DNA of 22,304 nucleotides, taken from the IMG/VR virus record IMGVR_UViG_3300025889_001053, positions 1 to 22,304 of that record, one strand, 5' to 3'. Below are positions 1 to 22,304 of the stretch, in pieces (the stretch's first letter is position 1; every line of letters starts with the position of its first letter). This stretch comes from a virus. The position numbers and the translations under genes were made by a program. The notes beneath the pieces were generated by a model. It saw only the letters and a list, made by a program, of their open reading frames with translations, was not told the DNA's origin and made no database searches.

Positions 1-2
1 AT

Positions 3-167
3 TGGACGCGAGACGGCGCGGGGGACTCCATGACAAACCGCACCGCGGTAAACGCGGCGGCGACGGCGACGACCGGCATCACGGTCGAGAACAGCACCGA
101 AGGCAGCAGCGGCACGAACGCCAATCTTCCCCCGTATTACGCCCTCGCCTTCATTATGAAGTCGTAA
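3..167 (+). CDS. Tail fibre protein, C-terminal end (partial)
   Basis: The gene enters from outside the window; 54 residues are visible before the TAA at 165-167. The visible part is rich in Thr, Asn and Ala and ends NLPPYYALAFIMKS. That ending is typical of phage tail-collar or tail-fibre proteins, whose last domain closes with a conserved 'NLPPY..L.FI.K' strand. It would act in the virion at the distal tail, in host recognition. The next gene starts within about 30 bases on the same strand and also looks like a fibre protein, which supports the assignment. An internal ATG lies at 30 in the same frame, but the reading frame is open upstream of it, so the gene is treated as truncated by the window edge. 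Confidence 0.72.
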   Translation, partial: WTRDGAGDSMTNRTAVNAAATATTGITVENSTEGSSGTNANLPPYYALAFIMKS

Positions 168-195
168 CATGCCGCTTCGCAATAGAAGGCTGGAA

Positions 196-900
196 ATGGG
201 CAACAAGCCCGTCAAGGGTGTTGCGACCGCTGTTGACAGCAAGGACGCTGTACCCAAGGCGCAAATGGATACGGCTATCTCCACAGCCGTTGCCGCTGTC
301 ACGACGACCAGCCTTGGCGCGGTTCCTACATCGCGCACAATCAGCGCGGGGACTAATCTATCAGGCGGCGGTGATCTATCTGCCAACCGGACGATAAGCC
401 ACGCCACCAGCGGCGTGACGGCGGACACATACACGCTTGCAACGGTAACGGTCGATGCGCAGGGGCATGTAACAAGCGCATCTAACGGCACGGCAAGCCC
501 ATTTACTGAGACATTCAAGACAAGCGCGGACCAGAACGTAACAAGCTCGACCACGTTCACAAACGCAACCGACATGTCCTTCTCGATTGCGGCAAATACG
601 CTGACATATTTTGAGTTTATCATATTTGGGCAGGGCGGGCCGGGCGCGATCAAGTTTGCAGTCAACGGGCCAACGCTGACCAGCTTGCGAGTCGCGCAAT
701 ACAGCGGCCTTGCTCAGACTGCCTATGATACGCAAGTGTTCCAGTTCAGCGCGAACGAAGAACGTATGACCGTCATGGCGGGGCTTATCGAATGCTCTGC
801 GGCGGGGACCGTGCAACTGCGCTTTGCTCAGGTTGTCTCCAACGGAACGGCCTGCACGTTGCGCAAGGGATCGCGCACAAGATACGCGACGGTGGCTTAA
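196..900 (+). CDS. Tail fibre / receptor-binding tip protein
   Basis: 234 residues, Thr/Ser/Ala-rich. ATG 196 is chosen over an in-frame ATG at 169 because AGAAGG at 184-189 sits six bases before it. The N-terminal half contains repeats seen in phage fibres: LSGGGDLSANRTISH, then VTVDAQGHVTSASNGT. The C-terminal half, from about residue 105, resembles the beta-rich tip domain found in many phage fibres and decoration proteins: a '..SADQNVTSSTTF' opening, an 'FSIAANTLTYFEF' strand and a KFAVNGP turn. It is probably a virion component that contacts the host surface, and lies between another fibre gene and the lysis genes, the usual late-gene order. The family is inferred from motifs; the receptor is unknown. 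Confidence 0.7.
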   Translation: MGNKPVKGVATAVDSKDAVPKAQMDTAISTAVAAVTTTSLGAVPTSRTISAGTNLSGGGDLSANRTISHATSGVTADTYTLATVTVDAQGHVTSASNGTASPFTETFKTSADQNVTSSTTFTNATDMSFSIAANTLTYFEFIIFGQGGPGAIKFAVNGPTLTSLRVAQYSGLAQTAYDTQVFQFSANEERMTVMAGLIECSAAGTVQLRFAQVVSNGTACTLRKGSRTRYATVA

Positions 901-945
901 ATGAAGCTCGTACCTGACGCGCGCCGCATCCTCCTGCGCGCTTAA
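901..945 (+). pseudogene. 14-codon stub resembling the start of a DUF7940-type phage membrane protein
   Basis: ATG 901 follows the fibre-gene stop directly and reads MKLVPDARRILLRA before TAA at 943-945. From memory, DUF7940-type phage proteins (small membrane proteins near lysis genes, sometimes called holins) begin with a similar M-[KR]-L-[VI]-x-D-A-x stretch before their first membrane segment. No hydrophobic continuation follows in any frame before the endolysin start at 961. It could be a deletion remnant of a holin gene, a leader peptide translationally coupled to the endolysin, or chance. The resemblance is short, so this call is weak. Confidence 0.3.
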
Positions 946-960
946 TCCAAGGAAAATACG

Positions 961-1338
961 ATGAAGCTTAACGACCGTTCAGAGCGGGCGCTCAAAGGCG
1001 TTCATCCTGATTTAGTCAAGGTAGTCCGCCGCGCCGCTGAAATCACCAAGTCCGATTTCATCGTGACGGAAGGACTGCGCACGGTTGCCCGTCAGAAGCA
1101 GCTTGTGGCCGCTGGCGCGTCAAAGACCATGAAAAGCCGCCACATCACCGGCCACGCGGTCGATGTTGCAATGATGGTCGGCGGAAAGGTGCGCTGGGAT
1201 TGGCCGCTTTATGCCGGATTCTCCAAGACAATGAAGCAAGCCGCGAAGGATGTCGGCATTGCAATCGAGTGGGGCGGTGATTGGGCGAGTTTTCGGGATG
1301 GTCCTCATTACCAACTGCCGTGGAGCAAATACCCATGA
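961..1338 (+). CDS. Endolysin, M15-family peptidase
   Basis: 125 residues, the usual length of single-domain M15 phage endolysins. It should cleave peptide cross-links in peptidoglycan as a zinc-dependent peptidase. Visible signatures are the N-terminal EGLRT segment (residues 37-41), the HxxGxAxD zinc motif at residues 61-68 (H61, D68), and the second site WGGDW with DGPHYQL, placing the third ligand at H116. There is no signal peptide, so release needs a holin, which is found just downstream. ATG 961 is preceded by AAGGAA at a good distance. The stop overlaps the start of the next gene (ATGA). The exact bond cut (L-Ala-D-Glu or D-Ala-linked) cannot be read from the sequence. Confidence 0.9.
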   Translation: MKLNDRSERALKGVHPDLVKVVRRAAEITKSDFIVTEGLRTVARQKQLVAAGASKTMKSRHITGHAVDVAMMVGGKVRWDWPLYAGFSKTMKQAAKDVGIAIEWGGDWASFRDGPHYQLPWSKYP

Positions 1339-1424
1339 AGATCCTGACCGCAATCGCTTTGGCGCTAATCGTCGCGGGGTGCCAGAGCGCAAAGCTCATT
1401 CGCGACCTTCCCGCATACTGGTAG
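1335..1424 (+). CDS. Small lipoprotein in the lysis cassette
   Basis: 29 residues, starting at an ATGA overlap with the endolysin stop. It has a short charged start, a hydrophobic stretch (residues 3-14) and a lipobox ending V-A-G-C, so Cys16 would become the lipidated first residue, leaving a mature peptide of about 14 residues (CQSAKLIRDLPAYW). Small lipoproteins in lysis cassettes are often outer-membrane spanins, but this phage has a better outer-spanin candidate at 1749-1955. This one may be an extra lysis lipoprotein or a remnant. It is followed by AGGAGA serving the next gene. Confidence 0.6.
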   Translation: MKILTAIALALIVAGCQSAKLIRDLPAYW

Positions 1425-1433
1425 GAGAAGCAT

Positions 1434-1607
1434 ATGGACGCTGATCTTTTCGGACGACTGTTCCGCACGGCCCTCCAGGTCATCGGCGCGGCCGTCGCCA
1501 CGAAGTACCTTGGCGAAGAGAATTGGGCGGCTATTTCGGGCGGCCTGCTCACGGTCGGAACGACCCTCTGGACGGTTTACGCCGCCAAGAAGGCCCCCGC
1601 CAAGTGA
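1434..1607 (+). CDS. Putative holin, Pam3-gp28-like
   Basis: 57 residues. AGGAG lies just upstream of ATG 1434. There are two moderately hydrophobic stretches, roughly residues 9-24 (TALQVIGAAVATKY) and 32-48 (ISGGLLTVGTTLWTVY), then a Lys-rich tail (AAKKAPAK). This layout, with a W-x-x-I-S/A-G segment between the stretches, matches my recollection of the Pam3-gp28 family of putative phage holins. Its position between the endolysin and the spanins supports a role in permeabilising the inner membrane to release the endolysin. Its stop overlaps the GTG start of the spanin gene. Confidence 0.68.
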   Translation: MDADLFGRLFRTALQVIGAAVATKYLGEENWAAISGGLLTVGTTLWTVYAAKKAPAK

Positions 1608-1825
1608 CCACGCTCTACGTCATCGGCGGAATGCTTTTGTTCTCATGCTTCACTGTCTGGCTGGCTATCAAGCTGGCCGGGCAGAAAGCGGTGGAGCAGG
1701 AGCGCCGCGAAGCCATGAAGGACACGCTCGATGAAGTCCGAAAGGCGAATGAAGTTGCGGCAAATGTTAGCAGTCTGCCTGCTGACGAGCGCCGTAAGCG
1801 GCTGCAACAGTGGGCGCGTGACTGA
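1604..1825 (+). CDS. Rz-like inner-membrane spanin subunit
   Basis: 73 residues from GTG 1604, which overlaps the holin stop (GTGA). The protein begins with a transmembrane segment (about residues 4-25) and continues as a highly charged helix (AGQKAVEQERREAMKDTL and onward) that could form a coiled coil in the periplasm. This is the classic i-spanin plan. An outer-membrane lipoprotein gene begins inside it in another frame, as in Rz/Rz1 pairs. Together they would fuse inner and outer membranes in the last step of lysis. Longer upstream starts in this frame would run back through the holin gene, so GTG 1604 is preferred. Confidence 0.78.
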   Translation: MTTLYVIGGMLLFSCFTVWLAIKLAGQKAVEQERREAMKDTLDEVRKANEVAANVSSLPADERRKRLQQWARD

Positions 1826-1955
1826 CGCATTTTGCCTGACCGAACGCCCCTGGCGCCCGACGAAGGCTGAAATCGCCACGATGTCGGACGCCACAGTTGA
1901 AAGGATGCTCGCGCATAACGTGCGCGGGCAGGAGAGATGCGGCTGGAAGCCTTGA
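1749..1955 (+). CDS. Rz1-like outer-membrane spanin lipoprotein
   Basis: 68 residues from ATG 1749 (an in-frame ATG at 1731 is possible; AAAGGCG lies before 1749). The lipoprotein signal ends V-S-G-C, so Cys19 is the likely lipidation site. The mature part follows the o-spanin pattern I know from many phages: VTDAF-C, ERPWRP, then a VERMLAHN stretch and a final Cys near RC-G-W. The first 77 bases overlap the 3' end of the inner spanin in a different frame. It would sit in the outer membrane and pair across the periplasm with the Rz-like protein. Confidence 0.78.
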   Translation: MKLRQMLAVCLLTSAVSGCNSGRVTDAFCLTERPWRPTKAEIATMSDATVERMLAHNVRGQERCGWKP

Positions 1956-1978
1956 ATTGGGAATGAAAGGGCGGACGA

Positions 1979-2068
1979 ATGGTGGAAGATGCTCATCGGA
2001 TTAACGCCTTGACTGATCGCCTTCACGCTCTGGAATACGAGGCCCTTCGTAAAGCTTATTCGCAGTAA
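1979..2068 (+). CDS. Small hypothetical protein
   Basis: 29 residues (MVEDAHRINALTDRLHALEY and so on). ATG 1979 has GAAAGGGCGG a few bases upstream, and the stop is 11 bases before the next gene, which has its own AAGGGGG site. The peptide is predicted as one amphipathic charged helix with no membrane segment. It fills what would otherwise be a gap in a gene-dense late operon. The function is unknown and it could be non-coding; the spacing and ribosome-binding site are the only support. Confidence 0.45.
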   Translation: MVEDAHRINALTDRLHALEYEALRKAYSQ

Positions 2069-2079
2069 GGGGGTTTGGA

Positions 2080-2310
2080 ATGGCCGACGAGACGAACACG
2101 CCGGATGATGCGCGCCCGCTCTCGCCGGAAGAACGCAAGGCCCTGCGCGAACTCATCATCCGCAAGGACGACATAATCGACGTTGCCTCAAACTTCTCGC
2201 ATTTGGGCTGGTTCGCAACGGCAATCCTAAAGGTGGCAAAATGGACCGCAGCAGTTGTCGGCGGGATCGTGGCGTTTCAAATGTGGAAATCGGGAGGGTT
2301 GGGGAAATGA
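2080..2310 (+). CDS. Small phage membrane protein
   Basis: 76 residues with AAGGGGG upstream of ATG 2080. The first 45 residues are acidic and soluble (LSPEERKALRELIIRKDD). A hydrophobic stretch follows at about residues 47-68 (FATAILKVAKWTAAVVGGIV), with a short basic end. The topology suggests one membrane pass with the N-terminus in the cytoplasm. Its place after the spanins suggests a second holin, an antiholin or another lysis-associated membrane factor, but no diagnostic motif is visible. Its stop overlaps the next start (ATGA). Confidence 0.65.
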   Translation: MADETNTPDDARPLSPEERKALRELIIRKDDIIDVASNFSHLGWFATAILKVAKWTAAVVGGIVAFQMWKSGGLGK

Positions 2311-2753
2311 TGCGGCGCATGGCGCGGTCAAATGTTGTCGCCTTTTTCATCGCTCTTATTATCACGTCGCCGTTGATTCTGTGGGCAATAGACAGGAGCG
2401 ACCCTGTTATTGTCCATGAGTTTCATATCGAGCCGACAAGCGTTCGGGCGGGCCAGACCGCTTATCGCGTTGTAGAAGTCACCCGCAATGCGGCTTGCCC
2501 AACCGACGTTGACGTTATCTTGATTGATGGCGCGCGGGTTCGCTGGTTCCTTGACGAGCCGGAAGTTGTGCGCCCCGGCCCCGTGGGTGTACGGGATAAA
2601 TATTATGCGCCATTTATAGTCCCCGCGCTTGCTGCTCCAGGCCCCGCCGAATTGCGGGTGACGGTCTCGCGGCGATGCAATCCGCTTCATCGAATCTGGC
2701 CTGTCGTGACCCAATATCCAGCCTTGAGGTTCACGATCACGAGGGCTAATTAA
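2307..2753 (+). CDS. Membrane-anchored hypothetical phage protein
   Basis: 148 residues from ATG 2307, which overlaps the preceding stop (ATGA); GGGAGG and GGGG lie upstream. A strong N-terminal signal anchor (about residues 10-28, VVAFFIALIITSPLILWAI) is followed by a region that looks beta-rich, with 'VHEFHIEPTSVRAGQTAY', VEVTRNAACPTDV and a late C-N-P. Two well-separated cysteines in the exported part could form a disulfide. The pattern (anchor plus an Ig-like periplasmic domain) is common in phage late operons, with unknown role. It is probably co-transcribed with the metallophosphoesterase that follows. Confidence 0.7.
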   Translation: MMRRMARSNVVAFFIALIITSPLILWAIDRSDPVIVHEFHIEPTSVRAGQTAYRVVEVTRNAACPTDVDVILIDGARVRWFLDEPEVVRPGPVGVRDKYYAPFIVPALAAPGPAELRVTVSRRCNPLHRIWPVVTQYPALRFTITRAN

Positions 2754-2754
2754 C

Positions 2755-3900
2755 TTGCCCGCCCCCCGGATGACGGCAGAGGCGGCTAAAAAGCGCCTTG
2801 ACGAAATTAACGCCATGATAGCCAAGCATGGCACCAACACCAAAGCCGCGAATGCTCTAGGGATTAGCGAAGCATCGCTTCGCAAGCAGCGTCAGGTGGC
2901 CGAGGTTGCTCTATTACGAGGCGGGGATACTGCCCCCGTAGTGCCTACAGGCCACGCGCTCAAGGGCGTTTCTAGCCTCATAGGGCCTGATGGGGAAATC
3001 AAAGGCCAGTGGGTCAAGACGGTTGCCGAAGATAGCCAAATCCTCCTAGACGCCATCAAGGCGACCTTTGACGAATACAAGGGCCATGCCAAGCCGGTTC
3101 CCGCGCCAAAGCATACGGCCAAGGATTTGATGACGGTCTACCCAATCGGGGACTATCATCTAGGCATGTACGCCTGGAAAGACGAGACGGGCGAAGATTG
3201 GGATTTAAGTATAGCGGAACGTACATTACGCGCCACGATGCGCGAGCTTGTCGCCAGTACCCAACATTCCGAGACGGCAATCATCCTGTCGCTTGGCGAC
3301 TTTTTCCACATGGACGATTCAAGTAACCGGACGCCAGCAAGCGGCCACGCGCTCGACGTTGACACACGCCGGGCCAAGGTTCTGCAAGTCGGCGTCAAGC
3401 TGCTCATTGACTGCATTGAACTAGCCCTGACCAAGCACAAGCGGGTGATTGTGCGTTGTCTCGCTGGCAATCACGATCCGGCCACAACCCCCGCCTTGTC
3501 CATTGCGCTTTGGGCGTTCTTTCACGCCAACAAGCGGGTGGAAGTCGATTGCTCGCCAAGCAAGTTCTTCTATTACCAGTTCGGCAAGGTTCTCATTGCG
3601 GCGACCCACGGCGACCGTTGCCGGATGACTGACTTCCCCGGCGTCATAGCGGCAAACCAGCCCGATAAATGGGGCTCGACGCGCTTCAGGTACGGCTACC
3701 TTGGACACGTCCACCACAAGGACGTTCGGGGCAAGGAAATCAGCGGGGTTATCTGCGAGAGCTTCCAAATTCTGGCCCCTGCCGACGAGTGGCATCACAG
3801 CATGGGATACGGCGCGGGCCGCTCCATGCAGGCGATCACGCATCATCGGGAGACGGGGGAGAAGTTTCGGCACATTGTTTCGATTGTGCCGAGTAGATAG
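2755..3900 (+). CDS. Calcineurin-like metallophosphoesterase with N-terminal helix-turn-helix
   Basis: 381 residues. TTG 2755 is preferred because GAGGG at 2741-2745 is well placed; ATG 2770 is the alternative. The full set of dimetal phosphoesterase motifs is visible: DYH (D133, H135), GD (181-182), GNHD (238-241), ATHGD (H285) and GHVH (317-320). The first 45 residues read like a helix-turn-helix (AKHGTNTKAANALGISEASL), suggesting DNA binding. Relatives in phages are annotated as DNA-repair exonucleases or phosphoesterases and are often found near tail or lysis genes. The substrate is unknown: nuclease, phosphatase or nucleotide hydrolase are all possible. The 3' end may overlap an antisense gene starting near 4045. 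Confidence 0.88.
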   Translation: MPAPRMTAEAAKKRLDEINAMIAKHGTNTKAANALGISEASLRKQRQVAEVALLRGGDTAPVVPTGHALKGVSSLIGPDGEIKGQWVKTVAEDSQILLDAIKATFDEYKGHAKPVPAPKHTAKDLMTVYPIGDYHLGMYAWKDETGEDWDLSIAERTLRATMRELVASTQHSETAIILSLGDFFHMDDSSNRTPASGHALDVDTRRAKVLQVGVKLLIDCIELALTKHKRVIVRCLAGNHDPATTPALSIALWAFFHANKRVEVDCSPSKFFYYQFGKVLIAATHGDRCRMTDFPGVIAANQPDKWGSTRFRYGYLGHVHHKDVRGKEISGVICESFQILAPADEWHHSMGYGAGRSMQAITHHRETGEKFRHIVSIVPSR

Positions 3901-4045
3901 CCACAACGTCCCCCGCAGCAAGCCGGTAAGCCCGCCGCGCTGTTTCATCAAGTGCGGCCCATTCATTCGGGCTTGTGATCCCTACAAGCCTCGCCCGTAT
4001 CGCGCGGGCCATCTCGTCCAATTCCTCAAAGCTAGGAGCATCCAT
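3836..4045 (-). CDS. Small hypothetical protein antisense to the phosphoesterase 3' end
   Basis: 69 residues from the complement of CAT at 4043-4045. The sequence reads like a genuine small phage protein (MARAIRARL, NEWAALDETARRAYRLAA, then a polar tail), resembling the 'W..L....R.AYR..A' pattern of small proteins common in alphaproteobacterial phages. It would be the last gene of the leftward operon. Problems: its last 65 bases are antisense to the phosphoesterase gene, and its start overlaps the + strand start at 4044 (shared CATG). A CGGGG run upstream is a modest ribosome-binding site. Treat as possible. Confidence 0.48.
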   Translation of the reverse strand: MDAPSFEELDEMARAIRARLVGITSPNEWAALDETARRAYRLAAGDVVAIYSAQSKQCAETSPPSPDDA

Positions 4046-4313
4046 GCTTAACCCCGTGGCTGATGAACTTGTGGAACTTTTCAACATTCGTTTCGGCTAT
4101 TCCAGCGCGCCGCAAGCGATGGCGAGCGAGCTTATTCAGGCCAACCTGAAAATCATGCAATTGGAGCGCCAGTTACGCGACGAGGAACGCGACGTTTCAG
4201 CCGGATACGTGCGCCGCCCGCCAAGCCATAGGGCAAGACAACCAAAGCCGCAGATGGCCGATCCTGTGGACGATAGCTGGATCAAGACAGGTCTAACCGG
4301 AGACGCCCAATGA
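4044..4313 (+). CDS. Hypothetical phage protein
   Basis: 89 residues. ATG 4044 has AGGAG six bases upstream; earlier in-frame starts lack such a site. The first half is helical (VADELVELFNIRFGYSS, then 'ELIQANLKIMQLERQLRDEE', a possible short coiled coil); the second half is basic and Pro-rich (RRPPSHRARQPKPQ). No known domain is recognised. It is translationally coupled to the next gene by an ATGA overlap. It may be the last part of the late operon or a separate small unit. Confidence 0.6.
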   Translation: MLNPVADELVELFNIRFGYSSAPQAMASELIQANLKIMQLERQLRDEERDVSAGYVRRPPSHRARQPKPQMADPVDDSWIKTGLTGDAQ

Positions 4314-4558
4314 GCGACGACGCCGAATCGGAACCATTTGAGCTTGTCGAGGTTGACGGCGAGATAGCTATGGCCACATACGCGAGCCACACGGCGGAAC
4401 TGGCCCAAGCGTTCGGCAATCTGCTCACACAGGCCATGCGAATGCCGCCGACTCACCCGCTTATGTCTGTCGCGCTCAGTATGCTTGAGCGTGTCGCGGC
4501 TAATGTCGAGGTTAAACAGAAGGGGTCTCTCCAGGCGGTTCGGGGCGGGAAGGACTGA
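4310..4558 (+). CDS. Hypothetical phage protein
   Basis: 82 residues, starting at the ATGA overlap with the preceding gene. It is acidic at the N-terminus (MSDDAESEPFELVEVDGE) and then mainly helical with a hydrophobic central helix (LAQAFGNLLTQAMRM). No recognised domain, signal peptide or obvious membrane segment. Its 3' end overlaps the 3' end of the leftward gene at 4512-4784 by 47 bases, so this is where the rightward late genes and the leftward early operon converge. No clear intrinsic terminator is visible at the junction. Confidence 0.6.
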   Translation: MSDDAESEPFELVEVDGEIAMATYASHTAELAQAFGNLLTQAMRMPPTHPLMSVALSMLERVAANVEVKQKGSLQAVRGGKD

Positions 4559-4784
4559 GCGCGCGAATGGCGGCGGCGGTCCAATCTGCAAGCCCCTCAG
4601 AACAGCCGCAGATAAGCTTGCCTCGCTTGTACGGTGCGAGTTCCGCCACCTTAGCCGCTTCCTCCAGCGCGGCGTTGCGGATGGCGGCTTCGCGGGCAGC
4701 GCATTGCGCGCGTTCGGCTTCGTCCAGAATATCCCACGCCAAGCCAATCTGTTCAGCCCACAACTGCCCCGGCTCTTTACTCAT
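4512..4784 (-). CDS. Small conserved phage protein
   Basis: 90 residues from ATG at 4784 (complement), chosen because AGGAGG lies just upstream on the minus strand. The protein is predicted as a long helix: W-A-E-Q-I-G-L-A-W-D near the start, then 'REAAIRNAALEEAAKVAEL' and a late WTAAAIRAL. The 'IRNAALEEAA.VAE...IR.L' pattern is very common in small early phage proteins of unknown function. It includes a C-G-C pair and a Pro-rich tail. Its start overlaps the end of the upstream gene by eight bases, indicating coupling within the leftward operon. Confidence 0.7.
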   Translation of the reverse strand: MSKEPGQLWAEQIGLAWDILDEAERAQCAAREAAIRNAALEEAAKVAELAPYKRGKLICGCSEGLADWTAAAIRALSPSRPEPPGETPSV

Positions 4785-5046
4785 CCCGGCCTCCTGCGGC
4801 TGCGAGCACGGCGCGGTAGGCGTTCCGCACGGCTCGTTGCTTAATGCTAGGAAGATTTGCAAACGAAGTGCCAGCAATAGCGTCCAGCATCGCTTCGGTA
4901 GGCTCTACAGGCATGATGCGGAGCCCTGCGGCGGTGAGGGCGGCGGAAGCGGCGGAAGCAAATAAGCGGTTCACCGGCCACGAAAACGTAGGCCCGCGCA
5001 CAGCGTCCATTCCCTGCGCCATTATCTCAATCGGGTCAGGCTTCAT
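4777..5046 (-). CDS. Small conserved phage protein
   Basis: 89 residues from ATG at 5046 (complement), with AAGGAA upstream; a longer frame to 5085 has no good site. The C-terminal half has the pattern VEPTEAMLDAIAG, then AVRNAYRAVLAAAG, seen in many small phage proteins of unknown function that share an 'EPT..M......YRA.L.A' signature. The first half is unremarkable and Ala-rich. It belongs to the leftward operon and overlaps the next gene downstream. A regulatory or host-interaction role is only a guess. Confidence 0.68.
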   Translation of the reverse strand: MKPDPIEIMAQGMDAVRGPTFSWPVNRLFASAASAALTAAGLRIMPVEPTEAMLDAIAGTSFANLPSIKQRAVRNAYRAVLAAAGGRDE

Positions 5047-5078
5047 CGCTCGGTTCCTTTGTGTGTGTGGGGGATGGG

Positions 5079-5306
5079 TCAGCACCGGGCGACAAAATTC
5101 GTGTTCGGGATGTTCGTTTCAGTATGCAGCTTGTTAAGCTGTTCCTGATGCGCGGGCGGCCCCATGCTCGGGTCAATCTCATGCTTGAACACAAGGGACA
5201 GGTGGCGGCGGATCATCGCAGCCTGTTCAGCCGAAAGGCCGCCCGGTTGCGGGGGCGCTATCTCAAAAAATCCCTGTAGCCAGTAGCAAAAGTCGCGGCT
5301 CGTCAT
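5079..5306 (-). CDS. Conserved phage protein with FCYWLQGFFEI motif
   Basis: 75 residues from ATG at 5306 (complement), with AAGGAA at the right distance upstream. It carries a segment that recurs in proteobacterial phage proteins of unknown function: SRDFCYWLQGFFEI at residues 3-16, then LSAEQAAMIRRHLSLVFKHEID. Aromatic residues are concentrated in the first motif. It is the first leftward gene after the tRNA-Val half (5379-5428), in a place where lambda-like phages often keep an integrase, but it has no recombinase features and is far too short. Confidence 0.75.
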   Translation of the reverse strand: MTSRDFCYWLQGFFEIAPPQPGGLSAEQAAMIRRHLSLVFKHEIDPSMGPPAHQEQLNKLHTETNIPNTNFVARC

Positions 5307-5378
5307 CGCATTAGTTCCTTCACTGGTTCGTGGTTTCATGGAAAAGGGGCGAAAGCCCAACAAACGCACGTTGGGAAA

Positions 5379-5428
5379 TCTCGTTTACACCGAGAGGGTC
5401 GGCGGTTCGAGACCGTCACCGCCCACCA
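5379..5428 (+). other. att-like site: 3' half of a tRNA-Val(UAC) gene
   Basis: This stretch has the geometry of a tRNA 3' half. The anticodon stem TCTCG/CGAGA (5379-5383, 5391-5395) closes a seven-base loop with anticodon TAC at 5386-5388. A five-base variable region (5396-5400) is followed by a T-arm GGCGG/CCGTC with loop TTCGAGA (5401-5417), then the acceptor 3' strand ACCGCCC, discriminator A and encoded CCA. From memory it closely matches alphaproteobacterial tRNA-Val(UAC). The 5' half is not a normal tRNA: no AGC..GGT D-arm and only a partly matching acceptor strand. Temperate phages commonly carry such tRNA 3' halves as attP, because integration restores the host tRNA. No integrase is seen in this window. 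Confidence 0.68.
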
Positions 5429-5431
5429 TTT

Positions 5432-5845
5432 TCAAGGCTTTCTCGTATCTTCTGACACGTTTTGTTCACGGCTGACTTGTTCGTGCTTGTTCGTCAGCGC
5501 CGCCTTCTCGCGCGGCCAAACAATACCGGGGAAATCGGCGGGGTCTATGTAGTGCGTTGCGCCGTTGAAAGCGTTCGCATCGCAGGTCATGAACGCATCA
5601 TGTTCTGCGCTCCACTGCACTTCGTAGTAGAAAGTTTTGGCCTCCAATGGCGGGCGTTCGACGCCAATTATCGGCCTGTCCTTGGGTGCAAAACGGATTG
5701 GCTTCGGCTTCACGGCATTTTCCGCTGTACGCAGGCGCGAACGTAACCGTCTAATTTCGTCGGCTGCTTCAAGCAAATCATTCCGCATCGCCGCGAGGTC
5801 ATATTCCCCCCATAAGTTCAACTTGTCCGCTATGTCGCCCTTCAT
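5432..5845 (-). CDS. Hypothetical phage protein
   Basis: 137 residues from ATG at 5845 (complement), overlapping the stop of the upstream ribbon-helix-helix gene (ATGA). The N-terminal part is a charged helix (DLLEAADEIRRLRSRLRTAE), suggesting a short coiled coil. The rest (RPIIGVERPPL, 'FYYEVQWSAEHDAFMTC', THYIDPADFPGIVWP) resembles the strand pattern of DUF551-like phage proteins, in which a W-S segment is followed by a 'G.TH...PA..P' ending. Its 3' end lies only four bases from the CCA end of the tRNA-Val half. The function is unknown. Confidence 0.7.
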   Translation of the reverse strand: MKGDIADKLNLWGEYDLAAMRNDLLEAADEIRRLRSRLRTAENAVKPKPIRFAPKDRPIIGVERPPLEAKTFYYEVQWSAEHDAFMTCDANAFNGATHYIDPADFPGIVWPREKAALTNKHEQVSREQNVSEDTRKP

Positions 5846-5991
5846 TTCTTCATCTCCCTCTTAGCAGCCTCAAGCGCCACCATCCGCACATACGCGCTCA
5901 GCGTAAGCCCGCGCGCTTCTGCGGCCTTCTGTAGGATTGCCTTCTCGCGGTCGGAACAGCGGATGATAAGGCGGGTTTCTTTGTTAGACAT
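5842..5991 (-). CDS. Small ribbon-helix-helix protein
   Basis: 49 residues from ATG at 5991 (complement). The start TRLIIRCS is a possible beta strand; DREKAILQKAAEARGLTLSA and then YVRMVAL form two helices. This is the pattern of MobC/DUF1778-type ribbon-helix-helix proteins, which bind DNA as dimers through the strand. Its start overlaps the preceding gene and its stop overlaps the next one (ATGA), which supports translation. Such proteins act as small repressors, antitoxins or relaxosome accessories; no toxin partner is evident next to it, so a phage transcription regulator is the simplest guess. Confidence 0.72.
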   Translation of the reverse strand: MSNKETRLIIRCSDREKAILQKAAEARGLTLSAYVRMVALEAAKREMKK

Positions 5992-6208
5992 TGCCGGATC
6001 GCTTATTCTTGTAGCTATCCCACAACGAACGAAGCGCGTTACGTTCGCCGCTCTTTCTAGCTTCCATCAAGGCTTGAGAAATCACTTGTTCCGCGTCTTC
6101 AATTTTTTTGCGAGCGGGGATAGTGATACCGCGTGCATCGGAGCAAAGAGCGATAAGCAGCTTTCGTGCCTGCTCAATATCGTCTTGATTGGGGGCGGAG
6201 TCAGACAT
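5984..6208 (-). CDS. Small hypothetical protein
   Basis: 74 residues from ATG at 6208 (complement). It is strongly charged and helical: QDDIEQARKLLIALCSDARG, a short turn with I-P-A-R-K-K, then EDAEQVISQALMEARKSGER and a basic end. There is no membrane segment or recognised domain. It overlaps both neighbours by eight bases, so it is likely translated from the same leftward message. Two amphipathic helices separated by a turn could mean a small dimeric DNA- or protein-binding factor, but this is inference only. Confidence 0.65.
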   Translation of the reverse strand: MSDSAPNQDDIEQARKLLIALCSDARGITIPARKKIEDAEQVISQALMEARKSGERNALRSLWDSYKNKRSGNV

Positions 6209-6392
6209 TGAGCGTTCCAAACTTGGCAAGCTTGGAGGCGGCGTCAACCGCCTCTTGCTGTGTGCGGAATCCGCCGCGCTTGCCGATGTGGGCGGCGCGC
6301 TCAAGGCGGCCATTCTTGCGGACAAAAACAACCCAACACTCAGGCTTTACGGTGTCGGTGTGGTGGATGACTTCGTAGGGGCCAATGACCAT
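6201..6392 (-). CDS. Small hypothetical protein
   Basis: 63 residues from ATG at 6392 (complement); GGAG lies eight bases upstream, favouring this over a longer frame. The composition suggests a small beta-alpha fold: YEVIHH and ECWVVFVRKNGRLE strands, then GGFRTQQEAVDAASKLAKF as a helix. The 'W.V.......A....G.F.T..EA...A..LA' layout recurs in small phage proteins of unknown function and recalls DUF2188-like folds. It overlaps the next gene. The function is unknown. Confidence 0.65.
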   Translation of the reverse strand: MVIGPYEVIHHTDTVKPECWVVFVRKNGRLERAAHIGKRGGFRTQQEAVDAASKLAKFGTLNV

Positions 6393-6450
6393 TTGCTTGC
6401 TCCGTTTTGATGAATCCAATGTACGCACAAACGCACCACAAGTCAAGCGC

Positions 6451-6597
6451 CTATTTTCGCCCCGTCACAGCCCGCGCCACGCGGCGTTCGCCCCATACGT
6501 CTAGCCCGCCGCCGTTCGTGCGAACTATGCGGCCAAGCAGATCAGTCTGCGCTGACGTCAGCTTGCGATTGATCGGCTTTTCAGGTGCCTCGATCAT
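6451..6597 (-). CDS. Small hypothetical protein
   Basis: 48 residues (MIEAPEKPINRKLTSAQTDL and onward). The ATG at 6597 (complement) shares its A with the stop of the upstream gene (TGATG), and GGGAGGGAG precedes it. The body 'LTSAQTDLLGRIVRTNGGGL' looks like a helix-turn unit typical of small phage proteins that resemble winged-helix fragments. A short gap of about 58 bases then separates it from the next gene in the operon. The function is unknown; a DNA-binding role is possible but not shown. Confidence 0.62.
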   Translation of the reverse strand: MIEAPEKPINRKLTSAQTDLLGRIVRTNGGGLDVWGERRVARAVTGRK

Positions 6598-7064
6598 CAC
6601 TCCCTCCCTTGCGCTGGCGGGGCGGGCTCAAACCGCCCGTCATAGAACTCACTCTTTCGGCGTATCCATAGATCGCCTGTCTCGCGACAGCGGTAGACAA
6701 CAGCGACCTCGTAGTCTGTTAGCGGTTCGTCGGCCTGTATCTTCGCCTCACCGATTACATCATACGTTGAGCCTCGCTTTTTATGCCTCCACACATTACC
6801 ATTGCCCGGCGCGTCTATGGCGGCGAAAGCGGTGGACGCGTGACCGTTGAGAAAGCGCAGGGCGCGCGTCTCCAACGCCAGCGTTTCGGGGTCTTTATCG
6901 CGCGCATCTATGTCCAGTTCCGCGCAGCCCATGAAGCCGCGAATGATGGCGCGCGCCTCGTCGCGCTGGCGCTCGGCGGCTTCCGTTGCCATGCGTTCTA
7001 CCGTCACCCATTGCATAATTCCGTTCGCTCTATTGCGAAGCCGCTGCACAAGAGAGTCGCTCAT
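6597..7064 (-). CDS. Phage protein with DUF1653-like C-terminal domain
   Basis: 155 residues from ATG at 7064 (complement), with GGAG eight bases upstream. The N-terminal part (residues 1-50) is a charged helix (ERMATEAAERQRDEARAIIR). The C-terminal part has features of DUF1653: VWRHKKRGSTYDVIGEA, VAVVYRCRETGDLWIR and the ending EFYDGRFE. DUF1653 domains occur alone or within phage early proteins; the biochemical role is unknown. The gene is in the leftward operon, downstream of the two exported-protein genes and a strong hairpin at 7091-7115. Confidence 0.78.
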   Translation of the reverse strand: MSDSLVQRLRNRANGIMQWVTVERMATEAAERQRDEARAIIRGFMGCAELDIDARDKDPETLALETRALRFLNGHASTAFAAIDAPGNGNVWRHKKRGSTYDVIGEAKIQADEPLTDYEVAVVYRCRETGDLWIRRKSEFYDGRFEPAPPAQGRE

Positions 7065-7090
7065 TTCGTCACTCCATTCTTGTGTTAGGT

Positions 7091-7115
7091 GCGGTGGGCG
7101 GTGTGCGCCCGCCGC
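7091..7115. repeat. 10-bp hairpin between two leftward genes
   Basis: GCGGTGGGCG (7091-7100) pairs along its whole length with CGCCCGCCGC (7106-7115), with one G-T pair, around the loop GTGTG. It sits in the 57-base gap after the Gly-rich exported-protein gene and before the DUF1653-like gene. Neither strand has a U-tract after it, so it is not a classical intrinsic terminator. It could be a Rho-region pause, an RNA end-protecting stem or a processing site that separates the exported-protein pair from genes downstream. Confidence 0.55.
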
Positions 7116-7121
7116 GTATTG

Positions 7122-7592
7122 TTAGCGGTTCGTCACCGACCCCGCGCCAAGGCCGCCGCCGACCGCGATAGCGCCGCCGCCGGTGACGTTCCATGCGCTG
7201 CCGGTGCCGCCGACCAGCGAGCCGCTGTAGGACGTGCTGTTCGTCAGGCCGGAGCCTTTGACAGAGCCGGTCAGAGGGCCGTCTAAAGACCCAGATACCG
7301 ACCCCTCGCCAACCGCCGCCGCGTTCGCCTCGGACAGCCCAAACGACTGGACGTTGGCGCTATTCAGTCCGTCTGGCGTTGATACAAATCCTGTCGAAAA
7401 CGTGCCCGCGCCGGTGATCGAAACACCAGCGCCAAGCGCGCCGCCAGACAGCGATTGATTGGAGAGCGGGCCATTTGACAGGCCGCAGCCGTTGGTCGTC
7501 TGGCCGACGCCGCAGCCGCCTTGATTGCCGTCCTGCGCGGTGGAGACGCCCGCCGACAGGGCGACGCCAAGAAAAACTGTCACAAACTTCAT
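7122..7592 (-). CDS. Exported Gly/Ser-rich low-complexity protein
   Basis: 156 residues from ATG at 7592 (complement), with GAAGGAAG upstream. A signal peptide is clear (MKFVTVFLGVALSAGVSTAQ, likely cleavage after the A of S-T-A or nearby). The mature protein is made of Gly, Ser, Thr, Asn and Ala with short repeated turns (LSNGPLSNQSLSGGALGAG, SGSLDGPLTGSVKGSG) and two early cysteines (GGCGVGQ, NGCGL). It has no enzyme motif. The composition recalls secreted amyloid-, coat- or adhesin-like proteins. It follows another exported-protein gene, and hairpins flank it. An exported pair inside an early operon may change the lysogen's surface, but this is inference. Confidence 0.72.
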   Translation of the reverse strand: MKFVTVFLGVALSAGVSTAQDGNQGGCGVGQTTNGCGLSNGPLSNQSLSGGALGAGVSITGAGTFSTGFVSTPDGLNSANVQSFGLSEANAAAVGEGSVSGSLDGPLTGSVKGSGLTNSTSYSGSLVGGTGSAWNVTGGGAIAVGGGLGAGSVTNR

Positions 7593-7614
7593 AGTCTACT
7601 TCCTTCTTCGACGC

Positions 7615-7666
7615 CTGATTGCGCCCAGATGGAGCGCGCATCGGCGCTCCATGAAGCCGCAATCAG
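7615..7666. repeat. Long interrupted inverted repeat between the exported-protein genes
   Basis: Outer arms CTGATTGCG (7615-7623) and CGCAATCAG (7658-7666) and inner arms ATGGAGCGC (7629-7637) and GCGCTCCAT (7644-7652) are each perfect. They are separated by five-base internal loops on both sides and a six-base apical loop (7638-7643). That gives 18 paired bases in total. It spans the stop codon of the 180-residue exported protein and lies in the gap before the Gly-rich one. There is no T-tract, so a simple intrinsic terminator is unlikely; mRNA processing, differential expression or a recombination site are alternatives. Confidence 0.65.
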
Positions 7667-8205
7667 CGGACAACGCCCGCAGGGCACTCCCAATGGCTAT
7701 TCGGGACCAGACGGCAGCCAGCCGCCCGCAGGGCCTCCGGGCCGCCAAGCGCGCTTGATTTTGCCACCACTTGGGGCGCCGTCGGGCGCCTCTGCTGCGA
7801 CGGGCAGACCACGCCCGTGCTGTTGAGCGCGCTGCGCACCTCGGCGTTCTGGCAGATCAGTTCCAGGGCTGCGAGGTTCTGCCCCATACCGGCCAGCGTC
7901 GCCGCATAGGCGCGCCTGTTGCAGTCCACCATCTCCCACGTCGTGCCAAGCGACACGCCGAACCCGGTTGCTCCAACGCCCGCAGACGTTGATCCAGCGC
8001 ACGAATGTACGCCTGCGGCGGCGAGAGATGGCGAAACGGCTGTCGGCGTTGTTTTGATGGTCTGCTTGCGCGCCTGTGTTGTAGATTGAATGACGGTCGC
8101 CGCAGACTGGCTATCAGATGTCGATGTCGATGTTGAGGTAGCGACTTGCGCGAATGCGGGCGAGGCAAGCGATAGCGCCGCAATGGCAATAAGCGTCGAT
8201 TTCAT
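7663..8205 (-). CDS. Exported Cys-containing phage protein
   Basis: 180 residues from ATG at 8205 (complement); GGAG is upstream and an earlier in-frame start lacks a site. Signal peptide MKSTLIAIAALSLASPAFAQ, then a Thr/Ser-rich linker (STSTSTSDSQS). The core has HSCAGSTSAGVGATGFGVSL, then WEMVDCNRRAYAATLAGMGQ and ALELICQNAEVRSAL, with four or more cysteines that may pair in the periplasm. From memory, similar 'C.GS.S.G....G.G.S.G..W...DCN.R' proteins occur in several proteobacterial phages as unknown exported proteins. It ends with a further C-x-x-C-like spacing (AAGCRLVPNSHWECP). It is encoded directly after an HNH gene with a one-base gap. Confidence 0.72.
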   Translation of the reverse strand: MKSTLIAIAALSLASPAFAQVATSTSTSTSDSQSAATVIQSTTQARKQTIKTTPTAVSPSLAAAGVHSCAGSTSAGVGATGFGVSLGTTWEMVDCNRRAYAATLAGMGQNLAALELICQNAEVRSALNSTGVVCPSQQRRPTAPQVVAKSSALGGPEALRAAGCRLVPNSHWECPAGVVR

Positions 8206-8206
8206 T

Positions 8207-8584
8207 TTAGGGCTCCGTGAACATTGGTCTGCGAGGCAGTGTAATCTTTTCAATTGGCGTTGATGCCCGGCGCTGTGGTGGTGCTTTGGGCATGGGCGGG
8301 CCTTTCAGCGTCGGGGCTTTTCTAACGCCAAGGTGATTTGCTTCGCGGCGTTTGGCTTTCGCAATTTTACCAACGTCCGCGCTTGTCTTTTCGCGATGGC
8401 ACGGCCCGCACAGGACAACCGCGTTGTCGAGTGTCGGCGTTCCTGTGAGCCCATCAGGGTTGTCATGGTCGATTTCCCATTTCTTGGCCAAGGCGTTGCA
8501 TCGTTCGCAGTACACTTGCCCGTCGCGTGTTGCGCGCTTGATGGCGGCGACCTTGACGGCTTTGGGGAACTCCTTACGCGGCAT
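8207..8584 (-). CDS. HNH endonuclease
   Basis: 125 residues from ATG at 8584 (complement). It has a compact HNH nuclease core: zinc pair C26-x-x-C29 (YCERC), the catalytic EIDH (H40), N54 and a second zinc pair C59-x-x-C62 with H63 and K66 (LCGPCHREKT). The C-terminal 50 residues are basic and Pro-rich (APTLKGPPMPKAPPQRR), probably disordered or DNA-binding. The start overlaps the end of ninB by eleven bases. It could be a free-standing homing nuclease or a packaging/recombination nuclease; since terminase-linked HNH genes sit beside terS/terL and this one does not, a homing or recombination role is more likely. Confidence 0.85.
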   Translation of the reverse strand: MPRKEFPKAVKVAAIKRATRDGQVYCERCNALAKKWEIDHDNPDGLTGTPTLDNAVVLCGPCHREKTSADVGKIAKAKRREANHLGVRKAPTLKGPPMPKAPPQRRASTPIEKITLPRRPMFTEP

Positions 8585-8972
8585 CGGCGGCTTCCAAGTC
8601 ACGGAACACAACCCCGCGCTCCGCTCCAAATGCGCCGATCAATTCCAGCAAGTCCGTCATTTCCGCCTTGCTCATATCGCTGGTTCGCATTCCAAGCGGA
8701 ACAAATGAGCCTGGCTCGATTCCAGGCACCACGCGCGCCTTGCGGAGAGACGCAGTAAACACGTCTTTCCAATCCTCAGGCGTAAGCTTTTGCCCGTACC
8801 ATTCGACTTGCTGCGACACTTCGGTTAGGCGCTGCCACATCAAATCGTTTTGCTCGACTGACCGGCGCGGGGCCTTGAACTCAAGTCTTGTACCGGGTGG
8901 CGCGCTGCGGCACCACTTGATGGCCTTTTCTCTATCCTCTGTCCGTCGTAAAATGATAGCAGCCCTTGTCAT
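8574..8972 (-). CDS. ninB: NinB-like recombination protein
   Basis: 132 residues, about the length of NinB/Orf proteins. Matching features are the PRRSVEQNDLMWQRL segment, EVSQQVEWYGQKLTPEDWKD, then FTASLRK, a GSFVPLGMRTSDMSKAEM stretch and a final ELIGAFGAERGV. In lambda, NinB (Orf) is a recombination mediator that binds SSB and single-stranded DNA and helps the Red pathway. Its neighbours support this: a Rad52-type annealing protein and Gp157 lie upstream in the same operon, and RusA is in the rightward operon. Its start overlaps the end of the HNH-AP2 gene by four bases. Confidence 0.9.
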   Translation of the reverse strand: MTRAAIILRRTEDREKAIKWCRSAPPGTRLEFKAPRRSVEQNDLMWQRLTEVSQQVEWYGQKLTPEDWKDVFTASLRKARVVPGIEPGSFVPLGMRTSDMSKAEMTDLLELIGAFGAERGVVFRDLEAADAA

Positions 8973-9475
8973 TGAACCCTCGCAAACTCGCCAAAGTGAT
9001 GGATGGAAGCATCATTCCGCACGGCAATAGCCAGAGCTTTTGAGTCAAAGTAACCAAGAAATTTGTTTTTCCCATCAAGCCATATTTCTGCTTTCCACTT
9101 CCCGGCCCTCATGTCCCAAGAAACACCACGAACGCCGCTTGTGGTGTCTTTCCGCGCCCCTTGATTGCGGACATTTTGAGCAAACGTGCAGAAGCGTAGA
9201 TTTGAACGCTGGTTATTCAGTCCATTGCCATCAATGTGATCAACAAAATTTCCGTTCTCAGCGGACATTATTAGCCTGTGCATTAGCACTGACGTTTGTT
9301 TGCCGCCACGCTGGCTTATCCGAAAAGCGTATATCGCGCGACGGCGTTCTGATGTTAAAGCGCACCAATTCCATTGTGACACTATTGGAGCGTCAGCAGC
9401 GTCGATGACTGCCGAATATCCCTTGGTCAGCGGGACAATTGCTATGTCCCCATTTATGATGATGTCGCGGGTCAT
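8969..9475 (-). CDS. HNH homing endonuclease with AP2 DNA-binding domain
   Basis: 168 residues from ATG at 9475 (complement), which overlaps the stop of the preceding gene (ATGA) and has GGAG five bases upstream; GTG 9481 is the alternative start. The centre holds an HNH_3-type core: LMHRLIM, FVDHIDGNGLNN, then SNLRFCTFAQNVRN. The C-terminal 50 residues are an AP2-type domain: TSGVRGVSWDMRAGKWKA, then a FLGYFDS strand-turn and a closing helix. Proteins of this design are mobile homing endonucleases that cut an unoccupied site in a relative. It sits between two operon genes without disrupting either, as free-standing homing genes do. Confidence 0.9.
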   Translation of the reverse strand: MTRDIIINGDIAIVPLTKGYSAVIDAADAPIVSQWNWCALTSERRRAIYAFRISQRGGKQTSVLMHRLIMSAENGNFVDHIDGNGLNNQRSNLRFCTFAQNVRNQGARKDTTSGVRGVSWDMRAGKWKAEIWLDGKNKFLGYFDSKALAIAVRNDASIHHFGEFARVQ

Positions 9476-9771
9476 CGCCACTCCATACTAAAGGGGATTT
9501 CGTCCAGCGGATCAGGCCCCTTGCCGCGCCCCGGTGCTTGCGGGCTGTTCGCGCGCAGTTCATCGCGGAGGTTGGCGACGGGGTTGCCTTCCTTGCGCTT
9601 GAATGAAAGCGACAGGTATTGCTTGCCGTTCTTGTCTGTTTTCAGCCAACCGGAAACCCACATATCAACGCCATTGATGCGCGCTGTTCCCGTCCGGTCT
9701 GGGTGTGTGTCTTTCTCTTTCCGGTCGTTGATGAATATCGACCCGCTGTTGTCTTTCTGTTCGTAGCTCAT
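9472..9771 (-). CDS. Conserved phage protein, possible ssDNA-binding (SSB-like)
   Basis: 99 residues from ATG at 9771 (complement), with AGGAG six bases upstream. The body has the pattern 'NSGSIFINDRKEKDTHPDRT', then NGVDMWVSGWLKTDKNGK and YLSLSFKRKE, followed by an acidic, disordered tail (DPLDEIPFSMEWR). A short beta-rich body plus an acidic tail ending in hydrophobic and aromatic residues is reminiscent of single-strand-binding proteins, and relatives in alphaproteobacterial phages are conserved unknowns. The context (Rad52, Gp157, NinB) suits an SSB-like role, but no OB-fold signature can be proven by eye. Confidence 0.68.
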   Translation of the reverse strand: MSYEQKDNSGSIFINDRKEKDTHPDRTGTARINGVDMWVSGWLKTDKNGKQYLSLSFKRKEGNPVANLRDELRANSPQAPGRGKGPDPLDEIPFSMEWR

Positions 9772-9780
9772 GCTTGTCTC

Positions 9781-10260
9781 CTAAATGTGTGTCCAAGTTT
9801 GTCTGCGCACAATTTTTGCAATTGTGATGTGATGCACATCGTACTCGCTAGCCAACTGCTTGTACGTCACGCGGTGAGGTGTGTGCCGGTCCCTTATCGC
9901 TTTAACTTCCGCTTCCGTCAGAACCGCGTATCCATTTTTGGAGCCTCTAGGGGTTGTGCCATGCCGCATTGCGTCGGCGGAGTTCTCTCTCCGCGTTGCC
10001 CACCTTAGATGATGCGGATTACAGCAAAGCCGGTTCCCGCAAGAGTGCGCGGCCTCCTTGCCTTGCGGCTTAGGCCCGTGTGCCACCTCGCATATAAAGA
10101 AACTAGCTTTGCGCTGGCGGCCATCTGGCCAATCTACAGCGCCATATCCGTGGCAAAGCGACTTGAAAGGCCACAGTATACATTCGTCAGTTGGCGCGCA
10201 TTTCGCCGTCTCAATTACCCAAGCGACCCGCTCTCCGCGCCTTGCCTTCCTCGGAATCAT
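9781..10260 (-). CDS. HNH endonuclease with C-terminal helix-turn-helix
   Basis: 159 residues from ATG at 10260 (complement), overlapping the Rad52-like gene stop (ATGA). The nuclease core resembles the HNH type with KEAAHSCGNRLCCNPHHLRW (AH as first catalytic histidine, C..CC zinc ligands, N-P-H-H-L) followed by ATRRENSADAMRHG. The last 45 residues (EVKAIRDRHTPHRVTYKQLA, then EYDVHHITIAKIVRR) form a helix-turn-helix of the kind homing nucleases use for site recognition. It is the third HNH gene in about 2 kb. It is probably a mobile free-standing endonuclease. Confidence 0.88.
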   Translation of the reverse strand: MIPRKARRGERVAWVIETAKCAPTDECILWPFKSLCHGYGAVDWPDGRQRKASFFICEVAHGPKPQGKEAAHSCGNRLCCNPHHLRWATRRENSADAMRHGTTPRGSKNGYAVLTEAEVKAIRDRHTPHRVTYKQLASEYDVHHITIAKIVRRQTWTHI

Positions 10261-10898
10261 TCTGCGGCTTCCTTCTGGTACTCGGCCTCGGCAAGTTTCG
10301 TGCGATGGTCGGCAAATGCTTTTCTAATTGCGGTTTGGTCGGCTTCTGACAGGCCGCTAATTGTCGGCTTGTTTGCGACCGCCCACGCGCTCAGATCGTC
10401 AACCGTTTGCGCCATGCGCAGCGCGTCAATGAATGGCCCGGCAAGGCTTGGCGCATCGCAGACTTGCGCCTGATCCTTGTCATACAGCGCCAGACCAAAC
10501 GGATTGCCGAAGGTCATAAGCGCCCGCTTCATGGCGTCTGTTTCGGCTTCCTTGAGCGCGCTTTCGTGCGCAAGCCCCAGGTCAACATCAATGCCGTGGC
10601 CTGTCCCGTAGCCTTCGCGAACAACGCCCGCGACCGTCACGCGAACCTTGGCGACATAAGAGACGCCGAAGCCCTTTTTCTGTTGCTGGCCTATCGTGCG
10701 CTCGTGTTCCGCAACACAACGCATTTCCAGCGTTTCGCGCGTCCATTCGCCAAAGCCGAATATGCGGTTGGCCTCGGCTATCGCGTGCCAGCCTTCAATG
10801 TAGGATAGGGCGCGGCCCGCTTGCTTGCGTTCCTTGACGTGCGAGCGGACAAGCGGGGCCTCAAGGGCGGGTTTTACTGAGTGCCAATAGTCGCTCAT
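10257..10898 (-). CDS. Rad52-family single-strand annealing protein
   Basis: 213 residues from ATG at 10898 (complement). The Rad52/Rad22 signature is visible at residues 31-56: LSYIEGWHAIAEANRIFGFG followed by EWTRET. Later come GYGTGHG and HESALKEAETDAMKRALMTF, a typical Rad52 helix. It should bind single-stranded DNA and anneal complementary strands, serving phage recombination as Red-beta does. The C-terminal third (from about residue 150) is a helical extension of unknown role (TVDDLSAWAVANKPTISGLS). It overlaps Gp157 upstream and the HNH gene downstream by four bases each, so all are probably translated together. Confidence 0.92.
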   Translation of the reverse strand: MSDYWHSVKPALEAPLVRSHVKERKQAGRALSYIEGWHAIAEANRIFGFGEWTRETLEMRCVAEHERTIGQQQKKGFGVSYVAKVRVTVAGVVREGYGTGHGIDVDLGLAHESALKEAETDAMKRALMTFGNPFGLALYDKDQAQVCDAPSLAGPFIDALRMAQTVDDLSAWAVANKPTISGLSEADQTAIRKAFADHRTKLAEAEYQKEAAE

Positions 10899-11410
10899 TT
10901 TACCCTCAATGTTAGCGTGGGCTGGCCATTGGTAAGCTGCGCTCCGGGGACGGCGTGCCCCGCATCAAGCGCCTCGCGTATGGCGTCCTTGTCGGGCGCG
11001 GATGTGATTTTCTGGCGCATGTATTCGGCGGGCAATTCAAGCTCGTTCACAACATGAACCTTGCTTGGCCCGATGCGCGCCGATAGCGTCACGGCGGCGT
11101 CCTTGATCGACGTTTCACCGGATTCCAGCATTGCAATGGCGATACACTCGCGAAGGGCTGCGGCGCTGCCGTCAATGCGTTCCTGGCGCATCTTGAGCGA
11201 GCCGATGTAGTCTTTCAGGCCCGCCGATTGGGCCTCAAGTTCTTTGACGCGGCGCGCAGCCCAAATGACCATATCCTTGAGGTCGGAAAGCCCGTCGAGC
11301 GTGTCAATCAGGGCTTGATCGTCGTCGGCAAGCCCATATTGAGCCTTGAGTCTGTCGCGCAAGTCGGCGTGGTTCATGGCGACTGTGCGCAAGTCGTGGA
11401 ACTCGGTCAT
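10895..11410 (-). CDS. Siphovirus Gp157-family protein
   Basis: 171 residues from ATG at 11410 (complement), which has GGAGGGGG upstream and shares bases with the previous stop (TAATG). The frame is open much further, but no good start exists there. Family features: a central helix 'ARRVKELEAQSAGLKDYI', MRQERIDGSAAALRECI, the ETSIKDAAVTLSAR strand and a late DKDAIREALDAGHAVPGAQL then LTLRV. Gp157-type proteins are typical of siphovirus recombination modules and were first linked to phage resistance in Streptococcus thermophilus phages. Its place before Rad52 fits a helper role in recombination or replication. Confidence 0.87.
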   Translation of the reverse strand: MTEFHDLRTVAMNHADLRDRLKAQYGLADDDQALIDTLDGLSDLKDMVIWAARRVKELEAQSAGLKDYIGSLKMRQERIDGSAAALRECIAIAMLESGETSIKDAAVTLSARIGPSKVHVVNELELPAEYMRQKITSAPDKDAIREALDAGHAVPGAQLTNGQPTLTLRVK

Positions 11411-11574
11411 TAGAACCCCCTCCGTATCCATTGCGCGTACCAGCGAGCACGCTCGAAATGCCTTGACGCTTCCGCCATCCAATGGCGCGCATGGGCGGCC
11501 TGTTCGCGCGCAAGGCGCAGGCAATAACGGGCGGTGTTGTGGGCTTCGCGGAGCCCGATGCGATAAGCGGTCAT
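11410..11574 (-). CDS. Small basic hypothetical protein
   Basis: 54 residues. ATG at 11574 (complement) is preceded by AGGAGGT, one of the best ribosome-binding sites in the operon; the stop TAA overlaps the Gp157 ATG. The protein is a single basic, His- and Arg-rich helix (EAHNTARYCLRLAREQAAH, then HWMAEASRHFERARW) ending WIRRGF. Spaced aromatic and basic residues suggest an amphipathic or nucleic-acid-binding helix. The function is unknown; the overlaps on both sides make translation very likely. Confidence 0.66.
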   Translation of the reverse strand: MTAYRIGLREAHNTARYCLRLAREQAAHARHWMAEASRHFERARWYAQWIRRGF

Positions 11575-11762
11575 CGGCTGACCTCCTGCCTAAGCGCCTC
11601 GTTCTTGCGGCGCTTGAATGCTTCAACTTTGGCCTTCGTCGCCTTATGCGATTTGCGAAGGGCGGCGATTTCCGCTTGATAGAACCTGTGCCACTCGGGC
11701 AGTAGGTGGGCGATGCGCCAGAGATTGAACCGCCATATCCAGTAGGACGGGCGCAGGATCAT
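11571..11762 (-). CDS. Small basic hypothetical protein
   Basis: 63 residues from ATG at 11762 (complement); TTG 11771 is a weaker alternative. The first part is aromatic-rich (MILRPSYWIWRFNLWRI), followed by FYQAEIAALRKSHKATKAKV, a strongly basic helix. The stop overlaps the start of the next gene (ATGA). It has no recognised domain. The Trp-rich start might touch the membrane, but it is not a true transmembrane segment. The role is unknown; it belongs to the leftward operon's first, probably earliest-expressed block. Confidence 0.62.
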   Translation of the reverse strand: MILRPSYWIWRFNLWRIAHLLPEWHRFYQAEIAALRKSHKATKAKVEAFKRRKNEALRQEVSR

Positions 11763-11929
11763 GGCCGCCAATCCTTCCCCGTCCGGTCGTAGCCCGTGGT
11801 GTCGCCGTGGGCTTCGTCTTCATAAAACCGCGTGGGCGTGGTAAAGATTGCGATGATGGGCAGGAGCGCGAGGCAGATCACGGTTACGCCGCCGATCCAC
11901 ATCAGGGCTGTTTGAATGTTGGCGAGCAT
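11759..11929 (-). CDS. Small membrane protein
   Basis: 56 residues from ATG at 11929 (complement), with GGGGG five bases upstream. A transmembrane segment covers about residues 9-30 (LMWIGGVTVICLALLPIIAI), followed by a polar tail (TTPTRFYEDEAHGDTTGYDR). The stop overlaps the next start. Early-operon single-pass membrane peptides may act in superinfection exclusion or host takeover. No family is recognised. Confidence 0.62.
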   Translation of the reverse strand: MLANIQTALMWIGGVTVICLALLPIIAIFTTPTRFYEDEAHGDTTGYDRTGKDWRP

Positions 11930-11930
11930 T

Positions 11931-12014
11931 TCAACCCCCTGCCGAAACCATCAGGACGCCGATTGCGAGAAGGCAAAGGGTCCAGATGATGAGTGTGTTG
12001 TCTTGGTCGGTCAT
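11931..12014 (-). CDS. Very small membrane peptide
   Basis: 27 residues from ATG at 12014 (complement), with GAGG upstream. After MTDQDN a hydrophobic segment (TLIIWTLCLLAIGVLMVSAG) forms one possible membrane pass, ending near the C-terminus. The stop is two bases from the ATG of the next membrane protein. Position, ribosome site and composition support translation, but the size leaves doubt. The function is unknown. Confidence 0.5.
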   Translation of the reverse strand: MTDQDNTLIIWTLCLLAIGVLMVSAGG

Positions 12015-12058
12015 TGTTTGCCTCGCGCTTTCTGGCATTGTGTATGCGGTGCCAAATG

Positions 12059-12283
12059 TCATTCGTTGGGGTTTGCCAGCGCATGAGCGCGCTCCTTGGC
12101 TGCTATCTCGCGCTGGACTGACATCAGCGCCATTTGCGTTCCCATGCGATCAAGGCCGGGCCGCTCGTTCGGGATCTTGGCGAGCAAGTGCGCCTCCATC
12201 TTGCGCAGGGCGTCCAAGTCAGCCGACCAAAGCGCATTGAAGTTCGACCAAATGAGCGACGGGGCGGCTTGCGCGCGGTTCAT
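12059..12283 (-). CDS. Small hypothetical protein
   Basis: 74 residues from ATG at 12283 (complement), overlapping the upstream gene's stop (ATGA); the longer frame reads into unnatural Arg/Ser-rich sequence. Predicted as two helices: IWSNFNALWSADLDALRKME and MALMSVQREIAAKERAHALA. No recognised domain. It is the second gene of the leftward operon. Early genes in this place are typically host-modifying or anti-defence proteins, but there is no motif to support either. Confidence 0.66.
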   Translation of the reverse strand: MNRAQAAPSLIWSNFNALWSADLDALRKMEAHLLAKIPNERPGLDRMGTQMALMSVQREIAAKERAHALANPNE

Positions 12284-12504
12284 TGAACATGCTCCGCATG
12301 AGCCTCGGCCAGCGCGGCGGTTTCGGGGTAAAGTGCGGTCAGGATGGCCTCTGCCAATTGACGCGCTTGCTCGTCGGTCAGAAACAGATCGAGTTGAGCC
12401 GACAGAACGTCCGTGGACTCGCGGAGCTTGACGCAATGCCGTCCCTGATACGGCCCGGCAATTTCGATGGGCATCAAGCCGCGTGGCTGAAAGCTGTTGA
12501 GCAT
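12280..12504 (-). CDS. Small hypothetical protein, first gene of the leftward operon
   Basis: 74 residues from ATG at 12504 (complement), with GGGAG seven bases upstream. The protein has a short beta part (MPIEIAGPYQGRHCVKL) and a helical part with FLTDEQARQLAEAILTALYP, a pattern seen in small phage proteins where 'L...QA..LA..I..AL' follows a strand region. It lies about 30 bases downstream of a likely promoter (12531-12559), so it should be expressed first after infection. The function is unknown. Confidence 0.68.
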   Translation of the reverse strand: MLNSFQPRGLMPIEIAGPYQGRHCVKLRESTDVLSAQLDLFLTDEQARQLAEAILTALYPETAALAEAHAEHVQ

Positions 12505-12530
12505 TGGCTGGCTCCCGGTTGATGGAGCCT

Positions 12531-12559
12531 ACAATCCCATAAAAAAAGGGACACGTCAA
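12531..12559 (-). promoter_or_regulatory. Probable leftward early promoter
   Basis: On the minus strand TTGACG (complement of 12554-12559) is followed after 17 bases by GATTGT (complement of 12531-12536). The -35 box matches the bacterial consensus in five of six positions; the -10 box is weak, as is common in alphaproteobacteria. Transcription would begin around 12525, shortly before the first leftward gene. The 12505-12718 gap otherwise shows no convincing gene. No copy of the 13224-13242 operator palindrome is seen here, so repression may differ from the rightward promoter. Confidence 0.5.
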
Positions 12560-12718
12560 CCGCTAAAGAAGGGCCATAAGAAAAAGGCTACGTTTCCCCG
12601 TGCTTATGCGGGTTTACAAAGTGCGTATTCCCTCGCGAACTAAGCGGCGTGGGGCCGGTAATTTTGGGGGCCATTATGGGAAGCGACCGGGACCGGAGAA
12701 GGGCCGAGGCCAGGCAGG

Positions 12719-13174
12719 CTATGATTTGCGCGCTTGGCGCTGAATATTCCTTGCTAACGCAACTGCTACCGCACGGTTTTCAAGCCTACGATCCTGACCG
12801 ACTATCACCCTTGCGCAAGCTGTATCTGCGGCAATACCGACTGTATCGGCAGCTTGATCTGGCGGCCAACCTAGATCAATTAAAATAGCTTCCATCCCGT
12901 CCCTGAATAGCTCGAAAGCGTCGGGGGCGGGCTCTGCGGCGAATCCGAGCAGCGTGTCAGGGGTGACGCCCAAGACCTCGCAAAACCGCACAAGCTTGGC
13001 CCATTGGGTAATATTGCGACCGGCTAATATTTCCGAGACGCCGTTGGCGCTCATGCCTACGGCGGCGGCCAAGTTCTTTACGGAATAGCCTTGGGCCTCC
13101 ATCGCCTCCCTTAGACGCCGAGCAATTCTCAATGAGTTCGCATTTGACTGCGTAGGCATTGGCTTATGTGACAC
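12719..13174 (-). CDS. XRE-family (CI-like) phage repressor
   Basis: 151 residues from GTG at 13174 (complement); ATG 13159 is the alternative, and neither has a clear ribosome site. Helix-turn-helix at about residues 33-52: SVKNLAAAVGMSANGVSEIL, followed by AGRN-x-T-Q-W and LVRFCEVLGVTPDTLLGF, a standard XRE domain. The C-terminal half (FRDGMEAILIDLGWPPDQAA and on) is helical with no S24 peptidase Ser/Lys pair, so RecA-triggered self-cleavage is not expected. It diverges from a Cro-like gene over a palindromic operator. It should maintain lysogeny. A + strand ORF (12676-12888) is antisense to its 3' third. Confidence 0.85.
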   Translation of the reverse strand: MSHKPMPTQSNANSLRIARRLREAMEAQGYSVKNLAAAVGMSANGVSEILAGRNITQWAKLVRFCEVLGVTPDTLLGFAAEPAPDAFELFRDGMEAILIDLGWPPDQAADTVGIAADTACARVIVGQDRRLENRAVAVALARNIQRQARKS

Positions 13175-13217
13175 ATGGCGCTTATTTCACCATACCATCT
13201 TTTGTTGATAACGGCGC

Positions 13218-13247
13218 TTGACAACCCCTTAATTTAAGGGGTAAGGT
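13218..13247 (+). promoter_or_regulatory. Rightward promoter of the Cro-like gene
   Basis: A perfect -35 box TTGACA (13218-13223) is followed after 18 bases by TAAGGT (13242-13247), a weak -10. The palindromic operator fills the space between them and touches the -10, so a bound dimer would block RNA polymerase. It lies eight bases before the Cro-like gene start. On the opposite strand TATGGT at 13190-13195 could serve as the -10 of the repressor promoter. Confidence 0.7.
13224..13242. promoter_or_regulatory. 19-base palindromic operator
   Basis: ACCCCTTAA (13224-13232), a single central T, and TTAAGGGGT (13234-13242) form a perfect dyad. It lies exactly in the spacer of the rightward promoter, between the divergent repressor and Cro-like genes, as expected for the binding site of the XRE repressor, the Cro-like protein or both. 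I found no second perfect copy in the window by eye. Confidence 0.78.
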
Positions 13248-13254
13248 ATGCGCC

Positions 13255-13491
13255 ATGTTTCCAATTCTAGACAAACTCGGTGGCATGGACGCGGCGCTTG
13301 ATGTGATTGAGCGTCGGCGCGGACGCCGCTTGTCTCCCCGCGCTGTCCAGGCGTGGCGCGAATACGGGTTCGTCCCCGCGATCAATCGGCTGCACTTGAT
13401 GGCCGAATGCGACCAGCGCGGCATCCGTTACGCTGAAAGAGATTTCCTCCCATCAAAGCCCGTCGCCTCAAAACGTGAGGTGACGGCATGA
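13255..13491 (+). CDS. Cro-like transcriptional regulator
   Basis: 78 residues from ATG 13255, divergent from the repressor. The start MFPILDKLGGMDAALDVIER and the following 'RRGRRLSPRAVQAWREYGFV' match a Cro-like helix-turn-helix family (carph-isopro type, with LGG at the first helix and a SPRAVQAW recognition helix), then INRLHLMAECDQRGI. It is expected to bind the shared operator and shut off repressor synthesis during lytic growth. The gene begins just after its own promoter; a modest GGTAAGG lies ten bases upstream of the start. A strong inverted repeat follows 28 bases after its stop. Confidence 0.83.
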   Translation: MFPILDKLGGMDAALDVIERRRGRRLSPRAVQAWREYGFVPAINRLHLMAECDQRGIRYAERDFLPSKPVASKREVTA

Positions 13492-13519
13492 TTTCGCGCA
13501 CCGCTCCCCTCGCGCGAAA

Positions 13520-13556
13520 GAGCCCGGCTGGCTTTGACCTCCAGCCAGCCGGGCTC
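13520..13556 (+). terminator. Terminator-like 14-bp hairpin after the Cro-like gene
   Basis: GAGCCCGGCTGGCT (13520-13533) and AGCCAGCCGGGCTC (13543-13556) are perfect inverted complements around a nine-base loop, followed by CCCCTTTC. The stem is very stable; the T-tract is short. It would end or attenuate transcription from the rightward promoter, giving a site for antitermination, like lambda tR1. The 212 bases between it and the next gene at 13769 show no credible gene; ORFs there are Arg/Ser-rich shadows. Confidence 0.75.
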
Positions 13557-13768
13557 CCCTTTCACCGCCGGGGGCGGGCGGTGTTCTCAGTTTCCCCCGC
13601 GAGACGTTTCCTCCCTGACTCGCGGTTACTGGCGTCTGAGCGTTCGCGCTCGCGCCTCTTTATCTGCAACCGCTTCACGACGAGCAACGCTGTCCAAGGC
13701 AAATTCGTCCAAGCGGTTTGATGTGTGTCTGTGTCGTCACCTTCCATGAAGCCATCATGGAGGGAAGC

Positions 13769-14161
13769 ATGAAGGAAGTATCCAACAAGGCAACGGAGCG
13801 TAGCGTTATGAGTGCCAGTGCTGAAGCCGCCGACTTGCTGCGCCAGATCGCCGGAAAGGGCGAGCCCGGCGAGACGAAGAAAGCGGCATGGCTCAGGGCC
13901 TTCCGCAAGCTCCGTGGCGATTGGACATTTAACCGGGTGAAAGACCTTTGGCGGCAAGAGCCGCGCGCACGGGTCTCAGCCGAAGAACTCACGCAGCTTC
14001 GCACCGTTGCGAAGCAATCGACCGGGGGCGGTGATGATATTCTGGCGCGGACTGCCGATGCACTTGAAAACGTGGCCGCGCGCCTTGACCGGCTCGATTC
14101 TGATTTCTTTGGGCCGGACGTTTCTAGCCTGCGCGATTTGGCTGATCGAATGCGGTCGTAA
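13769..14161 (+). CDS. Conserved phage early protein, possible DNA-binding
   Basis: 130 residues from ATG 13769, with GGAGGG five bases upstream; longer in-frame starts to 13718 give unnatural sequence. The middle (KKAAWLRAFRKLRGDWTFNR, then VKDLWRQEPRARVSAEEL) resembles small early phage proteins in which a helix-turn-helix-like unit 'F...R..D.W...A.R' is followed by 'EE...L'. The C-terminal part is a coiled-coil-like helix (TADALENVAARLDRLDSDF). It is the first gene after the terminator in the rightward operon, the place of lambda cII. A regulator role is a guess from position and shape. Confidence 0.68.
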   Translation: MKEVSNKATERSVMSASAEAADLLRQIAGKGEPGETKKAAWLRAFRKLRGDWTFNRVKDLWRQEPRARVSAEELTQLRTVAKQSTGGGDDILARTADALENVAARLDRLDSDFFGPDVSSLRDLADRMRS

Positions 14162-14179
14162 CATTCTGCGGGGGCGCTG

Positions 14180-14887
14180 ATGGTCCCCCGTCACGAAATC
14201 CTTGCTGAAGGCGTTGAACTCTGGTGCGGCGATATGCTGGAGATATTGCCGACGCTTGGGGAGTTTGATGCGTGTGTGACTGATCCGCCGTATGGGATTT
14301 TTAAAAAGACGGGCGGAAACGGGCGCATGTTTGGCAGGGACACAATATACACACAAGACGATAGCGCTGCCAAATGGGACCATAGGCCATCGCCTGAAAT
14401 GATCAGTCTGTGTCTCAATTCGTCAAAAAGTTTTGTGATATGGGGCGGAAATTATCTATGCGATTTAATAGGTCCATGCAAGGGGCCTTTGATATGGCAC
14501 AAGCTGACAGGCAACAACTCTTACGCAGATGCGGAGATTGCTTGGACTAATGTTTCAGGCACGGCTCGCGTTTTGTCGCATCAATGGTGCGGCGCTTTCA
14601 AGGATAGCGAACGCGGGCTTAGGGCGCTGCATCCAACGCAAAAGCCCATCGCTGTTATGGAATGGTGCATCAGTTTCCTACCCAATGCTGGCACCATCCT
14701 TGACCCATTCATGGGCTCCGGCACAACCGGCGTAGCAGCCATCAAGCGCGGCAAAGCGTTTTATGGCATAGAGCGCGAGCCAAAATACTTCGACATTGCT
14801 TGTCGGCGCATCAGCGATGCGCTGAAGGCCCCCGATATGTTTATCCCGGCTCCTGCGCCCAAACCCGTGCAGGAGCCGTTGCTATGA
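14180..14887 (+). CDS. DNA methyltransferase 1 (N4/N6 type, DPPY)
   Basis: 235 residues with GGGGG before ATG 14180. The catalytic motif TDPPYG is at residues 34-39 and the S-adenosylmethionine motif DPFMGSGTTG at 175-184, an order typical of the beta class; HPTQKP (151-156) is also present. It should methylate adenine N6 or cytosine N4 in a specific DNA site. Residues 1-40 and 175-235 closely parallel methyltransferase 2 at 18122-18811, while the middle (about 41-150), encoded by visibly more AT-rich DNA, is different. With no restriction enzyme next to it, it is probably an orphan used for self-protection against host restriction or for gene control. Confidence 0.92.
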   Translation: MVPRHEILAEGVELWCGDMLEILPTLGEFDACVTDPPYGIFKKTGGNGRMFGRDTIYTQDDSAAKWDHRPSPEMISLCLNSSKSFVIWGGNYLCDLIGPCKGPLIWHKLTGNNSYADAEIAWTNVSGTARVLSHQWCGAFKDSERGLRALHPTQKPIAVMEWCISFLPNAGTILDPFMGSGTTGVAAIKRGKAFYGIEREPKYFDIACRRISDALKAPDMFIPAPAPKPVQEPLL

Positions 14888-15036
14888 CGCCGCGCTATTT
14901 CGCAATGGTCCGCTGGCCAGACCTCCCGCAATGGCTGGCGCTTGGTTGGCACTACACAGGCCAGCTTCCCGGCCAACATGGGGAATGGGCTTGCGGGCTT
15001 GAATGGCGTTGTGACTGTCCTGTGAGGCGGCCATGA
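14884..15036 (+). CDS. Small Trp/Cys-rich hypothetical protein
   Basis: 50 residues from ATG 14884, which overlaps the methyltransferase stop (ATGA); GGAG lies eight bases upstream. Aromatic-rich: MVRWPDLPQWLALGWHYTGQ, then a C-terminal WACGLEWRCDCPV with three cysteines. The cysteines could bind a metal or form disulfides. The stop overlaps the RusA start. No family is recognised. The four-base overlaps at both ends argue for real translation. Confidence 0.66.
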   Translation: MTPRYFAMVRWPDLPQWLALGWHYTGQLPGQHGEWACGLEWRCDCPVRRP

Positions 15037-15458
15037 CAGAGCCCGCCATTGTCCCCCTGTACTTTGAACTGATGTTCCCTCCGACCGTGAACAATCTGTT
15101 TGTCAACGGAAAGGGCGGGAAAGGCCGCTTTACCTCGCCAGCCTACAAGGCATGGAAGGAAGCCGCAGGAACGCTTGCCAAGACCCAAGCGAAGGGAAAG
15201 CGCATCGCTGGCCCCTACGCAATGGAGGTTCGCCTTGTGCGTCCCGACGGGCGTAGGCGCGACGCTTCCAACTATCTCAAGGCGATTGAGGATTTGTTTG
15301 TGTGGCTTGGCGTCGTTGATGACGATTCCGAGTGTCAGTTTGTGAGTGCCGAATGGGTCAAGTCTGGCCCGCCCTGTTTTGTTGCAATTAGGCCCTGCCT
15401 TCGTTGGGGAGGTTCGCCGTGGATTTCTGTGCAGCAAGGGAATGGCTTGACGGAGTAG
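15033..15458 (+). CDS. rusA: RusA-family Holliday junction resolvase
   Basis: 141 residues from ATG 15033 at an ATGA overlap. Family features: FPPTVNNLF at residues 15-23, SPAYKAW, then PDGRRRDASNYLKAIED with the catalytic aspartates, and LGVVDDDSE. RusA cuts Holliday junctions made during phage recombination and replication; it is common in lambdoid early operons. It complements the Rad52/NinB system encoded leftward. The last 20 residues read less like the family and overlap the next gene if that starts at GTG 15419. Confidence 0.92.
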   Translation: MTEPAIVPLYFELMFPPTVNNLFVNGKGGKGRFTSPAYKAWKEAAGTLAKTQAKGKRIAGPYAMEVRLVRPDGRRRDASNYLKAIEDLFVWLGVVDDDSECQFVSAEWVKSGPPCFVAIRPCLRWGGSPWISVQQGNGLTE

Positions 15459-15646
15459 GGAGCGATCCTATGGCAGACCGCAAAAAGCAGAAGCTTCAAC
15501 GCGAAATCTGGCAAAGCCTTGAATGGCAGAAGCGCCGCGCGATCATGGGCAACATTCGCTCGCGTGAAGCAACCGCGCCGCCCCCGACACTCCCGCAGAT
15601 CAAGGGGCCATCGCTGGCGGAAATCGAAGCAAAATATGGCAAGTAA
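15419..15646 (+). CDS. Small charged hypothetical protein
   Basis: 75 residues if it starts at GTG 15419 (GGGGAGG at the ideal distance) inside the end of rusA; ATG 15470, with GGGAG upstream and just after the rusA stop, would give 58 residues. The extension reads naturally (AAREWLDGVGSDPMADRKKQ), so GTG is slightly preferred. The rest is a basic helix (KLQREIWQSLEWQKRRAIM) with a Pro-rich linker and 'SLAEIEAKYGK' at the end. No recognised domain. The next gene follows by 11 bases with its own AAGGGG. Confidence 0.6.
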   Translation: MDFCAAREWLDGVGSDPMADRKKQKLQREIWQSLEWQKRRAIMGNIRSREATAPPPTLPQIKGPSLAEIEAKYGK

Positions 15647-15657
15647 GGGGTGCGTCC

Positions 15658-16185
15658 ATGACCGCGTTGCAAATCACACAGGAAGAAATCGGCAGCTTTG
15701 ACTACGAGGCCGCGAAGGCTCGCAAGGCCCGTATGTGGGGCGCTCCTGTCGTCAGCCGTCCTCGCCCTTTGCCTGTCATCAATTACCCTGTGCCTGCCCA
15801 TATTCGGCTTGGCAAGACGCGGTATCTGGAGCCTATCGGCCCGGTCAAGCGCCGCGATTGGATTGAGGTTCGGACCCCCACGCATCGCGGTCAGGCGATC
15901 CTTGAGGAAGTCGCCAAAAAGCACGGCATCAACCCGCGCGACATTATCGGCCCTTGGCGCAAGCATGAAATCTGCGTTGCCAGATTTGAGGCTGTGTACC
16001 GGCTGCGCGAGGAATTGATGATGAGCTTTCCGCAGATCGGGAGGTTTATTGGTGGGCGTGACCACACGTCTGCGCTCGCAGCCTATCGGCGGTTCAAGGG
16101 AATGCTGGAAGCTGGCGAGGCGCAGCCTGTTTTGTTGACCAAGGCGCGGGCGCTTCCGCTGTTTCAGGACAACCTAGATGGCTAA
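15658..16185 (+). CDS. DnaA domain-IV-like replication protein
   Basis: 175 residues. The C-terminal third (about 105-150) matches the DNA-binding domain IV of the bacterial initiator DnaA: CVARFEAVYRLREELMMSFP, then QIGRFIGGRDHTSALAAYRR, including the DnaA signature GGRDHT (132-137). The ATPase domain of DnaA is absent; the N-terminal part (to 75) is a basic, Pro-rich stretch. Such DnaA-like proteins occur in alphaproteobacterial phages and may recognise the origin or divert the host initiator. It overlaps the DUF1376 gene, which carries the iterons, supporting a joint role in origin firing. Confidence 0.87.
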   Translation: MTALQITQEEIGSFDYEAAKARKARMWGAPVVSRPRPLPVINYPVPAHIRLGKTRYLEPIGPVKRRDWIEVRTPTHRGQAILEEVAKKHGINPRDIIGPWRKHEICVARFEAVYRLREELMMSFPQIGRFIGGRDHTSALAAYRRFKGMLEAGEAQPVLLTKARALPLFQDNLDG

Positions 16186-17044
16186 CAACCTCTATATCCC
16201 GTTCCATCCCGGCGACTATCTGGCCGATACGGCGCACCTGTCGGCGGCGGAACATGGCGCGTATTTTTTGCTCATCCTTAACTATTGGCAGCGCGGCGAG
16301 CCGTTGCCGGATGATGACCGGAAATTGCGCGGCATTGCCCGCATGTCTGCCGACGAATGGGCGGCAGCCAAAGAAACCGTGCTTGAGTTTTTCGACGCAC
16401 GGGATGGGCTGTTGCACCACAAGCGGATTGACGAGGAATTAGACAAGGCGCGCGAGCGGTCGGACAAGGCGCGCGAAAATGGCCTTCGTTCAGCCAATGC
16501 GAGGCAAAATGGCAGCAACCGTTCAGCGCCCGTTAAGCAACCGTTGAACGAGCGTTCAACGACCGTTGAGCGACCGTTGAGCGACCGTCCAACTAATCAG
16601 GATCAGGATCAGGATATAGAAGAAGCTATCGCTTCTTCTACGCACGAAGCGAAGCTTTCGGTTTTGGAAATCCAGCGCCAACTTGAGCAAGCGACCGGCT
16701 GGCACGACCTCCCCGGCGTAGGCGCAATCGAGAAGCTGCTATCGGAAGGCCATTCTTTCGAGGGGCGAATACTCCCCCTTGCCCGCGACGAGGCCGAGCG
16801 ACGAACGAGCGCGCCCGGCGGCTGGACCTATCTTGCGGCAGTCGTGCGCGACAAGACGCGCCAGCCCACGGCGGCAGCGAAGCCGGTTGAAATGACGTGG
16901 GTGCCGCTCGGCTCGCAAGCTTGGAAAACGCTTACCGCCAAGAAACGCGAAGGCTATTTGCGGTCGATGTTGAAACCTGGACCGGGCGGCGAAGGCATCT
17001 ATTGGCCCGCGCATGAACTGGCAAACCAAGGGGCAGCGGCATGA
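16178..17044 (+). CDS. DUF1376 (YdaU-type) replication initiator-like protein
   Basis: 288 residues from ATG 16178, overlapping the DnaA-like gene by eight bases. The N-terminal domain (about 1-90) has the DUF1376 pattern: PFHPGDYLADTAHLSAAEHG, AYFLLILNYWQ and LPDDDRKLRGIARM, a winged-helix-like fold. A Ser/Asn/Pro-rich linker at about 110-150 is encoded by seven 11-base iterons and a hairpin, exactly where lambda O protein carries its origin. The C-terminal domain (170-288) is helical and contains GGWTYLAAVVRDK, a typical ending for phage replication proteins. It probably binds the iterons and recruits host helicase; no phage helicase gene is visible. Confidence 0.88.
   Translation: MANNLYIPFHPGDYLADTAHLSAAEHGAYFLLILNYWQRGEPLPDDDRKLRGIARMSADEWAAAKETVLEFFDARDGLLHHKRIDEELDKARERSDKARENGLRSANARQNGSNRSAPVKQPLNERSTTVERPLSDRPTNQDQDQDIEEAIASSTHEAKLSVLEIQRQLEQATGWHDLPGVGAIEKLLSEGHSFEGRILPLARDEAERRTSAPGGWTYLAAVVRDKTRQPTAAAKPVEMTWVPLGSQAWKTLTAKKREGYLRSMLKPGPGGEGIYWPAHELANQGAAA
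16519..16640 (+). repeat. Probable replication origin: seven 11-base iterons plus hairpin
   Basis: Copies of a CCGTTGAGCGA-like unit begin at 16519, 16530, 16541, 16552, 16563, 16574 and 16585, a strict 11-base period. Two units (16563, 16574) are identical; the core [CG]CGTT is kept in the first six and the seventh is CCGTC. Three ATCAGG repeats (16596-16613) follow, then a 10-bp perfect hairpin: TAGAAGAAGC (16617-16626), loop TATC, GCTTCTTCTA (16631-16640). The array lies within the DUF1376 gene. One repeat per DNA turn puts all binding sites on one face, as in iteron origins. Confidence 0.8.
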
Positions 17045-17592
17045 AGTTCCGGCGCGAATGGGCCATGCCTTCGCCAGATACTTTGTCGATATTTCCGATT
17101 GCTTGCTTTGTGCAGCGGCACATTGCGGGGGCGAAAATCATCGTGGACCCGTTTGCGCGCAATTGCATGATTGGTACGCACCGAAATGACCTTAACCCGG
17201 AAACGTTAGCGCAAGACCATATGGATGCAGTCAAATGGCTGGAAAAGTTAAATAGTCAAAATATTCGCGCGGATGCCGCAATATTTGACCCGCCATATTC
17301 TCCGCGCCAAGTAAGCGAAGTTTATCAATCTGTTGGAATCAGATGCGGCATGGAAGATACCCAAACGGCAAAATTATACGGGCGAGCCCGCACGGCGCTT
17401 GATCGTATTATGAAACCCGGCGCGGTTGTTCTGTCGTTTGGTTGGAGCAGCAACGGCATGGGTGTCAAACGCAGATATAAAATTGAGGAAATCTTACTAG
17501 TCGCGCACGGCGGCGCGCACAATGACACCATCTGTATTGCAGAGCGTAAGTGCGCCCAAGATTTGTTCGCATCGGCAGAGGAGGCGGCATGA
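17041..17592 (+). CDS. DNA methyltransferase 3 (adenine-specific-like, DPPYS)
   Basis: 183 residues from ATG 17041, overlapping the previous stop (ATGA). A short S-adenosylmethionine-site-like motif VDPFAR is at residues 35-40, followed by RNDLNP (48-53) and the catalytic DPPYS (83-87) with PRQVSEVY. This order (cofactor motif first) differs from methyltransferases 1 and 2 and corresponds to phage enzymes annotated as adenine-specific DNA methyltransferases. The region after DPPY (MKPGAVVLSFGWSSNGMG) is family-like. Much of 17150-17500 is AT-richer than its neighbours, suggesting recent acquisition. It probably modifies phage DNA, but target and function are not readable. Confidence 0.85.
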   Translation: MKFRREWAMPSPDTLSIFPIACFVQRHIAGAKIIVDPFARNCMIGTHRNDLNPETLAQDHMDAVKWLEKLNSQNIRADAAIFDPPYSPRQVSEVYQSVGIRCGMEDTQTAKLYGRARTALDRIMKPGAVVLSFGWSSNGMGVKRRYKIEEILLVAHGGAHNDTICIAERKCAQDLFASAEEAA

Positions 17593-18125
17593 AGCGCAAA
17601 CCCGGAGACCGCTACGCAAACGGACGGCTAAAGCGCCCTACAATCGAACAGCTAAAGCAGATGGAAGCCGAGAGGTATCGCGAGAACATGCAGCAAGCCG
17701 CACAGCAGCCCCACAGGCGTGGTTTTCGTGATCCCCTGGACCCGCGCCTTGAAAGCGCGCTTGGCCGGTTCTGCGCCATCCGTGGGCTCCGTGGCGAGCT
17801 ATACGACGCGGGACATGAGTGGGCAGACATGCGCCGCTCATGGAATCAGGCCAAGGGCGTTCCCTCGCAAATCAAACTTGGCGGCGGCACGGGGGCAGGG
17901 CCTTCCGATGCGACCGTTGCCAGATGGGGCCGCATCCTCAACGACATTGACGAGGCGCTGTATGACGCCAACGCGGCGACGTTGTGGGCTGTTCGGCGGC
18001 TTTGCATTGATAACGTGGCCCCAAGCCGGGAATTTGAGCCATACGCCATTCGTGGCTTGACGATTGTAGCGGAAACCTTGGGGCGGGTGGAAAGCAACGT
18101 GCATCCTTTTGTGAGGGCGGCGTGA
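17589..18125 (+). CDS. Conserved hypothetical phage protein
   Basis: 178 residues from ATG 17589 at an ATGA overlap. A basic N-terminal region (MKRKPGDRYANGRLKRPTIE) is followed by a long helical body with DPRLESALGRFCAIRGLRGE, AGHEWADMRRSWNQAKGVP and, later, TVARWGRILNDIDEALYDAN. I recognise the layout from alphaproteobacterial phages but not a function. Lying just before the last early gene, at the end of the rightward early operon, it occupies the position of lambda's late regulator Q; an antiterminator role is possible but there is no motif evidence. It ends at a GTGA overlap with methyltransferase 2. Confidence 0.68.
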   Translation: MKRKPGDRYANGRLKRPTIEQLKQMEAERYRENMQQAAQQPHRRGFRDPLDPRLESALGRFCAIRGLRGELYDAGHEWADMRRSWNQAKGVPSQIKLGGGTGAGPSDATVARWGRILNDIDEALYDANAATLWAVRRLCIDNVAPSREFEPYAIRGLTIVAETLGRVESNVHPFVRAA

Positions 18126-18811
18126 GCCCACGGCGCGAAATACTGGCGGAAGGCGTCGAGCTTTGGTTGGGCGACTGCCGCGAAGTGTTGCCGCTGATTG
18201 GGCCGGTTGACGCGGTTGTGACAGACCCGCCTTATGGAATTGGGCTAGAGTATTCGGAAGCTTTTTCTGACGATGAAGCTTACGTTTTAGAACTTGTTAA
18301 GACTATTATACCTTGGGCAGAGGCTAACGCTAAACGAACACTTATAACATCAGGAAATCAGTGCCAGCATTTGTACCCGCGCCCCAAATGGACGCTTGCT
18401 TGGGTTACGCCCGCTGGCGCCGGAAGCGGGCCTTGGGGTTTTTCTTGCTGGCAACCAATCCTTGCCTATGGCTCCTGTCCCTATCTGGCGTCTGGTAAGG
18501 GGCGCAGGCATGACATTTTCATGCATACAGAGGCGAGCGAGCCTAATGGGCATCCTTGCCCGAAGCCAATTCGGTTTATGGAGAGGCTGGTTGAGCGCGC
18601 CGCGCTTGTGGGTGATTTGGTCTGTGACCCATTCATGGGGAGTGGAACCACAGGCGCAGCGTGCGTGAAGCAGGGGCGGCGCTTTGTGGGTGTTGAGATT
18701 GAACCGCGCTATTTCGACATCGCCTGCCGCCGCATATCCGACGCGCTCAAGGCTCCTGACCTGTTCATTCCCACGCCCGCGCCAAAGGCAAAGCAGGAGA
18801 GTCTTTTATAG
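18122..18811 (+). CDS. DNA methyltransferase 2 (paralogue of methyltransferase 1)
   Basis: 229 residues from GTG 18122 (GTGA overlap). Motifs: TDPPYG at 34-39, HPCPKP at 144-149 and DPFMGSGTTG at 169-178. The first 40 residues (REILAEGVELWLGDCREVLP) and the last 40 (YFDIACRRISDALKAPDLFI) are close to methyltransferase 1; residues 41-140 are not. The distinct middle is encoded by AT-rich DNA at about 18240-18370. The central section probably holds target recognition, so the two enzymes likely methylate different sites. It is the last gene of the rightward early operon, followed by a 351-base non-coding stretch. Confidence 0.92.
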   Translation: MSPRREILAEGVELWLGDCREVLPLIGPVDAVVTDPPYGIGLEYSEAFSDDEAYVLELVKTIIPWAEANAKRTLITSGNQCQHLYPRPKWTLAWVTPAGAGSGPWGFSCWQPILAYGSCPYLASGKGRRHDIFMHTEASEPNGHPCPKPIRFMERLVERAALVGDLVCDPFMGSGTTGAACVKQGRRFVGVEIEPRYFDIACRRISDALKAPDLFIPTPAPKAKQESLL

Positions 18812-18894
18812 ACTGTGGAAAAGCAATATAGCCCTTGCTATTAATCCGCAAATCAAGTAGGCTTCGTCGTAATGTGTAGAACGGGAACTGCGCC

Positions 18895-18990
18895 TTGAGT
18901 GCAGTTCAACAGTTTGGCGGCGGGGAATCCGCACCCACCCTTGGGCCGGGCTCGATAAAAAGGCCCGCCGTCAATGAGTTTGCAGAGCGG
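18895..18990 (+). ncRNA. Candidate C4-like antisense RNA in a structured 351-base gap
   Basis: The gap 18812-19162 has no convincing gene. Inside it, GCGGGGAATCCGC (18921-18933) can form a short stem with loop GGAAT, followed by CACCC, and GGGCC/GGCCC (about 18943-18970) can close a second stem over the segment CTCGATAAAAA. This 'GGGAATCC..CACCC...GGGCTCGATAAAAAGG' layout recalls the C4 antisense RNA of P1/P4-type phages from memory. Further on is GTTCTAGAAGAAC, a small hairpin near 19039. The location before a new transcription unit fits a regulatory RNA. Boundaries, strand and family are uncertain. Confidence 0.4.
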
Positions 18991-19162
18991 CGTGGAAGGA
19001 CACGCTAACCAGCACACCACGGATGAATGTGCGCAAGGTTCTAGAAGAACGCTAAGCGCGGTTTGGTGACGGTCGCATTTGCGGGCAGTAGCCGGCCAAT
19101 AGCCTTCAGCCGGTATCAAGCCCGGCCTCTGCAAATCATTCCCTCGCACAGCGGGGCCTCCC

Positions 19163-19561
19163 ATGTATCCAGAGCTATCCAGAGCCGCCCGGTTCATTGT
19201 CGGCGGCGTCATTGGCTTGCTTATCGTCCTGCTGCTGACGACGCTTGCGGCAGGGCAGGAGGATACGCCCGCTGAAAAGCGCGGCTGGTGGGGCCATCCC
19301 CGCGTTCAAGCCTGCTGCTCGGTCGCTGACGCGGTATTTGCGGACCAATGGCATTTCCTCCCCGATGGATCAGTCTTGGCCACGGTGACTGAGGGAACGG
19401 TGCAAACCATGCACTGGGTCGATTCCGTCATCGGGCGCACGTATCACGTCCCTGCTGCGCAAGTCATTGACGTACCGGGCAACCCAACGGGGCGGGCGCT
19501 GTTGTTTGTGTCACCGACGACACATAACCTGTACTGTTTCGCCACAGGCCCCATGATCTGA
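19163..19561 (+). CDS. Exported conserved phage protein
   Basis: 132 residues from ATG 19163 (weak ribosome site). A hydrophobic signal or anchor lies at about 11-30 (FIVGGVIGLLIVLLLTTLAA), followed by the mature part WWGHPRVQACCSVADAVFAD, a strand region (GSVLATVTEG) and an ending with VPGNPTGRALLFV and LYCFATGPMI. Relatives I recall in alphaproteobacterial phages share 'CCS..DA...D.W', 'GNPTG' and 'YCF..G' and are of unknown function. It is the first gene after the non-coding block and may be expressed separately, perhaps in lysogens. Confidence 0.73.
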   Translation: MYPELSRAARFIVGGVIGLLIVLLLTTLAAGQEDTPAEKRGWWGHPRVQACCSVADAVFADQWHFLPDGSVLATVTEGTVQTMHWVDSVIGRTYHVPAAQVIDVPGNPTGRALLFVSPTTHNLYCFATGPMI

Positions 19562-19770
19562 TGAGCTTGCACCGCCTCGACCTCCCGACGCTCACAATCA
19601 TAACAGCTTGGAAAAAATACGTTGAGCATCGCGACACCGACCGGCTGAAGGCAGTCATGGCCTTGGTCAAGCATTTTGAGCGGGTGGACGAATACGCGGT
19701 TGCCAAAAACATGCCCGGCTTCAACCGCTGCGATCTACTCGACCATACGGCGCGGGGGAAGGTGAGATGA
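19561..19770 (+). CDS. Small hypothetical protein
   Basis: 69 residues from ATG 19561, sharing its A with the previous stop (TGATG). Helical and basic: LDLPTLTIITAWKKYVEHRD, then DRLKAVMALVKHFERVDEYA. No cysteine motif or membrane segment. The overlap with genes on both sides suggests co-translation with the exported protein and the acidic protein that follows. No family is recognised; a small adaptor or regulator is only a guess. Confidence 0.62.
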   Translation: MSLHRLDLPTLTIITAWKKYVEHRDTDRLKAVMALVKHFERVDEYAVAKNMPGFNRCDLLDHTARGKVR

Positions 19771-20066
19771 GCCCGCCCCTAACCCTCGACCAAATCTACA
19801 CAGCCGCCCAAGAGGCCAAGCGCCAGGAGCAGCAGCGCCAGTCTGTCGCCCAAATGGCTGACGAGATTGAGAAGCGGCGCATCGAGGAAGAGGATTGGCA
19901 GCCCCCGATTGACGTTGACGCAAACTACGTCCCCGAGGAAGTCGCCCCGGCAGACTGGTGGATCAGGGAACAACTAGCCAAGGAACTGGCTAAGGGCAGA
20001 CTAGCCGAGGAACCGGCTAACGAAGATAGCCACGGCTATACCATCTACGTCGAGGACACGGACTAA
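19767..20066 (+). CDS. Small acidic hypothetical protein
   Basis: 99 residues from ATG 19767 (ATGA overlap). The first half is a Gln/Glu/Arg-rich helix (QEAKRQEQQRQSVAQMADEI, EKRRIEEEDW), the second half acidic (PIDVDANYVPEEVAPADWW) with a repeated LAKELAKGRLAEEPA. A coiled coil in the first 45 residues is likely. An intrinsic terminator lies 26 bases after its stop, so this probably closes the small unit that began at 19163. The function is unknown. Confidence 0.65.
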   Translation: MSPPLTLDQIYTAAQEAKRQEQQRQSVAQMADEIEKRRIEEEDWQPPIDVDANYVPEEVAPADWWIREQLAKELAKGRLAEEPANEDSHGYTIYVEDTD

Positions 20067-20091
20067 AGCATTCCAAACGGAAGCCAACATG

Positions 20092-20112
20092 ACCGCCTTT
20101 GGGCGGTTTTTT
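20092..20112 (+). terminator. Intrinsic terminator before the packaging genes
   Basis: ACCGCC (20092-20097) and GGCGGT (20102-20107) form a six-base stem with loop TTTG, followed by a run of Ts (20107-20112). This is a standard Rho-independent terminator. It stands between the small ORFs and the terminase genes, so the late genes need either their own promoter or antitermination. It also argues that the ATG at 20089, inside the terminator, is not the true start of the next gene. Confidence 0.85.
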
Positions 20113-20127
20113 CATGGAGCTAACCAA

Positions 20128-20340
20128 ATGGCGGCACAGCGTGATTACTACACCAAGCGCGGCGCGGAAGAACTGGCCGAGCGCATTCGTATCTATTGGC
20201 GCGGGCGCGGCAAATTCCCCCGCGTATGGACAGAGCCATTGACCTTCACGCAGGAAGCCAAGCTGAAGGAAAACGGAACGCCGCACACAGTCACGCTTTA
20301 CATGGTCCGTTCCAACATGGTCGGCGGCTTGCCGGTCTAA
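20128..20340 (+). CDS. Small hypothetical phage protein
   Basis: 70 residues from ATG 20128, which has GGAG eight bases upstream; the longer frame from 20089 starts in the terminator stem. Sequence: RDYYTKRGAEELAERIRIYW, basic G-R-G-K, then a strand-like RVWTEPLTFTQEAK and THTV-like ending with LYMVRSNMVGGLPV. The 'Y....G.E.LA..I..YW..RG' layout is frequent in small phage proteins adjacent to terminase genes in alphaproteobacterial phages. The function is unknown; the position suggests a packaging-linked or late-regulatory gene. Confidence 0.68.
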   Translation: MAAQRDYYTKRGAEELAERIRIYWRGRGKFPRVWTEPLTFTQEAKLKENGTPHTVTLYMVRSNMVGGLPV

Positions 20341-20355
20341 ATTAGAGTTATCTAG

Positions 20356-20628
20356 ATGGCTCTAGGGCGGAAAACAGGTGGGCGGCAAAGGGGGACGCCA
20401 AACAAGCTAACCAAGGCGCTAAAGGACGCGATTCTTGAAGCGGCAGAGCGCGCGGGTGGGCAGGGCGGGACCGTCAGCTATCTTGAGACGCAAGCCGTCG
20501 CTAATCCAAACGCCTTTATGTCCCTACTTGGCAAGGTTCTGCCTTTGCAGATCGCGGGCGCTGACAATGAGGACGGGACGCCCGGCGAAATCGTAGTGCG
20601 TATCCTTGACACGCGCTCTAACGGTTGA
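20356..20628 (+). CDS. Terminase small subunit-like protein
   Basis: 90 residues. The start GRKTGGRQRGTPNKLTKALK then DAILEAAERAGGQGG and a FMSLLGKVLPLQIAG segment form a pattern regularly found directly before phage large terminase genes (DUF5681-like, GGR..GTPNK). The family is probably the DNA-recognition subunit that selects the packaging start. The 3' end overlaps the large-subunit gene by 23 bases. The ribosome site is weak. No classical helix-turn-helix can be shown by eye, so the exact role is inferred from gene order. Confidence 0.8.
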   Translation: MALGRKTGGRQRGTPNKLTKALKDAILEAAERAGGQGGTVSYLETQAVANPNAFMSLLGKVLPLQIAGADNEDGTPGEIVVRILDTRSNG

Positions 20629-22015
20629 CGTTCCAAGGGCCTTTGCGCCGCTTCTCAAGCCAAGTCGCTACAAAGGCGCATATGGCGGGCGCGGCGGGGC
20701 CAAGTCGCATTTCTTTGCTGAGCAGCTCATCCTCCGGTGCTACCAGAAGCAAACCCGCGCGGTTTGTATTCGTGAAGTTCAGGACACCATCAAGGACTCG
20801 GTGCGCCAGCTTCTCGTGGACAAAATACAGAAACTTGGGCTCGGTTCGGCGTTCGATTGCCTGGAAGCGGAAATCAGGGGGCGCAACGGCTCGCTGATTA
20901 TCTTTCGCGGGATGCAGTCGTACAACGCCGAGAACATCAAGTCTCTTGAGAACTTTGATATTGCATGGGTTGAAGAAGCCCAGACGCTCAGTGAGAAATC
21001 TCTGCGGCTGCTTCGCCCAACGATCCGCTCGGAGGGCTCAGAACTCTGGTTTAGCTGGAACCCCCGGCACGACACCGACCCGGTTGATGCATTCTTTCGC
21101 GGGCCGTCGCGCCATCCTGACGCCATCGCAATCAGCGTCAACTGGAACGACAATCCTTGGTTTCCCGAGGTTCTCAAGACTGAGAAAGATGCCGACTACG
21201 CCGCTGACCCTGAAATGGCGGAACACGTCTGGGGCGGCGGGTATGAGATTATTACCGAGGGCGCGTATTACGCCCGCATGATAGCCGACGCGGAAAAGGC
21301 CGGACGAATTGGCCATTTCCCCTACGATCCCAAACTGCCCGTCAATACGGGATGGGACATTGGCGTAGATGATTATACCGCCATCTGGTTCACGCAGGAC
21401 GATGGCATTACCGCGACGGTCATTGACTACTTTGAATGCTCCGGCATCGGGGCTGAGGACATTGTGCGGCAGGCTTTGCCTGAGTGTTGCCCAAATCCGG
21501 CAGACACAGCGGAAGGCTTGGCGGTCTTGGGGCGCAAGGAGCCCTTCAGGTACGGAACGCATTATCTGCCGCATGACGTGAAGCTGCGGGAATGGGGCGC
21601 AGGAGCCCGCTCGCGTTACATGACGCTGTTGGCCTTGGGAGTAAGGCCCATCATTCCTGGAGCCAATCAGGGGCCGCAGGAACGCATATCAGCGGTTCGC
21701 CGCATCCTGCCGGTGACGCGGTTTAATCAGACAAGCCGGGTCAATCTTGGCCTGTCGCGTCTGAGGCGCTACCGGCGCAAATTCAATGACGCGCTCGGAA
21801 CCTACACGACGCCGCTGCATGACGAGGCGAGCCACGGCGCGGATGCATTCGGGGAGTGGGCGATCAACTGCCCGATCCGGCCCATCATCGTGCCGCCTGA
21901 ACAAAAGCCTGACCGCCTTGATGTGCAAGTCCTGCCCAACGGGCAAGTAAAGATGAACATGGACGTGTTCGCCATCGTAGAGGCCAAGCGTCGCAAACGG
22001 GAAGCTAACCGCTGA
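20606..22015 (+). CDS. terL: Terminase large subunit (packaging ATPase/nuclease)
   Basis: 469 residues from TTG 20606; no better in-frame start is nearby. ATPase: Walker A GGRGGAKS at residues 27-34 and Walker B-like FDIAWVEEAQ (E123, E124), followed by a SWNPRHDTDPVD coupling region (150-161). C-terminal nuclease: GWDIGVDD (249-256), LPHD (321-324) and DEASHGADAF (406-415) supply metal ligands. This is a Terminase_3-like enzyme that drives DNA into procapsids and cuts concatemers. The portal gene begins at the stop (TGATG). Confidence 0.95.
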   Translation: MTRALTVDVPRAFAPLLKPSRYKGAYGGRGGAKSHFFAEQLILRCYQKQTRAVCIREVQDTIKDSVRQLLVDKIQKLGLGSAFDCLEAEIRGRNGSLIIFRGMQSYNAENIKSLENFDIAWVEEAQTLSEKSLRLLRPTIRSEGSELWFSWNPRHDTDPVDAFFRGPSRHPDAIAISVNWNDNPWFPEVLKTEKDADYAADPEMAEHVWGGGYEIITEGAYYARMIADAEKAGRIGHFPYDPKLPVNTGWDIGVDDYTAIWFTQDDGITATVIDYFECSGIGAEDIVRQALPECCPNPADTAEGLAVLGRKEPFRYGTHYLPHDVKLREWGAGARSRYMTLLALGVRPIIPGANQGPQERISAVRRILPVTRFNQTSRVNLGLSRLRRYRRKFNDALGTYTTPLHDEASHGADAFGEWAINCPIRPIIVPPEQKPDRLDVQVLPNGQVKMNMDVFAIVEAKRRKREANR

Positions 22016-22304
22016 TGGACGAACAAAGCGCCTCCTACGAAACGAAAGACGAGTCGCTCAAGAGCGATCCCGATTTCGTTCGCTTCTGGCTCGACGCCAT
22101 AGAAGCGGCTGGGAAAGAGGAGAAGGACTGGCGCGACGACGCCGACAAGGTTCTTGAAATCTATCGCGGCGAGGACAAGGGCGAAACCGAGTTCAACATT
22201 GTCTATTCCAACGTCGAAACGCTGCTTCCGGCCATTTACAATTCAACGCCTGTCCCCGATGTGCGCCGCCGCTATGGCGACAAGGACAAGCACGCCAAGA
22301 CGGT
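22015..22304 (+). CDS. Portal protein, N-terminal part (partial)
   Basis: 96 codons are visible from ATG 22015, which shares its A with the terL stop; the gene runs off the window. The opening is acidic (DEQSASYETKDESLKSDPDF), then VRFWLDAIEAAGKEEKDW and a segment FNIVYSNVETLLPAIYNSTP followed by PDVRRRYGDKD. The 'N..YSN..TL.PA.Y...P.P.V' signature is typical of P22-like/large phage portal proteins, which form the dodecameric DNA entry channel. Order after terL supports the call. Confidence 0.88.
   Translation, partial: MDEQSASYETKDESLKSDPDFVRFWLDAIEAAGKEEKDWRDDADKVLEIYRGEDKGETEFNIVYSNVETLLPAIYNSTPVPDVRRRYGDKDKHAKT

Follow-up and report, generated by a model that had tools for sequence, protein, structure and literature searches.

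Why would a predicted replication initiator gene carry, in the middle of its coding sequence, a tandem array of 11-bp repeats, a run of hexamers, and a perfect palindrome? We found this arrangement in a 22.3-kb virus record (IMGVR_UViG_3300025889_001053, 22,304 nt; an incomplete contig), which we refer to as the window. A first-pass annotation had described it as an origin-like layout, parallel to the lambda origin within gene O. From comparisons of sequences, we argue that 16519-16640 is most likely this phage's replication origin, of the lambda type and inside the gene for its own DUF1376 initiator.

The DUF1376 gene and its repeats

DUF1376 (YdaU) is an uncharacterised family that is widespread in phages and prophages. 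The gene in the window (16178..17044, plus strand) encodes 288 amino acids and belongs to this family (PF07120, 1.2e-27): residues 6-88 match with 96.5 bits, against a gathering cutoff of 30.1. We predict that it is a replication initiator, based on Pfam, PHROG, and an AlphaFold2 model. Its best-annotated PHROG matches are named "primosomal protein," and the gene is present unchanged in two more virus records. In the AlphaFold2 model (from 87 sequences), a confident winged helix (residues 8-90) is followed by a long helix (82-115), a low-confidence linker (about 116-160) that is probably disordered, and a C-terminal domain (162-285). In structural comparisons, initiators of the RepA plasmid type, ORC2, and DnaD match the winged helix with Z of about 6, but unrelated winged helices score equally, so we treat the likeness to initiators as only suggestive. 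Similarly, RepA_N/DnaD-type folds (5kbj, 4pt7, 4pta, and 4pql) score Z 5.5-6.1, and generic winged helices are equal. Foldseek found no match in PDB at E ≤ 0.001, and searching PDB sequences with a profile of the DUF1376 family gave no significant match.

About 340 bp into the gene, there are seven 11-bp iterons without gaps (16519..16595, plus strand), which encode residues 114-140 and have the near-dyad core GTT[CGA]A[AG]C. The first-pass annotation listed seven starts exactly 11 bases apart, and this is exact: the units begin at 16519, 16530, 16541, 16552, 16563, 16574, and 16585. In order, they are CCGTTCAGCGC, CCGTTAAGCAA, CCGTTGAACGA, GCGTTCAACGA, CCGTTGAGCGA (twice), and CCGTCCAACTA. 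Across the array, 77% of bases are identical at a lag of 11, and TRF reports a period of 11 (6.9 copies, score 82) or, for the same array, a period of 33 (score 103). The linker has a lag-11 score of 39, which was reached by none of 20,000 codon shuffles (the maximum was 12). Across the 22.3 kb, the lag-11 signal has z = 9.5 at the array, versus 5.1 at the next best place. A degenerate iteron-like unit, TCGTTCAGCCA, lies in phase with the array, 33 bp upstream of the first iteron (16486..16496, plus strand).

The ATCAGG repeats and perfect palindrome that had been described downstream are present as well. TRF finds 3.3 copies of the ATCAGG hexamer (16596..16615, plus strand), which we consider a candidate unwinding element; this tract is just moderately A+T-rich (the GC content of 16596-16640 is 40%). 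The palindrome (16617..16640) can form a hairpin with perfect 10-bp arms, TAGAAGAAGC[TATC]GCTTCTTCTA, which was reached by 5 of 5000 codon shuffles. Either strand, folded as single-stranded DNA, has an energy of about -9 kcal/mol, with a z-score near -5. We rejected an intrinsic terminator, as a terminator scan makes no such call, and an Rfam search of the window found no RNA family. Together, the iterons, short repeats, and hairpin encode residues 114-155, which are mostly in the low-confidence linker. In other words, the gene has tandem dyad iterons in the linker between its DNA-binding and C-terminal domains.

The 11-bp phase across the DUF1376 family

That the period is not divisible by three had been taken to imply selection on the DNA. 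This is not sufficient by itself because replication slippage could yield any period. Indeed, the repeats might be a neutral minisatellite that arose by slippage in a disordered, unconstrained part of the protein and has no function in the DNA. The array is in the low-confidence linker, as such a minisatellite might be, and the adjoining 5-7-bp arrays resemble slippage products. The relatives of the gene bear on this question.

We searched viral contigs, genomes, and phage records for DUF1376 genes and removed those that were at least 75% identical, which left 132 genes. (When we scanned genome contigs, a single-protein query gave nothing, but an alignment query found DUF1376 genes.) A second set of 92 more genes, fetched later, is non-redundant with the first 132. 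For counting, we defined the linker region as nucleotides 246-540 of the gene.

Lag-11 runs are present in 62 of the 132 linkers, versus 0.15 expected from codon shuffles, and in 29 of 92 linkers from the second set, versus 0.1 expected. In the flanking DNA of DUF1376 loci, 5 of 2864 windows have such runs. A minisatellite should have no preferred period, yet among the 132 linkers, there are just 5 genes with runs at lag 9, 2 at lag 10, and none at lag 13. (Lag-12 runs are mainly due to hexamers.) Diverged cores also retain the spacing: across 155 classified genes, core-to-core distances peak at 11/12, 22 to 24, and 33 to 35 bp (196 at 11 bp, versus 2 expected; 47 at 12; 112 at 22; 50 at 23; and 57 at 33), and the cores are found in all three reading frames. 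If we identify iterons by either a lag-11 run or a core class, then 166 of 224 genes have them, and in the other 58 genes, neither criterion detected any. The core-class label has a background of 5% in shuffled linkers and 2.7% in C-terminal segments. The N-terminal segment exceeds the lag-11 threshold as well in 14 genes, but this segment encodes the conserved domain and these cases are not mutually independent, so we drew nothing from them.

Thus, family members keep the 11-base phase in the same part of the gene even as their units differ in sequence, which is evidence for DNA-level selection that the period alone cannot give. Across these sets of genes, the comparison shows that 11-bp arrays in the linker are a trait of the DUF1376 family.

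We noticed some variations on the spacing. Thirteen of the 92 genes in the second set have lag-23 runs, as though 11- and 12-bp spacings alternated. The L012 gene has two 11-bp iteron-like units (ACGCACGTTGA) at nucleotides 178-202, in the part that encodes the winged helix and well upstream of its linker array. And four genes (L117, L125, L053, and L050) have AACCCA/TGGGTT-type units at roughly 11-12-bp spacing, which are outside the iteron classes that we counted.

In the linkers, the overrepresented words are dyads whose central base is free: GCAnTGC occurs 104 times (8.8 expected), GTTnAAC occurs 66 times (4.6 expected), and GCTnAGC occurs 24 times (10 expected). A typical 11-mer comprises a dyad of 7 bp (often 9 bp) and a short spacer, with one unit per helix turn. 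That the cores are dyads is another argument against a minisatellite. The unit varies by gene; for example, it is TTCAACGGACG in phiLM21, AACGCACTGCG in L003, AATGCCCAAGC in L063, and AGCGAACGCTC in L023. The class of the unit clusters on the tree of DUF1376 domains (0 of 500 shuffles were as low), yet it switches many times. The window's gene (GTTnAAC) and its sister L003 (GCAnTGC) are of different classes, and their domains are 61% identical. Many columns of the winged helix are associated with class; for example, N or Q is present at position 58 (as numbered in the window's protein) in 19 of 37 class A genes and in 0 of 47 class B genes. We do not claim that a specific residue contact sets the class because just two independent pairs are supported.

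The unit motifs are about 90-130 times denser in the linkers than elsewhere in these loci, where they are near background, on the promoter side as well. This bears on the idea that the repeats are an operator or another regulatory site, for DUF1376 or for some other regulator, instead of an origin. Tandem dyad sites for a winged-helix protein could also act in repression, and lambda-type phages keep their early operons under tight control. However, we would not expect an operator to lie this deep in the gene with so little of the motif on the promoter side, and annotated origins have their elements in the same order as the array, the adjoining short repeats, and the hairpin (see below). We consider a regulatory site to be quite improbable.

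Besides the iterons, 84 of the 132 linkers have arrays of 5-7-bp repeats, versus 1.05 expected. These short arrays are usually just 3' of the iterons, where a median of 12 bp separates them from the last core. G is scarce in them, and their GC content is 40%, versus 55% for the genes. Their units include ACAGAT, ACCTTC, AATCAC, and ATCAGG, among others; as the units differ between genes, so do the encoded dipeptides.

Hairpins are concentrated just beyond the short arrays. In the first 60 nt on the 3' side, 17 of 80 genes have hairpins whose arms are 7 nt or longer, versus 1.2 expected, and farther away, the counts are near expectation. The corresponding count in the second set is 9 of 57 genes (1.0 expected). 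Across the linkers of 213 genes, we found 86 hairpins with tetraloops and arms of at least 6 nt (12.8 expected). The stems vary by gene, while the loop is constant in type (TAAA, TAAC, TGAC, TAGC, or TATC), which would be surprising for a minisatellite. We summarized these loops as T[AG]N[AC]. This rule was derived from the first set, and we counted its matches in the two sets combined: linkers of the 213 genes have 39 such hairpins, versus 1.4 expected, and the N- and C-terminal segments have one each. The second set by itself has 9 hairpins whose arms reach 7 nt or more, and 4 of them obey the rule. Loops of this type were seen in 38 surveyed genes, including the window's gene with its TATC loop. 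Given the preferred period, the dyads, and the conserved loops, we consider a neutral minisatellite to be extremely unlikely.

Neighboring genes, DnaA, and GC skew

Directly upstream of the DUF1376 gene is a gene with a DnaA C-terminal helix-turn-helix domain (Bac_DnaA_C, PF08299; 15658..16185, plus strand), whose product is a possible accessory factor. The first-pass annotation considered this pairing unusual, but it recurs: 20 of 132 loci, including phiLM21, have such a gene within 1.5 kb. Could this protein, or the host's DnaA, bind the iterons instead of DUF1376? The adjacency in both the window and phiLM21 would fit. On the other hand, 89 loci have iterons but no detected DnaA-C gene within 1.5 kb, and the window has no perfect DnaA box (TTATNCACA) and 8 sites with one mismatch, versus 8.8 expected by chance, so a DnaA-domain neighbor is not needed for the array. 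Also, the class of the unit is clustered on the DUF1376 tree, which favors DUF1376 as the binder. Overall, we give little credence to binding by a DnaA-type protein. With DnaA boxes at chance level in the window, we also rejected a DnaA/oriC-type origin.

Helicase or helicase loader homologues are within 1.5 kb of the DUF1376 gene in 33 of 132 loci, which is a conservative count from a deliberately short list of seeds. With this short list, we found no match in the window, which is an incomplete contig. In Rac-SA53, a homologue of lambda P is downstream of the DUF1376 gene, and in AH02 and in the Rac prophage of K-12, AAA+ loader genes are downstream. The C-terminal part of the L003 protein matches the DNA-binding domain of DnaT.

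A switch in GC skew at the array had been proposed as a check on the origin. There is no switch at 16.5 kb, and the cumulative minimum is near 10.5 kb, so we did not use GC skew as an origin marker. Phage AH02 has its GC-skew minimum at 25.0 kb, close to the DUF1376 gene at 26.5 kb, but a switch of transcription is also nearby, so this proximity is hardly informative.

We noticed a few other genes in the window. The replication region lies between two DNA-methylase-like genes (14180-14887 and 18122-18811), which are 42% identical across 239 aligned columns, and a third gene of the methyltransferase type (PHROG 11619) is at 17041-17592. A gene for a Rad52-family annealing protein (PF04098, 2e-36) is at 10257-10898 on the minus strand.

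Known origins and a proposed mechanism

The most similar origin that we know of is in gene 18 of phage L, which has six 11-bp repeats (TGTCCAACGGA) and was reported as the likely origin (PMC8022706); the phage L record also annotates these repeats as a putative origin. As in many DUF1376 genes, 11-bp tandem repeats occupy the central part of the initiator gene in the phage L and HK620-type origins; an A+T-rich tract and then a hairpin with a TAAC, TGAC, or TAAA loop follow. Even the unit is similar (TGTCCAACGGA versus CGTTCAACGGA for class A of DUF1376). In phage L itself, the hairpin beyond the repeats and the A+T-rich tract is TCTCTAATAC[TAAC]GTATTAGAGA. Relatives of phage L have a TGAC loop or, with other stems, TAAC and TAAA, and these are in the loop set of DUF1376 genes; HK620 has the same 11-bp period and loops as phage L. 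Phage L differs in that a DnaB-type helicase gene follows the initiator and in that the A+T-rich tract replaces regular hexamers. As compared by Pfam domain matches, the proteins also differ: nothing in the phage L record, including gp18, matches the DUF1376 domain, and the window's protein matches DUF1376 only.

The parallel with the lambda origin holds up, although not in every detail. Like many DUF1376 genes, gene O has dyad iterons in its middle and a hairpin farther 3'; the hairpin directly follows the opening region, which adjoins the iterons. As in some DUF1376 loci, a loader gene is adjacent. More broadly, the initiator genes of lambda, P22, HK620, and phage L have an order similar to that of DUF1376 genes: iterons, short repeats or an A+T-rich tract, and a hairpin. 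However, lambda's iterons are 18 bp long and spaced by 20-24 bp (20/24/23), its initiator is from another protein family, and its hairpin has a GAAT loop, unlike the T[AG]N[AC] loops of DUF1376 genes. (P22 also has a hairpin at the corresponding place with another loop, and the sites in phi80 are spaced by 20-21 bp.) We rejected assignment of the window to the lambda O family proper, with its 18-20-bp iterons every 20-24 bp, as the window's spacing is 11 bp. When we scanned viral contigs with lambda O and gp18 as queries, the matches were mostly near-copies, so these scans yielded few independent origins.

Plasmids of the RepA_N type, such as pSK41, also have the origin within the rep gene, in a part that encodes a dispensable linker (PMC5703833). 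Their winged-helix N-terminal domain, which has a DnaD-like fold, binds the repeats (PMC5703833). But these plasmids are mainly from Firmicutes, the RepA_N domain was not found in the window's protein (DUF1376 is its sole Pfam domain at E ≤ 0.01), and the folds match with Z of about 6 only.

The Rac prophage of E. coli K-12 has an active origin, oriJ (PMC3945230), and its YdaU is a DUF1376 protein. The linker of ydaU (L174:120-977) has an ATACAG tract and degenerate cores of the GTTnAAC type, roughly 11-13 bp apart. Although this array is degenerate, unlike the window's, these cores and the ATACAG tract may mark oriJ.

How might such an origin work? We infer that DUF1376 binds the iterons, that the adjoining tract melts, and that replication starts here. 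Specifically, the winged-helix (DUF1376) domain at the N terminus would bind the 11-bp dyad iterons. With one iteron per helical turn, we propose that the initiators would stack along one face of the DNA, and the resulting strain would open the adjoining short-repeat tract. The C-terminal domain would recruit a helicase from the host or the phage, either directly or via a helicase loader. The hairpin 3' of the tract would be a third element of the origin, with a conserved loop; as folded single-stranded DNA, it might serve in helicase loading or primosome assembly.

We also suggest, tentatively and with more doubt than confidence, that origins within initiator genes of Gram-negative phages generally have a third element just beyond the opening tract on its 3' side: a hairpin with a variable stem and a conserved T[AG]N[AC] loop, which reads G/T-N-N-A on the opposite strand. 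This element would be common to families without detected sequence similarity (DUF1376 and phage L gp18) and would be read, as folded single-stranded DNA or RNA, by a common factor, probably from the host.

An origin embedded in an initiator gene is of an already known kind, and the closest prior report is of the 11-bp repeats in phage L, whose initiator lacks DUF1376 (PMC8022706). What appears to be new is that such arrays are present across the DUF1376 family, that they consist of 11-bp dyad iterons that switch class, and that a loop-conserved hairpin is shared with a family without detected DUF1376. In the literature that we could search, which covers subscription journals poorly, we found neither a paper that treats DUF1376 as an initiator nor binding or replication data for any DUF1376 protein.

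Our results give DUF1376 (YdaU) a specific candidate role, as a replication initiator, and suggest a way to locate the origins of many phages that encode it, given just their sequences. In particular, we predict that the origin of the Rac prophage is in ydaU or overlaps it. Close relatives with different types of iterons, such as the window's gene and L003, could be a natural system for studying how the specificity of initiators evolves. Finally, our results draw attention to a conserved hairpin and to the factor that may read it.
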